This document shows, in pieces, positions 1-64,000 of a stretch of DNA of 64,000 nt (positions are counted from its first letter, which is position 1; every line of letters starts with the position of its first letter). The notes below the pieces were generated by a model. The model was not told the DNA's origin, ran no database searches, and was given only the letters and a program-made list of their open reading frames with translations. The position numbers and the translations under genes are program-made. The DNA is from Phycisphaerales bacterium (GTDB lineage: Bacteria > Planctomycetota > Phycisphaerae > SM23-33 > FEN-1343). The stretch lies in contig PMYD01000010.1 of NCBI GenBank assembly GCA_003171335.1, positions 1 through 64,000 of the forward strand, given 5' to 3'.

Positions 1-8
1 GGGAAAAT

Positions 9-455
9 ATGCGGAACTTACAGTTCGCTACAATTGAAAGCGATGGCCGAATGGAGCTTAGGCAGCAGGTCCACGGTCTGAAATGGATCTCGGAGAGTGA
101 CACAATCTGCGTAATCGAGTGCCGAGATGCCAGGAGACTCCGCATACAATCCGAACGCGTTTGGGCGCTTGAGCGGGGAATCAATTCTGATCAAATCGAG
201 GTTATGCTGAGCGAGGAAACTGACGGGATCGAAGAAGATGAAATACCAAGGCTATGTACGGCTCCGGTTAGTTTCCAGAGAAGACAGAAAGCTACTACGG
301 CGACCATCAAATTCCCGCATCAGGCTCTTTGGTGGCTCTTTGCCCCAGATTACGGGCCCTCTGCGCCGAAAGGCCGAAGAGAAAGCGCATGCGTATTGGT
401 GTCTTCCATGGAATCAGCATTGTATATCTGGTCAGCCAGACATCTTCACTCTTGA
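9..455 (+). CDS. hypothetical protein, possibly spurious
   Basis: This is an open frame of 148 codons that starts 8 bases into the window and stops 16 bases before the convergent tmk gene. I recognise no family. The stretch has clearly lower GC than the neighbouring housekeeping genes. The N-terminal part reads like a small soluble protein with mixed charged and beta-type segments; the C-terminal third is low in recognisable pattern. It could be the downstream part of a gene that begins before the window, a real small acquired gene, or a chance frame. No other frame in this stretch looks better. Confidence 0.3.
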   Translation: MRNLQFATIESDGRMELRQQVHGLKWISESDTICVIECRDARRLRIQSERVWALERGINSDQIEVMLSEETDGIEEDEIPRLCTAPVSFQRRQKATTATIKFPHQALWWLFAPDYGPSAPKGRRESACVLVSSMESALYIWSARHLHS

Positions 456-471
456 CTCCCATCCAATAAAA

Positions 472-1107
472 TCAGCCGAAATGCCAATTAGAAATCACCT
501 CGCGCAGGCGCTGAGCCACGCTGAGGGGGTCGCCCGAGCCATCGACAACGGTGAAGTGTGCCGGATCGCCCGCCGCCTGGCGGAGGAAAAGTTCGCGCAC
601 CCGGCGGTGGTATTCCAGGCCGCGGGCCTCGATGCGGTCCAGGTCGCGGTCCACGCGCGCCAACCCCTTTTGGGGCTCGACATCCAGGATGATCGTCAGG
701 TCCGGCCAGGTGTGGCCGACGGCCAGGTCGCCGATGGTGCGGATGGTTTCCACATCGGCCCCGCCGGCGCCCTGGTAGGCCAGGGTGGACGAAATATAGC
801 GGTCGCACAGCACGCACGCCCCGGCCGACAGGCCCGGGCGGATGATCTCGGCGACGAGCTGGGCCCGGCTGGCCATGTAGAGCAGCATTTCGCAGGTGAT
901 GTCCATTTCGCCCGCCGCACGGTCCAGCAGGATCTGCCGGATGCGCTGCCCGATGGCCGTGCCGCCCGGATCGATGGCCAGCACCGTGCGCACGCCCTGG
1001 TCGCGCAGCCACGAGGCCAGGAGCGCCATCTGCGTGCTCTTGCCCGCCCCGTCGGGGCCGTCAAGCACGATAAAGCGGCCGGCCAGTTTTTCAGGAAGAC
1101 GGTCCAT
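472..1107 (-). CDS. tmk: thymidylate kinase
   Basis: It phosphorylates dTMP to dTDP with ATP in the cytosol, an essential step of dTTP synthesis. The P-loop LDGPDGAGKST is near residue 12, and the DR(Y/H) nucleotide-binding motif is seen as CDRYISSTLAYQGAGG about 90 residues in. The length of about 211 residues fits the family. I chose the ATG at 1107 (MDRLPEKLAG) because the frame upstream runs through an intergenic hairpin and encodes repeat-derived residues. An ATG five codons further upstream is the alternative. It is divergent from dnaN, with about 210 bp of shared upstream DNA, so the dTTP-supply and clamp genes sit back to back. Confidence 0.92.
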   Translation of the reverse strand: MDRLPEKLAGRFIVLDGPDGAGKSTQMALLASWLRDQGVRTVLAIDPGGTAIGQRIRQILLDRAAGEMDITCEMLLYMASRAQLVAEIIRPGLSAGACVLCDRYISSTLAYQGAGGADVETIRTIGDLAVGHTWPDLTIILDVEPQKGLARVDRDLDRIEARGLEYHRRVRELFLRQAAGDPAHFTVVDGSGDPLSVAQRLREVISNWHFG

Positions 1108-1133
1108 GGGACAGGGCTCCATTGTGGCCGGGG

Positions 1134-1235
1134 AGAATTGCAAATTGCCAATTGCAAATTGCGAGTTTCCCAGAGAAAAAATCCGGGACCCCCGTCTCTT
1201 TAATTTGCAATTTGCAATTCGCAATTTGCAATCGT
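1134..1235. repeat. intergenic word-repeat hairpin (AATTGCAAATTGC family)
   Basis: The left arm (about 1135-1176) is made of degenerate copies of AATTGCAAATTGC. The right arm (about 1195-1233) carries the reverse-complement words (TTTGCAATTTGCAA). AGAGA and TCTCT extend the stem toward a short GC-rich loop. It lies between the divergent tmk and dnaN genes, so it is not simply a terminator. Confidence 0.8.
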
Positions 1236-1319
1236 ATAAACGGGCTGGACACCGGGAGCGTCGTGGGCATTCCACCGGCGAGTCGCGCCGGAATCGCTCC
1301 CCCTTTTGAGGCATGGATG

Positions 1320-2417
1320 ATGAAAGTCATCGCGCAAACCCACGCACTGGCGGAGGGACTAAGTCTGGTCGGCAGCATCGTGGCGGGCAGGACGCCCAAG
1401 CCGGTGCTCCAGTGTGTCAAGCTGATCGCCGCCGACGGGCGACTGACCCTGCTGGCCACGGACCTGGAAGTCGCCTGCCGCTACAGCTTGCCGCAGGTGG
1501 AAATCCAGAAGGAGGGCGAGGCCCTCGTACCCGCCGACCGCCTGGCCGCGATCGTCCGCGAGAGCATGGAAGATACGCTCACCATCGCGGTGGAGAAGGA
1601 AACCTGCACCATCACCGGCTCAGGGAGCCGCTTCACCATATACGGCTATGATCCGGCGGAATTTCCGCCCGTGGCCGACTTCCTCGAGGCCCCCGATGCC
1701 GAGGTGGCCTCCGACGTGCTGACCGGCATGATCACGCGGACGCTTTTCGCCACGGCCAAGGAGCATTCGCGATACGCCATCAGCGGCGTGCTGTGGGAAG
1801 TGGCCGACAAGAAGCTCCAGCTCGTGGCGACCGATGGCCGGCGGCTGGCCCTGTGCAAGGGCGCGCTGGCCAGTGCGGCCAGCCGGAGCGCCTCGGCCAT
1901 CGTGCCGACCAAGCTGATGAGCCTCATCCAGCGCGTGGCCGGCGGCACCGAGCAGGCCCTGGCCACCCGCATCGGCGAGACGCAGATCCTGGTCCGCTCG
2001 GCCAACGCGGTCCTCGTGGGCAACCTGGCCCAGGGCAATTTCCCCAAGTACGGCGATGTGATCCCGCGCGAGTGCAACCGCAAGGCCACGCTCAACACGG
2101 GCATGTTCCTCCACCGCATTCGCCAGGCGGCCCTGCTGACCAACGAGGAGTCCAAGGGCGTCCGCCTGAGTTTCAACGGCGACACGCTGACCCTGACCAG
2201 CCGCGCCCCCGAAACCGGCGAGGCCGAAATCACCCTGGCGGTGGAGTATGAGGGCGAGCCCATCGAGATCGGTTTCAATCCGGCGTACCTGGTGGATGCC
2301 CTGAAGGTGATTTCCAACGAAACCGTGAACTTCGAGTTCACCGCACCCAACCGGCCGGGGCTGCTGCGCAGCGGCACCGACTTTCTGTACGTGCTGATGC
2401 CGGTGGATTTGGGGTAA
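1320..2417 (+). CDS. dnaN: DNA polymerase III sliding clamp (beta subunit)
   Basis: It forms the ring-shaped processivity clamp of the replicative polymerase. The 365-residue length is exactly that of the family. Clamp features are visible: an N-terminal KVIAQTHALAEGLSLVGSIV segment, the TDLEV strand near residue 47, the YAISGVLWE and ATDGRRLAL region of domain II near residues 150-180, and the C-terminal LLRSGTDFLYVLMPV, which matches the conserved end of the clamp that forms the peptide-binding pocket. The ATG at 1320 has GAGG at 1308-1311 with suitable spacing; the ATG at 1317 is one codon longer. dnaA is not adjacent but about 30 kb away on the other strand. Confidence 0.96.
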   Translation: MKVIAQTHALAEGLSLVGSIVAGRTPKPVLQCVKLIAADGRLTLLATDLEVACRYSLPQVEIQKEGEALVPADRLAAIVRESMEDTLTIAVEKETCTITGSGSRFTIYGYDPAEFPPVADFLEAPDAEVASDVLTGMITRTLFATAKEHSRYAISGVLWEVADKKLQLVATDGRRLALCKGALASAASRSASAIVPTKLMSLIQRVAGGTEQALATRIGETQILVRSANAVLVGNLAQGNFPKYGDVIPRECNRKATLNTGMFLHRIRQAALLTNEESKGVRLSFNGDTLTLTSRAPETGEAEITLAVEYEGEPIEIGFNPAYLVDALKVISNETVNFEFTAPNRPGLLRSGTDFLYVLMPVDLG

Positions 2418-2577
2418 AAGCAAATCGGGTTGCCAAGCCGAAGACGCCGGGGCAAACCAGAATCCAGATTTCCAAAGTTGTCTTGCAGGGCCCCTTATAC
2501 CGAAGAGAAGAAGGAGCGTTTGCTCTTGCGTCTTGATTTGAATTCGTGAATTTAGCTTCTGTTTCGGAATTACCGTC

Positions 2578-2958
2578 ATGGACGACAGACAATTACGAAC
2601 CGCCTGGCAGAATCGTCAACGGCCCGATCCGACGACGCCGCTTGGCGGCCCTTTGGCCATGCTGATGCAGCACACGCTCCGCAAGCGCGTTCGCCAGCTT
2701 GGCGAGTTGGCCGGCGCGTGGGATGAGATCATTCCTGAGGAATTCCGCCAACACACCGCCCTGGAAAGCTTCGCCCGCGGCACGTTGACCGTGCTGGTCG
2801 ATTCGGCGCCGCACCGGTACCAACTGGAGATGTTGCTTCGCGGCGGGCTGCTCCGGCTGCTCACGCAGCGCTTCAGCGGCGCGCTGAACCGCGTCAAGCT
2901 CGTGCCCGGGCAGTTCTACAGCGTGGACGTCGAAGGCAATCCGCGCTTCCGCTTTTGA
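2578..2958 (+). CDS. DUF721 / DciA-like protein
   Basis: A 126-residue protein with the pattern of the DUF721/DciA family: an N-terminal helical segment, then a domain with LGELAGAWDEIIPEEFRQHTALESFARGTLTVLVDSAPHRYQLE, in which a W, the hydrophobic GTLTVLV strand and an H-x-[YL] stretch recur across the family. DciA members help load the replicative helicase in bacteria that lack DnaC, and this gene lies 160 bp downstream of dnaN, which supports a replication role. No strong ribosome-binding site is seen before the ATG. The family call rests on pattern recognition; the helicase role is inference. Confidence 0.7.
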   Translation: MDDRQLRTAWQNRQRPDPTTPLGGPLAMLMQHTLRKRVRQLGELAGAWDEIIPEEFRQHTALESFARGTLTVLVDSAPHRYQLEMLLRGGLLRLLTQRFSGALNRVKLVPGQFYSVDVEGNPRFRF

Positions 2959-3047
2959 GTCCTCCAGAGATTTGACTTGCTCGATTCCTGATGAGCAAAA
3001 CTGCCGCCACCAAGTGCCCGCGGATGTTGATAAGCCAATTTCGCCGC

Positions 3048-3076
3048 CTGACGGGCGCGCGGTCGAGGTGTATAAT
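3048..3076 (+). promoter_or_regulatory. sigma-70-type promoter for the HAD hydrolase gene
   Basis: A -35-like CTGACG at 3048-3053 and a perfect TATAAT at 3071-3076 are separated by 17 bp. The start codon of the downstream gene is at 3111. The spacing and the consensus -10 make this one of the clearest promoters in the window. Confidence 0.55.
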
Positions 3077-3110
3077 TCCGCTCCTGCTCGGTTAAAGGTG
3101 CGCAGGCGAC

Positions 3111-3845
3111 ATGGCACGGATCGAGGCAATACTGTTTGACCTGGGCGACACCCTGCTGGATTTCGGCGCGGTGGACACCATCGATTTGTTCGAGCAGGGC
3201 GCGCGCCTGACCTATGAGTACCTGCTCAGCCTGAACCAGCCGCTGCCGTCATTCCCCACGTATCATCGGCGGCTGCTGCGGGCCATTCGCTGGGCGTACT
3301 TCAAGAGCGACCTGGTCCGCCGCGAGTTCGATTCGATGAAAGTCCTGCGGCGGATGAGCCGCCAGATGGGCCATCGGCTCAGCGATGACCATTATGCCGA
3401 ACTGGTCTGGCTGTGGTACGAGCCGCTGAGCCTCCAGGCCAAGATCGAGCCGGGGCTGGATCAGGTGCTGCGCGACCTGGCCGCCCGTGGGCTCAAGCTC
3501 GGAATCATCTCCAACACCTTTATCCCCGCGGCGGTGATGGACCGCCACCTGGCGCGCGAGGGCCTGCTGGAGCTGCTGCCCTATCGCATCTACAGTTGCG
3601 ATGTAAGCGTTCGCAAGCCCCATCCCAAAATCTTCAAGGCCGCCTGCGGGCGTGTGGGCAGCCATGCGAGCCAGGTGATGTTCGTGGGCGATCTGCCCAA
3701 GGCGGATGTTTACGGCGCCAAGCGCGCCGGCATGATCGCCGTGCTCAAGGACCCCACAGGCAAGAGGCCGCCTTACCGGGTTCGTCCGGACCACACGATC
3801 GCCACGATGGCCGAGTTGCCGGCCGTCGTGGCGAAGTATCTGTAA
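3111..3845 (+). CDS. HAD-superfamily hydrolase
   Basis: A 244-residue haloacid dehalogenase-like phosphatase. Motif I is ILFDLGDTLLDFG near the N terminus, with the nucleophile Asp. Motif II is the Ser/Thr of LGIISNTF near residue 130. Motif III is the Lys of VRKPHPKIF near residue 167. Motif IV is VGDLPKADVYGAKRAGM near residue 190. A helical cap occupies about residues 20-100. Substrate specificity cannot be read from the sequence. It has its own promoter and precedes purE by 82 bp. Confidence 0.85.
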   Translation: MARIEAILFDLGDTLLDFGAVDTIDLFEQGARLTYEYLLSLNQPLPSFPTYHRRLLRAIRWAYFKSDLVRREFDSMKVLRRMSRQMGHRLSDDHYAELVWLWYEPLSLQAKIEPGLDQVLRDLAARGLKLGIISNTFIPAAVMDRHLAREGLLELLPYRIYSCDVSVRKPHPKIFKAACGRVGSHASQVMFVGDLPKADVYGAKRAGMIAVLKDPTGKRPPYRVRPDHTIATMAELPAVVAKYL

Positions 3846-3852
3846 CTCGGCA

Positions 3853-3869
3853 GGGCGTTGGCAACGCCC
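3853..3869 (+). terminator. short GC hairpin after the HAD gene
   Basis: GGGCGTT and AACGCCC form a 7-bp stem around a 3-base loop, 8 bp after the stop codon. There is no strong T-run behind it, so it could be a weak terminator or just a small palindrome. Confidence 0.35.
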
Positions 3870-3927
3870 CAGACTTCGTTTAAACTCTTCCCCCGGTTGC
3901 GAACCTCTCCAGTAAGGACTCGCGGGC

Positions 3928-4458
3928 ATGGCAAAGGCAAACAAAGGTGAAACGCCGCTGGTGGCCATTATCATGGGCTCCGACAGCGACTGGGAGACGA
4001 TGCAGCGGTGTAGCCAGCAGCTTGAGGAGCTGGGCGTGGCGTTTGAAGTTCGAATCCTCAGCGCCCATCGCACACCCGCGGAGGCCCACGCCTTTGCCGC
4101 CGCCGCCGCCGGGCGCGGGCTCAAGGTAATCATCGCCGCCGCGGGCTTGGCCGCACACCTGGCGGGGGCCATGGCCGCTGGTTCTACCCTGCCGGTGATC
4201 GGCGTACCCATGGAGGCCGGGCCGCTCAACGGCATCGACGCCCTGCTGTCCACCGTGCAGATGCCGCCGGGCGTACCCGTGGCCACGGTCGGCATCGGGG
4301 TCTGCGGCGCCATGAACGCCGCGGTTCTGGCTGCACAGATCCTGGCCACGGCCGATACGGCCATGGCCGCCCGTGTGGCGGAGTTTCGCTCGGCCCAGGC
4401 CGCCAAAGTCAAGTCAAAGGATGCCGCCTTTGCCGCTCGACAATTCCCCGGCTCCTGA
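3928..4458 (+). CDS. purE: 5-(carboxyamino)imidazole ribonucleotide mutase, PurE class I
   Basis: It converts N5-CAIR to CAIR in purine synthesis. The N-terminal MGSDSDWETM, then SAHRTP near residue 50, IAAAGLAAHLAGAMAAGSTLPVIGVP near residues 70-94, and the C-terminal VGIGVCGAMNAAVLAAQIL with its stack of small residues, are family hallmarks that bind the ribonucleotide phosphate and CO2 moiety. The length of 176 residues is typical. The gene end overlaps the start of trmB by 38 bp, indicating translational coupling. purK is not seen nearby. Confidence 0.95.
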   Translation: MAKANKGETPLVAIIMGSDSDWETMQRCSQQLEELGVAFEVRILSAHRTPAEAHAFAAAAAGRGLKVIIAAAGLAAHLAGAMAAGSTLPVIGVPMEAGPLNGIDALLSTVQMPPGVPVATVGIGVCGAMNAAVLAAQILATADTAMAARVAEFRSAQAAKVKSKDAAFAARQFPGS

Positions 4459-5089
4459 TCAGCGCGACCGGCTGCCCCTGGAGGCGGTGCTGCTGGGGCA
4501 GGAGTTTGGCGAGCAGGAAGGTCAAGTAGTCGATTTTGCCGCCCTGTTCGGCAACCCTCGGCCGGTGGAGATCGAGATCGGTTCGGGCAAGGGCACGTTC
4601 CTGGTGCATCGTGCCAAGGCGAGGCCGGACATCAACTTCATCGGCATCGAGTGGGCCCGTGAGTATTGCACGCACGCCGCCGACCGCATGGCCCGCTGGA
4701 ATCTGGCCAATGTGCGGATACTGCGGACGGATGCGGAGGTCTTCTTTCGCAACCAGGTACCGGATGGCTCGCTTCTGCGAGTGCACATTTACTTTCCGGA
4801 CCCCTGGCCCAAGCTTCGCCACCACAAACGCCGGCTGATCCAGCCGCGCTTTGTCGGCATTCTGCACCGCGCGCTTCGCATCGGCGGGGAGGTGGCGATC
4901 GTGACCGACCATCGCGACTACGCCCGGCAGATCGAATGGGTGGTCCTGAACCAGCGAGGGTTTGCCACGGTTCCCTTCCCCCGAACGTACGGGGCCGAAG
5001 AAAACGAACGCGTGGGAACGAACTTCGAGCGGAAGTATATCGCCCAAGGTCGACGATTCTACGATCTGGCCGTGATGAAGTGGCGATGA
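4421..5089 (+). CDS. trmB: tRNA (guanine-N7-)-methyltransferase
   Basis: It makes m7G46 in tRNA with S-adenosylmethionine. The AdoMet-binding motif VEIEIGSGKGTFL is near residue 45. The family signature FPDPWPKLRHHKRRL is near residue 125 and includes the catalytic Asp. The C terminus has TNFERKY, as in TrmB. I chose the ATG at 4421 (MPPLPLDNS), inside the end of purE; the frame extends further up but only with sequence that mirrors purE. The length of about 222 residues is normal. Confidence 0.93.
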   Translation: MPPLPLDNSPAPDQRDRLPLEAVLLGQEFGEQEGQVVDFAALFGNPRPVEIEIGSGKGTFLVHRAKARPDINFIGIEWAREYCTHAADRMARWNLANVRILRTDAEVFFRNQVPDGSLLRVHIYFPDPWPKLRHHKRRLIQPRFVGILHRALRIGGEVAIVTDHRDYARQIEWVVLNQRGFATVPFPRTYGAEENERVGTNFERKYIAQGRRFYDLAVMKWR

Positions 5090-5444
5090 GGCACAGGGGC
5101 AAGCTTCAAGTGTAAACGGTTTACACTTGAGGCATCCTCAAGTGTCTGTATTGAATACATTAGATGTATTCTTCCATATTCATATACCTTGTGGAATGTG
5201 TTTGGAAAATCAAGCGGTAATACGTAACGCTCGTATTGCAAGACTCTTAGCGAGCGAAACCACCACCTCCGCCGCTGTGCACAACCTGTTGTTTCTTTGA
5301 TTGCGCGCCGTCGGCAGATTCAAGGTGAGCGCAGGACCGACTCGCGACCTTTCAGTCCAGTCCTTTTGACCGATATTGCCCAACTTCCACGCGACACGTT
5401 TTCCCCAGCCTCTCCACAGGTAACTGTGAGATCTGCGGGGCGGA
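5090..5444. other. gene-free, AT-richer intergenic region
   Basis: No gene is supported in this 355-bp gap between convergent trmB and the M42 peptidase gene. It contains a perfect inverted repeat at 5107-5131 and a stretch at about 5145-5245 that is AT-rich for this genome. Near-matches to the DnaA box are present: TGTGCACAA at 5276-5284 differs from TTATNCACA (reverse strand) by one base, and CTCTCCACA near 5410 is weaker. This is insufficient to call an origin. Confidence 0.5.
5107..5131. repeat. perfect 12-bp inverted repeat
   Basis: TCAAGTGTAAAC and GTTTACACTTGA are exact reverse complements around one central base, 18 bp after the trmB stop. It could act as a terminator stem or operator. 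A partial echo (CCTCAAGTGT) follows immediately. Confidence 0.8.
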
Positions 5445-6512
5445 TCACTTCGCCAGGTATGCCGCCAACAGATCGATAGCGCTTGTCAGATCGTCCTGGT
5501 GGACCATTTCCGTCACGGTGTGCACGTACCGGCAGGGGACCGACAGCGTAATGGTCTTGTGGCCCCGGCGGCTGCGCTGCATTGTGGCGGCGTCGGTGCC
5601 GCCCAGGGGGAGAATTTCCAGTTGATGAGGAATCTTGTGCTTTGTCGCCAGCTCGATGAATTCATCCACCAGCGCCCGGTCGGAGATGCTGTCGCGATCC
5701 ATGATCTTGATGGCCACGCCCTTGCCGAACCGGCACACGGCCTCATCCTCCGGCACCCCCGGCGTGTCGCAGGCCAGCGTGACATCGAGCGCCACCGCCA
5801 CATCGGGCTCAATGCCAAAAGCCGCCGGCCCGGCACCGCGGCAGCCGACTTCTTCCTGCACCGTGGCGACGTAGAGAATCTCGTTGGCCGTGCCCTTCCT
5901 GGCCACCTTGCGCATCGCCTCCAGGGCGACGAAACTGGCCACGCGATTGTCCATGGCCTTGCCGACGATGCTCTTACCCACCTGCCGCGTCTGGGCCAGG
6001 AGCGTCACCGGGTCGCCCACGCGAACCAATCGCTTGACCTGCTCAACCGGCAGGCCCAGGTCGATGAAGAACTCGCCGATCTTATATACCTTCTTGCGTT
6101 CTTCCTCCGACGCCAGGTGCACCGGCCGGCCAGTCGGATTGAGAACGCCCACCAAGTCGCGCGTGCCCTGCACGAGCACCGCACGGGCATGCAGATTCCG
6201 CGTGTCAAAGCCGCCGGCCGGATTCACACGCAGGAAACCCTTGTCATCGATGTGCTTAACGTAAAAGCCGATCTCGTCGATGTGGCAGGCCAGCATGATC
6301 CGCTTGCCCGCTTTGGCCGCCCGCCGGCTGCCGGCGGGTTTTGGCAATCGCCCTGCGCCGCCGCGGTGGCAGATAAGGTTGCCCATCGCGTCAACTTCAA
6401 AGCCATCGAACAGGCCTTGGGCTTCATCGCGAATGAGTTGGCGAACGCGTTCTTCCCGGCCGGGAATGCCGGGGGTCTCCGTCAGCCGCTTGAGCAGGTC
6501 GAAATCTTTCAT
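5445..6512 (-). CDS. M42-family metallopeptidase (glutamyl aminopeptidase/endoglucanase type)
   Basis: A cytosolic, probably dodecameric, di-zinc aminopeptidase of 355 residues. The metal-ligand and catalytic segments of family M42 are in order: ACHIDEIGFYV near residue 80, the bridging Asp in GKAMDNRVAS near residue 175, the EE pair in VQEEVGCRGAG near residue 215, DVTLACDTPG near residue 240, GGTDAATM near residue 310 and the final His in RYVHTVTEM. I chose the ATG at 6512 (MKDFDLLKRL). It is convergent with trmB across a long gap. Confidence 0.92.
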   Translation of the reverse strand: MKDFDLLKRLTETPGIPGREERVRQLIRDEAQGLFDGFEVDAMGNLICHRGGAGRLPKPAGSRRAAKAGKRIMLACHIDEIGFYVKHIDDKGFLRVNPAGGFDTRNLHARAVLVQGTRDLVGVLNPTGRPVHLASEEERKKVYKIGEFFIDLGLPVEQVKRLVRVGDPVTLLAQTRQVGKSIVGKAMDNRVASFVALEAMRKVARKGTANEILYVATVQEEVGCRGAGPAAFGIEPDVAVALDVTLACDTPGVPEDEAVCRFGKGVAIKIMDRDSISDRALVDEFIELATKHKIPHQLEILPLGGTDAATMQRSRRGHKTITLSVPCRYVHTVTEMVHQDDLTSAIDLLAAYLAK

Positions 6513-6731
6513 GGTGGTCCTTTCGTGCCCAAGCCATGATACCGGCGGCGCCAAAGTGTGTCGATGTTCGCAGATAAGTGTTACAGTCTGTCCATTATGG
6601 ACACTTGATCATGGTGATCTTGGAGGAAGATTCGCACGCTTCCGGGTCTGCCGCCGCAAACCGGATCTGCCTTCTGGAGGTGGCTGTTTTCCATACCCAT
6701 TTCGCTGGTCCCATCGGGTAACATCCGTTTC

Positions 6732-7799
6732 ATGAGTTTTGTCGCCAGTATGAGACCCGAGTCAGCTTGCGCCCTGTCTTCTGGCCGCTCTTGGAAGCGC
6801 TCTCTCTTGGCCGCGCTGGCGCTGGCATTCGTGGTCGCCGGCTGCACCCAGGACTTCAAACCCGCCGCCAGCACCCCGCCGGCCGTTGCCAGTACGCCTG
6901 TCCGCACGGAAAGCTGGGCCCGCAACGGCGGTGCGGGCTACAAGCTTATCACCGATCACTACACTGTCTTCACAACCCTGGGCCCCTCGTCCACGCGCGA
7001 TGGACTCAATGGTTTTCTGGAGGCGGCGCGGGCCAACTACCTGAAGCTGACCGGTTTGGAGGGCGCCGCTCAGCCCGCCAGCGCGACCCATGGCGTCGAA
7101 AAGCGGCTGGTCGTGTATCTTTTCGCCAGCCGCGAAGAATGGGCCAGCCTGACCGAGCAGATCACCGGCGGCGCCAGCGACACGTACCTGAAGGTGCAGC
7201 GCGGCGGCTACTGCTACGCCGGCACGTGCGTTTTCTGGGATATCGGCCCATCCACCTACAGCGTGGCGGCCCACGAGGGCATGCACCAGTTCCTGTACCA
7301 TTCCCTCAGGCAGACCCTGCCGGTCTGGGCCGAGGAGGGCCTGGCGGTGCAGTCCGAAGGCTACCAGATGCGAAACGGCCTGGTGTACTTCGACGCCCGC
7401 GACAACGGCTCGCGGATGATGACGCTGCGGCAGGTGATGCTTCAGGACCGCTGGCGGCCCGCCGACCGGCTGCTGGCCATGAGCGCCAGCGATAACGTGC
7501 AGGAAAGCGCCCTGTACGGGGCCGACTACTACAGCCAGCTCTGGGCGATGCTGCTGTTGATCCGGCAGGACCCGCAATATGCGGCCGGCTTGGCGCGGAT
7601 GCTGAATGATGCTGCCGCCGGGCGCCTCGGCGAGGCGCTGGGAATCGATGGCCAGGCCTGGGCCCGCCTGCAGCATAACCCGCAGGCCTATCCCGCGGTG
7701 GTTGGCCCCCGGGCCTTTGCGCACTACATCGATCCCAACTTGCCCGCCTTCGAGGCACGTTACCGCGCATTCGCGACGGAACTGGCAAAGCTGAAGTAG
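6732..7799 (+). CDS. lipoprotein with gluzincin-type metallopeptidase motif
   Basis: The N terminus has a basic segment, a hydrophobic helix and a lipobox VVAGC at about residue 37, so the protein is predicted to be lipidated and exported. The mid-part carries HEGMH (an HExxH zinc motif) near residue 180, followed by PVWAEEGLAVQ about 15 residues later, which supplies the expected downstream Glu, as in gluzincin and DUF1570-like proteins. The C-terminal part is helical. The substrate is unknown. The start is uncertain: the ATG at 6732 has no strong ribosome-binding site, and an ATG at 6750 is possible. Confidence 0.75.
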   Translation: MSFVASMRPESACALSSGRSWKRSLLAALALAFVVAGCTQDFKPAASTPPAVASTPVRTESWARNGGAGYKLITDHYTVFTTLGPSSTRDGLNGFLEAARANYLKLTGLEGAAQPASATHGVEKRLVVYLFASREEWASLTEQITGGASDTYLKVQRGGYCYAGTCVFWDIGPSTYSVAAHEGMHQFLYHSLRQTLPVWAEEGLAVQSEGYQMRNGLVYFDARDNGSRMMTLRQVMLQDRWRPADRLLAMSASDNVQESALYGADYYSQLWAMLLLIRQDPQYAAGLARMLNDAAAGRLGEALGIDGQAWARLQHNPQAYPAVVGPRAFAHYIDPNLPAFEARYRAFATELAKLK

Positions 7800-7807
7800 C
7801 AGTACAT

Positions 7808-9229
7808 CTACTGGTCAATCCTGATAATCGCCAGCCGCCGCGTTGCCTTGGTCACGCGCACGCGATGGCACAGGCGGTGAGGCGCCAGCCAGATGAGGCC
7901 CCGGCGGTCGCACAGGAGCCAGGCGCGCCGGCGCTGGGGCTGGGGGATCTTGGCGCTGATGAAAAAGTCGCTCAGCTTCTGCCGGCCGGCCGCGCCCAGA
8001 GGGCGAAACTGGTCCCCGGCCCGCCAATGTCGGGCGATCAGCGGTTCTTCCAACTGATCGGCATCCATCATTTCGACAAAGGCATCTTTGCCGGCCGCGA
8101 ATTTCCGCAGCTCGGCCAGGCCGCCGTCGCGAAACTCGATGTATACGCTGCTGCCATCGGGCAAGCACGAGCGGCCGGGTTGCGCTAGCGGCACTTCCTG
8201 GCCATCCAGCGGGGCGCACGCGGGTGAGGTGGTAGCCGCAACGTGCGTGAGGATGAGCTGGTCGTACTGGCGGCAGACACGCAGCCCGCCAGGAAGATCC
8301 AGGCGCCGCCGGCCACGGGCAGGGGCGGCGGCCAGGGCCAGAACCTGCTCCACCTGCTCCTGGCCCATCTCCTGCATGGGCGATTCCAGCAGGCGCAGGG
8401 CCGTACGAACGGCCAGTGAGGCCGGGTAGGCGCCTAATGCCGCCAGCAACGGCGCCGAGAGCGTCAGTTCCCGCTCGCCACGTTCCAGCAACACATCGGC
8501 CAGAGCCTTTTCGCCCAGGGCGCTCACCTGCGGACCGAAAGCCGCGGCCAGCTCCGCCAGGCGGGCCAGCGCCTCATCTACCCGCGCGTTGTAGCCGGTT
8601 CGCAGCAGCGGCAGCAACTCGTGGCGAATCTGATTTCGCGTGTTGTAGGTCGGATCGTCATTGGTGGGGTCGGTTTTCCATCGGATGCGCCGCCGGCGAA
8701 GATATTCCTGCGCCTGCTGGCGCGTCACCGCCAGCAGCGGGCGAATCAGGCGCAGGCGGCCGCCCAGATCCCGGCTGGGCCGGATACCGGCCAAGCCTTC
8801 CAGGCCGGTCCCGCGCAGGATGCGGTGCAGCACGGTCTCGACTTGGTCGTCGAGTTGATGGCCCGTGGCGATGGCGGTGCAGCCGTGGGCGATAGCCGCA
8901 CGGCGGAGGAAGTCGTACCGAACCTGGCGGCCGGCCTCCTCGTGCCCGATGCCCGCGGCGGCGGCGGCTGCCGGCACATCGCCGCGCTCGCAGATGCAGG
9001 GGACCTTCAGCCGCCTGGCCAGGGTGGCGATGAACTCGGCATCTTCGCCGACATCCTCCACCAGGCCGTGATTCAGATGTGCCGCAATGAGCCGATAGCG
9101 TCGTTGCGGGTGGGTTGCCAATTCAGCCAGTCCCGCCAGCAGCGCCACGGAGTCCGAGCCGCCGGAGATGGCCACCAGCACGCCCTGGCCCGCCTCCAGC
9201 AGCCGGTGGCGGTCGATAAACTCCGCCAT
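7808..9229 (-). CDS. tilS: tRNA(Ile)-lysidine synthase
   Basis: It attaches lysine to C34 of the AUA-reading tRNA-Ile using ATP. The PP-loop motif VAISGGSDSVALL is near residue 18, with HLNHGL, the GHEEAGRQVRYDFL segment and ATGHQLDDQVETVLHRILRGTG following in the usual order. A TilS C-terminal domain (HWRAGDQFRPLGAAGRQKLSDFF) lies at the end. The start is chosen at the ATG at 9229 (MAEFIDRHRLLEAG), which places the PP-loop as in homologues. An ATG at 9343 would add 38 mostly basic residues. It is divergent from the next gene. Confidence 0.93.
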   Translation of the reverse strand: MAEFIDRHRLLEAGQGVLVAISGGSDSVALLAGLAELATHPQRRYRLIAAHLNHGLVEDVGEDAEFIATLARRLKVPCICERGDVPAAAAAAGIGHEEAGRQVRYDFLRRAAIAHGCTAIATGHQLDDQVETVLHRILRGTGLEGLAGIRPSRDLGGRLRLIRPLLAVTRQQAQEYLRRRRIRWKTDPTNDDPTYNTRNQIRHELLPLLRTGYNARVDEALARLAELAAAFGPQVSALGEKALADVLLERGERELTLSAPLLAALGAYPASLAVRTALRLLESPMQEMGQEQVEQVLALAAAPARGRRRLDLPGGLRVCRQYDQLILTHVAATTSPACAPLDGQEVPLAQPGRSCLPDGSSVYIEFRDGGLAELRKFAAGKDAFVEMMDADQLEEPLIARHWRAGDQFRPLGAAGRQKLSDFFISAKIPQPQRRRAWLLCDRRGLIWLAPHRLCHRVRVTKATRRLAIIRIDQ

Positions 9230-9380
9230 GCGCTGCGACACCGTTTTGCCGCCGGCGGCCTTCCTGGCGCGCGCCAAGCGGCGAGTGGGGTGACCCAGAT
9301 CCCGCTTGCTGCCTTGGCGCCCTGTGGGGCGTGCTTGTGGCATGTGCTTGATCCGCTTACCATGGTCGTCGAGGAGCCGC

Positions 9381-11051
9381 ATGCGACCGGTACCCAAAGC
9401 TCGTCACATCCTGGCGGTGGCCATCCTGGTGGTCGTCAGTGCTCTGGCGCACGTGCACGCGGCCTGCCAGCGACAACTGGCCGATGAGCAGGTCGGCGTC
9501 CTGGTCAATATGCTGCGCTCGACGAACCGGCAATTGTACCAGCGGGACGCGATTTTCGGCGACAGTGGCCTGTGGCGCTTTCGCACCCCCGTGTGGGAGT
9601 GGTACCTGCGCGAGTCGTACCGTACCGGCGGGTCCCAATCGCCGGTCAAGGCTTTGGCGAACCTGTCCGGACCCCTGACGCTCATCTACCTGCTGGGCAT
9701 GTACGGTCTGCTGTATCGGCAATGCCGCTCCTGGTCCATCGCCTGTTACGTCGCAGTGCTTTCCACCGCGGTGGTGCCCGTGGCCGGCGATGGCTGGGGT
9801 CTGGGGCCGCTCAGGAGCATCACCGCCGACACGGTGTACCTGGCGTTTGTGCCGTGGCTGGTCTGGGGATTGGTGACAACGCTCGGATCGCCCAACGTGC
9901 TGTGGGTCTTCCTGGCGGCGGGGTTGCTGGCGAATATTCACGCGGTCACCGCCATGAATTTCGGCCTGGTGGCCGCGGGGGCGATTCTGGTGCACGGTCA
10001 TTTCAGCCGGCCAAGCTGGCTCACGGCGGCCGGGGGTCTATTCTGTACGTTGGCCGGGGCCAGCCCGTTTCTGGCGTATTACCTGGTGCAGCGGGCCGCC
10101 TTCGCCGCCGATGCCGCGGCCTCATGGTCGGCGGCCGACATCGCGTTAGGCCCGGCCGGGCTGGCGGTACTTCTGCCCGATGTGCTGGCGGCGCTGCTGA
10201 CGATGCCGACGCTGGGCTACCTGCTGGCCCTGTCGTTGCCGGCCGCCGGGGCGATTCTGCTGCCCGGCCGCCTGGCGGTCAAAGATGCCCGGCTGTGGGT
10301 AGGCATGCTGGTGTCCGCGGCGATCGTGGGCCTGGGGCTGCACGGCGTGTGCCAATTGCTGGGCATGTTCCGCGATCAGCCGCCCCCCGTGGCCGACTTC
10401 ATCCATGCGTTGCGTTTCCTTATGTTGCCGCTGTACGTGCTGCTGGCCGAAGCCATCGTGCAGCTTACCCGCTTGGGTCTGCCGCGAAGGGCCCTGCGCG
10501 TGACGTTGGCGGCGGTGCTGGCCGTGTGGCTCGTGCCGGCCGATAATCTCGTCGCCGCCCGGCAGTGGGTGGACCGCACCGCCACCGGCATCATGCGCGA
10601 GCAGGAGCGCTCCGAGCCCATGCGCCGCCGGCTCATCGAGCCCGACCGGGGCAGGGAACTGGCGGCGATTGGCGACTATTTGTGGCACAACACGCCCATC
10701 GACACGGTGATTATTTGCGATCAGGGCCGGCTGCGGCTGTGGTCGCGGCGGGCGCTGGTCGTGTGCGGCGACGATGTGAAGTACCTGTATTACCTGGCGC
10801 CGCGGCGCCTGGCGACCTGGGCCGCCGTTGGGGCCGAGCAGGAGGAGGCATTGAGCCCCAAGTCCGGCGGACCCTGCGACCCGCGCGGTCTGGAACGATT
10901 CGCCCGGCGGCACGGCGCCGAGTTTGCCGTGGTCCCCGCCGAGAAGGCCTTCGCCGCGGTCAACGCGCCGCGCTGGACCGAGCTGGAGAACGCCGCGTGG
11001 GGCGCGCAGTGGAAGCTGTATCAGCTCGCCGACAGGCCGGCGGGAAAGTAA
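9381..11051 (+). CDS. polytopic integral membrane protein, uncharacterised
   Basis: A 556-residue protein with an N-terminal signal-anchor (ILAVAILVVVSALAHV) and about ten hydrophobic segments to roughly residue 390, then a hydrophilic C-terminal domain of about 160 residues. The layout resembles lipid-linked-sugar glycosyltransferase or DUF-type planctomycete membrane proteins, but I cannot assign a family. The ATG at 9381 has GAGGAG at 9371-9376, which decides the start. About 170 bp separate it from the GH20 gene downstream. Confidence 0.75.
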   Translation: MRPVPKARHILAVAILVVVSALAHVHAACQRQLADEQVGVLVNMLRSTNRQLYQRDAIFGDSGLWRFRTPVWEWYLRESYRTGGSQSPVKALANLSGPLTLIYLLGMYGLLYRQCRSWSIACYVAVLSTAVVPVAGDGWGLGPLRSITADTVYLAFVPWLVWGLVTTLGSPNVLWVFLAAGLLANIHAVTAMNFGLVAAGAILVHGHFSRPSWLTAAGGLFCTLAGASPFLAYYLVQRAAFAADAAASWSAADIALGPAGLAVLLPDVLAALLTMPTLGYLLALSLPAAGAILLPGRLAVKDARLWVGMLVSAAIVGLGLHGVCQLLGMFRDQPPPVADFIHALRFLMLPLYVLLAEAIVQLTRLGLPRRALRVTLAAVLAVWLVPADNLVAARQWVDRTATGIMREQERSEPMRRRLIEPDRGRELAAIGDYLWHNTPIDTVIICDQGRLRLWSRRALVVCGDDVKYLYYLAPRRLATWAAVGAEQEEALSPKSGGPCDPRGLERFARRHGAEFAVVPAEKAFAAVNAPRWTELENAAWGAQWKLYQLADRPAGK

Positions 11052-11222
11052 GCCAGAAACTCCTCACGTCGACCTTCGTCTTCTTGCGGATATTCGCGAT
11101 CCGCGTCTTCCGGCTTCCTGGGCGACCTTTGACTGCCGGTCGGCGGCCGGATAGACTCGCGCGACCTTTCGCCGCCCGGGCGCTTGTCCGCGGCCGGCGG
11201 CGAACTTCACGAGGAGAGATCG

Positions 11223-13445
11223 GTGGACTCCAAGACAACAACGCTGCTGCCCCAGCCGTGGCAGGTGCACGAGAAGCGCGGCCGGCTGACACTGAATTCC
11301 ATCAAGCAACTGGCCTTTGTGGATGTTTTCGACCGCACGGTTTTCGCCACGGCCTGCTTCTTGCGGGATGAGCTGATGGCGCGCTGCGCGCACAGCGTCG
11401 AGGTCGAGCCGGTCGCCTCCAAGGCCGCTGCCGGCACCGTGCGGCTGGGGCTCCTGGATGATCCGGCGATGCGCGCGGCACTGCCGGCCTCGCTGAAGCG
11501 GACGTGGGCAAAGGACCTGGGGCCGGAAGGCTATGTGCTGCTGGTGACGCCTGCCGGCGCCACCATCGCCGGGGCCGATGGCGCGGGATTGTTCTGGGGC
11601 GTGCAGACGTTCCTGCAACTGCTGGAGCGACAAGGCGGCCTCTGGTCGGCCGACTGCGTGGAGATCCTCGATCGGCCGCGACACCCCTTCCGCGCGGTGC
11701 ACCTGTACCTGCCGCCGCGGAGTGAAATCGAGCACCTCAAGCGGCTGATGGGGTATCTGGCCAGCCTTAAGATTAACACGGTCATCCTGGAGCTGGCCGG
11801 GGCGCTGGAACTGAAGCGGCATCCCGAAATTAACCGCGCCTTTCGCGACTTCTGCCAGGTCGGGCGCGACAACGCCTACGGCCCCAATCCGGGCATCTCG
11901 CTGTACCACCCGCTGCACGGCTGCTACGGCAACTCCACGCATACCGAGCAGGGCGGCTTCTCCTGGATCACGCAGGACGACATGCGCGAAATCCTCCGCA
12001 CCGCCCGGCAGCACCATCTCCAGGTGATTCCCGAAGTGCAGTCGCTGAGCCACTCGTACTGGCTGCTGATGGCCCATCCCGATGTGGCCGAGCGGCAGGG
12101 CGAGCCGTTCCCGGCGGCATACTGTCCCTCCAACCCGCGGACGTACGAACTGCTGTTCGACTGCATCGACGAGGTGCTGGAGGTGATGGAGAGCCCGTGG
12201 GTGATGATCGGGCACGACGAGTGGTACCACTATGGCATCTGCCCGCGCTGCCGCAACCGCGAGGGGGCGGACCTGCTCAGCGACGATGTGAACAAGCTGC
12301 ACGCCCACCTCAAGAGCCGGGGCGTCAAGTGCATGATGTGGTGCGACCTGCTGCTGGACCCGGCGCAGGTGAAGGTGAAAACCACCCGCGACCCCGTCAC
12401 GGGCGATGTGCCGTATGGCGCCGCCGAGCGCATCTTCACCGATGACGCCGGCGGCCGGTACGTTCGCAAGTCGCTGGTCGGGGCCATCGATCGCGTCGGT
12501 GATGACATCCTCATGGCCGACTGGCAATACATGATGACCCCTGACACGCAAGACTATCTTGCCAAGCACGGCAAATCCGTCGTGTTCGGCAATTTCAGCT
12601 CCTCCTTCTTCGACAAGAACGCCCGCCGGCTGGGCGCCCCCAATGTCAAGGGCGGCATCTACTCGACGTGGTTCGAAAACTCCCAGATGGCCATAGCGGC
12701 GGTAAACTGGACGCAGCAGGTGGTCCCTGCCGCCGACATGTTCTGGACCTGGCAATGGCGGCCGGGCAAGCTGTCCGACCGGCGGGAGGTGTACGACGCC
12801 TTCTGGTCGGCCAACCGCGACCGGCTGTACGATTCGACCCGGAGGCTGGTCAGCCGCGACCCGACAATCCGGATCCGCCCGGTGCCGCTGGACCTTTCCA
12901 AGGCCCAGCGTGCCGCTGCCGCTCCCGCCGTCTCCGCGCCGGCGGCCCTGGTCATCCAGCAGGTGGATGGCCCGGTGCCGGTGAAGGTCTCGCGCACGCC
13001 GCTGGTGCTGACAGGCTCGCCGGCGGATCAGATCATCCTGCCCATCGGCAGGCAGCTTCGCGGCATCGCGTTTTTGCTGCGGTGGGTGCCCGGCGAGAAG
13101 AAGATCGACGGTCAGCCCATCTACAACTGGGCCCGGTACGACGAGTTTTACAGCTCGCGCGAGGTGGGCCGCTGCCGCGTGGAGACCAACCTGGTGCCCA
13201 CCAGCCCGTACCGCAAGGAAGTGAAGGGTTACTTCAACTTCGTCCTGGGCCTCCACGTGGGCCGGCCCGGCGGGGCGGCCGGTTTTGCCGACCGCATTCG
13301 CATCGCGGGCCAGGAAGACCTGTTCCTCTACGAGTGGCGCCACCACAACCCCGATCATTACCGCATCGAGCGGCTGGTTTTCGAGGCGGGCAGGAGCGGG
13401 CTTGATGGACAGTTGGTCATCTACGGAGCAAGTTTGATTCTGTAA
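11223..13445 (+). CDS. glycoside hydrolase family 20-like protein (beta-N-acetylhexosaminidase type)
   Basis: The N-terminal 140 residues match the alpha/beta domain that precedes the GH20 barrel (RLGLLDDPAM, GPEGYVLLVTPAGATIAGADGAGLFWGVQTFLQLL). The barrel follows with HPFRAVHLYLPPRSEIEHLKRLMGYLASLKINTVIL. The catalytic Asp-Glu pair appears to be in MIGHDEWYHYGICPRC near residue 330. A beta-rich C-terminal domain of about 180 residues closes the protein. No signal peptide is visible, suggesting cytosolic action on imported oligosaccharides. The start is GTG at 11223, with GAGGAGA just upstream. galK begins 5 bp after the stop. Confidence 0.85.
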   Translation: MDSKTTTLLPQPWQVHEKRGRLTLNSIKQLAFVDVFDRTVFATACFLRDELMARCAHSVEVEPVASKAAAGTVRLGLLDDPAMRAALPASLKRTWAKDLGPEGYVLLVTPAGATIAGADGAGLFWGVQTFLQLLERQGGLWSADCVEILDRPRHPFRAVHLYLPPRSEIEHLKRLMGYLASLKINTVILELAGALELKRHPEINRAFRDFCQVGRDNAYGPNPGISLYHPLHGCYGNSTHTEQGGFSWITQDDMREILRTARQHHLQVIPEVQSLSHSYWLLMAHPDVAERQGEPFPAAYCPSNPRTYELLFDCIDEVLEVMESPWVMIGHDEWYHYGICPRCRNREGADLLSDDVNKLHAHLKSRGVKCMMWCDLLLDPAQVKVKTTRDPVTGDVPYGAAERIFTDDAGGRYVRKSLVGAIDRVGDDILMADWQYMMTPDTQDYLAKHGKSVVFGNFSSSFFDKNARRLGAPNVKGGIYSTWFENSQMAIAAVNWTQQVVPAADMFWTWQWRPGKLSDRREVYDAFWSANRDRLYDSTRRLVSRDPTIRIRPVPLDLSKAQRAAAAPAVSAPAALVIQQVDGPVPVKVSRTPLVLTGSPADQIILPIGRQLRGIAFLLRWVPGEKKIDGQPIYNWARYDEFYSSREVGRCRVETNLVPTSPYRKEVKGYFNFVLGLHVGRPGGAAGFADRIRIAGQEDLFLYEWRHHNPDHYRIERLVFEAGRSGLDGQLVIYGASLIL

Positions 13446-13450
13446 GAGTC

Positions 13451-14647
13451 GTGAGTACTGGAATGGCTGGGAAAGAACTAATCGATCGATTCCAAGAAAC
13501 CTTCGGTCGCGGGGCCGGCCCGCTTGCCGTTCGCGCGCCCGGCCGGGTGAATCTCATCGGCGAGCACACCGACTACAACGATGGGTTCGTGCTGCCAATC
13601 GCCATCGAAAAAGAGATTCTCGCCCTGGTGCGGCCGCGCGATGACCGCCAGGTGATCATTCATTCCACCGCACAGGACCGCCCGGTGCGCTTCAGTCTCG
13701 ACGAGATTCTCGCCCCCGCCGGGCCCGCCTGGGGCAACTACTGCCGGGGCGTGGCCGCGGGGCTTAAAGAGCGGGGCGAAAAGCTCGTGGGCGCGGAGAT
13801 CCTGCTCGATAGCACGATCCCCGGCGGCGCGGGCCTGTCCAGCTCGGCGGCGCTGGAGGTAGCGACGGCCCTGGCGCTCCAGGCGGCCGCCGGCACCCTC
13901 GGCCTCGTGCCCGCCGGCGAGCTGGCCCGGCTATGCCAGATGGCCGAGCATGTTTTTGCCGGCGCGCCCGTGGGCATCATGGACCAGTCCATCTGCATCA
14001 TGGGTCAGGCCGGCCACGCGCTGCTGCTGGACTGCCGCAGCGGCCAGGTTCGCCACGTGCCCTTCAATGACCCCCACCTGGTGCTGCTGGTGTGCGACAC
14101 CCAGGTCCGCCACGCCATCAACGACGGCGGCTACGCCAGCCGGCGCAGCCAATGCGAATCGGCGGCGGCCAAGATGGGCGTGCCGTCGCTGCGCGAGGCT
14201 ACCCTGGAGATGGCCGCGCGCTGCACCGGCCTGACGACCACCGAGCGCCAGCGCGTCCGCCACGTGGTGGGAGAAATCGCCCGCACGCTGGACGCCTCCG
14301 CCGCTCTGCAGGCCGGCGACTATGCCGCCTTCGGCCACCTCATGGTCGCCAGCCACCACTCGCTGCGCGATGACTACCACGTCAGTTGCGAGGAGTTGGA
14401 CACGGTGGTCGAAAGCGCCTTGGCCCAGAAAGGCGTGTACGGCGCGCGGATGACCGGCGGCGGCTTTGGCGGCTCGGCCATCGTCCTGGTGGCCGTCGAT
14501 CAGGCCGCGGCGGTGACGGCCGCCATCGCCGCCGACTTTTCCCGCCGCTTCGGCTGGCCCTGCCCGATCTTTTCTACCACGGCCGCCGCGGGGGCGGGCC
14601 TCGTTGAGGCCGGAGACTCCGGCCATCGCTTGCCATCTTCTTTTTAA
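13451..14647 (+). CDS. galK: galactokinase
   Basis: It phosphorylates galactose at C1 (Leloir pathway). All three GHMP-kinase motifs are present: APGRVNLIGEHTDYNDGF, the galactokinase signature, near residue 30; IPGGAGLSSSAALEVA near residue 120; and GARMTGGGFGGSAIVLV near residue 335. The length of 398 residues is typical. The start is GTG at 13451 or ATG at 13463. It lies directly behind the GH20 gene and probably forms an operon with it, linking oligosaccharide breakdown to sugar phosphorylation. Confidence 0.93.
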   Translation: MSTGMAGKELIDRFQETFGRGAGPLAVRAPGRVNLIGEHTDYNDGFVLPIAIEKEILALVRPRDDRQVIIHSTAQDRPVRFSLDEILAPAGPAWGNYCRGVAAGLKERGEKLVGAEILLDSTIPGGAGLSSSAALEVATALALQAAAGTLGLVPAGELARLCQMAEHVFAGAPVGIMDQSICIMGQAGHALLLDCRSGQVRHVPFNDPHLVLLVCDTQVRHAINDGGYASRRSQCESAAAKMGVPSLREATLEMAARCTGLTTTERQRVRHVVGEIARTLDASAALQAGDYAAFGHLMVASHHSLRDDYHVSCEELDTVVESALAQKGVYGARMTGGGFGGSAIVLVAVDQAAAVTAAIAADFSRRFGWPCPIFSTTAAAGAGLVEAGDSGHRLPSSF

Positions 14648-14664
14648 AGCCGCGCTACTCTAGA

Positions 14665-15474
14665 ATGCCCGCCATGACCGTGATCGACTTTCACACGCAT
14701 GCGTTTCCGGATTCGCTGGCCGCGCGGGCCATCGCGCACCTGGAGAGCGAGGCCAACCACATCTGGAAGGCCAAGCTGGACGGGCGCATCTCGTCCCTGG
14801 TGGCCTCCATGGATGCCGCCGGCGTGGATCGCTCGATCGTCTGCCCCATCGCCACCAAGCCCGAGCATTTCGAGGGCATTCTCAAGTGGTGCCTGGCCAT
14901 CCGCTCTGACCGCATCGTGCCCCTGGCGAGCGTTCACCCGGCGGCGGCGGATGTGGCCGGCCAGCTCGCCCAGATCGCCGAAGCGGGACTGGCCGGCATC
15001 AAGCTTCACCCGATGTACCAGGATTTCGACCTCGACGATCTGCGGCTGGATCCACTCTACGCCGCCGCCACGCGCCACAAGCTGCTGGTGGTGGTGCATT
15101 GCGGGCACGACATCGCCTATTTCGGCAGCACGCAGGGTCATCCGCATCGCCTGGCGGCCGTGCACCGCAAGTACCCCGAGTTGATGCTCGTGGCCACGCA
15201 CCTGGGCGGGTTTCGGGTCTGGGATGAGGTCCGCCGCCACTTGCTGGGCACGGGCATGTGGATGGAGACCTCCTTCACGCTCGGGTGGATGCCGGAGCAG
15301 GATGTGCTGGACATCATCCGCCGCCATGGCCCCGAGCACATCCTTTTCGGCACGGACAGTCCCTGGGCCGACCAGGCCGCTGAAATCGCCCGACTGCGGG
15401 CGCTGCCGATCTCCGAAGAGGAGAAGGTGGCGATCCTGGGCGGCAACGCCCTGCGGGCGCTGAATGGTTCTTGA
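14665..15474 (+). CDS. amidohydrolase-family TIM-barrel hydrolase
   Basis: A 269-residue amidohydrolase-2 type protein. The N-terminal DFHTHAF gives the metal-binding HxH, GIKLHPMYQDF and VVHCGHD follow in the middle, then THLGG, and HILFGTDSPWADQ near residue 230 supplies the final metal Asp. The family covers decarboxylases and lactone or cyclic-imide hydrolases; no substrate is evident. The ATG at 14674 (MTVIDFHTH) may be the true start. It is close behind galK. Confidence 0.85.
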   Translation: MPAMTVIDFHTHAFPDSLAARAIAHLESEANHIWKAKLDGRISSLVASMDAAGVDRSIVCPIATKPEHFEGILKWCLAIRSDRIVPLASVHPAAADVAGQLAQIAEAGLAGIKLHPMYQDFDLDDLRLDPLYAAATRHKLLVVVHCGHDIAYFGSTQGHPHRLAAVHRKYPELMLVATHLGGFRVWDEVRRHLLGTGMWMETSFTLGWMPEQDVLDIIRRHGPEHILFGTDSPWADQAAEIARLRALPISEEEKVAILGGNALRALNGS

Positions 15475-15536
15475 TCCGAAGTACACGCGGGGGTCTGTTT
15501 CCCCTGCGCGCCCTGTGAGCTGTGGAAAGGCGCGAA

Positions 15537-16103
15537 ATGACCATCGTGGGACACGCCCTGACCGGCATGGCGATCGCCGTGGCCCTCGCGCCGCGAAGGC
15601 TGGGCGCGGCGGGCTGGGCGGCCGTCCTGGCGGTTGGCGTGCTGGCGGGCAACATGCCCGATGTGCCGCTGCCCTCCGGGGGCTACCAGCGGTACGAAAT
15701 CAGTCATAGCGTTTTCGTTTTCGCCGCCATCATGTTAGCACTGACGGGTGTTCTGTTGCTGTGGCCGCGAGGCAAGCTGGAATTCCGCGGCCGGCTGGCC
15801 GGCATGATCGCATTGGCCTGGATGAGCAACCTGGTGCTGGGCTGCTGCGATAAACCTGGTCGGGGCCTGCCCATCTTCTGGCCGTTTGCGTGGAAGCTGG
15901 CGCTGCCGCTGCGGTGGTTTCCAACGCTTCCTGATGGCGGGGGGCTGTGGGATCCGCGGATGCTTCAGGCGGCCCTGACGGATGTGGAGTTTTCCGGGCC
16001 GATCCTGCTTCTGGCCGTGGCCTGCCGGCTGCTCGGTGGATGGCGTGCCCGACGCGCCGCCGCCGGCAGCGCGCCCGAGCCGGCCGCGCCGCAGGTGCTA
16101 TGA
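15537..16103 (+). CDS. small integral membrane protein resembling the YdjM/DUF457 group
   Basis: A 188-residue protein with four to five hydrophobic segments. It has features reminiscent of membrane-bound metal-dependent hydrolases of the YdjM/DUF457 type: a TIVGHALTGMAIAV start, GNMPDVPL (compare GxxPDxD) and an ISHSVF motif (compare THS). Some motif residues are lacking, so the family is tentative. The ATG at 15537 is preceded by GGAAAGG. The gene ends 10 bp before the DHH phosphoesterase. Confidence 0.65.
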   Translation: MTIVGHALTGMAIAVALAPRRLGAAGWAAVLAVGVLAGNMPDVPLPSGGYQRYEISHSVFVFAAIMLALTGVLLLWPRGKLEFRGRLAGMIALAWMSNLVLGCCDKPGRGLPIFWPFAWKLALPLRWFPTLPDGGGLWDPRMLQAALTDVEFSGPILLLAVACRLLGGWRARRAAAGSAPEPAAPQVL

Positions 16104-16113
16104 TTATGTCACC

Positions 16114-17169
16114 ATGCCCAATACCGCGGACAAATCTTCGCATCGTCTCAAGCGACTGATGCGGCTGTTGAAGGGCTCCAAGAGCCTGCTGGTCGTGATG
16201 CAGGACAACCCCGACCCGGACGCCATCGCCGCGGCCGCGGCCCTGCGCGAGCTGGCCAATGCGGCCGGCGTGACCTGCTCCATCGCCCACGGCGGCAATG
16301 TGGGCCGCGGCGAGAACCGGGCCCTGGTGAAATACCTGGGCGTAAACCTGCGGCCACTGAGCCCCACCGGCGCGAAGAAGTACGACCGCATCGCCCTGGT
16401 CGACACGCAGCCAGGCGCGGGCAATAATTCCCTGCCGGCCGAGATCGTGCCCGATATCGTGATCGATCACCACCCGATGCGCAGCGCGACGCGCCGGGCC
16501 CATTTCTTCGATGTCCGCAGCCGCTACGGCGCCGCCTCGTCCATCCTGTGGGAGTATCTCTGCCGCGCGGGCATCGTGCCCTCGGCGCCGCTGGCGACCG
16601 CACTGCTCTACGGCATTCGCTCCGACACGCAGGACCTGGGTCGGGCCTCCTGCCAGGCCGATGCCCAGGCCATCGGCCAGCTTTACGAGCTGGCCAATAA
16701 CCGCATGCTCGGCCACATCCAGATGGGCGAAGTCTCGCCGAACTATTTCCAGGCCATGTGGGACGCCTTGCACAACGCCCGCCTGTACGGGCGGTGCATC
16801 GTGAGCGACCTGGGCCGCGTGTACAACGCCGACATGATGGCCGAGATGGCCGACCTGCTGCTGCGGCACGAGGCCTCCGACTGGACGCTGAGTCTGGGGG
16901 CGGTCGATGGGCTGCTCTTCTTCTCCGTCCGCACCGACACGCCCGCCGGCCGCGCCGATCTGGTGGCCCGGCAAATCGCCGGCAGCCGCGGCGCCGGCGG
17001 CGGACATCCCGAATCCGGCGGCGGCCGCATCCCCCTGGCCAGCGATAGCGACGACTACCGCCGCCGCGAAGCCCGCGCCGCCACGCGACGGTTCCTCCGG
17101 GCTGTAGGTCAAAACAACAATTCGCGCGGTGTGCCGCTGGTCAGCGAGGCAAATAAGGAGAGGTCATGA
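16114..17169 (+). CDS. DHH-family phosphoesterase (NrnA-like)
   Basis: A cytosolic metal-dependent phosphoesterase of 351 residues, related to nanoRNase/pAp phosphatase. Motif I DNPDPDAIA is near residue 30, motif II DTQPG near residue 96, and motif III DHHP near residue 118. The C-terminal DHHA1 region has a glycine-rich GGGHPESGGGRI near residue 290. I chose the ATG at 16114 (MPNTADKSS) because the upstream frame overlaps the previous gene. It probably degrades short RNAs or pAp, as in its relatives (inference). Confidence 0.85.
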   Translation: MPNTADKSSHRLKRLMRLLKGSKSLLVVMQDNPDPDAIAAAAALRELANAAGVTCSIAHGGNVGRGENRALVKYLGVNLRPLSPTGAKKYDRIALVDTQPGAGNNSLPAEIVPDIVIDHHPMRSATRRAHFFDVRSRYGAASSILWEYLCRAGIVPSAPLATALLYGIRSDTQDLGRASCQADAQAIGQLYELANNRMLGHIQMGEVSPNYFQAMWDALHNARLYGRCIVSDLGRVYNADMMAEMADLLLRHEASDWTLSLGAVDGLLFFSVRTDTPAGRADLVARQIAGSRGAGGGHPESGGGRIPLASDSDDYRRREARAATRRFLRAVGQNNNSRGVPLVSEANKERS

Positions 17170-17181
17170 GGGGTTGCAAAT

Positions 17182-17988
17182 TCATATTGGCGGGGTTTGA
17201 TCTGATCTAGATATAGATGCCATGACTTTGTTGCTATGCTCTACAATGGCGGCTGCCCGCTCGACATTTTGTTTATCGGACTCAACACCGAGCATCATTT
17301 TCACCATTTCATCGAGAATTCCTGATTCAATCTCTTCAATAAGATAGGCAAATGAGCTGCTACCATATTGATTGATATAGTCGGCCTTTTGGGGAAGCGC
17401 GGCAGTGACAAGTTTTCTTATTTCATCTTCAGCGATGAGGTTTGCGTCCGGGTCGATTCTTTTCTTAGGAAACTCGCATTTAACCAAGGCGACAGAAAGG
17501 ATAGTTTTGTAAGCGACGAATAGCCCCCAGACAATCCGTGGAATAAACGGTCGAGCTTTATCGGCTGTAGTTGTTTGGAAACTCTTTAAGTCGAGATGGC
17601 CACCAATTGCAGCAAAAACGTCTCTAGTCTTTTGATCATATGCCGCCTGTTTAGCTACCTTATCATAGTTGAAACGCGCAAGGATCTCGGCTATAAACTT
17701 GGCCGGAGCTAATGTCATGACGCCAGACCATATCTGTTCGATTGCCTCTATTCGGCGTCCATCCAGGGCTGCTTGTCTGCTGGCCAAAGCGGATATTGCC
17801 CCGCTGCGGAGTGCTTCAATCTGAACTTCTTTTGAAAGCAGATCGGCCTTAAACGACTCTAGTTTCTTGTCATATTCGTGCCGTACGCTAGCAGTTAACC
17901 TTGCGGAAATCATAGCCCGACAAAGCCAAAGAATGACACCAAACAAGGCAGTAATTGAAATAGATGGTATCCAGTCGCTAATTCTCAT
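17182..17988 (-). CDS. membrane-anchored hypothetical protein, low-GC
   Basis: A 268-residue protein with one N-terminal membrane helix (ISITALFGVILWLCRAMI), then a charged coiled-coil-like stretch (HEYDKKLESFKADLLSKEV) and a helical soluble domain. I recognise no named family, though the helix-plus-HEYDKKLE layout recurs in orphan genes of many bacteria. The ATG at 17988 has GGAG at good spacing. Its base composition is markedly more AT-rich than its neighbours, suggesting recent acquisition. It is convergent with the DHH gene, only 12 bp apart. Confidence 0.7.
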   Translation of the reverse strand: MRISDWIPSISITALFGVILWLCRAMISARLTASVRHEYDKKLESFKADLLSKEVQIEALRSGAISALASRQAALDGRRIEAIEQIWSGVMTLAPAKFIAEILARFNYDKVAKQAAYDQKTRDVFAAIGGHLDLKSFQTTTADKARPFIPRIVWGLFVAYKTILSVALVKCEFPKKRIDPDANLIAEDEIRKLVTAALPQKADYINQYGSSSFAYLIEEIESGILDEMVKMMLGVESDKQNVERAAAIVEHSNKVMASISRSDQTPPI

Positions 17989-18082
17989 AAATAGCTCCGA
18001 AAGTAACTGTGCATTGTAGATTCGCAAAACGGCCAAATCGACTCTCAAGTAATCTTACCCGTTTCCTCTAGGGATTCATATC

Positions 18083-21000
18083 CTAATGTTCTTCATCGGG
18101 ACATGTCGAAGGCCACACCCGCTGTTCCAACGCCCGGTAGTGGGTCTTTCCAGTCCCCAGTAATGGCAGGGCCTCGACGCGGATAACCTGCTGGAGGCTG
18201 TAGAGCGGCGAGAGGCCCGCCTGGCGGAGGGCGGCGTTGGCCTGATCCAGCGGGATCTCCTTCGTGGTCACCAGGACGATCTGGGGGTGGCCCTCCGTCG
18301 TCGGGTCGGCCACGACGGCCAGCGTGGGGATATCGCTTTGGGCATCGCCGTACCTTTCGGCCAGCGCGGCCTCGATGGCGGGTAGCGAGATCAGTTCGCC
18401 GCCGCGCTTGATGAAGCGCCGCCGGCGGGCAATGAAACGCAGCGCACCGTCGGTATCGGGGCTGACAATGTCGCCGGTGGGGTACCAGCGCTTGCCCGCC
18501 AGGTCGACCCACGGCGGCAGCACATCCTCGCCCAGGTAGCCGCCGAAGACGCACGGCCCGCGGACCAGGAGTTCTCCTCGGCCGCCCGGTGCGGCCGGCT
18601 CGCCGGTCTGTTCATCGCGCAGCAGGATCTCGTACGACTCCAGTGGCCGGCCGATCGTGCCGGGCCGTGGGAAGCGCTGGTCGTTGAAGGTGATGATCGG
18701 CGAGCACTCGGTCACGCCGTAGCCCTCCAGCAGCGTCGCCTCGGGGCACGCGCTGGCCAGTGCGGTCGCCAGGGCCGGCGGGCAGGCCTCGGCGCCGCTG
18801 ATGATCAGCCGCAGCGACGCCAGCGGGCCAGCGGCGCCGGCCGGTGCGGGCATTTCGCCGCCAGCGCGCAGGATGCCGCGCAGGAACGTCGGCGTCGTGA
18901 TCAGCATTGTGGCGCGATACGCCTCAATCGTCTTGGCCAAGGTTGCCCCATCCGTCGGGCTGGGCGAGTAGACCACGCGGGCCCCCAGGCACGTGGCCAG
19001 CAGCATCGTTGCCGTCAGCCCGAAGGTGTGGAACGGCGGCAGCATGCCCAGCACCACGTCGTCCTCGCGCGGGATGTACCGCGTGAACGCGCCGGCGAGG
19101 TTCGTCAGCAGGTTGCGATGCGTCAGGGGCACCGCCTTGGGCTGGCCTTCCGAGCCGGAGGTGAAGAGGATCGCGGCCATTTCCGGTGCCCCCGCAGCAG
19201 CGCGCTCCAGGGCCTTCCACGAGAAGCGCGCCCGCGCGCCGGCCGCCAGGCGCGCCCGCAGAGATAGACCCGCCGCCAAGTCCTCCAGGAAGAGCAGCCG
19301 GCCGCGCAGAGCTTCCAGGCTCACGCCCTGGGCTTCCAGCCGGCCCAGCAATCGGCGGGAAGTCAGCACCGTCTGGACCTGGGCCGCAACCAACCCCGCC
19401 GCCAGCGCTCGGGAGCCGAGCGTCCAGTTGATCATGACCGGCGTCTTGCCTGCGAAGAGCGCCGACAAATACGTGATGTTGGCCGCCACCGAGGCAGGCA
19501 GCAGAATGCCCAGCCGGTCTTGCGCGATAGCGGCCAGTGGACCGCGCAGGGCGGCGACGGCGGCGACCACGTCCCGATACGTCCGCGTGCGCCCGACGGT
19601 TGAACGGCCCTGCGCCAGGGCATCGGCCATCGACGGCCGGCCGGGCCCGCGCCGCGCCTGGTGCAGGAACGCCTGGCAGATGTTCATGTCGGCCATGCCC
19701 GGCGGGCAGGCGGGGATGTGCGTGCGTGCGAACCAGCGCGGCGTCGGCGGCACGACCGCCGGCTCACGCGCCCCGGCCGCCTGGCCCCAGGCCGCCAGGA
19801 GCACGTCGACGACGGTTTTGAGGCCGTCGCCATCCAGCGGGCCCACGCCGAAGCGCTGCGTCAGCCACACCGCCAGGTCCGCCCGCCCCAGCGAGTCCAT
19901 ACCCAGGTCGCGGCCCAGCTCGTCGCTGTCGGACAGGTGGACGAGCTTGAGCACCTGGCACAGGTATTCCGTAACGGCCGTGCGCACGGCCGGCGGCACC
20001 TCCATGGCGGCGGTCGGCAGCGCGGCCGGTCGCGGCGGGGCGGGCTCACTTAGAAGGCGCGTGGGGCCGCCGAAAAGCCAATAGGGGACATACGTTCGCC
20101 GCTCCGCGCCCACGTTGAAATACGCCTCCAGGTAGCGGTTCAGCGCCCCGCGGTCGCCGCCGGGCGGCACATCGCTCGGCTCGGCTAGTTCGATCCGCAC
20201 CCGCCGCCGCGGGGCAAAGAACAGGCCGCTGGCCAGGAGCCCCAGCCCCCCGCGCCACAGCACCGCGGCCACGGAGGGTGCCCGGCCGGCCGCACGGCCA
20301 AAGCCGCTGCCCCACAGCCCGCGCGTGCGGATCAGCACCACCCGCGCCTCGGGCACCTCCTGGAGCAGCAGGTCCGCCGCCGCCGAACCGCCCAGGTCTT
20401 CGTAACGCGTCCGCAGGATGCCGCCGGCCGGATACAGCAGCAGGTTTTCGCCGTGCCGCAGCCCCTCGGCGCACTGCCGCAGGGCCTGCCGCACTTCCTG
20501 GGCCGCCGCAGCGCCTTCAACCGCCGGGTCGGGGATCACAATCACCCCCACGCGCCGGGCAAGTTGGCGGATCAGCGGCCGGTCGATCTGCGTGCGGTCG
20601 GCCAGCGAGCGGATGTGGAACGCCCCAAACAGCCGCGAGTACAGGATCACCGGGTCGATCAAAGCGGGGTGGTTGGCCAGAAATAGAATGCCGCGTCGGC
20701 CGCGCTGGGCAATCGCTTTCCTGCCGTAAACCTGCACGCGGTAGCGCAGCATCAGCAGCCCGCGAACCAGGGCCAGCCACACCCAGTCGCCCAGGCGGCT
20801 GCGCTGGCCCTGGAAATGGCGGATGATCAGGCAGCCGGCCAGGCAGATGCCGCCGGCGGCGGCCATCGCGCTGGCCGGCGGGAGAAGGGGGATCAGCGCC
20901 CACGACACCGGCCCTGACAGGCAGATGCCCACGAACGCGGCGAAATTGGCCGCGGCGATCATGCGCCCGCGCTGGCTGGCCGGCGGCCGGTTCTGAATGA

Positions 21001-22030
21001 ACGCCTCGCAGCCGACGATGATCAGCCCGCCGCCGACGCCGGCCACCAGGAGCAGGCCGAACGTGACTGGCAGCCGCCAGGGGCCCGGCAGCAGGGGAAT
21101 CGCCCCGGCCAGTCCCAGCGCTGCCGCCATCATCAGGAGGGCCGGCGCCAACAACCGCTGCCAGCGCATGCCCGCCGCCAGGCGCCCGGCCAGCAGACTG
21201 CCGGCGGCCACGCCGACCAACTCGCCGCACATGAGCAGGCTGGCGAGTCTTTTTGCCTCCTGCTCGCCCAGGCCGAATTGGCCTTTGGCCAGCATGTTCA
21301 CTAGCGGCTGGAGCAGCGCGCCGATAAACCAGGCCAGGGCATTGACCCACACCGCCAGCAGCAGCGGCCGGTCGGCCCGCAGCCGCCACAGGGCCGCCAA
21401 GGTCTGGGCCGGTCCCGACCAGGGAAACTTCGCCGCAGGCGCGGCGGCGGGTCGCCGGGGCAGGCGCAGCGCCACCGCCAGGCCAGCGGCGGATACGGCG
21501 ATCCCCGTCACCCCCGCCAGCGACCGGCCGACGGACAGCAGCCATCCCGCGGCGGCCATGCCGGCGATGATCATCGCCATGATCACGGCTTTTAGAATCG
21601 CGTTGGCGCGCGTCACCTGGCCGCTGGCAAACAGCTCAGGAATTGACCCGTTCATCGCCGGGCTGAATACGCAGGAATGCACGCCCAGCACGAATGCCAT
21701 CGCCCCCAGCAGTCCCCAATCGCGGTACAAGAACCCCACCGCTCCCAGGGCCATGGCGACCACTTCCACGCCCTTGGCGACGATGACAACATCGCGCTTG
21801 GCCAGGCGGTCCGCCAGCCAACCCGCGGGAGCGGCCAAGAGCAGGTAGGGCAGCGTGAACAGCGAATTCACCAGCCCCTGGCGATTTCCCATCCCCGCCG
21901 CAACCAGCAGCAGCATGACCGATTGGCGAAAAGCGCTGTCGTTGAAGACCCCCAGCCCGTAGGCCGCCGCCATGGCCGCCAGGGGCTTGCGAAATGGGCG
22001 AACCGCGCCGTTATCCGCCTGCTGATCCAT
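18083..22030 (-). CDS. fusion protein: MFS transporter - PlsC acyltransferase - acyl carrier domain - acyl-activating enzyme (LplT/Aas-like)
   Basis: A 1315-residue membrane protein. Residues 1-410 form a 12-helix MFS domain like the lysophospholipid flippase LplT. Residues 430-640 form a PlsC acyltransferase with NHPALID (NHxxxxD) at 453-459. Residues 680-745 are an acyl-carrier domain with the phosphopantetheine serine in DLGMDSLG (Ser713). From about 770 to the end is an AMP-forming ligase with ILFTSGSEGQPKAVPLTHRN and GYGVTECSPI. The layout suggests flipping of lysophospholipid and re-acylation with a fatty acid activated and held on the built-in carrier. E. coli Aas lacks both the transporter and the carrier. 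No frameshift is seen. Confidence 0.88.
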   Translation of the reverse strand: MDQQADNGAVRPFRKPLAAMAAAYGLGVFNDSAFRQSVMLLLVAAGMGNRQGLVNSLFTLPYLLLAAPAGWLADRLAKRDVVIVAKGVEVVAMALGAVGFLYRDWGLLGAMAFVLGVHSCVFSPAMNGSIPELFASGQVTRANAILKAVIMAMIIAGMAAAGWLLSVGRSLAGVTGIAVSAAGLAVALRLPRRPAAAPAAKFPWSGPAQTLAALWRLRADRPLLLAVWVNALAWFIGALLQPLVNMLAKGQFGLGEQEAKRLASLLMCGELVGVAAGSLLAGRLAAGMRWQRLLAPALLMMAAALGLAGAIPLLPGPWRLPVTFGLLLVAGVGGGLIIVGCEAFIQNRPPASQRGRMIAAANFAAFVGICLSGPVSWALIPLLPPASAMAAAGGICLAGCLIIRHFQGQRSRLGDWVWLALVRGLLMLRYRVQVYGRKAIAQRGRRGILFLANHPALIDPVILYSRLFGAFHIRSLADRTQIDRPLIRQLARRVGVIVIPDPAVEGAAAAQEVRQALRQCAEGLRHGENLLLYPAGGILRTRYEDLGGSAAADLLLQEVPEARVVLIRTRGLWGSGFGRAAGRAPSVAAVLWRGGLGLLASGLFFAPRRRVRIELAEPSDVPPGGDRGALNRYLEAYFNVGAERRTYVPYWLFGGPTRLLSEPAPPRPAALPTAAMEVPPAVRTAVTEYLCQVLKLVHLSDSDELGRDLGMDSLGRADLAVWLTQRFGVGPLDGDGLKTVVDVLLAAWGQAAGAREPAVVPPTPRWFARTHIPACPPGMADMNICQAFLHQARRGPGRPSMADALAQGRSTVGRTRTYRDVVAAVAALRGPLAAIAQDRLGILLPASVAANITYLSALFAGKTPVMINWTLGSRALAAGLVAAQVQTVLTSRRLLGRLEAQGVSLEALRGRLLFLEDLAAGLSLRARLAAGARARFSWKALERAAAGAPEMAAILFTSGSEGQPKAVPLTHRNLLTNLAGAFTRYIPREDDVVLGMLPPFHTFGLTATMLLATCLGARVVYSPSPTDGATLAKTIEAYRATMLITTPTFLRGILRAGGEMPAPAGAAGPLASLRLIISGAEACPPALATALASACPEATLLEGYGVTECSPIITFNDQRFPRPGTIGRPLESYEILLRDEQTGEPAAPGGRGELLVRGPCVFGGYLGEDVLPPWVDLAGKRWYPTGDIVSPDTDGALRFIARRRRFIKRGGELISLPAIEAALAERYGDAQSDIPTLAVVADPTTEGHPQIVLVTTKEIPLDQANAALRQAGLSPLYSLQQVIRVEALPLLGTGKTHYRALEQRVWPSTCPDEEH

Positions 22031-22129
22031 GAACGGGAATTATAAACCGCCAGGCAAAGCCTTTAGTCGCAGATCATGGAAACCGCTGAAGTGCTTGCCA
22101 GCCTCATATGCAAAGTGAAAAAGAGGCCG

Positions 22130-22174
22130 TAAGTGTTACACTCTTCATGCTGAGCATAAAGAGTGTAACACTTA
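22130..22174. repeat. perfect 16-bp inverted repeat
   Basis: The left arm 22130-22145 (TAAGTGTTACACTCTT) and right arm 22159-22174 are exact reverse complements around a 13-base loop. It lies upstream of the transporter/acyltransferase fusion (minus strand) and downstream of the DUF3568 lipoprotein gene, so it could be a terminator stem or an operator. The core AGTGTTACA also occurs at about 6574 and 41041. Confidence 0.8.
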
Positions 22175-22181
22175 TCTCGAT

Positions 22182-22200
22182 CAACTGCGGAAATTCCGCA
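22182..22200. repeat. partial copy of the CAACTGMGGAA palindrome
   Basis: CAACTGCGGAA, one central base and TTCCGCA are present, but the last four bases of the 23-bp palindrome found at 30 kb and 43 kb are replaced. It sits 8 bp from the 16-bp inverted repeat. Confidence 0.6.
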
Positions 22201-22230
22201 CTCGCACTCGATATCCGCCGCCGCAAATCA

Positions 22231-22665
22231 CTAGCGCGTGCCGGTCTTGCCCGTCTGTGTCGGCAGGCCTTTCTCGATATCGTTGAGAATTCGGCGGCTC
22301 ATATCTTCATCGCCGAAGGTGCCCACCCGAATGCCGACCTGGCTGAGGCCGTCGGATTTATATTCCACGCTGATTTGAACCTTCTCATCGCTCGACGTGC
22401 GGCCGAGCACCTCGCCGCTCAACTCGTCGGAACTGGAGGAAATCACGCTGACGTACAAATTCCCCAGCGCCGTCTTGGCTGCCGCCACGATTTCCGGCGG
22501 CGTGGCCCGTTCGGTCGATCTCAGTTCGCCCATGTAATACGCCACCCCGCCGGCGGCGGCGCCCGCCCCGGCCCCGACGGCGACCAGCACGCAGCCCGGC
22601 AAAATCGACGCTAACAACAGCACCGCCACAAGATGTAGCGGGAGCACGAGTGAGGTACGAACCAT
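22231..22665 (-). CDS. DUF3568-type lipoprotein
   Basis: A 144-residue lipoprotein. The signal peptide ends in LPGC (lipobox) near residue 24, followed by a glycine/alanine-rich VAVGAGAGAAAGG segment and a small domain typical of DUF3568-type proteins, with YKSDGLSQVGIRVGTFGDEDMSRRILNDIEKGL at its end. The function is unknown. The ATG at 22665 has GGAGAAGAG upstream and is preferred over a longer frame with a basic N-terminal extension. Confidence 0.78.
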   Translation of the reverse strand: MVRTSLVLPLHLVAVLLLASILPGCVLVAVGAGAGAAAGGVAYYMGELRSTERATPPEIVAAAKTALGNLYVSVISSSSDELSGEVLGRTSSDEKVQISVEYKSDGLSQVGIRVGTFGDEDMSRRILNDIEKGLPTQTGKTGTR

Positions 22666-22843
22666 GGCTCTTCTCCGTTTAGGACGTCCTCGAACAACTT
22701 CGGTCGGCGGGTCGCTGGGACATGACTGAAAGTACACGCTCATCGCGCGGGCAGGAAGTGTTTTGCGCGCGGCGCCGAATTTTCCCGGCCACGCGCGAAG
22801 AATTGCAGCCGCCCGGCGGGCCTTTTCTACCGCCGCCGAGGCG

Positions 22844-24118
22844 CTAGCTTATGTGCTCGCGGATGCGGTCATCCATCGCCTGCTGGTCGGCGGCGAAACT
22901 TTGCAGCGCCGACAACGTCATCAGGGCATCGAGCCCGATCTCGCCCGTCGCCAGCCGGTCGCGCCACAGGGCCAGCTTGGGAATCTTGCCATCCTGGCTG
23001 ACCCGGCGGACATCCTGGTCGCTCCAGAAGGGCAGCAGGTCGCTATAGCCCGCATCGGCGACCATCTCCTGAATATCCATGCCGGTCAAGCTGGCCGCAT
23101 CGCGTTGGCTCACATGTTCGATCGCGTGCGAGAGTCCGGCCGCCACCTCCCACAGCGTGTCGAAGGCGTACGCCCCGGGCGAAATTCCGGTGTTGAAGGT
23201 CGGGCGGAAAATGTCTTCAATACCCCGCCGCAGCTCCGGCGGCGACTGGCCGGAATCCTGGAACTCCTGGGCGCTCTTGGGCGGTATCGTCATCACATCC
23301 ACACCCGCCAGGGCCGCCACCTGGCTGCCGGAGCGCAGACTGGCGGCGATCTGAAGCGTTTCGACATGCTTATGCCGCCGCAGATGTGCCACCACTGCTT
23401 GGCTGGCCGCCACCGCCCGTTCGCCGATCCACTGCCCATCGCTGAGCTGATTGTCCGCCGCCACCTGGTTGAGCCGGCCCAAAAAGACATTGCAATATTT
23501 CGGCCGCGACAGCAGCGTGATCATCAGATTCTGGCGCGCTGAGAACCCCAGTGTGAAATTCACCGGTACCCCCTCCTGGCCAAGCCGTGCGGCCGCCACA
23601 AGCCCCTCGGGCGTCAAGGGCACCTTGATGATGAACCGCTCCGGGCAGATCTGGAAGTACCGCCGGCCATACGCCACGCTGGCGGAAGAATCGTTGGCCA
23701 AGTCCGTATGAAGCTCGACGGAGACTTGCGCATCGAAGCGCTCGACCAACCGTAAAGCATGGTACGCATTGAGGATGAACGCGATTTCCTTCACCAGCTC
23801 ATCATCCCCCAGCCGCCCGAAATGCTCGCGGAGGGCATGGGCTGAGCGGGCGATGAGCTCATCGTAGGTGCCGCGCTGAACCTCCTTGTTCAGCAGCGTG
23901 TTGTTGGTCGTCAGGGCGCTAAAGGATTGGTTCCACAGCTTTTGCGTCGCATCAATATCGCCGGTATCCAGCCACAGCTTAGTGCCGAGCTCTCCCAGCC
24001 GCTGCCACAGTGGGTTGGCGCAGAATGCATCTCGAAGCTCCCCGTAGTGCGGGTGGAAGTTCTCCAGGATGATGCCGCGCGTAACATCGACCAACGTGGC
24101 GTCAAGAATATTAAGCAT
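22844..24118 (-). CDS. transaldolase-family protein
   Basis: A 424-residue TIM-barrel aldolase of the transaldolase family (pentose phosphate pathway; C3-unit transfer between sugar phosphates). WLDTGDIDATQKLWNQSFSALTTNNTLLNKEV matches the N-terminal conserved block. FIIKVPLTPEG carries the Schiff-base lysine near residue 175. VNFTLGFSARQ and NVFLGRLNQV follow. It is longer than TalB (about 317) or TalC (about 220) and nearer the long transaldolases of some phyla. It has an extra C-terminal helical part of about 100 residues. Confidence 0.85.
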   Translation of the reverse strand: MLNILDATLVDVTRGIILENFHPHYGELRDAFCANPLWQRLGELGTKLWLDTGDIDATQKLWNQSFSALTTNNTLLNKEVQRGTYDELIARSAHALREHFGRLGDDELVKEIAFILNAYHALRLVERFDAQVSVELHTDLANDSSASVAYGRRYFQICPERFIIKVPLTPEGLVAAARLGQEGVPVNFTLGFSARQNLMITLLSRPKYCNVFLGRLNQVAADNQLSDGQWIGERAVAASQAVVAHLRRHKHVETLQIAASLRSGSQVAALAGVDVMTIPPKSAQEFQDSGQSPPELRRGIEDIFRPTFNTGISPGAYAFDTLWEVAAGLSHAIEHVSQRDAASLTGMDIQEMVADAGYSDLLPFWSDQDVRRVSQDGKIPKLALWRDRLATGEIGLDALMTLSALQSFAADQQAMDDRIREHIS

Positions 24119-24240
24119 GGCTTTCCCTTTGCCAACAGGGTCTCTACGTGGACCTGACTGGCAATTATAGGCTTGTCAACAGCCCAAAGCTGTGCGGCCG
24201 GCCGCCGTGTGCGATAAATGACGCCACTTTCGCGCGGCCG

Positions 24241-25002
24241 TCAAATCTCAAAGACGGCTGAAACGTCGTACCGGCTGGCGATATGAATGGGCATCTTGGG
24301 CCCGATGATCTGTGCGGCCGTCTGATAGGCCAATTCGGGCGTGTTGTTGTGCTCGGAGAGATGGGCTAACGCCGCCCAGCGCAGGCGGCCGTTGGTGCAG
24401 TCGCGCAGCAGCGTGGCGGCCTGGGCGTTGGCCAGGTGGCCGCCATCGCCGGCGATCCGCCGCTGGAGATAAATCGGGTAGGGGCCCGTGCGGAGCATCT
24501 CGGGGTCGTAATTGCTTTCCAGGTACACCGCGTCGAGTTGGCCCATGAGTTCCTCCAGCTCGGGAAAGACAAACCCCAGGTCCGTCAACACGCCCAGGTT
24601 CCGGCCGGCGTGCTCGATGACAAAACACACGCCGTCGACCGCATCGTGCGGCGTGGGAATGGTGCGGATGACCGCCTCGCCGATGGTCAGCGTGTCGCCG
24701 GCCGCGAAAACCCGCACATCATCCACCTCGCCCAGCCACCGCCGGCTGGCGCGGCAGGTCTGCTCGGTGGCGTAGATCGGGATGCCGAACCGCCGGTTAA
24801 AAATGCCCGCCGACCGCACATGATCGATGTGGTCATGGCTGATCAGCAGCGCCTCGACCTGGCGGATCTCCTGCCCGTGCGCTGTCATGCGCTGCTGGGC
24901 CCGCCGGCCGCTGATGCCCGCATCGATGAGCAGGCGCGTGCCTCCCGCCTGCACGAAAATGCAGTTGCCGTTGCTGCCGCTCTGACACGAAAAGGTCTGC
25001 AT
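24241..25002 (-). CDS. MBL-fold metallo-hydrolase (YycJ/WalJ-like)
   Basis: A 253-residue metallo-beta-lactamase-fold protein. The N terminus MQTFSCQSGSNGNCIFV matches the SGSxGN opening of the YycJ/WalJ group. The metal motif HDHIDH is at about residue 56, followed by TPHDAVDGVCFVIE and GVLTDLG, with LSEHNNTPE near the end. WalJ relatives are linked to DNA or cell-wall metabolism; the role here is unproven. The ATG at 25002 lies at the edge of the intergenic hairpin, so the hairpin forms its upstream region. Confidence 0.85.
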   Translation of the reverse strand: MQTFSCQSGSNGNCIFVQAGGTRLLIDAGISGRRAQQRMTAHGQEIRQVEALLISHDHIDHVRSAGIFNRRFGIPIYATEQTCRASRRWLGEVDDVRVFAAGDTLTIGEAVIRTIPTPHDAVDGVCFVIEHAGRNLGVLTDLGFVFPELEELMGQLDAVYLESNYDPEMLRTGPYPIYLQRRIAGDGGHLANAQAATLLRDCTNGRLRWAALAHLSEHNNTPELAYQTAAQIIGPKMPIHIASRYDVSAVFEI

Positions 25003-25089
25003 GGTGGCACAGGCTTCATGGTGGCACAGGCTTTTAGCCTGTGGCATTTCTTGCTTGTCTACGGCCACAGGCTGAAAGCCTGTGCCACC
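25003..25089. repeat. intergenic hairpin of CACAGGCT words
   Basis: GGTGGCACAGGCTT occurs at 25003-25015 (less its first base) and again at 25020. CACAGGCT-TTT-AGCCTGTG and, at about 25063-25089, CACAGGCT-GAA-AGCCTGTG each form small stems, and the two halves also pair with each other. It lies immediately upstream of the MBL-fold gene start. Confidence 0.8.
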
Positions 25090-25141
25090 TTTCGATCGGG
25101 CGAATTATACAGGCTCGGCCGGCCGGGAAGCAGAGAAAGTC

Positions 25142-25360
25142 AGGCTGGAGACTGGAGGCTGGAGGTACGGCCAGACAAGAGGATGCGTCAGCGCGAGCTT
25201 GTTTCGTGGCCGCCGGCCATTGTGGCGGCAAAAACAAATTGAGGCGACTCATCCGGTGTTGCCCGCATTTTGCGGCTGGCAGCGTTCTCCCTGCCCCTTT
25301 CGGCCAACGCCGGCCCCTGGGTTCCTAACCCTCCAGCCTCCAGTCTCCAGCCTCCAGCCT
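25142..25360. repeat. long-loop intergenic hairpin of CTGGAGGCTGG words
   Basis: The left arm at 25142-25166 (GGCTGGAGACTGGAGGCTGG core) pairs with the right arm at 25330-25360 (CCTCCAGCCTCCAGTCTCC core). The loop of about 160 bp contains a nested stem (GTGGCCGCC with GGCGGC) near 25205-25235. With the previous hairpin it fills the 25003-25395 gap between divergent genes; no gene is supported there. Confidence 0.75.
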
Positions 25361-25395
25361 TGCAATTGGCAATCTCTTTAGTCACAGTTCCCCGC

Positions 25396-26316
25396 ATGGG
25401 CGAACGCGCCGACAACCAGCCCTGGACCATCCTGCGGCTGATCACCTGGACCAAGGACTACCTCGCCTCCAAGGGCGTTGACTCGCCGCGCCTGGCCGCC
25501 GAGGTGCTGCTGGCGCACGTGCTGGGCTCACCGCGGATCGCCCTGTACGCCCAGTTCGAAAAGGTGCCCGCCGCCGAGCAACTGGCCCAGTATCGCGAGC
25601 TGGTGAAGCGCGCAGGCGCCCACGAGCCAGTGGCCTACCTGGTCGGCCACAAGGAGTTTTACAGCCTCGATTTTCTCGTGGACGAGCACGTGCTCATCCC
25701 GCGTCCGGAGACCGAACTCTTAGTGGATGCCGCGCTGGAACACTTAGCAAGAGCCGCCGCCGGCGCGGCCGACGCCGTAGCCAAAAAAGCCGGCCGGCCG
25801 CACTATTGGGATGCCTTCACCGGCAGCGGCTGCGTGGCCGCGGCCGTCGGCAAACACGCCGCCGAGGCGCAAATCCTGGCCACCGATTTGAGCGATGATG
25901 CGCTCGCCATCGCTCGCCAGAACCTCGAAAAGCACGGGCTCACCCCGCGCGCCACCGTGGCCCGCGCAGACTCCCTCTCCCTGCCGGCGGACCTCGCCTC
26001 CCTCGCCCCCTTCGACGTAATCACCGCCAATCCGCCCTACGTTCGCGACAGCGACATGGCCGGCCTGCCGGCCGATGTCCGCCACGAGCCCGCCAGCGCC
26101 TTGGCCGCCGGCCCCGACGGTTTGAAATACATCCTGCCCATCCTGGCCGCGGCCCACGCCCACCTCGCCCCCGGCGGCCTCGTAGCCATCGAGATCGGCG
26201 CCGGCCAGGCCCCGGCCGTGTGGGAGGCCGTCGCCGCGGCCACGCAGTACGAGCGGCCGCGATTCATCAAGGATCTGGCGGGGATTGAGCGGGTGCTGGT
26301 GGCGTATAAATCTTGA
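25396..26316 (+). CDS. prmC: peptide chain release factor N5-glutamine methyltransferase
   Basis: It methylates the GGQ glutamine of RF1/RF2. An N-terminal helical domain (to about residue 85) contains RLAAEVLLAHVL. EPVAYLVGHKEFYSLDFLVDEHVLIPRPETELLV is the conserved inter-domain segment. The AdoMet motif I is WDAFTGSGCVAAAVG, and the glutamine-binding NPPY is in VITANPPYVRD near residue 210. Motif I has AFTG where DLGTG is usual. The ATG at 25396 follows the hairpin region; the frame upstream of it is repeat-derived. The XRE gene starts 16 bp after the stop. Confidence 0.93.
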   Translation: MGERADNQPWTILRLITWTKDYLASKGVDSPRLAAEVLLAHVLGSPRIALYAQFEKVPAAEQLAQYRELVKRAGAHEPVAYLVGHKEFYSLDFLVDEHVLIPRPETELLVDAALEHLARAAAGAADAVAKKAGRPHYWDAFTGSGCVAAAVGKHAAEAQILATDLSDDALAIARQNLEKHGLTPRATVARADSLSLPADLASLAPFDVITANPPYVRDSDMAGLPADVRHEPASALAAGPDGLKYILPILAAAHAHLAPGGLVAIEIGAGQAPAVWEAVAAATQYERPRFIKDLAGIERVLVAYKS

Positions 26317-26332
26317 CCGAAAGCGCAATGCG

Positions 26333-26563
26333 ATGAAGAGACAGCAGAACATCCCGGCCATAGAATACGTCCGGAAATCCCTGGCCCGGCGAATCACTCA
26401 GGCCCGTCGCGCAGCGGGGCTGATCCAGGCGGAGCTTGCCCGCCGGGCCGGCATTCGCCCGGAAACCCTGAATCGCCTCGAAAAAGGCAAGACCACGCCC
26501 GCCATCGCCACCGTCATTAAGATTGAGCGGGCTCTGGAAACTGTCCAGACGACGGCTGAGTGA
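26333..26563 (+). CDS. XRE-type helix-turn-helix regulator
   Basis: A 76-residue protein made almost entirely of an HTH_3/Cro-CI domain (ITQARRAAGLIQAELARRAG, then PETLNRLEKGKTTPAIATVIKI). The start is the ATG at 26333; a longer frame overlaps prmC. The size and position, just upstream of a methyltransferase/nuclease pair, resemble restriction-modification controller proteins. However, its GC content is like the host and it sits 16 bp behind prmC, so it may instead belong to the prmC transcript. Confidence 0.8.
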   Translation: MKRQQNIPAIEYVRKSLARRITQARRAAGLIQAELARRAGIRPETLNRLEKGKTTPAIATVIKIERALETVQTTAE

Positions 26564-26670
26564 CGAGCGTTGGCGGCGAGGGTGTTTCACCCCGGGTTTT
26601 CCCCCCGGAAGAGGCAGGAAGAAGTAACCTATTGTTTCCCTGTCCCCTTTGTTTCCTGACGCTTTTGGGC

Positions 26671-26699
26671 TTGACCGATTGACTGCTCTTCAGTACTGT
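26671..26699 (+). promoter_or_regulatory. sigma-70-type promoter before the methyltransferase gene
   Basis: TTGACC at 26671-26676 and TACTGT at 26694-26699 are separated by 17 bp, 27 bp before the ATG at 26727. A terminator-like GC hairpin (CCGGG-TTTTCCC-CCCGG) lies at about 26592-26610, after the XRE gene, which separates the two transcription units. Confidence 0.45.
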
Positions 26700-26726
26700 T
26701 TCTGTTAGGGCTTGGGCCGGTGGCTG

Positions 26727-28847
26727 ATGATCGAAAAAGATTTTGACATTTCGTTTGTCGCAGATCTCGCGCTGCGAGAGAAGCAGATACAGCAAAACTA
26801 CCGCCCAATCATCGCTGTCCATAAGTGGTTTGCTCGACGACCAGGAACACTATTTAGAGGCCTTTTGCTTTCTGAGTTCGCAAGCGAACCCCTTCGCGAC
26901 GTCTTTTATAAAAAAAATGACTTCGCCGGGCTTAGAATAGGCGACCCGTTCATGGGTGGGGGCACTCCTCTCTTAGAAGCAAACCGCGTTGGATGTGATG
27001 TAGTTGGCTTCGACATAAACCCAATGTCCTATTGGATAGTCAAGGAGGAAATTGGGTATTTGGATTTGACTGCATACGACGAGGCGGCAGAATCGCTTAT
27101 TCGGATGCTTGAGCGAGAGATTGGGGATTTGCACCGAACCAGCTGCGTATCCTGTGGAAGCGGAGATGCACTTGTAAAATACTTCCTTTGGGTGAAAGTG
27201 ATTCTCTGCCGTAAGTGTGGTAAGGATGTAGATCTTTTTCCCGGCTATCTTCTGGCGAGCGATTCCCGCCACCCTAAAAATGTTTTTGTTTGCCCATTCT
27301 GCCATCAATTGACGGAAACAGTGGACCGTCATTCACCTGGAACATGCGCCCATTGTGGCAGGCAACTTTCGGTCAGGGGTCCCGCTTCTAAAAAGCACTG
27401 CCAGTGCTCGTATTGCAAGCATGACAATTTATACCCGGAGGGCAAACAACCGCCAAGGCACCGACTGTTTGCTATAGAGTATACCTGCCCGCGTTGCAGG
27501 AGCAGACATGCCGGAAGGTTTTTTAAGGTGCCTGATGCTGATGACTTCAGAAGGTTGAAAGAGACGGAAGAAAGGTGGTGCGGCATCAGACCTCGCTTTG
27601 TCCCAGATGCGAATATTCCATCAGGGGATGAGACCAATCGTCTCCATCGTTGGGGGTATAAGCGGTACAGCGAGATGTTTAACTCACGCCAGCTTTTGGG
27701 TCTAGAGCATTCAGCGCGTTTTATTGCTTCATTGAAGGACGAGCGAGTGCGGGATGCTCTGGCGACAAACCTTTCCGATCTGCTTCGTTATCAGAATATG
27801 TTGTGTCGGTATGACACAATGGCCCTCAAATCACTGGATATTTTTTCGGTGCACGGTTTTCCCGTAGGATTAGTCCAATGCGAATCGAATTTCGTGGGAA
27901 TAAAGGGGGGCGGGAACGTAGGCTGTGTTGGGAGCGGTGGGTGGAGAAATATTCTTGAAAAGTACAGAAAGGCAAAACTTTACTGCGATTTCCCATTTGA
28001 GATCTTTCACCATGGGAGCCAGAAACAAATTCGCCCGATAGTAGGGGAATGGATAGGCGAGCGTCATAACGGCGATCAGACGATTAAGCCACGTCTAGTA
28101 GAATTGCGTTGCGAAGATTCCGCAGTAGCGAGTTTGCCGCCGAATTCACTTGATGCTGTTTTCACGGACCCGCCATATTTTGGCAATGTACAATATGCCG
28201 AACTAATTGATTTCTGCTACGTATGGCTTCGCCTGCTTGTCGGCACCAGATCTGCAGCGTTTCAAAAGGATTCAACAAGGGACGCCGAGGAGTTGACAGT
28301 TAATGAGCAAATGGGTAGGGGGATTAAGCATTTTACAGAAGGTCTTTCTGCCGTCTTTCAGCGTATGGCCGGGGCTTTGAAACCGGGAGCACCGTTCGCT
28401 TTCACATACCACCACAACGCAATAGAGGCCTATTACCCCGTAGCGGTTGCCGTTCTGGATGCTGGGCTAAAATGCTCCGCTGCGTTGCCTTGTCCGGCGG
28501 AAATGGGGGCTTCGATTCATATAAACGGAACCGGATCGTCGATAGTTGACACCGTTTTCGTATGCCGAACTACGGGCAAGATCGCGAGAAATACTATTTT
28601 TTCCTCGCCGGATGGCGTTGCAGCCCTTGTAGAAAAGGATTTAGAGGATTTACGGAGAGGCGGGGTGAAACCATCTAAGGGTGACATTAGATGCATCGCA
28701 TTCGGGCATCTGGTGCGGCTGGCCATATGGCAACTGCACAAAAAATGGCCAAAGGAAGCTTCTACATCAAGCAAACTTTCAACTGTGGCAAATAGCATTC
28801 GGGCGCTTGGCGGTTGGCCGGAGGTGGAAAAGTACATCGGAGGTTGA
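26727..28847 (+). CDS. adenine-type DNA methyltransferase with three inserted zinc ribbons (DUF1156-like)
   Basis: A 706-residue protein. The AdoMet-binding motif I DPFMGGGTPLLEANRVGCDVV is at about residues 73-92, and the catalytic DPPY (VFTDPPYFGNV) at about 481-484, as in DNA N6-adenine or N4-cytosine methylases. Between them lie six CxxC pairs at about 140/143, 161/164, 189/192, 207/210, 227/230 and 254/257, readable as three four-Cys zinc ribbons. The layout resembles DUF1156-type methylases. The ATG at 26727 is preferred over a TTG five codons earlier. Base composition is far more AT-rich than the flanks. The nuclease gene begins 45 bp downstream, so this is probably the modification half of an acquired system. 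Confidence 0.85.
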   Translation: MIEKDFDISFVADLALREKQIQQNYRPIIAVHKWFARRPGTLFRGLLLSEFASEPLRDVFYKKNDFAGLRIGDPFMGGGTPLLEANRVGCDVVGFDINPMSYWIVKEEIGYLDLTAYDEAAESLIRMLEREIGDLHRTSCVSCGSGDALVKYFLWVKVILCRKCGKDVDLFPGYLLASDSRHPKNVFVCPFCHQLTETVDRHSPGTCAHCGRQLSVRGPASKKHCQCSYCKHDNLYPEGKQPPRHRLFAIEYTCPRCRSRHAGRFFKVPDADDFRRLKETEERWCGIRPRFVPDANIPSGDETNRLHRWGYKRYSEMFNSRQLLGLEHSARFIASLKDERVRDALATNLSDLLRYQNMLCRYDTMALKSLDIFSVHGFPVGLVQCESNFVGIKGGGNVGCVGSGGWRNILEKYRKAKLYCDFPFEIFHHGSQKQIRPIVGEWIGERHNGDQTIKPRLVELRCEDSAVASLPPNSLDAVFTDPPYFGNVQYAELIDFCYVWLRLLVGTRSAAFQKDSTRDAEELTVNEQMGRGIKHFTEGLSAVFQRMAGALKPGAPFAFTYHHNAIEAYYPVAVAVLDAGLKCSAALPCPAEMGASIHINGTGSSIVDTVFVCRTTGKIARNTIFSSPDGVAALVEKDLEDLRRGGVKPSKGDIRCIAFGHLVRLAIWQLHKKWPKEASTSSKLSTVANSIRALGGWPEVEKYIGG

Positions 28848-28892
28848 TTTAGCGTGGAGCAGAATGCATTTGCAGATGAGGGAGGAAAGACA

Positions 28893-29930
28893 ATGCCGAA
28901 ATTGCCGTTTGAAGCTTCGTACGAGGAGATTCTTCAGAACCCGCTTGACTATGTTGAAGCAGTTTTCTCTTGCCTGGAGTCCGAGTTCCTGATCATGCCC
29001 AAGGGAGAGGGTTTCATCGATTATCCGGTCTTCGAGCGCGGGTATGAGGCGTTAAAACATGCGACAGGCGCATTCTCGCGATTCGAATCGTCGGCGGTTA
29101 CGGCCGCAGCGATAGACGAACCAATTTCCATTATCGTGCTGCGTACGATGATGGGTTTCACGCCGCCGGAGTGGGCATATCTTACAGGCCAGCGAACTGG
29201 CATTATTGTTTCTCAAGGATTTATACGCTCTTTGGATCGAAGGATTCGCAAGAATCCGGAATTACCTCTCAGGCGCGGGAAGGGCGGCGAGGTGGTTGAT
29301 CGATTGGAGGCCCTGATTCGGACCGCCTGCGAAATACTCTCAGAGGGAGCGCCTGCGGTTGCCAAGAATAGGCTTCACCGATTGGACAAGGCAGACACAA
29401 AAGGAGGGGTCAATAGCATTGCAAGTTTAGCTGGAATCGGGGTTCCTTACGCGATGCTTCTTTACGAGCGGTTTCTCGGGCGTCCATTTGCTGGCCATCG
29501 CGACTCTGTTAGTGAATTGATTGGAGGTTCGCTTGAAGCTTCCATTGAAGAAGTGCTGTCCGGTGCAGGCATAAGTTATAGGAAGACTAAGCGTGCGGAA
29601 CAAATTGCAGGGCTTGATCAGACACCGGATTTCATAGTCCCCGATGAGTTTAGCCCAAGGGTTATGATTGAAGCCAAAATAACGGAGGACGACGGCACGG
29701 CCCGGGATAAAGTCACCCGAATTCAACATCTTGCCGAGCTTAGCGCGGCCCGCCACCCGAACGAATTTGAGGTAATTGCTTGCATTGGCGGCAGGGGTTT
29801 TGGCGTGCGCCGCGAAGATATGAAGAAGATGCTGATTGCCACCCGAGGCAAGGTCTTCACTCTTAAGACTTTCCATCGGATGATCGAATGTACGAGATTG
29901 CGGGAGTTCAAGACAAGGATACTGGAGTAG
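28893..29930 (+). CDS. putative PD-(D/E)XK restriction endonuclease
   Basis: A 345-residue protein with a nuclease-like core at the C terminus: PD at residues 245-246 (QTPDFIVPD) and EAK at 260-262 (VMIEAKI), the spacing expected of PD-(D/E)XK enzymes. GSLEASIEEVLSGAGISYRK just before it looks like the helix that opens such folds. The first 200 residues match nothing I know and may bind DNA. The ATG at 28893 has GGGAGGA at 28880-28886; the GTG at 28854 is less likely. It follows the methyltransferase in the same AT-rich segment, so it is read as the cleaving partner. The biochemical role is inference. Confidence 0.7.
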   Translation: MPKLPFEASYEEILQNPLDYVEAVFSCLESEFLIMPKGEGFIDYPVFERGYEALKHATGAFSRFESSAVTAAAIDEPISIIVLRTMMGFTPPEWAYLTGQRTGIIVSQGFIRSLDRRIRKNPELPLRRGKGGEVVDRLEALIRTACEILSEGAPAVAKNRLHRLDKADTKGGVNSIASLAGIGVPYAMLLYERFLGRPFAGHRDSVSELIGGSLEASIEEVLSGAGISYRKTKRAEQIAGLDQTPDFIVPDEFSPRVMIEAKITEDDGTARDKVTRIQHLAELSAARHPNEFEVIACIGGRGFGVRREDMKKMLIATRGKVFTLKTFHRMIECTRLREFKTRILE

Positions 29931-30176
29931 CCCCAGGGGCGGCGGGGTCTCGGCGTCTGTCCATGTGCTCTTTTTTGAAGAAAAGACTTGACAAGAGCAG
30001 AATCCACGCTTATCCTTATTGTGCATATAATGCAACGGAGATAGAATCACACTTGGCGTTCATGGAGAGTTTTTGGCTTCAATTTCTGAGGAGGGGGCAT
30101 TTTGAAGGCTGAGTTTTCATTAAATTATTTACAAGCTGGAGTTATGCTCATAATTGCCAAACAAATCGCATGCTAT

Positions 30177-30199
30177 CAACTACGGAAATTCCGCAGTTG
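30177..30199. repeat. CAACTGMGGAA palindrome, copy 1 of 3 here
   Basis: CAACTACGGAA and TTCCGCAGTTG are separated by one base. There is one mismatch in the stem. Confidence 0.8.
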
Positions 30200-30291
30200 G
30201 TCATCATCAAGTGTTGTCGGGCGAGGGAGGAGTCTACCCCCTCAGTACGATGGGCGAAAGGAATTGGCAATCCGCTAACAAAGGCCGAATT

Positions 30292-30314
30292 CAACTGAGG
30301 AAATTCCTCAGTTG
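30292..30314. repeat. CAACTGAGGAA palindrome, copy 2 (perfect)
   Basis: CAACTGAGGAA and TTCCTCAGTTG are exact reverse complements around a single central A. Confidence 0.85.
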
Positions 30315-30359
30315 GCTTGATTGTGGCCAACGAGCGAGGAAGTTCCACCGCCCCGGACC

Positions 30360-30382
30360 CAACTGCGGAAATTCCTCAGTTG
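30360..30382. repeat. CAACTGCGGAA palindrome, copy 3
   Basis: CAACTGCGGAA and TTCCTCAGTTG are separated by one base. There is one stem mismatch. Confidence 0.8.
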
Positions 30383-30462
30383 ACTTCATCTTGCCGGTCC
30401 AGGGCCTGGCCTTCTCTCCTCGCACGCAAAGCCTTTTTCCGCAAGCGGATGCAGTCCATCAC

Positions 30463-31677
30463 CTAGAGCGACGGCAGGATGTTGACCATCTCTTCCATCG
30501 TCGTCTGGCCGTTCAAGGCGGCCAGTTTGCCGGCCTCTTCGAGCGTCAGCGTATTGGTCTGGACCATGGCCTTTTCCAGCTCGCTGGCGCTGGCGCGGCG
30601 GAGGATGAGGTCCTTGGCTTGGTCGTTGGGCAGGAACAGTTCGAAGAGGCCCATGCGGCCGTGATAGCCGGTGTTGAAGCATTCCGGGCAGCCGGCGCCC
30701 TGGTAGAGGCAGGGGGGGCCATCCGCGTGCAGGTGCGGGCGGATGCGCTCATCGACGATCATGTCGGCCGTCTCGGGCAACGCGGTCTTGCAATTGGGGC
30801 AGATGCGCTTGACCAGCACCTGGGCGATCACCCCGCGCAGCGACACGGCCAGGAAGTACGGGTGCACGCCGAGGGAGAGCATGGTCTCCACCGCGCGGCT
30901 GGCCCGGGTGGCGTGCGTGGTGGCCAGCACCAGGTGGCCGGTGTTGGCGGCGCGCACGGCGGTGATGGCCGTCTCCTCATCGCGGATCTCGCCGACCATG
31001 ATGATGTCGGGATCCTGGCGCAGGATGGCGCGCAGCATGATGGCGAAGGTCACGCCGATCCGCGGGTTCACCTGCGTCTGGTTCACGCCATCGAGGTCGT
31101 ACTCGACGGGGTTTTCGATGGTGATGATCTTGCGCCGGTCGCCCGTGAGCTGGCGCAGCATGGCGTACAGCGTGGTGGTCTTGCCGCTGCCGGTGGGGCC
31201 GGAGACCAGGATCAGCCCGTGGGGCCGCTGGATCATGTCGTTGATGTAATCCATCTGGCGCCCCATCAGGCCCAGGTCGACCATCTCCATTAGGCTGACG
31301 GTGCGGTCGAAGATGCGCACCACCAGGTCCTGGCCGTGAATGGTGGGAATGGCGCTGATGCGCAGGTCGATGTTGCGGTCATCGATGGCGAGCTTCATGC
31401 GGCCCTCGGTGGGCCGGCGGTGTTCGCCCAGGTCGATGCCGGCGGCGGTCTTCACATGGCTGATGAGCCGGCGGCCCAGGTCGGTGGGCATGACGCCCTG
31501 GTGGTTCATGTCGCCGTCGAGCCGGAAGGACAGCTCAATGCCCTCGGCCTGGGACATGACGTGAATGTCGCTGACGCGGCCCAGGGCGGCGGCCTTGACG
31601 ATGGCTTCCCAAACCAGGACGGGGTCGCTATCGGCGTTGACGAGTTCTTCGATGTCAAAAATCGTCGCCGTTGTCAT
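30463..31677 (-). CDS. GspE/PilB-family secretion ATPase
   Basis: A 404-residue hexameric ATPase of the type II secretion/type IV pilus family. Walker A GPTGSGKTTT is near residue 162, the Asp-box follows in TIENPVEYDL, Walker B is DPDIIMVGEIRDEET and the His-box TGHLVLATTHA. Two CxxC pairs (CPNC near residue 295, CPEC near 340) form the zinc element typical of GspE/PilB rather than PilT. The long N-terminal domains of full-size GspE are missing; only about 50 residues precede the core. The ATG has GGAGG upstream. It sits with a STAS gene and dnaA, 13 kb from the gsp operon, so whether it powers that system is open. Confidence 0.88.
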   Translation of the reverse strand: MTTATIFDIEELVNADSDPVLVWEAIVKAAALGRVSDIHVMSQAEGIELSFRLDGDMNHQGVMPTDLGRRLISHVKTAAGIDLGEHRRPTEGRMKLAIDDRNIDLRISAIPTIHGQDLVVRIFDRTVSLMEMVDLGLMGRQMDYINDMIQRPHGLILVSGPTGSGKTTTLYAMLRQLTGDRRKIITIENPVEYDLDGVNQTQVNPRIGVTFAIMLRAILRQDPDIIMVGEIRDEETAITAVRAANTGHLVLATTHATRASRAVETMLSLGVHPYFLAVSLRGVIAQVLVKRICPNCKTALPETADMIVDERIRPHLHADGPPCLYQGAGCPECFNTGYHGRMGLFELFLPNDQAKDLILRRASASELEKAMVQTNTLTLEEAGKLAALNGQTTMEEMVNILPSL

Positions 31678-31695
31678 GGCAAAAACCTCCGCACT

Positions 31696-32055
31696 TCAAA
31701 CAATAGGTGTGGTGGCGGGCAGGGAGGCGCGGGCCTGTTCCAGGCTGTCGGCAACCGGCATAAGCGCCGCCAGGTTCACCGTCCGCAGCAGCCGGGCGAT
31801 GGTCACGTTGGGCCGGGCCACCGCGGTGGCGCCGCCGGCTTGCTCCACGTATTTGCGCAGGGCGAAAATCGCCCCCAGTCCCGCCGAGTTGATGTAGCTC
31901 ACGTCGACCAGGTCCACGATGACGCCCCGCGGCGGCTGTCCGCCGGCGGCGGTCTTCAGCGACTCGACCAGATCGGTGCGGGCGTTCCATTCCATGCGCG
32001 ACGGGCACGTGATGATGTAAAGCGAGTCGCCTTCATGCTTTATGGACACATCCAT
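31696..32055 (-). CDS. STAS-domain protein (anti-sigma factor antagonist type)
   Basis: A 119-residue single STAS domain. The phosphorylatable serine is in VSYINSAGLGAIFALRKYV near residue 57, as in SpoIIAA/RsbV. RMEWNARTDLVESLK near the N terminus and a leucine-rich C-terminal helix complete the fold. The ATG at 32055 has AAGGAG seven bases upstream, which rejects a longer frame. It lies 18 bp before the secretion ATPase gene and likely shares its transcript. No cognate kinase is visible in the window. Confidence 0.88.
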   Translation of the reverse strand: MDVSIKHEGDSLYIITCPSRMEWNARTDLVESLKTAAGGQPPRGVIVDLVDVSYINSAGLGAIFALRKYVEQAGGATAVARPNVTIARLLRTVNLAALMPVADSLEQARASLPATTPIV

Positions 32056-32203
32056 GAGCGCTCCTTTTGAGGCCAGAAGGCAGATTGGCCCGTCGCGGCC
32101 CAGCCGGCCTGTCTTCCACTGGATTATGGAATTGGACAGGCGCCGTGGGCGCAGCCGCACAGGGCAGTTAGTCCTGCCGGTCGTCGAGAGGCTCATCGGC
32201 GAT

Positions 32204-33562
32204 TTAGCCGTTGCGCTGAAGTTCTTTCGTCATTTGCTCCAGCAGGGCGTTGACCTGCCCATCGTTCTGGCGCAGCGACTGCACGGTGCGATTGGCGTGC
32301 AAAACGGTGGAGTGGTCGCGGCCGCCGAAGTAGCCGCCGACTTCCTCCAGGCTGTGGCGGGTGAGCTGACGGGCCAGGTACATGCACACCTGGCGGGGAA
32401 AAGCGATGCTCTTGTGGCGCTTGTGGCTCTGGAGGTCGGCCAGGCGCACGTTGAAGCGGTGGGTGACGGCCTCGAGGATCTGCTGGATGGTGATCTCGCG
32501 CTTCGTGGGCGCGCCATCGGCCCCCAGTGCTTCCTGGGCCAGCGACAGGTCGATCGACCGGCCGTACGCCTTGGCCAGCAGGGCCAGCTTGGCGATAGCG
32601 CCTTCCAGCTCGCGCGGGTTGGAGTCGACGCAGGCGGCGATCAGGCAGACGACATCCTCGCCGAGCTCCATGCTGCGCAGGCGGGCCTTCTTGCGGACGA
32701 TGGCCACGCGCGTCTCGTACCCGGGCTTGTCGACGCGGGCCACCAGGCCCCAACTAAAGCGGCTGACGAGCCGGTCCTCGAGGTGCTCGATTTCCCCCGG
32801 GCCGCGGTCGGAGGAGAGAATGATCTGCTTTTGCGTCTGGTAGAGCGCGTTGAAGGTGTGGAAAAACTCCTCCTGCGTCTGCTCGCGGCCGGAGAGGAAC
32901 TGAACATCATCGATAATCAGCACGTCGGCGTGGCGGTAGCGGTAGCGGAAATCGTGCAGCTGGCCGTGCTCCACGGCCTCGATGAAGTGGTTGACGAACA
33001 TCTCGCAGCTCAGCATGCAGTAGCCGCCGCCGTTGGCGCTTTTGCCGGCCATTTCGTGGCAGATGGCGTGCAGCAGGTGCGTCTTGCCCAGGCCGACATC
33101 GCCGTGAATGAACAGCGGGTTATAGGTCTTGCCGGGGGTCTCGCACACCGCCACGCAGGCGGCGTGGGCCAGGCGATTGCACGGGCCGGTAACGAGGTTC
33201 TCGAAGGTGTACTCGGGGTTGAGCGGGTCTTCCTGCGGGCCGGCGGGCGATTCGTCCTGGCCAGGGGCGGTCAACTTCGCCGGCGTGCCGGCAGGAACGG
33301 CGGGCGCCTCGGCGGCAGGGGGCAGCAGGAAACACACGCCCACGAGTCTTCCGGTGGCCGCCTGTGCGGCTTCGGTGAACAGGCGCAGCGCATGCTGATG
33401 GAGATAGCGCTGCTGCGCTGGGCCGGGGGCCTGGATCTCGAGCAGCCCATGCTCCATCGAGATCGGGTCCAGTTGATCGAACCACGGGCGGATCAGATTT
33501 CCCGCATGGGCCACCACGTGCTCGATAATTCGCTGCCAAAGGCCGGCGTCCACGCTGCTCAC
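32204..33562 (-). CDS. dnaA: chromosomal replication initiator DnaA
   Basis: A 452-residue initiator. Domain I (SVDAGLWQRIIEHVVAHAG) is followed by a Pro/Ala-rich linker, then the AAA+ core with Walker A GDVGLGKTHLLHA near residue 155, Walker B VLIIDDVQFLSG near residue 217 and the RFSWGLVARV arginine region. The DNA-binding domain IV carries GGRDHSTVLHA near residue 425. The start is GTG at 33562 (VSSVDAGLW), since the longer frame adds an unrelated Arg-rich leader; AAAGG lies upstream. It is not linked to dnaN or gyrase genes. Confidence 0.94.
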   Translation of the reverse strand: MSSVDAGLWQRIIEHVVAHAGNLIRPWFDQLDPISMEHGLLEIQAPGPAQQRYLHQHALRLFTEAAQAATGRLVGVCFLLPPAAEAPAVPAGTPAKLTAPGQDESPAGPQEDPLNPEYTFENLVTGPCNRLAHAACVAVCETPGKTYNPLFIHGDVGLGKTHLLHAICHEMAGKSANGGGYCMLSCEMFVNHFIEAVEHGQLHDFRYRYRHADVLIIDDVQFLSGREQTQEEFFHTFNALYQTQKQIILSSDRGPGEIEHLEDRLVSRFSWGLVARVDKPGYETRVAIVRKKARLRSMELGEDVVCLIAACVDSNPRELEGAIAKLALLAKAYGRSIDLSLAQEALGADGAPTKREITIQQILEAVTHRFNVRLADLQSHKRHKSIAFPRQVCMYLARQLTRHSLEEVGGYFGGRDHSTVLHANRTVQSLRQNDGQVNALLEQMTKELQRNG

Positions 33563-33978
33563 AACGCACTTGCCTTTCGTGAGGCCCGCCGCGGCGGACC
33601 GTTGTTTTTCGTTCACTCGTGTCGCCCCCCTGCGCGAGGGGTCGACACCCTTGGGCAACACGACACGCGCGCACAAGCGACCCGTCAATCCATTGATGGA
33701 TGTGCTGCCGGGCGCGGCTCCCACCGCCGCCCTGTCCCACGCCAGATACCACCTTTTCCCCTGACCGGCCATGAGGCCGGGTCGGCGTGCGACGAATCGC
33801 TGGAGACTCTAGCGAGCGGCCGGCTGGCTGTCAAGCCAGCGCGCAAAATGCGGCCGCGAACCTCGGAGAGGCTGCCTGGGAGAATTGCACCGAGCGCGGG
33901 AGCGCCAAGGGTAGCGCCCTTGCGTAAATGCGGGTCAGGCTATAATAATGGAGTCACACCCCCGTAAGGAGAATCTCG
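33563..33978. other. gene-free region upstream of dnaA
   Basis: This 416-bp divergent spacer has no supported gene and no sequence close to TTATNCACA, so it does not look like an origin. A GC stem pairs GTGTCG..CCCC with GGGGTCGACAC at about 33619-33647. The promoter of the AsmA-like gene is at its right end. Confidence 0.55.
33920..33946 (+). promoter_or_regulatory. promoter for the AsmA-like gene
   Basis: A perfect TATAAT lies at 33941-33946, with a weak TTGCGT at 33920-33925 (15-bp spacer). The GTG start is at 33979, preceded by AAGGAGA. Confidence 0.45.
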
Positions 33979-34908
33979 GTGAAGAAATGGGTATTACGCA
34001 TCGTCCTGGGTCTCATCGCCCTGGTGATTATCGCCGTGGTGCTGACCTTCGTGATGATCAATCACATCGCCAAGGCCGGCATCGAGCAAGGCGGCAGCTA
34101 CGCCCTGGGCGTGCCCACAACGGTCAACACGGTCGACCTGAGCATCTTCGGCGGCAAGTTCGACATGAATGGCCTGCAGATTGCCAACCCCGCCGGCTAC
34201 AAGGGCGACTTCCTGATGCACTCGGGCAAGTTCAACTTGAAGCTGGAGCCCAAGACGGTCCTCTCGGATACGGTGGTCGTGGATTCCTTCAACTTGGATG
34301 GCCTGGACGTGATCATCGACAAGACCCTTAGCGGTTCCAACGTCCAGGTGGTGATGGATCACGTCCAGAAGCTCGGCGGCTATGCCCCCGCGCCGCAGGC
34401 CCAGGGCGGCCAGCCGGCCCCGCAGCAACCGGCCCAACCGGCAGCGCAACAGCCGGCCCAGAAGCCCGGCAAGAAGGTGAAGGTGAACGATCTGGTGATC
34501 CGCAACGTCAATGCCAAGTTCTATGTGATGGGCGGCCCGGCCATTCCGATTCCCGTGCCGGAGATCCACCTCCAGAACATCAGCAGCGGCGATGGCGGCG
34601 GCGTGACCGTGCCTGAGCTGACGGCGAAGATTTTTACGGCCATTCTGGCCGGTGTGGCCCAGCAGGCCGAGAAAGCCGGCGTGCCCATGGACGCCGTGGC
34701 CAACCTGAAAGACCAGGTGGCCGGCGCCGCCGGCGCCTTGGGCGGAAACACCAGTCAGCTCGTCTCACAAGCCTCCCAGGTGCAGCAACTCTTCGGCCCC
34801 GCCGGCAGTCAGCCGGCCGGGCAAAGCGGCGTGAAAGAGCTTCAACACGGCCTGGGCGGCTTGCTGGGCGGGCGGGCGCAATCGCAGCCGGCCCAGCCGT
34901 CGAAGTAG
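33979..34908 (+). CDS. membrane-anchored AsmA-like protein
   Basis: A 309-residue protein. One N-terminal membrane helix (LRIVLGLIALVIIAVVLTFVM) is followed by the pattern GVPTTVNTVDLSIFGGKFDMNGLQIANPAGY, typical of AsmA/DUF748-type beta-strand repeats of envelope lipid-transport proteins. A Gln/Pro/Ala-rich linker at about residues 135-165 splits it, and the C-terminal 60 residues are low complexity. It is much shorter than AsmA or TamB. The start is GTG at 33979 with AAGGAGA six bases away. A periplasmic location is inferred. Confidence 0.65.
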   Translation: MKKWVLRIVLGLIALVIIAVVLTFVMINHIAKAGIEQGGSYALGVPTTVNTVDLSIFGGKFDMNGLQIANPAGYKGDFLMHSGKFNLKLEPKTVLSDTVVVDSFNLDGLDVIIDKTLSGSNVQVVMDHVQKLGGYAPAPQAQGGQPAPQQPAQPAAQQPAQKPGKKVKVNDLVIRNVNAKFYVMGGPAIPIPVPEIHLQNISSGDGGGVTVPELTAKIFTAILAGVAQQAEKAGVPMDAVANLKDQVAGAAGALGGNTSQLVSQASQVQQLFGPAGSQPAGQSGVKELQHGLGGLLGGRAQSQPAQPSK

Positions 34909-34924
34909 GTCATACTCGCGATAA

Positions 34925-35076
34925 AGAGGACACAAAGACCACAAAGATCACGAAGGACACAAAGGAAGAAACAGAGCGAGCAAATAGGCACCAGCCAAGA
35001 GTGTTTTGCTGTTGCCGTTACCCTTTCTTGCCTTTCTTCGTGCTCTTCGTGGTCTTTGTGGTCTTCGTGTTCTCTT
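34925..35076. repeat. hairpin of CACAAAGACC words between convergent genes
   Basis: The left arm at 34925-34972 is built of degenerate GACCACAAAGATCACGAAGG units; the right arm at 35022-35076 holds the complement (TTCGTGGTCTTTGTGG). It fills the 185-bp gap between the AsmA-like and SDR genes and could end transcription from both sides. Confidence 0.8.
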
Positions 35077-35093
35077 CTAGTCTAAGAGAGACC

Positions 35094-35855
35094 TCACTCC
35101 ACGTAGATCATTTTCTTGGTCATCCCCCCATCGACGACGAAGTTCTGCCCCGTGATAAAACCCGCAGCGTCCGAGCAGAGGTACAAGACCATCGAGGCCA
35201 CATCTGGCGGCTGGCCGGCCCTGCCGGCGGGGTGCTGGGCGTTGTCGGCCTCGGAGAGTTTTGCCCGCGGCCGCTCGGGCGGATGGTGATAGCCGTGCGT
35301 GACGATCCAGCCGGGGCTGATGCAATTGGCCCGCACCGCCGGCCCCAGGCTCACCGCCAGGGCATGGGTCAGGGCCACCAGGCCGCCTTTGCTGGCGGAG
35401 TAGGCCTCGGTATTCGGCTCGGACATGAGCGCGCGCGTCGAGGCGATATTCACGATAGCCCCATGGGCGGCTTTGAGATGCTCGGCGGCATACTTAGCGC
35501 ACAGCATCGCGCCGGTGAGGTTGGTGCCCAGCACGCGATGCCAGTCGGCCAGGGAGAGCTGCGCCAACGCGCGATTGCGGCTGATGCCGGCGTTGTTGAC
35601 CAGGTAGTCGATCCGGCCGAACCGGCCCAGCGCCTGCTCGATCATCGCCCCGACGGCGGCTTCCTCCGCCACATCGGTTTGCACGAACAGCGTTCGCGCC
35701 GGCTGGCCCAGCCGGGCCAGCGCCCAGGGGCCGGCCTCTACATCCATCTCCGCCAGGACGACGGATGCGCCGGTTGCCAAAAAAGCCTCGACCGTCGCCA
35801 GGCCGATGCCGCCGCCGCCGCCGGTCACGATTGCCACTTTGCCGCCGAAGTCCAT
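35094..35855 (-). CDS. short-chain dehydrogenase/reductase
   Basis: A 253-residue classical SDR. The NAD(P)-binding [10 protein letters not shown] is near residue 12, NNAGIS near residue 85, the catalytic Ser in NIASTRA near residue 140 and the Tyr-Lys pair in YSASKGG near residue 153. AEMDVEAG after strand 2 (acidic) suggests NAD preference. The substrate is unknown; relatives act on sugars or acyl chains. The ATG at 35855 is preceded by AGGAAAGG; a longer frame is rejected. Confidence 0.9.
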
Positions 35856-36060
35856 GGGTTGGCCTTTCCTGAAGCAAAGGGTAGTGTGGCGCGCGGGAGG
35901 AGATCCTGCAAGGCCACGTTTTTGATTGACATCGCCCGCGCTATGAGACACTATCCGGTGAGGTCACACCGATGTGTGAGCACAAGACAAGCCTTCTCTC
36001 ACCGGTTCCTTACCGGTTGCTGCATGCTATTTTATGGGTCTTTAGAAAAGTGAGCCGCTC

Positions 36061-37611
36061 ATGAAACTTGCCGCTTTTTGCCTGGTTCTTCTGATCGGGT
36101 GGACTGTTCGAACCGCCTTGGCGGCCGAGCCCGCTTCCGCCGCCGCCTCGGTGCCAGCCGCCAGCAAACCTGCCCATATCTCGCTGGTGACCATCGCGGT
36201 CGCCCCCGGCGGCGAAACAAAGATCCCCGCCACGCAGCCGAGTCTGGCGGATAAGCCCGAAGTGCTTTTCATGGGCCCGATGAACCCCAACTTCGAGCTT
36301 TATGACCTGGTCTACAGTTACCTCGTCGAGAGCGGCGTGTACATGCAGCTCGAGGATGATGACCGCCTGCCGGAAGAGCTGCCCTGGGACCTGTCGCAAT
36401 ATAAGGTGATCGTCGCCGATGCCCATGCGCCCTTCATGAGCGCCGCCACCGCCAAGGAGCACCTTCAGAAGTTCGTGGACAGGGGCGGCATGGTGATCAC
36501 CATCAAGCAGCCCGAGAAGGTGAACTGGGATACGAACGATCCCGAGCTGTACGAGGTCTATGATGCGGTCCTGGGCCGCGGCGTGCGGCTGCAGCATCCG
36601 GCCTTTTTGAAGCGCAACGCCGCCCGCCCCGACCGCCAGGTCATCCTGGCCTCCACCGCCAAGCAGATGGCGGTACCCGGTTCCATAAGCTGGTACCTGA
36701 TCGGCAACGATGTGGCGTACATGCATTTCGAGGGCCTGCTGAAGACGGCCGCCTTGTACAACCGGCCCGAGATCCGGCAGTTCGTCCTGGACCTGCTGCA
36801 GGAAATCGACACCAAGCACCAGGGCCACGCGGCGGTGTTCGGTCCCCATTTGGTCAAGCAGTTCAAGGCGCTGGGTTGCGAGAGCTATTATGAGCGGGTT
36901 CTGGCCTCCGTCGACGCCAACACGGTCCAGCGGCTGCGCGACAGGGTCAAGCAAACCCAGGAGCGAGGCGGCAGCTTCAGTTGCGAACGGATGGAGGGCT
37001 TCGGCTATAGCTGCACGCTGGCGAATCTGGCCAATCACCCGGAGCTGTACGATCCGGCGGTGGAGATGATCAAGCTGGGGCACGGGGTGCTCTTCGACGA
37101 GAAGACCAAACTGTGGGCGCATGGCGGGGCAACCGGCCAGGAGCGCACGCCCCCGTGGAGCCGTGGCCAGGGCTGGGCGCTGATCGGGCTGATCGAGGCC
37201 CTGGAAAACCTGCCCAAGGACCACCCGGGCTACCCCATCATCGTGAAGTACCTGGAAGAGACCGCCGAGGGCTTGGCCCAGGCGCAAGATGCCACGGGCC
37301 TGTGGCATTGCGTGGTGGATGACCCCGACACGCGCCTGGAGGCCAGCGGCACGGCCATGATTCTGCGGGCGTATTGCCACGCCTGGCGCGCCGGCGTGTG
37401 CCAGATGCCGCAGGTCAAGGAGATGCTCACCAAGGCGTGGTACGGGCTAAAAGCCCACAGCGTCGGCGGGCGGACGTTCTCCTTCCTGTGGGGTTTCTCC
37501 GCCACGCACGACAAATCCGCGTACGGGAAGAAGCCCTCCAGCGGCACCGTGTACCTTACACCACTGGCCGGACCGGAATACGTGATGACCTTCGGGCCGC
37601 TGGTGCCGTAG
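36061..37611 (+). CDS. exported GH88/GH105-like protein, paralogue 1
   Basis: A 516-residue protein with a signal peptide (LAAFCLVLLIGWTVRTALA). Residues 70-260 form an alpha/beta domain (EVLFMGPMNPNFELYDLVYSYLVESGVYM, KVIVADAHAPFM) that I cannot name. The C-terminal half resembles the (alpha/alpha)6 barrel of unsaturated rhamnogalacturonyl hydrolases: KLWAHGG, WSRGQGWALIGLIEALENLPKDHPGY, then QDATGLWHCVVDD and LEASGTAMILRAYCHAW. The barrel looks shorter than in GH105 enzymes. Extracytoplasmic polysaccharide breakdown is inferred. It is followed by a close paralogue. Confidence 0.78.
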   Translation: MKLAAFCLVLLIGWTVRTALAAEPASAAASVPAASKPAHISLVTIAVAPGGETKIPATQPSLADKPEVLFMGPMNPNFELYDLVYSYLVESGVYMQLEDDDRLPEELPWDLSQYKVIVADAHAPFMSAATAKEHLQKFVDRGGMVITIKQPEKVNWDTNDPELYEVYDAVLGRGVRLQHPAFLKRNAARPDRQVILASTAKQMAVPGSISWYLIGNDVAYMHFEGLLKTAALYNRPEIRQFVLDLLQEIDTKHQGHAAVFGPHLVKQFKALGCESYYERVLASVDANTVQRLRDRVKQTQERGGSFSCERMEGFGYSCTLANLANHPELYDPAVEMIKLGHGVLFDEKTKLWAHGGATGQERTPPWSRGQGWALIGLIEALENLPKDHPGYPIIVKYLEETAEGLAQAQDATGLWHCVVDDPDTRLEASGTAMILRAYCHAWRAGVCQMPQVKEMLTKAWYGLKAHSVGGRTFSFLWGFSATHDKSAYGKKPSSGTVYLTPLAGPEYVMTFGPLVP

Positions 37612-37617
37612 TGTTCG

Positions 37618-37714
37618 GTCACACATTATGTGATGGGTGCGTGGGTTGCCGTCGGCGTGGTTGCTGCGCTGCGCTTCGCAAACCACGGCACCCAACTATC
37701 GTTTCATTGTGTGA
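37618..37714. repeat. imperfect hairpin between the GH88/GH105-like paralogues
   Basis: GTCACACA at 37618 and TGTGTGAC at 37707 bracket the structure. Inside, GGGTTGCCGTCGGCGTGG pairs imperfectly with CCACGGCACCCAAC. Confidence 0.6.
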
Positions 37715-37769
37715 CAGAGACCGAGTCAGTAAGAATCTCAAATGGTGCCGTGATTTCAGGAGACAGACC

Positions 37770-39338
37770 TTGAACCTGTGGCAAATCACCATTGGCTTGT
37801 GCGTCTTTTCTGGCCTCTTGATCTCCTGCGCCGCCGGCGCTTCGAGGTCAAATACCCCGACCGCCGCCGCGGCAGCCCAGCCGGCTGCTAAACCCGCCGC
37901 CCCGGCGCCGATGCCCGTGGCCCAAGCGCCCCAGCCGGCCACAAAGCCGGCGGTGCGGCCGGGCTCAAAGAACACCGACCGCGCCGAGGTGCTCATGCTC
38001 GGACCCAACCGGTTTGAAGGCCACGTGTACGACCTGATCTACAGTTACCTCCTGGAGAGCGGCATCTATCTCGAGCTGGATGACCACGACCGGCTGCCCG
38101 AGGAGCTGCCCTGGGACCTGTCTCAGTACAAGGTCATCATCGTGGATAAATCGCTGCCGGTGGTGGAGTACGCCGGTTTTAAAGAGCATCTGGACCGTTA
38201 CGCGGCCCAGGGCGGCACGGTGATCTATCACACCCCGCCGGCCGAGACGAACTGGAAAGCGAACGACCCCGAGATGTACGAGGTTTATAACAAGGTGGTG
38301 GCGGCCGGCGTGAAGTTGCAGAACCCCGCCTTCCTGAAGCGCAACGCCGCCCGCCCGGATCGCGATGTGATCCTCAGCTCCACCGCCCGCCAGACCACCG
38401 TGCCGGGCCTGGTCGGCTGGTACCGCATCGGCAATGATGTGGCGTTCATGCATTTCGAAGGCATCCTGAAGACCGCCGAGCTGTACAACCGGCCGGACCT
38501 GCGCGATTTCGTGCTGTGGATGCTGGATGACATCGTCCGCACGCACGGTGACAAGCCGCTGCCGGTCTTCGGCGGGCACCTCGTGGACCAGTTCCAGAAG
38601 CTCGGCCGCCAGGACTACTACGAGCGATGCATGAAGAGCCTCAGGCCCGCCTCAATGCTCGTCGATCGCGTGGAGTTCACCCGCCGCACCAATCCCGCGG
38701 TCGCCTGCGAAACGGTCAGCGGCCTGGGTGATTTCATGGCCCTGGCCAAGCACGCCCCGGATCCCAACGAGTACTACCAGCCGCTGGTCGACATGATGAA
38801 GCTCTGCCATGATGCGCTGTTTGAGCCGACCACGCAGCTCTGGGCCCACGGGGGCACGCGCGGCGGCGAGCCCACTCCGGCCTGGAGCCGCGGCTACGGC
38901 TGGATGCTCATCGGCCTGGTGGGCATCATCGAAAACCTGCCCAAGGACCACCCCGATTACCCGCTGATGGTGCAGTACCTCGAGGAGACCACCAACGGAC
39001 TGAGCCGTTACCAGGATGCGACGGGCCTGTGGCACTGCATTGTCGATGACCCCAACACGCGCCTGGAGGCCAGCGGCACGGCCATGATTCTGCGAAGCTA
39101 CTGTCACGCCTGGCGGGCCGGGGTCTGCCGGACGCCGCAGGTCAAGGCGATGCTGACCAAGGCGTGGTACGGCCTCAAGACCCACACGGTCGGCGGCCGC
39201 ACGTTCTCGTTCCTCTGGGGCCAGGGCGCCACACACGACAAGAGCGCCTATGCCGTCAACCCCTCCAGCGGAACGCCGTATCTGGCGCCACTGGCGGGAC
39301 CGGAATATGTGATTACGTTCGGGCCGCTGGTTCCGTAA
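37770..39338 (+). CDS. exported GH88/GH105-like lipoprotein, paralogue 2
   Basis: A 522-residue paralogue of the preceding gene, with near-identical blocks (WDLSQYKVI, NAARPDR, GLWHC.VDDP, RLEASGTAMILR, the C-terminal LAGPEYVITFGPLVP). The N terminus has a possible lipobox LLISC at about residue 20 and an Ala/Pro-rich linker to about residue 70, so this copy may be lipid-anchored while its neighbour is free. Translation is best started at TTG 37770, which has AGGAGA at 37757-37762; no ATG is available. Sequence divergence between the copies suggests an old duplication. Confidence 0.75.
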   Translation: MNLWQITIGLCVFSGLLISCAAGASRSNTPTAAAAAQPAAKPAAPAPMPVAQAPQPATKPAVRPGSKNTDRAEVLMLGPNRFEGHVYDLIYSYLLESGIYLELDDHDRLPEELPWDLSQYKVIIVDKSLPVVEYAGFKEHLDRYAAQGGTVIYHTPPAETNWKANDPEMYEVYNKVVAAGVKLQNPAFLKRNAARPDRDVILSSTARQTTVPGLVGWYRIGNDVAFMHFEGILKTAELYNRPDLRDFVLWMLDDIVRTHGDKPLPVFGGHLVDQFQKLGRQDYYERCMKSLRPASMLVDRVEFTRRTNPAVACETVSGLGDFMALAKHAPDPNEYYQPLVDMMKLCHDALFEPTTQLWAHGGTRGGEPTPAWSRGYGWMLIGLVGIIENLPKDHPDYPLMVQYLEETTNGLSRYQDATGLWHCIVDDPNTRLEASGTAMILRSYCHAWRAGVCRTPQVKAMLTKAWYGLKTHTVGGRTFSFLWGQGATHDKSAYAVNPSSGTPYLAPLAGPEYVITFGPLVP

Positions 39339-39345
39339 CGGCAGA

Positions 39346-39448
39346 AAAGAAGGCTGTAGACTGTAGGCTGTAGGAACTACCAGAAGGGCGCTCTTGCCTT
39401 TTCCGGTCGTTGCTACAGCCTACAGTCTACAGCCTACAGCCTTGTTTC
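39346..39448. repeat. hairpin of CTGTAGACTGTAGG words between convergent genes
   Basis: The left arm at 39346-39377 (GGCTGTAGACTGTAGGC core) pairs with the right arm at 39411-39448 (GCCTACAGTCTACAGCC core) for about 24 bp, over a loop of about 33 bases. It reaches the last base before the stop of the minus-strand gene. Confidence 0.85.
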
Positions 39449-40636
39449 TTACTTGACCTTCGCCAGCGGCACCCACTTCTTCGTCCGCGCCGAGATCAGC
39501 GCCGCCTCCAGCACGCGCTGGGTCTGGTAGGCATCCTCGAAATCCGGCAGGGGCACGATGGGCTTCTTGCCGCCCAGCACGCGGCAGATGTCGTAGGCCT
39601 CGTTGGCGAAGCAGTGCTCGTAGCCGATCAGGTGGGCATCGGGCCACCAGGCATCGACGTACGGGTGGCTGCCGCCGTGCGTGCACATGATGTTCGTCCA
39701 GCCCTGGATTTCGCGGGGGCTGGTGGCGTCGTAAAACTCCAGTTCGTTCATGCGCTCGAAATCAAACCGCACCGAGCCCTTCGTGCCATCGATCTCAAAG
39801 CCGTTGCGGTTCTGGTTGCCGGTGGCCTGGCGGGCCGCCTCGAAGCTGGCCACAGCCCCGCCGGAGAAGCGCGCCAGGAAGAGCAGCGTGTCATCCACGG
39901 TCACCTTGCCTTTGCGGGCGCCCTTCTTGAGCCCCGACCCCAAACCGCCGGCCACATCGCCGGCCTGCAGGGCCCGCTCCTTGATGAACGTCTCGGCGAT
40001 TGCCCCGCAGATCTCGGTGATCTCCTGGCCGGTGACGAAGCGCGTCAGGTCGACGATATGCGCGTTGAGGTCGCCATGCGCGCCTGAGCCCGCCTGGTCC
40101 TTCTGGAACCGCCAGGCCAAGGGCACGCTCTCGGTGGCCCAGTCCTGGAGGTAGTGGGCGCGGACATGGCGGATCTCGCCCAGCCGGCCCTGCCTGACCA
40201 GCAGGTGCGCCAGTGCGGCCGCCGGCGCGCGGCGATAGTTGTACCAGACGAAGGTCGGCCGCTTGGTGGCGCGGGCCTTGGCGGCCATCTGCCTGGCCTC
40301 GGTGAGCGTACCCGCGATGGGTTTTTCGCAGGCTACGGCCTTGCCCGCGCCTAACGCCGCCAGGGCCATGGGGGCGTGCCAGTTGTTGGGCGAGGCGATA
40401 TCCACCAGGTCCACCTCGGGATCGCTGATCGCTTCCTTCCAGTCGGCGGTGGCATGCTGCCAGCCCCAGCGGGCGGCGAAGGCCAAAAGCTCCGCCTCCA
40501 GGCCGCAGGTGGTGTGCAGCACGGGCATCAGCGGGGGATTGAAAAACCGACCCACCTGGCCCCAGGCATTGGAATGCGCCCTGCCCATGAACCCCTGCCC
40601 GATCAGCGCGACGTTCAGCATCTTGCTGTGTGCCAT
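39449..40636 (-). CDS. Gfo/Idh/MocA-family oxidoreductase
   Basis: A 395-residue NAD(P)-dependent dehydrogenase. The Rossmann motif ALIGQGFMGRAH is at the N terminus, and ACEKPIAGT (EKP motif) near residue 100. The C-terminal beta domain includes DLNAHIVDLTRFVTG, with the conserved DxxxHxxD-like signature seen as GDLNAHIVD. The family oxidises or epimerises sugars and inositols. It is convergent with the glycoside hydrolase pair and may handle products of polysaccharide breakdown (inference). The ATG at 40636 has AAAGGGA upstream. Confidence 0.9.
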   Translation of the reverse strand: MAHSKMLNVALIGQGFMGRAHSNAWGQVGRFFNPPLMPVLHTTCGLEAELLAFAARWGWQHATADWKEAISDPEVDLVDIASPNNWHAPMALAALGAGKAVACEKPIAGTLTEARQMAAKARATKRPTFVWYNYRRAPAAALAHLLVRQGRLGEIRHVRAHYLQDWATESVPLAWRFQKDQAGSGAHGDLNAHIVDLTRFVTGQEITEICGAIAETFIKERALQAGDVAGGLGSGLKKGARKGKVTVDDTLLFLARFSGGAVASFEAARQATGNQNRNGFEIDGTKGSVRFDFERMNELEFYDATSPREIQGWTNIMCTHGGSHPYVDAWWPDAHLIGYEHCFANEAYDICRVLGGKKPIVPLPDFEDAYQTQRVLEAALISARTKKWVPLAKVK

Positions 40637-41373
40637 GAAACGATCCCTTTCAGCGCGCGTGTTGCCCATCTACTATCCCGAACGCCCGGCGCATGATAGC
40701 CCACCGTTTGCGGTGGGGCAAGCAGGCTGGAGCAAGCTAAACCTCGCTGGCCGGCGGCCCGATAGGAGGAGTGAGGTACTGTCGGCGTCTGGCCCCCGCG
40801 CGCTGTGCCTATTTCGCGAGTGGGACTGCCGCGGCATCGATCCGAAGCGAATCCTGGAAAAGGCGGTCGAAAAGAGCCTGCTCACCGCCGCCGCGGCCCA
40901 AACGATGTCCGCCAAGGAGGCCATGGGGCTGATCTTCCTGCCGGGATTCACCACGGCCGAGAAGGTGACGCAGGTTTCCGGGCGCGGCGTCGGGCTGGAC
41001 GTGGTGCGCCTGCCTTAAGCAGTGTTCGTTCATCATTCCTGTAACACTCGCGGGGTTTTCATACATAAGGGGGTGAGAAAGCGGTGAGAAAGCAGGTACT
41101 CAAGGGAAGACAGGCCCAGCGCGGCAGGATTTCTTTCACGCTGCGGCTGGTGCTCGATGGGTGCGGCACTGGGTGTAGATGGTGGGATGGCGGCCAGGAA
41201 TCGCTTCGCCTGGCTGCCTCCCCCCCAGCGCGCACAAAAAAAGGATGCCGGCGGTCCGCCGCCGCAACGGCAGATATGCTTGACCTTGGAGCCCGTAATG
41301 TGAGACGATTCGCCTCAGACAGACCCGGTCAAATGCCGGTCGTAGGTTTTTGCAGGCAGCCGGAGGGCGTGGG
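40637..41373. other. intergenic region with a cheA remnant
   Basis: Apart from the cheA-like fragment at 40821-41018, no gene is supported in these 737 bp. A TGTAACACT motif at about 41041 matches the core of the inverted repeat at 22130. The rest, to the ECF sigma gene, shows no clear structure. Confidence 0.5.
40821..41018 (+). pseudogene. cheA remnant (HATPase fragment)
   Basis: The frame encodes DCRGIDPKRILEKAVEK, then AKEAMGLIFLPGF and TTAEKVTQVSGRGVGLDVVR, which is the stretch of CheA from the DDGRGID box to the GRGVGMDVVR box. It then stops at LP. Dimerisation, phosphotransfer and CheW-like domains are absent on both sides, and the first box has Cys in place of Gly. Nothing resembling chemotaxis genes is nearby. 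It is read as a decayed or transposed fragment. Confidence 0.7.
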
Positions 41374-41913
41374 GTGTCACGAGCCGTCAACCCGTCCCAG
41401 CACACTACGCCGGCGCGCGATCGAATGGCCGAAGCCTACCACCGTCACATCGATGCCATCTATCGCTTCTGTTTTCGGCTTCTGCTGAACCGGTCGGCCG
41501 CTGAAGATGCCGCCGCCCAGGTCTTTCTGAACTTGGCGCAGCGCTGGGGGCAGTTGGCCAGCCGGAATGATGTCGAGTTGAGGAACTGGCTGTACGGGGA
41601 AGCGCGCAATGCCGTGCGTTCCTATCTGCAAAAAACCAAACGGCATTCGGAGGCGATGCAGGAAGTCTGGCGCCGGGAACACCAGCGCCGCGATGGGCCC
41701 AAAGACATGGAGATCGACCCGGCGGCGCTTCTGGCAATGCTGAAGCAACTCAAGCCGGCCCAGCGCGAAGTGATGGTGCTGAGATACTTGGAAGGCTATT
41801 CGACACAGGAAACCGCCAGGATTCTGGGCAAATCGCGCGTGGCGGTCCGAGTGACCCTGATGCGGGCCACGCGCAAGGCCAGAGGACTTTTGGAGAACCT
41901 GCTGGCAGAATAG
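41374..41913 (+). CDS. ECF RNA polymerase sigma factor
   Basis: A 179-residue extracytoplasmic-function sigma factor. Region 2 is HIDAIYRFCFRLLLNRSAAEDAAAQVFLNLAQRW. Region 4 is LKPAQREVMVLRYLEGYSTQETARILGKSRVAVRV, with its helix-turn-helix near the C terminus. The start is GTG at 41374, with GGAGGG at 41362-41367; the ATG at 41425 is possible. The next gene follows by 11 bp and is probably its regulatory partner. Confidence 0.88.
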   Translation: MSRAVNPSQHTTPARDRMAEAYHRHIDAIYRFCFRLLLNRSAAEDAAAQVFLNLAQRWGQLASRNDVELRNWLYGEARNAVRSYLQKTKRHSEAMQEVWRREHQRRDGPKDMEIDPAALLAMLKQLKPAQREVMVLRYLEGYSTQETARILGKSRVAVRVTLMRATRKARGLLENLLAE

Positions 41914-41924
41914 GCAGCACGACG

Positions 41925-43172
41925 ATGGCGAAGCATAAGCTTGATTTGGAACAGGCCTTGCGGCAGTTGCCCGAGGTCCCCATGCGCCCGGAGGCCAAGG
42001 AGCAACTCCTGGCGCGCATGCGGGCCGTGCACCAGGCCAGTCACCAGCCGGATGCATCCCCACCGGCCCGCCGGCGGATGATTTTCCCCACCGGCCGGGT
42101 AGGCCGTCTGGCGGCCGCCGGCCTCGTGCTGGCGGTCACCCTGGGAGGGCTGTGGTGGCTGCTGTCCGGGTCGGCGGCGATCGCCTCCATCTCTTTCGGC
42201 GAGGTGATGCGCAAGGTCCGAATGGCCTCGACCATCCGTTACGAAATGGCCGTTTACGAGGGCGGCCAGTTCGCCGACCGGTGCCAGGTCAGCTTCGCCA
42301 AGTCCGGTCAACTCGTGCGGCAGACGAGCCTGACCGAGGGCAACACCGTTATCTACGATTTCATCCAGAACAAGGAACTTGTCCTCACCAACGAAAACAA
42401 GGCCACCGGCACGCTGACGGAGCTGCACCCCGGCGGCGGCTGGGATGAGCCCATTCGCTCCCTGGCCAACCTGGCCGACTCGGCCGGCAAAGCCTGCGGC
42501 ACGGAAATCGTTCACGGCCGGACGACGGAAATCTTTGAGGCCCAGGGCAAGAATCAGACCACGCGCATGTGGGTCGACCCCCAACGGAATCTGCCCGTGA
42601 AAGTGCAGATCACCACGCGCGCGGCACCGCCGGCGGCGGCCATGGTGGTGACGATCGATCATATTGAGTGGGATTGTCCCTTGGATGCCTCCCTGTTCGC
42701 CTTGAGGCTGCCGCCGGGTTACCTTTGGTCCTTTGAGCGAATCAGCGCGGCGACCGAACAGGACCTGCTGGCCATGCTGGAGGCCTGGGCCCACATGAAT
42801 GATGGCCGGTTTCCCCAGAAACTGGACCGCCAGGGTTTGGAGACGTTTGGCGAGCAACAATTAAAACGTACCGGCAGGGCGCATTCCTTCTACGTTGGCC
42901 AGTCCCTCAACCAGAGCTACATTGTCGATGGGGCCATGCAGGAGATGTTCGACAAGGCCCGCCTGGGCTTGCGCTTTGTCCGCAAGATGGGCGATAGCCA
43001 GTGGCATTGGGTCGGCGGCGGCGTGCGCCTCGGCGAGGCCAACGTTCCTGTCGCCTGGTGGTGCCAGGAAGACCACTCGGGCTACCGCATCGTGTACGGC
43101 GACCTGACCATCCGGGATAGCCAGGAACTCGACCTGCCGGCCGCACCGGCGACGACGGTGCCGGCACAATAG
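41925..43172 (+). CDS. membrane-anchored partner of the ECF sigma factor
   Basis: A 415-residue protein. An N-terminal cytosolic part of about 60 residues is followed by a single membrane helix (LAAAGLVLAVTLGGLWWLL) and a periplasmic region beginning IASISFGEVMRKVRMASTIRYEMAVY, which looks like the LolA/sigma-E-regulatory-type beta domain found in planctomycete sigma-factor operons. No zinc-binding anti-sigma HxxxCxxC motif is seen. An anti-sigma role is inferred from position and topology only. Confidence 0.7.
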   Translation: MAKHKLDLEQALRQLPEVPMRPEAKEQLLARMRAVHQASHQPDASPPARRRMIFPTGRVGRLAAAGLVLAVTLGGLWWLLSGSAAIASISFGEVMRKVRMASTIRYEMAVYEGGQFADRCQVSFAKSGQLVRQTSLTEGNTVIYDFIQNKELVLTNENKATGTLTELHPGGGWDEPIRSLANLADSAGKACGTEIVHGRTTEIFEAQGKNQTTRMWVDPQRNLPVKVQITTRAAPPAAAMVVTIDHIEWDCPLDASLFALRLPPGYLWSFERISAATEQDLLAMLEAWAHMNDGRFPQKLDRQGLETFGEQQLKRTGRAHSFYVGQSLNQSYIVDGAMQEMFDKARLGLRFVRKMGDSQWHWVGGGVRLGEANVPVAWWCQEDHSGYRIVYGDLTIRDSQELDLPAAPATTVPAQ

Positions 43173-43221
43173 TATGCCAGCAAATAAGTTATGCGACTTG
43201 CAACTCACGACGGATGAAACT

Positions 43222-43244
43222 CAACTGAGGAATTTCCCCAGTTC
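43222..43244. repeat. CAACTGAGGAA palindrome, copy 5
   Basis: CAACTGAGGAA and TTCCCCAGTTC are separated by one base. It is followed by ATTTATCCGTAACG, a 3-prime flank shared with the copy 90 bp downstream. Confidence 0.75.
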
Positions 43245-43311
43245 ATTTATCCGTAACGCGCCTGCGACTTGAGGCGAGGGCAGATCCATCTCGCCCCGGA
43301 ACTCGGCGAGG

Positions 43312-43334
43312 CAACTGAGGAATTTCCCCAGTTC
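43312..43334. repeat. CAACTGAGGAA palindrome, copy 6
   Basis: Identical over 23 bases to the copy at 43222. The 3-prime flank ATTTATTCGTAACG differs by one base. Confidence 0.75.
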
Positions 43335-43693
43335 ATTTATTCGTAACGAACTCATACAAGTCGCTTCTCGCACAGCAATTACAAATCGCACGATTCGGCG
43401 CTACTGACCGTACATCCTTTCTTTGATTGTCAATGCACCGCGCGCGAACTCCCTCGCCGCGCTGGGGTCCTCATCAACCCCCGGTGGTAATGCCGTAGCT
43501 GCACACTTTGGTATCCTGCTCCCAGGATAACGTAGTATAACCTATTCTTGCGTATTGTCAAGACTTTTCTTGGATAATTCCGGTGGGATGGGGCGGCAGA
43601 AGACAGCGGTTTGGTATCTATATATGTGGCAGGAGATTATGAACGATGCGCCGCCAAGCCCACACGCCTTGGTAGGCACAGCCGGCCGGCGGA

Positions 43694-44200
43694 TTACTTC
43701 GACCGGGTCATGACATCAGCCGGGGCGGAGACCACCACGCGGCCCTGCGGATCGAGGTACTGTGCGATGATCGTCACCGTGTTGCTGTTGGGGATCTTGG
43801 GCACCCAGCTCAGTGAGGCGTGGTAGCTGCCCAGGCCGTATTTGTCGGCACCAAAGTACGGCCGCATCTGCTCGGCCGAATATTCCCACTGGAAGAAAGG
43901 CTCCTTTTCGGTACCGGCCACAGCGCGGCCTTCATAGGCCAGGAACTGGAACTGGCCCTTGCGGACCAAGCCCGGCTGCGTGGAGCTGGGACTGGAACTG
44001 AACAGGTACAGCCGTATTTCGATTCCATCGGGGGCCAGCCGGCTGGTCAGTTGGACGGCCGTTGGGGCCACCCACAAATCCAGCCGATCCACCTGATCCA
44101 CCTCGGGTGGTCCGTTGCTGCGGCCGAGTCTAGACAGGTTGCCGCATCCGGCCAGCGCCGCTGCGGCGATCATGAGCAATACAGAACTCCATCGGATCAT
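43694..44200 (-). CDS. small lipoprotein at the end of the type II secretion operon
   Basis: A 168-residue predicted lipoprotein: MIRWSSVLLMIAAAALAGC ends in a lipobox. The mature part is a beta-rich domain (RLDLWVAPTAVQLTSRLAPDGIEIRLYLFSSS, VTIIAQYLDPQGRVVVSAP). I know no named family for it. The ATG at 44200 has GAGGAG upstream. It starts 28 bp after gspD and must share its transcript, so an outer-membrane helper (pilotin-like) role for the secretin is plausible but unproven. Confidence 0.72.
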   Translation of the reverse strand: MIRWSSVLLMIAAAALAGCGNLSRLGRSNGPPEVDQVDRLDLWVAPTAVQLTSRLAPDGIEIRLYLFSSSPSSTQPGLVRKGQFQFLAYEGRAVAGTEKEPFFQWEYSAEQMRPYFGADKYGLGSYHASLSWVPKIPNSNTVTIIAQYLDPQGRVVVSAPADVMTRSK

Positions 44201-44228
44201 GCGGTCGCTCCTCAAGCGGCTGGGTGCT

Positions 44229-47200
44229 CTACCATCTCAGGTCTTTCACCGGCTGAAGTCTGGAATCTGTGGCCGCGCCATCCCGGGCCGGCTGGGTCGC
44301 CGGGACCTGGGCCGGCTTCAGCGGCGGGGTATCGCAGTTCTTGGGGTTCTCGCCCCAGTGCACACCGTCGAGGCGCATCTTGGGGCCGCTTTCCAGGGGA
44401 TTGTACAGGGTCTCCATCAGGCTCTGGCACCCCTGTCCGCCCAGCATTCTGGTCCGCCGGGCCTCCTGATCCGTGGCCAGATCGGCCTCGGGCACGGTGC
44501 GAATGATCCGCGGCGTCAGGATGATCAACAGTTCCGTGCGGTTCTTGGCGACCGTGGCGCTCTTGAACAGCCAGCCGAGGATGGGAATATCGCCCAGGCC
44601 AGGCACCTTGGACTCGGTCGATTGGTCGGAGGTGGTGATCAGCCCGCCGACGACGATGGAATGGCCATCCTTGACCGTGATGGTCGTCGTGGCGGAACGA
44701 TTGTTGAAGGTCGGCGCCTGGGCGGACGTGGCGTTGGCCGAGATGGAACTGATTTCCGGGTGCACATCCATGCGCACGAAGCCATCGGGGCTGATCCGGG
44801 GCACGACTTCCAGGATGATGCCCACGTCCCGGTAGTTGTACGAGGTCGTCGGGTTGGCGGTGCCGTAGTAGTAGTTGATCTCTGGAATGGGCACCTGCTG
44901 GCCGGATTGGATGCGCGCCACCTGGTTGTCGATGGCCAGGATCTGCGGGCGATTCAGCACCCGCATGCGGCCCTGGCTCTCCAGCGCGCGCAGGAAGAAC
45001 TGCAGGTTTCCGCCGGTGACCGAAAGGTTAAAGCCGTTGTCCACCGAGCTGATGGCGGCCGGATTGGGCACATTCGTAGGCGTCGCGCCGCCGCCGACCG
45101 TCGTGCTGCCCACGCCATTGATGTTAGTGCCCGAGACGCCGCTGAACGTGTTGGCGTGGAACGTGTTCTGATACTGCCAGCCGGCGCCCAGGTCCATCTG
45201 GTCATCCAGGGTGACTTCCGCCATCAGCACGTCGATGAGCACCTGGGGCGGCGGTTCGTCGAGCTCCTGGATCATTTCCATGACGTTGTCAAAATAGCGC
45301 GAGGAGGCGGAGACCAGCAGCACATTGGAAGACTGCCCCGACGACTGGAGTTGAGCCGAAGGGCCGGTGCCGCTGGAGCCGGTGCCATAGTTATAGGATG
45401 GGCGATTGCTGGGCTGGGAGGTGCTGCCGCTGACATCGTTGGAGGTGGTGACCGCGACGACCGACACTTCGCGCTCCAGCAGCCGCTGAACGGCGCCCAA
45501 GTTGTCGGTGCCCATCGACTCGGTCAGCCGCTTGTGCTCCTCGTCGAGCCACTTCTTCATGGCCGTCTCGATTTCCGTCGCTTGCACGTTGCGCAGGCGG
45601 TAGATGCGGCAGATCCGCTCCTGGGCGGGGTAAGAATCGAGCTGCTCGATCACCCGCGAGGCCAGCCTGACGTGCTGATCCGTGCCGCCGACCAGCAGCG
45701 TGTTGGTGCGGGGATCGGCGGTAATGGTCAGCGCGACATCGGCGGCCGTGCCGATGGTGGCCGAGGACTTCTCCCCGGCCAGATTGGTCATGGTGTAGGT
45801 GACCATCTCGCCCGAGCCGCCATTGGAGCCGGGGGAGCCGGCGGAACTGCCGCCGCCGCCGCTGCGGGTCGAACGCGTCGAGCCGGCGCTATCGAGGCGG
45901 AAGAGGTCCTTGAGCGTGAGGGCCATCTGACTGGCGTCGGCGTTAACCAGCACGAACGACTTGATAATCGAGGCCCGCGGCGCCACGGAATCCAGCGCCT
46001 CGATCAGGTTCTTCAGCAGTTCCAGCTCATCCACCGGGGCGGTGACGACCAGGGCGTTGGCCCGCCGGTTGGGGGTGATCAGGATGCCTTCCTGGAGCGC
46101 CTGCGTGACCAGCCGCTGACCCCCGGGCATGTTGCGAATGAACTGGAGCAACGTCTGGCGCTCGACCTGCTGGGAGGCGGGCGATTCGGGCTTCTTGGTG
46201 AGGGTCTTGATCAGCGTGTCGGCCAGTTCGTTGGCGTCGGCGTTGCGCAGGGGGAAGACGCGGATTTCGGTGACGTTGGTCGACTTGTCATCATCCAGGG
46301 TCTTGATGATTCCCGCGATGCGATCCATCTCGTCCTGGGGCGCCGAGACGACGATCTTCTGGCCCCAGTCGTCCACGCTGATGGACACGCCGGAGTCCTG
46401 CATGCCGCCCATGCCCGTGTACAGGTTCTTGATCGTGTCGCCGACCTTCTTGGCGTCGGCCTTCTTGATCGGGAAGATCCGCTGCGTCTGGTCCGTGTCG
46501 ACCTTCTGGTCGAGTTGGGTGATCAGGTTCTCGGCCATCTGCATGTCTTCGGTCGTGGCGCCGACCATCAGGACGTTGGACTTCTTGTCGTTCACCACGG
46601 TCACCGGATCCAGCTCCTTGCCCTGGGCCTTGGGCCGGCCGGCGAAGAGCTTCTGGATCTGGTCGGAGATGTTGGCGGCCGAGGCATACTGGAGGCGGAA
46701 GACGCGGAAGATGGCCGTGGGCACCACATCTTCGGCGTCCAGTTTTTCGATCATGGCTTCGACGGCGTTGAAGCTCTCGGGGCCGCCGGAGACCAAAATC
46801 GTGTTGGTCCGCGGGTCGCCGGTGAAGTTGACCTGCAGGGGCGGGGTGCGCTTGTCGCCCTGCGTGGCGATCTCGGCGGTGCGCTTGGCGTCAAAGAACT
46901 TCTGCAGCGAGGGTGCCAGCCGGTCGGCATTGGCGTGCTGCATGGTGTACATGCGGATGGAGCTCATCTGGCCCTTGGCCTCCGGCGTGTCCAGCCGCTT
47001 GATCACATCCTCCAGGACCACGAAGTTCTCCTTGGAGGCCGAGATGACCAGCACGTTGGTCCGATCATCGGCCACGATGGAGACTTTTTCGTGGGCGGCG
47101 GCGGCGCTGTTGGCGGCCGGGTTGGCCAGGCCGACGCCCGGCTTATACAGCCCCTTGCTCACCAGGCTGTCGAGCATGCCGGCGATGCGGACGGCGTCGG

Positions 47201-50200
47201 CGTTCTCCAGGGCGTACATGCGGACAATGCCGTTGGCCACCGGGGGCGCCACGTCCACCTTGCCCAGCAGGGTGTGAATGAGCGCCAGGTTCTCGCGGCT
47301 GGCCGAGACGATCATCGCATTGGCCAAGGCGTCGGTCTCGACATCCACCTGGTCCTGCGGCGAGGGCTGCTGGCCGGGCGCCTGCGTGCTCTTCTGGCGG
47401 GCGTCGAAGAGCCGCTTGATCATCGGGCCCACGATTCCGGCATCGTTGTGCTCCAGCGGGATAACCACCAGGGCCATGGCCGGATCGGTCGGCTTGGTGT
47501 CGAGCTTCTCCAGCAGGCTCTTGACGATCTGGCTGTCTTCCTGGTTGGCCGCGACCAGCAGGCTGTTGGTCCGCTGGTCGGAGAGAATGACGGGCTTTTG
47601 GCGCTGGGTATCGCCGCCCTTGCCCTGGACCGCCTGGTAGCGACGGTCGAAGAGGGTCGACAGCGTGGTGGCCAGCGTGCCGGCCGAGGCGTTGGCCAGC
47701 GGCATGACCTGGATCTGCCCGCTCAGGGCCGGGGCCGCCACATCCAGCCGGTCGGCGAGGCCCTTGATCAGTTCGAAGCTCTCCGCCGAGCCGCCGACGA
47801 TCAGGCTGTTGCTGCGGGGGTCGGCCAGCACCATCACGCGCAGGGCCTCGGCATCCTTGGAGCCCAGGTCTTTCTGCCGCTGCACGCGGGCATCCATCAG
47901 CTTCTGCATGGTGGCGGCCAGGGCTTCGGCGTCGGAGTTGGCGACCGAGATCAGCCGCACCTCGTGCAGATCGACGGCCATCTTGGCATCCAGCTTCTCC
48001 AGCAGGGCGGTGATCATGGCGAACGTCTTGTCCGAGGCCGAGACGATCAGCGAGTTGGTTCGCGTATCCACCTGCACGGTCGGCTTGTCTTCCAGGCGCA
48101 CCAGGGCCGCATTGAGCCCGGTGTACAGGCCGGAAATCACGTTGGACAGTCGCGAGGCGTCGGCGTTGACCAGCGGGAAGATGCGGACCGTGTTCATCGT
48201 TCCAGCGCCGGGAATGTCCATGGACGTGATCACGTCGGCGATGATGGGCATCACGTCGCCGCGTGCGGCCACAATCAGGGTATTGGTGCCGCTGTCCGCC
48301 TGCAGCGCCAGGGCCGGGCGGGCCTTGGGATACTCGCTGGGCAGGAGCTGGCCGTTGGGCTGCTTGATCACCAGTCGCGTCACGTACGTGCGCACGCCCT
48401 CGGCGCCGGTGGCCGCTGGGCCGCTGCCCGTCGCGCCGGTCTCGCTGAAGACGGCCTGGAGCATGGGGGCCAGGCGGGCCGCATCGGCGTTCTGCAGCTT
48501 GAAGAGGCGAACTTCCGTGACAAACTTGCCGCTGTCGCGGTCGAGGTCCTGGACGAGCCGCTCGGCCAATTCCAGCGTGTCGGGCGCGCCGGAAAGGACG
48601 ATGGCGTTGGTCCGCACGTCGATGGCGCACGTCAGCGGCTTGACCAGCGCCTTGCCGTCGCCCTCGGCGGGCTCGGCCTTGCCGGCGAGAGTCGTGTTCG
48701 GCCGCCCGGCCAGTTGCTTGGCGCCCTGGGAGAAGGCGTCGTCGAGCACTTTCTTGACGGCCTCGGCATCGCCGTTGCGCAGCACGATCAGCCGCACCTT
48801 GATGGCCTCGGTCACCGGCACCGCGTCCATCAGCTTGACCACCGCGGCCAGGGCCTTGTTGTTCTCGGGCGTCGAGGTGATGACCAGCGAGTTGTTGCCC
48901 TGCTGACCGCTCTGGGTGGGGCTGGCCTGGATTTTGATGGGCTTGGTCAAGTCCAGTTCCGGAAGCGCCTCGCCATTCAACGTCCGCACGTGCAGCAGCT
49001 TGACCTGCTCCTGCAAGGCCCGCGCCTCATCGGTCACCTGGCCGGTCTTGCTGGGCTGGAGCATCTCGTTGAGCACGGCGGCCAGCGTGGGGGCGTCGGC
49101 CCGCATCAGCGGCACGATCAGCACTTCGCCATCGCCGAATTTCGGGCGCTCGTCGATCCGCGCAATGAGCTTGTCGATCTGCTCGAACATCGAGGTCTGC
49201 GCGCTGACGATCAGCGAGCGCGTCCGCTCGTCGACCACCACGCTGATGGGCTCATCGGGGTGCTGCTTGCGGTACTCATCGAGCATCTTGTTGAGCAGCG
49301 AGGAGGCGTTGGCCGGCGAGGTGTACTGCAGCGGCCAGACGCGGAAGTCCATGGCCGGGGAAATCGTCGGCGTGTCCAGTTCCTTGATCAGCCGCTCGGC
49401 ATCGGCCATCTTCTCGGCCACGGCGGCCACCATCACGGCCTTGGTCTTGGGCAGGGCCGTGATCGTGACGTTGTCTTCGGCGAAATTCGGCCGCTTGATA
49501 TTGGTGAAGATCTGCCGCAGCGAGTCGGCGGTGCGGGTGCTGTCGGCGTTCTTCAGTTCGAACAGCCGGATCTCGGGCTTCTGCGTCTTGGCCGCGCCTT
49601 CCAGGGCCTTCACCAGGTCCTGGATGACCTTGAGGTCCTCCTGGGAGGCATCAACCAGCAACTGCCGCTGGGCCGGCAGGACGGACACCGTGAAGGGCAG
49701 GGCGCCAGCCCCGGATGTCTCGCCGCCGCGCCGTTCGCCACCGCGCCGCTCACCCCCGGGCGCGCCGGCGCCGCTGCTGCTGCCGTACAGCTTGCGCAGC
49801 GCGCCTTCCAGCTCGTTGGGATCGACATTTTCCAACTGGATAATCCGAGGGGTGCCCTGCTTGGGGTTCATCTGCTCGACCTGGTTCACCCACGTGGCCA
49901 CTTCCTTGAAGCGTTCCGGGGAGCAGATCAGCACCAGCGTGTTGCTGCGATCATCCGGCGTGACGGCCAGCGGCGGCACCTCGCGCTGCGTGCGCTGGGC
50001 GGCGGCGAGTTGCTGGCGGTGCAGGTCGAGCACCATCTCGGCCACCTGCGCGGCCTTGGCCCGCTCCAGGGGCAGGATGAATGTGCCTTCGGCGGTCTGC
50101 GTGTTGGCCTTCTCGAGCTGGTCGATCATGCCGGCGAACTTCTCTACCGCCGCCGCCGGGCCCGACAGGATGATCGAGTTGCTGTTGACTTCCGCAGCCA

Positions 50201-53200
50201 CTGTCACGGCCGGCCCGGCCGCACCGCCGTGCACGCTGGGCGTGGCGGTTCGTTTGGTGTCCGCGATCACGGTCAGCGTCTTGGCGACCTCGACGGCCTT
50301 GCCATTGTGAAGCTGGATGACCTTGGTCGTGCCGCCGCCGTCAGTCTGGGCGGACTGGACCTGCTTGATAATCTTGTCGATCATCTCGTGCTGCTCGGCG
50401 GAGGCCGAGACGATCAGCAGCCTGGCGGCCTCATCGGCCGTGACTACCACCGGCGTTTCCTGCCGGCCCACCGGCAACGTGGGAATTCGCCCCGGCTGCA
50501 TCAGGTCGACGCCGGCGAACGTCCGACTCAGCGTGGCGGCCAGGCCCGCCACATCATCCACGGTGGTGGGATACATGCGGATCACCGGCCGGGTGCTCTT
50601 GCCCACGGACTGGTCCAGTTCCTTGATCACATCGGCCACCACGCTCATGATTTGCCGCGGCCCGGAGACGACCACGCTGTTGGTGGCGCGGTTGGCCGTG
50701 ACGACCGTGGTGCTGAGCGAATCGGCCGGCAGGGGGTTGCCGCTGGCGTCAAAGAGGGGCAGGATCGCCTTGAGGTCCTCGGCCCGCAGCTGCTGCGGGT
50801 TGATCGCGATCGCATTGCCGCCCTGGCTGGACAGGCGAAACAGCTCGCGCAGGTTGGCGGCCACTTCCGTGGCCTCGGTGTTGACCAGGGGGAACGTATG
50901 CACTTCCGTTTCCGCCCCGCCCGTCATCTGGTCGAGCCGCTTGATGGTCGGCTCAATGAGGTCGAAGTCGGCGGCCTTGGCCTTGACGATCAGGTTCCGC
51001 GTTCGCATCTCGGGCACGACGATGATCTTGGCGGGCGCCGCCGGGGCCGGCGGGGGGGCCGGCTGCGAAGGCTGCTGGCCCTTGTCCTTCTCGTCCTTGC
51101 CCTTGGGGGCCTGGGCGGCGGCGACGGCGGCGGCGGCCGCGGCGGCTGCCTGCTGCGGGTTAAACAGCTTCTCCAGCGTGGCCGCCACGGCCTGCGGATC
51201 GGCATGCTGCAGAGGGAACCAGCGGATCTCGGTGTCGGCCGACTCTTCGCCGCGCGACAACTGCGTGGCCAGTTCCTTGATGGCATCGATTTCCTGCTGC
51301 GTCCCCGAGACGATCAGGGTGTTGGCCCGCTTGTCCACGGCCACCAGCACCGGCGGCGTGACCGCGGCGGCCGGCGCCGTGGCCGGCGCTGAGGCAGCCG
51401 GCGGGGGAACCTGCCCGCGCGTCTCATCGGCCCGCAGAATGGCCGGGGCGGCTGTCGGTGCGCTGGCGGGCCCAGCGCGGGCGGGGCTCACCGTGGTCGG
51501 TGCGGCGGGCGGAGCAGCCGGCGTCTCGACCGGCTGAGCCGGCGGCAGCGCCGGCTCAGCGGATTCGCCGCGCCCGGGCAACGTCTCCACCACGCGCAAC
51601 TGATTGTCCGAAAGCTGCGGATACATATGGGCCAACAGCTCGGCCAGTTTCTCAGCCCGCATGTTGGTCACCGGAATGACCTGCACCTTGCGGGTGGGCA
51701 TCTTGTCGATCTTCTCGATTAGCGGCAGCATTCGCCGGTAGTCCATCTCTTTGGCGATGATCGTCAGGGCATTGGCGTAGCTGTCGGTTTCGATGCTCGG
51801 GGCATCGGGGCCTTTGCGGCCGCCGAAGAGGCTGTCGAGCTTCTTGGACAGCTCGTAAGCGTCGGCGTTGATCAGCGGCACGTAGTACACCTCGCGCAGC
51901 GGCACCTCGGTGTGCTCGATCTGGTTGAGCAACTGCTCGAACATGGAGAAATACGCCGGCGTCGTGGAAACGACCAGCGTGTTGGTCGGAATGTCCACGC
52001 CGATGGAGAACGGCGTAGTGGCCGAAGAAGAAGATCCGCTCCCGTGGCCCGGGCCGCCGGAGGCGGGTATCTGCTTGATCATGTCACGGAACAACTGGCC
52101 CAGCGAATCGGACACTTCCTTCGCATCATTGTTGGCCAGCTTGTACGTTCGCATCTGCGGCAGGTTGCTCGTGCCGGTGCCGTCAAGCTGGCGGATCGTC
52201 GCCACCACCTCGCTGACGCGCGTGGCCGGCCCGCGGACCAGCACGCTGTTGGAGTTCGTTTCCGGCGTCACGGTGACCGTTTCCGTCTCGCTCAAACCGC
52301 TTTGCTGGCCGCCTTGCGGAGCGCCTTGGCGGTTGGGGCCGGAGGATCCCTGCTGGCTGCCGCCAAGCATTCCGTTAACCGCCTCGGCCAGGCTGGAGGC
52401 CTGGGCATTGGTCAGGCGGACGATCTCCGTCACTGTCCGCTGGGCGGCCTGGACCACGTCGAGCTGGCCAATCATCTGCTCGGCCAGGGCCAGTTTGTCC
52501 GGCGGCCCCTGGACGATCAGGCTGTTGGTCGCATCGGCCGCGGCGATGCGCACGACCGTCTCCGTCGATTCCGGCGATCCCTGGCGGCGCTGGCCGCGCG
52601 GCGAAGAGCCGGAGGTCTCACTGGCCCCCAGCATCGATTGGAGGACATCCACCAGGTCCTTGGCCTGGGCGTGTTGGAGCGGGAAGAACTTCACCTCGCC
52701 GGTGAGCTTCGTGCCGGCATCATCAAGCTGCTTGACCAGGACCTTCATGGCCGCCAGCTCTTCGGGCCGGCCGGTGATCACCAGGCAATTGCCCGGATCG
52801 ACGGCGGAGGCGGGGGAAAGACTGCCCGGCGTGCGGTGTTGCGGATCGACGCCGCGGGCCGCATTGAGCGCATCGGCCATGGCCGAGGCCTTGCCGTGCA
52901 TCATGGGCACCACTTCGATGCGCATGGCGGAGTCGGCCGCCTCGGCGGAATCCAACTGCTCCAGCAGCGCGGCCACCTGGGCATGAACATCAGAGGTGGC
53001 ATAGACCACCACGGCGTTGACCGTCGGATCGGCGGAGACCTTCACCGGCGTCTCGGCCTGGCCCGAGCGCCCGGGCCGCGAGGGGCCGCCGGCCTGCTGG
53101 CTGGTGGACAGCGTGTCCTGGAGCACCTGGCGAACCGAGTCCGCCTTGGCATGGGCCAGCTTGTAAACCTTGGTTTCGGGCTTGGCGCCGCCATCGCGCT

Positions 53201-56200
53201 CATCGAGCAGCGCCACGAGGCTCTTGGCGACCGCGATATCCGACGGAGTGCCCGTCAGCAGCACGCTGCGGGCCCCGGCGTTGGGAACCACGCGCACGTT
53301 GCGGCCCTTGAGGGCGGGGGCCGTCCTGCCGCCGCCCTGGGGCTGTTGGCCGCCACGGCCGGGAATCTCCTGGCCCGCCAGCGCGGCGTTGAGCGCGGTG
53401 GCCATTTCTTCGGCGTCGGCGTGGGCCAGCGTGACGACCTCGGTCGTTACCGCGCTCTCGGTGCCGTCGGCAGTGTCCAGGCGGGTGATCAGCGTCTCGG
53501 CCTCTTTCATCAGCGAACTGGGGGCCGTGACGATCAGCACATTGGTCCGTTCATCGGTGCTCACGCTGATCCGCCCGGGGCGAGCGCCCTGGCGCGCGTC
53601 CTGGGTGCCCAGGCCGGCGCGGGTGCTCAGGGCGGCCTCGACGGTGGGCTCGATGTCGGCAGCGCGGGCCTGCTTCAGCGCGAACAGCCGCACCTGCACC
53701 TGGCGATCGACCGAGTCCGTCTCCAACTGCTGGATGAGCTTGTCGATGATCTCGTACTGCGTGGAGGTGGCCGCCACGAGCAGCAGGTTGGAGGCCTCTT
53801 CGGCCTCGAAGCGCGGCTCGGGCTCCAAGTTGCCCTTGTCGTTCTGGTCCTGGCGCGTGCGCCGCTCGGCGAACAGTTTGCTCAGCGACTGGGCCAGGTC
53901 GCGCGCGTTGGCGTTGGTCAGGATGTAGCTGCGCGGCGTCAGCCGGCCGGCCACCTCGCCTTCGGAATCCAGGCTGTCGGCCAGTTGCACGATCCGATCG
54001 ATCTTCTGCCGCGGGGCATCAATGACCAGGGCCTTGTCGCCGGGGGCGGCGGTAATCACGATCCGCTCCGAAATGCCGGCCTCGCCGCTGCTGCCCGGCC
54101 GTGGGCCGCCGGAGGAAGGGCCGCCGGCCGAAGAGCTCGGCGTGGGGTAAAGCTGCGTCAGCACTGCCGAGACGGCGGTCGCCGAGGCATTCGCCAGCGG
54201 GTGCACCAGCGTCTGGCGGGCCGTCTGGGCGATGGGTTTGTCGAGGTGGGAAATCATCTCTTCCAGCATCTTGCGCTGGTTTTCCGGCGCACGGATGAGC
54301 ACCGCGTTGGTCTGGGCGTCGGCGGTGATGGCCACGTCGCTCTCTGTGCCGTTTGCAGCCTTGGGCAGCATGGCGCGGAGCGTCTCGGCGACCTTCTGCG
54401 CATCGGCGGCCGTCATTTCGATGGTCGTGATGCGAACTGCTTCGCTCTGGCCCTCGACGTCCATCTCGGTGACCAATTGGGTGATCCGATCGAGGTCATC
54501 CTTGGATGCCGAGATCAGCAGGGCGTTGGCCTGCTCGCTGGCGGAAATGACCACCGGCAGGGCGATATCCGCCCGATTGTTGCCGGCGCGGTCGCGCCGC
54601 GAGAAGACCGGGTCCAGCGCCTTGGCCATGTCGCGGGCCGAGGCGTGTTTCAGCGGCAGCAGCCGCGTGATGCCGGCGGTCTGCTCGACAGTGGCCTGCT
54701 TGATGTCCTTGAGTATCGTCTCGATCCGCGGCCATTCGGCCGGGGGGGCGGCCACGATGAGATTGTTGCTGGAGCGGTCCGACTCGATGCGGATGTTGGG
54801 GCCGCCCGGACCCGTGCCTTCCTTGTTCAGCACGTTGATAAGGCTCTGGGCGAGCGGGCGGATGTCGGAGGTCTCCACGTGGATGACGCGAACCTCCAGC
54901 GCCTGCTCGGGCCGCACCTGGTCCAGTTCCTCCACCAGCGCGGCGGCGGTCTTGATGTCCGCGGCGGAGCCGGCGACGATCAGCGTGTTGCTGCGCGCCT
55001 CGGCCGAGACGGTCAGGGGCACCTGCGGCGTGCCGCGCGTGTTGGGGTGATTGGTGGCATCGTGGATTACCGAAACCAGTTGCCGGGCATCCGCCACCTT
55101 CATGCGGAAGGTCCGCACGCCGGCCACCTCGGTCTCTTTGCCGCTGTCCAGCTTCTCGATCAGGGCCTCGATCTTGGCCATCTGGTCGACCGGCGCGCTG
55201 ACCACCAGGCGGTTGCCTGTGGGGTCGGCCACGATGCGCGTCGCCATGTCGCGGCCGCCGGGGCCCTGCGGGGGCTGTTGATTCTGCACCGTCTCCTGGA
55301 GCGTGCGGGCCAAGTCCTCCGCGCGGGCGGTGGTGAGTTGAAATACGCGCGTGTCGCCGCTCAAGGCGCCCTGGTCTCGGTCCAGCCGGCCGATCATTTC
55401 GGTCGCCATCAAGAGCGCTCCCGACTCGCCCATGAGAACGACGATATTGGTGCGGTCGTCGTAGGTGACCCGGATGGTCTCGGTCTGCTGCGCGGCGGCC
55501 TGCGGCGGCTGCGGCTGTGGCGGGTTGGGCTGCTGGGGCGCGCGGCCGCGGCCCCATAGCTCGGTGATCACGCGGGCCACATCGCGGGCCGCGGCGTGCT
55601 TCAGCTCGACCGCCCGGACCTGCACGTCCTGGGCGATATCCCCCGTGTCCAGCAGCTCCAGCATTTTGCCGATGCGCTGGATCGTCGCCACCTCATCGGT
55701 GATCAGAAGCCCTTTGCTCTTGGCCAGGGCCGCCACCTTGCCGTAGGCATGGGCCATGGGCACGGCCAGTTGCTGGGCTTCACTGGGCTGGAGGTACTTG
55801 AGGGGCAGAAGAACCGTCACCAATTCAGCGTTCCGCATCTGTTTGGTGTTGTCCAGGCCGGACACGATCGGCACGGGCTGGCTTCCCAGATCCGCCAGCG
55901 GAACCAGCCGCAGGAAGCGGCCATCATCCATCATGCGAAAGCCCCGCATGGCCAGGACGATGTTGATCGTGTCGAAGGCCTCTTCGGGGGAGTATGGGCG
56001 GCTGTCGAAGAAGGTAACCTGTCCCTCTACGTCGACGGGGCCCATGATGGGCCTTCCCAGCTTGGCGCTGAAGGCTTTGACCACGGCGGTGATCGGCGCC
56101 CCGTCGTACTGTAGCCGGATTTCATTCTTTCCCAGCGCCGCCCGACTGGCGGCAGCGGCGGTCGGAACAGGTCTGGCCGGGGCGGGCGAAGCGACGGCGG

Positions 56201-56489
56201 TCGCGGGATTGGAAGGTGCAGGCGCGGCAGGTGCGGCAGCCGCCGGTGCGGCCGCCGGTGCAGCCGCTGGGGAGACGGCGGCCGGAGAAGCGGTCGGCGT
56301 TGGAGGTGTCGTCGCGGCGGCCGCCGGCGGGGCATCCGGCGCATGCGTCGGAGCCGGTTGGACGGCGCCATTAGGCGCAGCCGCGGGCTGCGGCTGCCCG
56401 GTGGATGTCGCACCGGCGGATTGACCCGATTGGCCCAGCAGCGAGAGGGCCAGCAGCGTTGCAAGAACCAAGGCGATTGTCGTACGCAT
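44229..56489 (-). CDS. gspD: giant type II secretion secretin GspD with about 40 N-domain repeats
   Basis: About 4086 residues. A signal peptide (MRTTIALVLATLLALSLL) and a Pro/Ala-rich stretch (to about 117) precede an N0 domain (about 119-211: IRLQYDGAPITAVVKAFSAK). From about 212 to 3748 run about 40 divergent copies of an 80-100-residue secretin N-type domain, each with a strand like RVFPLRNADA, a helix, a variable linker, a DxRTNSLIV strand and a helix ending in LD. The secretin barrel starts at VLIDVLMAEV (about 3749), includes VPGLGDIPILGWLF and ends with LLIILTPRII. Ordinary GspD has N0 to N3 and about 650-700 residues. The ATG at 56489 has GGAGG eight bases upstream. No frameshift or stop was noticed across 12.3 kb. 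Confidence 0.92.
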   Translation of the reverse strand: MRTTIALVLATLLALSLLGQSGQSAGATSTGQPQPAAAPNGAVQPAPTHAPDAPPAAAATTPPTPTASPAAVSPAAAPAAAPAAAAPAAPAPSNPATAVASPAPARPVPTAAAASRAALGKNEIRLQYDGAPITAVVKAFSAKLGRPIMGPVDVEGQVTFFDSRPYSPEEAFDTINIVLAMRGFRMMDDGRFLRLVPLADLGSQPVPIVSGLDNTKQMRNAELVTVLLPLKYLQPSEAQQLAVPMAHAYGKVAALAKSKGLLITDEVATIQRIGKMLELLDTGDIAQDVQVRAVELKHAAARDVARVITELWGRGRAPQQPNPPQPQPPQAAAQQTETIRVTYDDRTNIVVLMGESGALLMATEMIGRLDRDQGALSGDTRVFQLTTARAEDLARTLQETVQNQQPPQGPGGRDMATRIVADPTGNRLVVSAPVDQMAKIEALIEKLDSGKETEVAGVRTFRMKVADARQLVSVIHDATNHPNTRGTPQVPLTVSAEARSNTLIVAGSAADIKTAAALVEELDQVRPEQALEVRVIHVETSDIRPLAQSLINVLNKEGTGPGGPNIRIESDRSSNNLIVAAPPAEWPRIETILKDIKQATVEQTAGITRLLPLKHASARDMAKALDPVFSRRDRAGNNRADIALPVVISASEQANALLISASKDDLDRITQLVTEMDVEGQSEAVRITTIEMTAADAQKVAETLRAMLPKAANGTESDVAITADAQTNAVLIRAPENQRKMLEEMISHLDKPIAQTARQTLVHPLANASATAVSAVLTQLYPTPSSSAGGPSSGGPRPGSSGEAGISERIVITAAPGDKALVIDAPRQKIDRIVQLADSLDSEGEVAGRLTPRSYILTNANARDLAQSLSKLFAERRTRQDQNDKGNLEPEPRFEAEEASNLLLVAATSTQYEIIDKLIQQLETDSVDRQVQVRLFALKQARAADIEPTVEAALSTRAGLGTQDARQGARPGRISVSTDERTNVLIVTAPSSLMKEAETLITRLDTADGTESAVTTEVVTLAHADAEEMATALNAALAGQEIPGRGGQQPQGGGRTAPALKGRNVRVVPNAGARSVLLTGTPSDIAVAKSLVALLDERDGGAKPETKVYKLAHAKADSVRQVLQDTLSTSQQAGGPSRPGRSGQAETPVKVSADPTVNAVVVYATSDVHAQVAALLEQLDSAEAADSAMRIEVVPMMHGKASAMADALNAARGVDPQHRTPGSLSPASAVDPGNCLVITGRPEELAAMKVLVKQLDDAGTKLTGEVKFFPLQHAQAKDLVDVLQSMLGASETSGSSPRGQRRQGSPESTETVVRIAAADATNSLIVQGPPDKLALAEQMIGQLDVVQAAQRTVTEIVRLTNAQASSLAEAVNGMLGGSQQGSSGPNRQGAPQGGQQSGLSETETVTVTPETNSNSVLVRGPATRVSEVVATIRQLDGTGTSNLPQMRTYKLANNDAKEVSDSLGQLFRDMIKQIPASGGPGHGSGSSSSATTPFSIGVDIPTNTLVVSTTPAYFSMFEQLLNQIEHTEVPLREVYYVPLINADAYELSKKLDSLFGGRKGPDAPSIETDSYANALTIIAKEMDYRRMLPLIEKIDKMPTRKVQVIPVTNMRAEKLAELLAHMYPQLSDNQLRVVETLPGRGESAEPALPPAQPVETPAAPPAAPTTVSPARAGPASAPTAAPAILRADETRGQVPPPAASAPATAPAAAVTPPVLVAVDKRANTLIVSGTQQEIDAIKELATQLSRGEESADTEIRWFPLQHADPQAVAATLEKLFNPQQAAAAAAAAVAAAQAPKGKDEKDKGQQPSQPAPPPAPAAPAKIIVVPEMRTRNLIVKAKAADFDLIEPTIKRLDQMTGGAETEVHTFPLVNTEATEVAANLRELFRLSSQGGNAIAINPQQLRAEDLKAILPLFDASGNPLPADSLSTTVVTANRATNSVVVSGPRQIMSVVADVIKELDQSVGKSTRPVIRMYPTTVDDVAGLAATLSRTFAGVDLMQPGRIPTLPVGRQETPVVVTADEAARLLIVSASAEQHEMIDKIIKQVQSAQTDGGGTTKVIQLHNGKAVEVAKTLTVIADTKRTATPSVHGGAAGPAVTVAAEVNSNSIILSGPAAAVEKFAGMIDQLEKANTQTAEGTFILPLERAKAAQVAEMVLDLHRQQLAAAQRTQREVPPLAVTPDDRSNTLVLICSPERFKEVATWVNQVEQMNPKQGTPRIIQLENVDPNELEGALRKLYGSSSGAGAPGGERRGGERRGGETSGAGALPFTVSVLPAQRQLLVDASQEDLKVIQDLVKALEGAAKTQKPEIRLFELKNADSTRTADSLRQIFTNIKRPNFAEDNVTITALPKTKAVMVAAVAEKMADAERLIKELDTPTISPAMDFRVWPLQYTSPANASSLLNKMLDEYRKQHPDEPISVVVDERTRSLIVSAQTSMFEQIDKLIARIDERPKFGDGEVLIVPLMRADAPTLAAVLNEMLQPSKTGQVTDEARALQEQVKLLHVRTLNGEALPELDLTKPIKIQASPTQSGQQGNNSLVITSTPENNKALAAVVKLMDAVPVTEAIKVRLIVLRNGDAEAVKKVLDDAFSQGAKQLAGRPNTTLAGKAEPAEGDGKALVKPLTCAIDVRTNAIVLSGAPDTLELAERLVQDLDRDSGKFVTEVRLFKLQNADAARLAPMLQAVFSETGATGSGPAATGAEGVRTYVTRLVIKQPNGQLLPSEYPKARPALALQADSGTNTLIVAARGDVMPIIADVITSMDIPGAGTMNTVRIFPLVNADASRLSNVISGLYTGLNAALVRLEDKPTVQVDTRTNSLIVSASDKTFAMITALLEKLDAKMAVDLHEVRLISVANSDAEALAATMQKLMDARVQRQKDLGSKDAEALRVMVLADPRSNSLIVGGSAESFELIKGLADRLDVAAPALSGQIQVMPLANASAGTLATTLSTLFDRRYQAVQGKGGDTQRQKPVILSDQRTNSLLVAANQEDSQIVKSLLEKLDTKPTDPAMALVVIPLEHNDAGIVGPMIKRLFDARQKSTQAPGQQPSPQDQVDVETDALANAMIVSASRENLALIHTLLGKVDVAPPVANGIVRMYALENADAVRIAGMLDSLVSKGLYKPGVGLANPAANSAAAAHEKVSIVADDRTNVLVISASKENFVVLEDVIKRLDTPEAKGQMSSIRMYTMQHANADRLAPSLQKFFDAKRTAEIATQGDKRTPPLQVNFTGDPRTNTILVSGGPESFNAVEAMIEKLDAEDVVPTAIFRVFRLQYASAANISDQIQKLFAGRPKAQGKELDPVTVVNDKKSNVLMVGATTEDMQMAENLITQLDQKVDTDQTQRIFPIKKADAKKVGDTIKNLYTGMGGMQDSGVSISVDDWGQKIVVSAPQDEMDRIAGIIKTLDDDKSTNVTEIRVFPLRNADANELADTLIKTLTKKPESPASQQVERQTLLQFIRNMPGGQRLVTQALQEGILITPNRRANALVVTAPVDELELLKNLIEALDSVAPRASIIKSFVLVNADASQMALTLKDLFRLDSAGSTRSTRSGGGGSSAGSPGSNGGSGEMVTYTMTNLAGEKSSATIGTAADVALTITADPRTNTLLVGGTDQHVRLASRVIEQLDSYPAQERICRIYRLRNVQATEIETAMKKWLDEEHKRLTESMGTDNLGAVQRLLEREVSVVAVTTSNDVSGSTSQPSNRPSYNYGTGSSGTGPSAQLQSSGQSSNVLLVSASSRYFDNVMEMIQELDEPPPQVLIDVLMAEVTLDDQMDLGAGWQYQNTFHANTFSGVSGTNINGVGSTTVGGGATPTNVPNPAAISSVDNGFNLSVTGGNLQFFLRALESQGRMRVLNRPQILAIDNQVARIQSGQQVPIPEINYYYGTANPTTSYNYRDVGIILEVVPRISPDGFVRMDVHPEISSISANATSAQAPTFNNRSATTTITVKDGHSIVVGGLITTSDQSTESKVPGLGDIPILGWLFKSATVAKNRTELLIILTPRIIRTVPEADLATDQEARRTRMLGGQGCQSLMETLYNPLESGPKMRLDGVHWGENPKNCDTPPLKPAQVPATQPARDGAATDSRLQPVKDLRW
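45245..55855 (-). repeat. about 40 tandem secretin N-type domain repeats inside gspD
   Basis: Parsing the protein by its recurring N-x-[LIV]-[LIV]-V strand and terminal LD gives 40 units averaging about 88 residues. Units differ strongly in sequence, so the array is old rather than a recent slip-strand expansion or assembly error. Linkers vary: a Pro/Ala-rich insert of about 100 residues in unit 18, a run of alanines in unit 19, and a GERRGGERRGGE insert in unit 24. Confidence 0.85.
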
Positions 56490-56749
56490 TCTTTTTCCTC
56501 CGACCGACAAGTCGACGACCGATGCATCAGTCGTCGGCTTCATTTGACATCTCTCGCATCGCTACCGGCAGAAAGCTGCCATTAGCAATCGCCCCGCACG
56601 CTTGTGGAGTCGATCCGCTTGCGCAGCTTCACCATCTTTCCCAGTTCCACGTGTGCGCCGCGCACACCTGATCCCGCCGATAGTATGGCTTTGTGGCACC
56701 GCAGCTTATATCCTTCTTTTTCGGCAAGGCGGCCTAGACCGCTATTCAT
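56490..56749 (-). other. spacer between the GspM/GspC-like gene and gspD
   Basis: This 260-bp gap, the largest inside the operon, ends with the gspD ribosome-binding site (GGAGG). I see no gene and no convincing -35/-10 pair, though a separate promoter for gspD would fit here. Confidence 0.4.
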
Positions 56750-57982
56750 TTAACTCTCGTCGTGCGGCAAGGTTCCGCTTTCTTTGGCAGGCTTTTCGGA
56801 TTGTTCGGCAGGTGAGTGGGGGGTGCCGGTGGCGGTTGTATCTCCAGTATCCGCAGCGGGTTGTGCTGGCGTGACTAAGCCGGGCGCCGCCGCTGGGGCA
56901 GTGGCGGGGGAAGTTTGCAGCTCCAAAGGCAAATCGTCATTATTCAGCCGGCGTTTCTGGGAGAGCGACTGGCCCAGTTCCACCGCCCAGTAATCGCCCT
57001 GTCCCGACTGCAAAATGAGCCGGCTGGGGCTCAGGATTTCCGGCTGATCCTGCGAGGGTAGCGGGCGGTAATCAACCAGCGCAATCTTCAGGTCCAGGAC
57101 CGACTGGCCCACTCCGTACTGCTGACCCTTCTGGTTGGTCTGGTCGACCAGAAGCACCGGCAGTTCGCCCTCGGTGCCAAACTCGCTCAGGCCCGCCAAG
57201 CGGTATCGATTGTAGTCCGGGCCGCCGGGCGGCGAGGGCGGGGTCGGTGCCGGCGGCGGGGCGGCCACCTCAACCGGCGAGGGTGGACGCGGCACGTAGG
57301 GGCTGAATAAGTCGCGCTCGGCAATGCCGTTATAGCGTATCCTGTCGGCCGCGGCCAGAAGGACCGCCGCCGGCTGGGTGGTCGCATTGGCCGGGGCCGG
57401 GGGCGTCCAAATCGTAAAGTCGCGATTGGCTGCCTTGTCATGACCTATCATGGGGGAAAGCACCAGCGTGGTGCACAGAAAGCTCGCCTTAACGGTCCGG
57501 CCTTCGCGCGGCTGGATGAACAGCTTATCCACTCGGACCGGATGCGGCTCGTTCTTGATCAGGTACAGGAAGTCCGTCAATTCCTTCAGGCCGCCGACGC
57601 ACGTGACGTTCCAGCCGACCTCGTTGAGAAGCTCTATGTTGTTCAGCTTTTCAGAAATCGCTTCGATTTGCTGAAGCAGCAGCTCGCTTTCATCAAGGTG
57701 ACTGGCCCTGGCCATCTCCAGCAGGCGAACGCGAAGCTGCCGGGAGGCCGTGTCGGGGTTCTTGTCATAAACCTGGGCGGCCAAAGCATTTAGACGACGC
57801 TGATAGTCGGCGCGCTTGACGGTATCGCTGTGGAACTGATTGTACTTCTTGAGGCTGTCCGCCAACTCTGCGCCGGACCTGCTCAACGGGACCAACAGCA
57901 CGGTGCTGAGGATAGCATAGAGGATCATCACTCCGACCAGTCCGCCGACGAGCCAGGCCATGCGACGTTCGCGAATCTTCAT
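56750..57982 (-). CDS. type II secretion inner-membrane protein: GspM/PilO-like with GspC/PilP-like C-terminal domain
   Basis: A 410-residue protein with one N-terminal membrane helix (MAWLVGGLVGVMILYAILSTVLLV), a coiled-coil (residues 40-115) and a ferredoxin-like PilO/GspM domain to about 190. Then, after a Pro-rich linker, a small beta domain (YRLAGLSEFGTEGELPVLLVDQTNQKGQQYGVGQSVLDLKIALVDY) resembles the homology region of GspC/PilP. In known systems that region binds the N0 domain of the secretin, so this fusion may dock the giant secretin. It overlaps the previous gene by 4 bp (ATGA). The C-terminal 60 residues are low complexity. Confidence 0.75.
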   Translation of the reverse strand: MKIRERRMAWLVGGLVGVMILYAILSTVLLVPLSRSGAELADSLKKYNQFHSDTVKRADYQRRLNALAAQVYDKNPDTASRQLRVRLLEMARASHLDESELLLQQIEAISEKLNNIELLNEVGWNVTCVGGLKELTDFLYLIKNEPHPVRVDKLFIQPREGRTVKASFLCTTLVLSPMIGHDKAANRDFTIWTPPAPANATTQPAAVLLAAADRIRYNGIAERDLFSPYVPRPPSPVEVAAPPPAPTPPSPPGGPDYNRYRLAGLSEFGTEGELPVLLVDQTNQKGQQYGVGQSVLDLKIALVDYRPLPSQDQPEILSPSRLILQSGQGDYWAVELGQSLSQKRRLNNDDLPLELQTSPATAPAAAPGLVTPAQPAADTGDTTATGTPHSPAEQSEKPAKESGTLPHDES

Positions 57983-59688
57983 TGGCCTACCCTCCCTCGG
58001 TTCCGGCGCGGCCGCCGGTCGTTCGCATCCGACGGACCTGCTGGTGGCGGCGGGGCCGCCGGCTTCGGGGGCGCTACTGGCGCCGCGGGGGCGACAGCCG
58101 GCACGGCCGCCGGCGCTGCGATCGCTGAGCCGGCCGGGCCGTTTGAGACATCATCCTGCGGCCGGGCGGGCACTGTTGTGGACAGTTTTTTCAACGCGTT
58201 GGCGTCGAGGGTCGCCGGGACGGCCGATTCGTACACGTAGCCCAGACCTTTGGGATCATTCTGGGGAGTCACCGTGGCGGGCTTGTTGTGGTATCCATTG
58301 GTTTCCAGCAGCTTTTCGAGCTGATCGATGCATTCGCGATCGTGGGCGCGCACCGCCAGGTTGACTATCTTGCCGGCGGACGCATCAAGCCGCGAAATAT
58401 AGATGTCCTTGGCCCCCGGCAGCAGGGCCGAAAGCTGCGCCAGGTGGCCCAACCAATCGACCTGCGAATCTTGCCATTCCTGCAGCCGGCGAACCCGCTT
58501 GCTCATGGGCTCGACCGTTTCTTCCCACAGGTTTTTTTCATTCTTGGCCGCGGCGGTCATACGCTTGGCTTCGTCGTTACGGCTGTTGGTCAGCCAGTAG
58601 CAGCCCAGCAGCAGCAGCAAGCAAACCAGCGCTCCCGTCGCGGCAAGGAGGGCCACGCGGGTCTTGCGGTCATCCTTGCGCACGGCCGGCCGGCGCGGGT
58701 GGAGGAAATCGAAACCCGCACTCTCGGCCGAGCCCACCGCCGCCCCCAGCGCCGCGGAGAACGCCGAGGCCGCCGAATCCGCCTGCAGGTCCAGCGCCTT
58801 GGCCGGGTCGAATCTCTGGCAGCGCGCCTCCAGCCGCTGCGACAGGGCCGCCGCCACTTCGCTGGCCAGCTCGCTCTGGCCGGCCACCAGCAGCCCTTCC
58901 AGCTTGCCCGCCCGGTGGCTCACCTGGAAGCTCTGGAGGCTGCGCATCACTTCGCTGACCACCGTCTGCACCATGCCGGGCCGCCCAGACTCGTCCTCGG
59001 CCGTCTCGGCCAGCGGCGCCGAACGGCTGAAGACCAGCGAGGCGCCGACGACGAAATCAATCTCCGTCTCATCGGCCGTCACATCCACCAGGGCCACGAA
59101 TTCGCCGGGGCGCCGGGTGACACACGAATCCAGGCAGCGCAGATTCGAAGCGGGGCGCAGGCACAGCCGCACCGGCTGCAACGAGGCCACCTCCGCCAGC
59201 CGGCGGTAATAATCGACCACCGGCAGGCGCACCGCCGCCGCCAGGACATCCTGTCCCCCCTCGGCGCCGTCCGCGCCGGTCTCGGTGCCAGTGTGGGGCG
59301 TGATGGTGAAATCCACCACCGCCTCGGCGGCGTCGAAAGGCAGCTCATTGGCGATCTGGTACTGCACCATGCCGGCCAGTTCCCCCTCGGGCGTGCCGGC
59401 CGGCAGCGTCAGAGCCTTAAGCACCGCCTGGCTGCGCGGCACGTTCATCAGCACATCGGCGCCGGCCAGGCCCATCTCGCCCATCACCTGGCCGACCAGC
59501 GCGCCGGCCGCCTCAGCATCGCCCATATCCACATCCGGCGGCACCGGCACGCTGCGCAGGGCCAGGATTCGCGGGCCCCAGCGCGAGGCGTCAAAGTGAA
59601 CCACCCGCAGTTGGCGGCGGTCGAAATCGAGCGCTACCGTCTTGGGCCGCCTGAACCGCTTGGTGAACTGTTTCGCCCACGCTTTCAT
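57979..59688 (-). CDS. PilM-PilN (GspL-like) fusion protein
   Basis: A 569-residue protein. Residues 15-345 have the actin-like ATPase fold of PilM (VALDFDRRQLRVVHFD, VLMNVPRSQAVLKALTLP, MVQYQIANELPFDAAEAVVDF). A membrane helix (VALLAATGALVCLLLLLGCYWL) at about 350-370 leads to a coiled-coil and a PilN-like ferredoxin fold. This order equals GspL of type II systems. A Pro/Ala-rich tail ends in basic residues. The ATG is preceded by AGGA. It acts as the cytosolic/inner-membrane platform that links the ATPase to the envelope parts. Confidence 0.85.
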   Translation of the reverse strand: MKAWAKQFTKRFRRPKTVALDFDRRQLRVVHFDASRWGPRILALRSVPVPPDVDMGDAEAAGALVGQVMGEMGLAGADVLMNVPRSQAVLKALTLPAGTPEGELAGMVQYQIANELPFDAAEAVVDFTITPHTGTETGADGAEGGQDVLAAAVRLPVVDYYRRLAEVASLQPVRLCLRPASNLRCLDSCVTRRPGEFVALVDVTADETEIDFVVGASLVFSRSAPLAETAEDESGRPGMVQTVVSEVMRSLQSFQVSHRAGKLEGLLVAGQSELASEVAAALSQRLEARCQRFDPAKALDLQADSAASAFSAALGAAVGSAESAGFDFLHPRRPAVRKDDRKTRVALLAATGALVCLLLLLGCYWLTNSRNDEAKRMTAAAKNEKNLWEETVEPMSKRVRRLQEWQDSQVDWLGHLAQLSALLPGAKDIYISRLDASAGKIVNLAVRAHDRECIDQLEKLLETNGYHNKPATVTPQNDPKGLGYVYESAVPATLDANALKKLSTTVPARPQDDVSNGPAGSAIAAPAAVPAVAPAAPVAPPKPAAPPPPAGPSDANDRRPRRNRGRVGQ

Positions 59689-59713
59689 GCCATTTTTCCT
59701 GGTAAACCACCGT

Positions 59714-61144
59714 TCACGGTCCGACCGCCAGCGGCATTCCCAGCCGCGTCAGGTCGCGCAGATACGTAATGTGCGGCGTGGATGAACTCAGGTCCACCAC
59801 CGCTTCAAGCACGCAGTAACCCGCCGGCCGGCCGCCCTGGACGCCAATGCCATAGCCCACGCACCGCACGCGGTATTGCCGGCTGCTGGTCGTGATCATG
59901 CCGATGAGCTTCTTGAAGGCCTGCGCATCCACCAGTTTTTGCGCGTAAATCCAGGAGCGCGAGGCAAGCTGCTGGCTGGAGAGCGTGGAGCGAGCCTGGA
60001 CAATCCGCTGGGCCAGCCCCTCATCCACACCCGGCAGCAGGCTGAGCACCTCGACCGGCGCCGTGTTGATATTCAGTCGGCCCGGCGTCAGCGAGACTTG
60101 CGATTGGCTGGCCGAATTGCCGGAATTGGCATCCACGGATGTTGATTGCGAGGTCGCCTTGCTGGCCGGCTGCGAGCCGGCCGGCTGCGAGGCGGCGGTA
60201 TCTTCGCTGGCCGGGATGAGTTGCTGACTGATCGGCCCGGCCACCAGCGACTTCTCCAAGCTGTCCACCTGGTTGATGCCGACGCCGGAAGTCAGCTGCG
60301 AGCCTTTTTGCGTGACGTAGTTGGCATCGAGCAAGTCATAGATACTTTGGAAAACCTTGCCGTCCTCGCGGTAGCCGCGAATGAAGTTCTGCGTTTGCGC
60401 CGGAAGCTGCGTGCGGGACAAACCCTTGAGATTGCCGTTGATATTGAACTTGCCCTGGCTGGAGCCGTTCGTGTCGCGCTGGCACGTGGCGGCCGTCAGC
60501 ACGGCCGAGAGGCCCGCATCCGGGCGAACCGGCCCTCCGGCGTTAGGGTCCTGGCCGTAGACGATGGCGGCCGTGAAGCCGCGAACCAGCAGCAGCTCCT
60601 CCAGTGTGGCCAGGGGCCCGTTTCGCGGCTGGTACGGACAGGGCAGGCGGCTGTAGAACTCCGACTCAATGCCCCCCGCCGCACCGCGATAGCCGATCAC
60701 CGCCTCAGCCAGGGCCGCATTCATGCCCGGCAGGCGGGAGAGCGTTTCGGCCGTGGCCGTATTGACGTTGATCTTGGCGCCTTCATCGATGACCCCGTAG
60801 CGGACCGAGGCCAGGCCGCTCTGCTCGACCGGCGCGTAAACGGTGAAATACCAGCGCACGCCGCCATCATCGCTGACCAACTGGTTGCAGAAAGCCGCCG
60901 GATTATCCCACCAGACGGCCGGATCGTTGGCCTCGCACAGCACCGCCATGGCCTGCTCCAGCCCGCCCATGGCCGTCAGTCGCGCCTGGTTGAAGCTGAC
61001 GGCAATCCCCGCCGCATAAACCTGCGCCCGCATGCGGTAAATGACGGCCGTGGCGGCCAGCGCCATCATCGAAATCAGCACGAGGATGGCGAAGAGAATG
61101 GAGCCCGGCCGGTGGAGCGGCCTTGCCGTGGTAGCCGCGTTCAT
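59714..61144 (-). CDS. gspK: GspK minor pseudopilin
   Basis: A 476-residue pseudopilin-like protein. The hydrophobic N-terminal segment PGSILFAILVLISMMALAATAVIY follows a short basic leader with Gly at -1. GspK hallmarks are the helix-hairpin-helix parts KINVNTATAETLSRLPGMNAALAEAVI near residue 125 and LNINTAPVEVLSLLPGVDEGLAQRIVQAR near residue 355. A Ser/Gln/Ala-rich linker lies at about residues 310-345. It starts within the gspJ stop (ATGA overlap). GspK caps the pseudopilus tip with GspI and GspJ. Confidence 0.88.
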   Translation of the reverse strand: MNAATTARPLHRPGSILFAILVLISMMALAATAVIYRMRAQVYAAGIAVSFNQARLTAMGGLEQAMAVLCEANDPAVWWDNPAAFCNQLVSDDGGVRWYFTVYAPVEQSGLASVRYGVIDEGAKINVNTATAETLSRLPGMNAALAEAVIGYRGAAGGIESEFYSRLPCPYQPRNGPLATLEELLLVRGFTAAIVYGQDPNAGGPVRPDAGLSAVLTAATCQRDTNGSSQGKFNINGNLKGLSRTQLPAQTQNFIRGYREDGKVFQSIYDLLDANYVTQKGSQLTSGVGINQVDSLEKSLVAGPISQQLIPASEDTAASQPAGSQPASKATSQSTSVDANSGNSASQSQVSLTPGRLNINTAPVEVLSLLPGVDEGLAQRIVQARSTLSSQQLASRSWIYAQKLVDAQAFKKLIGMITTSSRQYRVRCVGYGIGVQGGRPAGYCVLEAVVDLSSSTPHITYLRDLTRLGMPLAVGP

Positions 61145-61890
61145 TGCGCACCCCCCAGCGCGGCGATCCGCGTTCCCGGGAGGTACACCACGCGCCGAAA
61201 CGTCTCGTTGGCGGCCAGGTAGTCGTTGATATCCTGCCCGTCGGCAATCGGGTTTGGGCCCATGGTGATTTCGACGGCCAGCGGCAGGCCGCCTTGCCAG
61301 TCATCCACCCAACCGTTGTCAATGGGGCCGGAATAGCCGGAATTGGCGGGGTCGCCCACGTGGTAGCGCAGGCGCAGGAAGTGCACGCCCGGAGCCACCA
61401 GGTCGGCCATCGCGGGCGAGGAGTCCTCATCCACGCCCGGCAGCCAGGACAGGCTCACCCGTTCCAGCCCATCGTTGTGGGTGGTGCCATCCTCCATCTG
61501 GCTGTAGCGGATGCGGTAAATCACCCGCTGCACATCGCTTTGCGGCGGCATTTCGGCGGTGTGCTGCTCAGGCGGCAGGCAGGCCGAAGGGCCCGGCATG
61601 AGGGTGGAAAGGAAGTCCACCTGGCCGGAAGAACCCGCAAAGGCCGGCGAGCTGTCCGACTCCGACTGTCCCAGCGCCGGCACGAAGGCCGAGCGCAGCT
61701 CAGTCGTCAGCATTTCCATCGTCCGCTGCTGGGCGACGACCGCTTCCACATCCGTCAGCACCTGGCCCTTGACCGTCTGCACGTAATGGTTGAAGCTCAG
61801 CGCTGAACCGATCAGTCCCAGCGTCAGGACGATCGCCAGAATCACTTCCAGCAGCGTAAAGCCGGTTTTGGCAGGGCGGCGTCGCCTCAT
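61141..61890 (-). CDS. gspJ: GspJ minor pseudopilin
   Basis: A 249-residue prepilin. The peptidase site is KTG|FTLLEV with Glu5, followed by ILAIVLTLGLIGSALSF. The C-terminal domain is beta-rich, as in GspJ. Four-base overlaps link it to gspI upstream and gspK downstream, so the three tip-complex genes are translationally coupled. Confidence 0.85.
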   Translation of the reverse strand: MRRRRPAKTGFTLLEVILAIVLTLGLIGSALSFNHYVQTVKGQVLTDVEAVVAQQRTMEMLTTELRSAFVPALGQSESDSSPAFAGSSGQVDFLSTLMPGPSACLPPEQHTAEMPPQSDVQRVIYRIRYSQMEDGTTHNDGLERVSLSWLPGVDEDSSPAMADLVAPGVHFLRLRYHVGDPANSGYSGPIDNGWVDDWQGGLPLAVEITMGPNPIADGQDINDYLAANETFRRVVYLPGTRIAALGGAQ

Positions 61891-62498
61891 GATTGCGCCC
61901 CCCCGGCCGGTCCGCTGGGCTGCGACGCCGGAGACTGCCCGGGCGAGCGCAGCGGCTTGATGGGAATCAACTCATTCAGGCTGTGCGTCAGCCCGGTCGG
62001 CGTGTGGTGGACGGTGAACTGCACGTTCTCCAGCGTGGCGTCCGACCGGTTGCTGGACTGAACGTTCGTTGACCAGGTCCAGTCGGAGAAGCCCGGCTCG
62101 GTGAAGGCCCCGCCGTCGGTTGAGGTTGTCGGCAGCAGGCCCATCTTCATCTGGCTGGCCAGCGTGACCGTCAGGTCCGCGGCGTGCGCGTGCAGTTTCA
62201 AGCGCGTCGCCGCCCGCGTGCAGGTCATCATCGAGCCGACGATCACCCCCGAGGCCAGCACCAGCAGCGCCATCGCCATGACCACTTCCAGAAGGATGAT
62301 GCCCGCAGGCTGGAGGCGCGAAGGCCGGAGCAAAGAAGGCTGGAGGCTGGAGGCTGGCCTGCTACGCCAGAGGCTACGCAGGCCTTGGCTTGCCCTGCGA
62401 AGCCCCGTGTGGGCGAAGCAGGGAGGCTGGAGCCAAGACAGAGAACGACCGGCCTGACCCTCGTGATGGTTCAGAATGGTCGTTTTCTGTGTTGCCAT
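61887..62498 (-). CDS. gspI: GspI-like minor pseudopilin with an expanded leader
   Basis: The prepilin site is PAG|IILLEVVMAMALLVLASG. The mature part is about 135 residues and fits GspI by position and size. The ATG at 62498 has GAGG at good spacing but gives a 65-residue leader, far longer than usual. The leader contains a 117-bp in-frame insertion (see 62307-62432). A TTG at 62333 would give a normal 11-residue leader (LLRPSRLQPAG) but lacks a ribosome-binding site. Confidence 0.78.
   Translation of the reverse strand: MATQKTTILNHHEGQAGRSLSWLQPPCFAHTGLRRASQGLRSLWRSRPASSLQPSLLRPSRLQPAGIILLEVVMAMALLVLASGVIVGSMMTCTRAATRLKLHAHAADLTVTLASQMKMGLLPTTSTDGGAFTEPGFSDWTWSTNVQSSNRSDATLENVQFTVHHTPTGLTHSLNELIPIKPLRSPGQSPASQPSGPAGGAQS
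62307..62432. repeat. 117-bp hairpin-rich insertion inside the gspI leader
   Basis: AGGCTGGAG occurs at 62307-62315 and 62424-62432, exactly 117 bp apart. Between them lie more CTGGAGG words (62338-62360), a GGCCTGC/GCAGGCC stem, and CCCTGC/GCAGGG arms. Deleting one repeat plus the insert gives a continuous 26-residue leader ending in LQPAG. The word matches the intergenic hairpin at 25142-25360. Confidence 0.75.
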
Positions 62499-62559
62499 CG
62501 AACGAACCTCAGCCAAAAATCAGTCGATTCGCCACCCAGTCTTGCCTTTCCTCGAGCCT

Positions 62560-63195
62560 CTACCGCGCCACTTCCTGCTCATACTGGTCATTGGCGTAAA
62601 GCGTCGTGCGGATCGTGCCGGTCGTGCCGTTGATCTGGACGATCGCGCGGCGAAGATCGCTCGCATAGCTGCTGGCGACGAAAACCTGCGCCCAGTCGCT
62701 TGAGCCGTCAGGATAGAAGGTCACCGGCGGCAGCGCGCCCGGCGCCCCGGCCGCCAGAGGAGCGCTGGGGCCGGTCAGCTTGCAGTTCTCGACGCGAACC
62801 ATGTCCGCCAGGTCCGTCGTGCCGACCAGTGAGCCCTGGTACGGCTGAAAAACGCCGGGTTCGGTCAGCGGCTGCGGCTCCCACTGCACCGAGGCGGCCG
62901 GCGCGTTGGAATCCTCCGCCGAGGCAAAGCGCACCTGCACGCGGCAGCCGGTGTCGGCGGCGACGGCCTGGCAGGCCCGCAACAGCGTGGCCAGGCGCTG
63001 CGCACCATCGCCCAGCGCCGCCTGGCGCTGCCACGGGCCAAACGCCATCACCGCCGTCCCGGCCAGCAGCATCAGGATGGAAATCGCCAGGATCAGCTCG
63101 AGCAGCGTGAAGCCGCCAGCGCCGGTTCTCCGCGCGGCGCAGGGCCGCAGGCCGGCATCGCCCGGCCTGATGTCGATTCTCCCAGCGGCAACCAT
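62560..63195 (-). CDS. gspH: GspH-like minor pseudopilin
   Basis: A 211-residue prepilin. The site is GAGG|FTLLELILAISILMLLAG. The start ATG at 63195 (MVAAGRIDIRPG) lies 4 bp after the gspG stop, giving a leader of about 28 residues. The mature domain is beta-rich with VQVRF and VTFYPDGSS, the latter a recurrent GspH feature. The order behind gspG matches known operons. Confidence 0.82.
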   Translation of the reverse strand: MVAAGRIDIRPGDAGLRPCAARRTGAGGFTLLELILAISILMLLAGTAVMAFGPWQRQAALGDGAQRLATLLRACQAVAADTGCRVQVRFASAEDSNAPAASVQWEPQPLTEPGVFQPYQGSLVGTTDLADMVRVENCKLTGPSAPLAAGAPGALPPVTFYPDGSSDWAQVFVASSYASDLRRAIVQINGTTGTIRTTLYANDQYEQEVAR

Positions 63196-63199
63196 CGGC

Positions 63200-63670
63200 C
63201 TAGCGCGACTCTTCCGCCCAGGCGGGGATGTCGTCGCCGCTGCCGCTGTCGTCGGTGCGGTTGGGGCCGAAGGAGTACACATGGAAGTACACCCCGGTTC
63301 GGGAGGCCGTGGCGTCGTCGACCTTCTTATAGGCCAAGGGCGTCCCCCACGGGTCGGTGGGAATCTTGCCGCCCTTGAGGAACGGGCCACCGCTGTCCCA
63401 CAGCTTGGCCTGCGCCTCATCGTCCGGCCGCGTGATCAGCGCGCCCAGGCCCTCACCGTCCTCGGGATAGCGGCCCATGGAGCGGTCATACAGCTCCACG
63501 GCGCCCTCGACATCCTTGGTCAGGATCTTCGCGGTGTCTTTCCTCGAACTGTCGGCGATCTTGCTGTAGGAAATCACGCCCACTGTGCCCAGCATCAGCA
63601 GGATGACGATCACCAACAGCACTTCCATCAGGGTGAAAGCGCTCCGCCTCGTTCTTTGCCGCCTGGTCAT
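63200..63670 (-). CDS. gspG: GspG major pseudopilin
   Basis: A 156-residue major pseudopilin and first gene of the operon inside the window. The peptidase site is RRSA|FTLMEVLLVIVILLMLGTVGV, with Ala instead of the usual Gly at -1. Then GRYPEDGEGLGALI, DPWGTPLAYK and the C-terminal YSFGPNRTDDSGSGDDI are diagnostic for GspG, including acidic residues of its calcium site. The ATG has AGGAGAAGG upstream. Upstream lies a long hairpin, and gspE/gspF are not in this window. Confidence 0.92.
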   Translation of the reverse strand: MTRRQRTRRSAFTLMEVLLVIVILLMLGTVGVISYSKIADSSRKDTAKILTKDVEGAVELYDRSMGRYPEDGEGLGALITRPDDEAQAKLWDSGGPFLKGGKIPTDPWGTPLAYKKVDDATASRTGVYFHVYSFGPNRTDDSGSGDDIPAWAEESR

Positions 63671-64000
63671 TACCTTCTCCTAAGTCTTTTCTACAAATCA
63701 GGGACGCCGGTTGGTCCCGGCGAGTACTACGCGCAGGGACGATGTTGGCCAGATCCGTGGCCTGGGAAATTCCAAATCCCAAATTCCAAATCCCAAACAA
63801 GCTCCAAATCCCAAGCTCCAAACCTCATCTACGAACCTCACGTTGTTCCATGCGGACCTTTTGTTCTTATTGGAATTTGGTGCTTGGAATTTGTTTGGAA
63901 TTTGGGATTTGGAATTTGGAATTTCGGCGCAGCGGCCGTCGCGCGCGTTTTCGGACGCCCATTCACCTGCCAACCACAATTCTCTTGAAGACCGACTCAT
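63671..64000. other. region upstream of gspG
   Basis: No gene is supported in the last 330 bp. Most of it is the long AT-rich hairpin at 63766-63925. No clear promoter was seen. Confidence 0.5.
63766..63925. repeat. large hairpin of AATTCCAAATCCC words
   Basis: The left arm (63766-63822) is degenerate copies of AATTCCAAATCCCA; the right arm (63869-63925) holds the complement (TTTGGGATTTGGAATTTGG). The arms are about 57 bases each and the loop about 46. It lies just upstream of the type II secretion genes. Confidence 0.85.

Follow-up and report, generated by a model that had tools for sequence, protein, structure and literature searches.

DUF1156-type methylases are components of large defence systems whose workings are poorly understood. 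These methylases belong to BREX-related systems, and the related BR methylases are reported to have a 4C zinc finger, in some cases two, in the insert that forms their TRD (PMC12839542). Our literature searches returned nothing useful on BstEII or zinc-ribbon type II methylases, and HVO_A0006 of Haloferax (PMC4389544), considered as a parallel, was set aside as a type IIG fragment. Here we describe a locus in which a methylase gene of related type, M, is followed by a single small nuclease gene, R, within a 64,000-nucleotide stretch of DNA (the window).

We consider it likely that M and R form a horizontally mobile two-gene type II-like restriction–modification (RM) system. M would methylate adenine in a short, probably palindromic target, which it would contact by means of an arm stapled by zinc and located at the TRD position. 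R, as a PD-(D/E)XK enzyme that probably dimerises and uses Mg2+, would cut the same target when it is unmethylated. In this defence role, incoming phage or plasmid DNA would be destroyed, and loss of the cassette would harm the host.

The locus and its upstream neighbour

Both genes are intact and lie on the plus strand. M (26727..28847, 706 aa, ATG) was assigned as a DUF1156/COG1743-type N6-adenine DNA methyltransferase from family-profile matches and homologue identity, and R (28893..29930, 345 aa, ATG) is type II restriction endonuclease-like. The AT-rich island of the original prediction is borne out: the pair sits in a lower-GC patch of the window (GC 0.49–0.53 versus about 0.64), and GC3 is 0.49 in M and 0.55 in R, compared with 0.83 in the upstream prmC. 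The gene starts given earlier, 26712 for M and 28854 for R, were corrected to the ATG codons at 26727 and 28893 on the basis of homologues and of a GGAGG Shine-Dalgarno sequence before R.

M extends for about 30 aa more in most homologues, and its end lies within R in a different frame, an overlap of about 20 nt that suggests translational coupling. The window M is without this C-terminal tail, and M and R share one frame, one TGA and 45 bp apart. This in-frame arrangement probably arose by chance after the tail was lost. The TGA is the sole stop between the two genes (28845–28893), and reading through it would yield an M–R fusion.

A small XRE gene (26333–26563; HTH_3, 5.8e-14) precedes M. 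The original prediction combined the three genes into a controller, methylase and nuclease module, of which the M–R part is strongly supported by strict pairing in distant genomes, by the type II fold of R, and by a homologue of R beside another methylase; the controller part is rejected. That XRE regulates the pair as a type II controller would suit its position on the same strand, 163 bp upstream, and an HTH of the right size, but we hold this to be highly improbable. No XRE homologue was found at the other M–R loci tested, and the homologous loci have no conserved C gene upstream of R or M. The composition of XRE is host-like (GC 0.62, GC3 0.73), and the PADLOC controller models match it weakly (0.008). 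Its best relatives (61–77%) come from genomes that belong to the same order or class as the window, all of them without the cassette. One is directly beside a ParE toxin, and others form the C-terminal portion of longer proteins that resemble antitoxins; in comparison with order-level relatives, XRE corresponds to that C-terminal portion. In the window, XRE has no recognised toxin gene next to it. XRE is best interpreted as an antitoxin or remnant belonging to the host lineage; it lies outside the module, and the cassette holds no dedicated controller gene.

The methylase and its zinc arm

The best family matches of M are NF042963 DUF1156_antiphage (3.5e-25), HmaB (4.8e-23), and PglXI (1e-20), and its homologues are 58–65% identical over nearly the full length. 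M falls below the cut-offs of both PF06634 (DUF1156; 16.5 versus 24 bits) and, by a wide margin, NF042963 (88 versus 1000 bits). By sequence, M is a separate branch related to the DUF1156/COG1743 methyltransferases. A fold search of the PDB with the M model returned a generic AdoMet-methyltransferase core and nothing else. Along the protein, an HKWFARRPG block is followed by AdoMet motif I (DPFMGGGT, residues 73–80, 26943..26966, placed by homologue alignment), the zinc region (residues 140–257, 27144..27497), and the catalytic TDPPY (residues 480–484, 28164..28178), which is invariant in the M alignment. The DUF1156/COG1743 order of motif I, zinc insert, and (T)DPPY is therefore present in M and agrees, in the alignment, with DUF1156-annotated plasmid proteins. 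The TDPPY motif points to m6A as the modification, and the presence of a single methylase suggests a palindromic, adenine-containing target.

These affinities raise the question of whether the pair derives, as a fragment or in minimal form, from a multi-gene system of the BREX, Hma, or "BR" type, with ATPases and helicases. The top family matches of M all lie in that direction, as does the published placement of DUF1156 methylases, and distant plasmid relatives (25–31% identity) occur in two settings, one of which is DUF499/helicase operons; in the other, they stand beside a small protein bearing the motif YPDF...GYEIKGL. However, the close M–R pairs (the starred group, 16 rows) have a constant two-gene make-up with no ATPase, PglZ, or helicase gene in common, and no PglZ, BrxC, DUF499 ATPase, or helicase was recognised next to the pair, either in the window or in close homologues. 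We therefore regard derivation from such a system as unlikely and favor the two-gene RM system.

Between motif I and TDPPY, in the target-recognition slot, M carries 12 cysteines arranged as six CxxC knuckles, K1–K6 (C140/143, C161/164, C189/192, C207/210, C227/230, and C254/257). Ten of the 12 are invariant among eight homologues, with the remaining two missing in L008 only. Although this cysteine content matches the three four-Cys zinc ribbons originally proposed, three ribbons in tandem are disfavored, and nested sites fit better. When the knuckles were scored across 36 methylases, nested pairs agreed in 32 (K1–K6), 34 (K2–K5), and 34 (K3–K4) sequences, compared with 20 (K1–K2) and 22 (K5–K6) for pairs expected of tandem ribbons. 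Agreement is also 32 for K2–K3 and K2–K4, because these knuckles rarely vary, and the argument therefore rests on K1–K6 and on the patterns of L021/L023 and L093. Within the close family, K1 and K6 are jointly lost and K2–K5 kept in L008 and in the clade of L011, L031, L057, and L064. In L021 and L023, K3 and K4 alone remain, and in L093, K2 and K5 alone. Exceptions to the nested pattern are L036, L062, L032, and the haloarchaeal K1, which has altered spacing. A tree-based sign test of knuckle co-loss was not significant, as the starred pairs that were independent were too few.

In the M model (pTM 0.75), an unbroken strand (residues 148–160) lies between K1 and K2 and a second strand (residues 244–253) just before K6. 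A strand of 13 residues is unable to bring K1 back to K2, which disfavors the pairing of these two knuckles, and two antiparallel strands would place K1 beside K6 and K2 beside K5. From nested co-loss and this modeled strand layout, we infer a single antiparallel arm with up to three nested zincs (1+6, 2+5, and 3+4), probably all three in M. The outer zinc site is dispensable. Given the position of the arm in the TRD slot, it is plausible that it reads the DNA target.

The nuclease and its relatives

R returns nothing significant in Pfam, NCBIfam, or PADLOC and has no meaningful sequence match in the PDB. Because it matches no profile library searched, it is likely to escape annotation pipelines. 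The PD-(D/E)XK core called in the original prediction is present nonetheless, as D246, E260, and K262 (PDF...IEAK, 29628..29678, + strand), invariant in all close homologues. D246 and E260 are also invariant across all 16 sequences of the wider R alignment, and K262 is kept in a Microbacterium homologue (ECK); two more distant sequences, L019 and L020, have ESS.

A Foldseek search with the R model likewise returned a nuclease fold. The sole match below 0.001 is BstEII with DNA (E 3.8e-4, prob 1.00), followed by PspGI and EcoT38I, with Bse634I further down, all of them type II restriction endonucleases (REases). The model itself is moderate (pLDDT 71, pTM 0.53; TM-score to BstEII of 0.31), with low confidence around residues 156–205. 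The N-terminal domain (residues 1–199, 28893..29489, + strand) is all-helical in the AF2 model and is conserved in both the close and the wider alignments; it probably serves in recognition or dimerisation.

A chain of sequence similarity also links R to the DpnII/BanI families. The R profile finds L019 and L020 (5.7e-7 and 2.8e-4), which match those families, and hhalign aligns them with R at 92% and 6.8e-07, with 31% identity over the catalytic domain. The R neighbors in L019 and L020 are other methylase ORFs. On a plasmid of Microbacterium sp. BDGP8, the R homologue (29.5%) abuts and follows a beta-class N6_N4_Mtase with TSPPY. The occurrence of R homologues beside unrelated methylases indicates that the role of R is that of a restriction partner, not of an accessory specific to M. 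The Microbacterium homologue is annotated as a hypothetical protein, and a Shedu immune nuclease family annotation lies near it (L013:9274-9669), forming a small plasmid defence cluster.

R could instead be a modification-dependent (type IV-like) nuclease, or one that cuts only in the presence of M's methylation, and its uncharacterised N-terminal domain leaves room for such a function. We judge this very unlikely, as Pfam detects no known modified-base reader domain in R, a nuclease attacking its partner's mark would kill the host, and the nearest folds are those of ordinary type II enzymes. A type II REase that spares DNA methylated by M is the reading we retain.

Pairing, transfer, and relation to known systems

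The pairing proposed at this locus recurs in other genomes: M is directly upstream of R in all 18 loci with a close R, which come from several phyla and from viral contigs. A scan of genome contigs for R gave nine loci in genomes of other phyla, annotated as Deltaproteobacteria/Syntrophobacterales, Elusimicrobia, Verrucomicrobia, Fermentibacteria, WOR-3, and Blastocatellia, every one with M immediately upstream and with best segments 56–65% identical. Among 392 sampled genomes of the window's phylum, there were five strong R matches, its own included, each with M adjacent, and R is absent from all of 99 nearer relatives. Identity of about 60% across phyla, together with absence from close relatives, shows that the pair has been transferred horizontally. 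As the flanking genes are unrelated and differ between loci, the unit consists of M and R only. No clean empty site was found for comparison; in two genomes of the same family, a different gene follows prmC.

Four viral contigs hold the pair (L011, L012, L057, and L064), and the GenBank phage records searched gave no R. In L012, an integrase-like ORF, read by eye, is directly upstream of the pair. M occurs without R twice, in L032 and in L060, a 48.7-kb viral contig in which the solitary M (L060:5878-9755, 49% identity) has an integrase-like ORF downstream. A solitary M would fit a protective methylase, and that of L060 could possibly provide phage self-protection. A few homologues are broken, with R frame-shifted in L008 and L010 and truncated in L009, and M frame-shifted in L003; some of these are perhaps MAG errors. 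In L003, from a Syntrophobacterales MAG, M appears frame-shifted (L003:7823-10029) beside an intact R, a combination that would be lethal if true and is thus perhaps an assembly error.

Overall, the M and R genes are adjacent and co-inherited, R combines intact catalytic residues with a fold known from REases, and no helicase or ATPase gene that could supply an ATP-dependent motor is common to the M–R loci. An m6A-type methylase combined with a single PD-(D/E)XK nuclease, and no motor, amounts to type II logic. The claim that the architecture is unlike classic type II systems thus holds for M, which is of DUF1156/COG1743 type, but not for R, whose fold is that of an ordinary type II enzyme.

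The pair may, more tentatively, belong to an unnamed motor-free RM class in which DUF1156-type methylases, with a target-recognition arm formed by a single antiparallel stem and held by one to three nested zincs, are combined with interchangeable, unrelated nucleases. If true, such a class would form a bridge between simple type II systems and the multi-gene systems of BREX-like type that share the methylase class. A two-gene version with a stand-alone nuclease would offer a tractable route to understanding how methylases of this class, with their zinc arm, choose DNA, and R may supply a new restriction specificity.

Comparable arrangements are distant plasmid pairs (L021, L023, L024, L051, L092, and L033) of a related M of ~700–820 aa and a small PD...ExK-like protein. 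They differ from the M–R pair in that the small protein is of another family and usually lies upstream of M, and their M mostly has fewer zinc sites. The 250–275 aa YPDF...GYEIKGL protein recurs with a DUF1156-like methylase in the first five of these, mostly on plasmids; it has no convincing Pfam match where tested and was assigned as a nuclease by eye. In L033 (L033:650-3822), an XRE domain is fused to the N terminus of a distant M that is convergent with the gene for a small protein with a PD...ExK-like motif, possibly a self-regulating variant.

Among characterised nucleases, BstEII (PDB 9ibq) and the PspGI/Bse634I group share the PD-(D/E)XK core with R and match its fold best, over nearly the whole length, but with no detectable sequence similarity and a low overall TM-score. 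DpnII/MboI and BanI (PF04556 and PF24447) share blocks of the catalytic half (DFIxP...NPxxIxE and ...GxGWxVRxxDLxRM...VFT) through L019 and L020, whereas R passes neither Pfam model and has EAK where L019 and L020 have ESS. HmaB, PglXI/BrxXI, and DUF1156_antiphage resemble M in the N-terminal HKWFARRPG, motif I, a zinc insert after motif I/II, and TDPPY. Compared with the DUF1156/COG1743 methylases, however, M, at 706 aa, has a single small nuclease partner instead of ATPase and helicase genes, and it has up to three zinc sites versus the one or two of the BR methylases (PMC12839542). The M–R cassette is ordinary in its logic and unusual in its methylase class.
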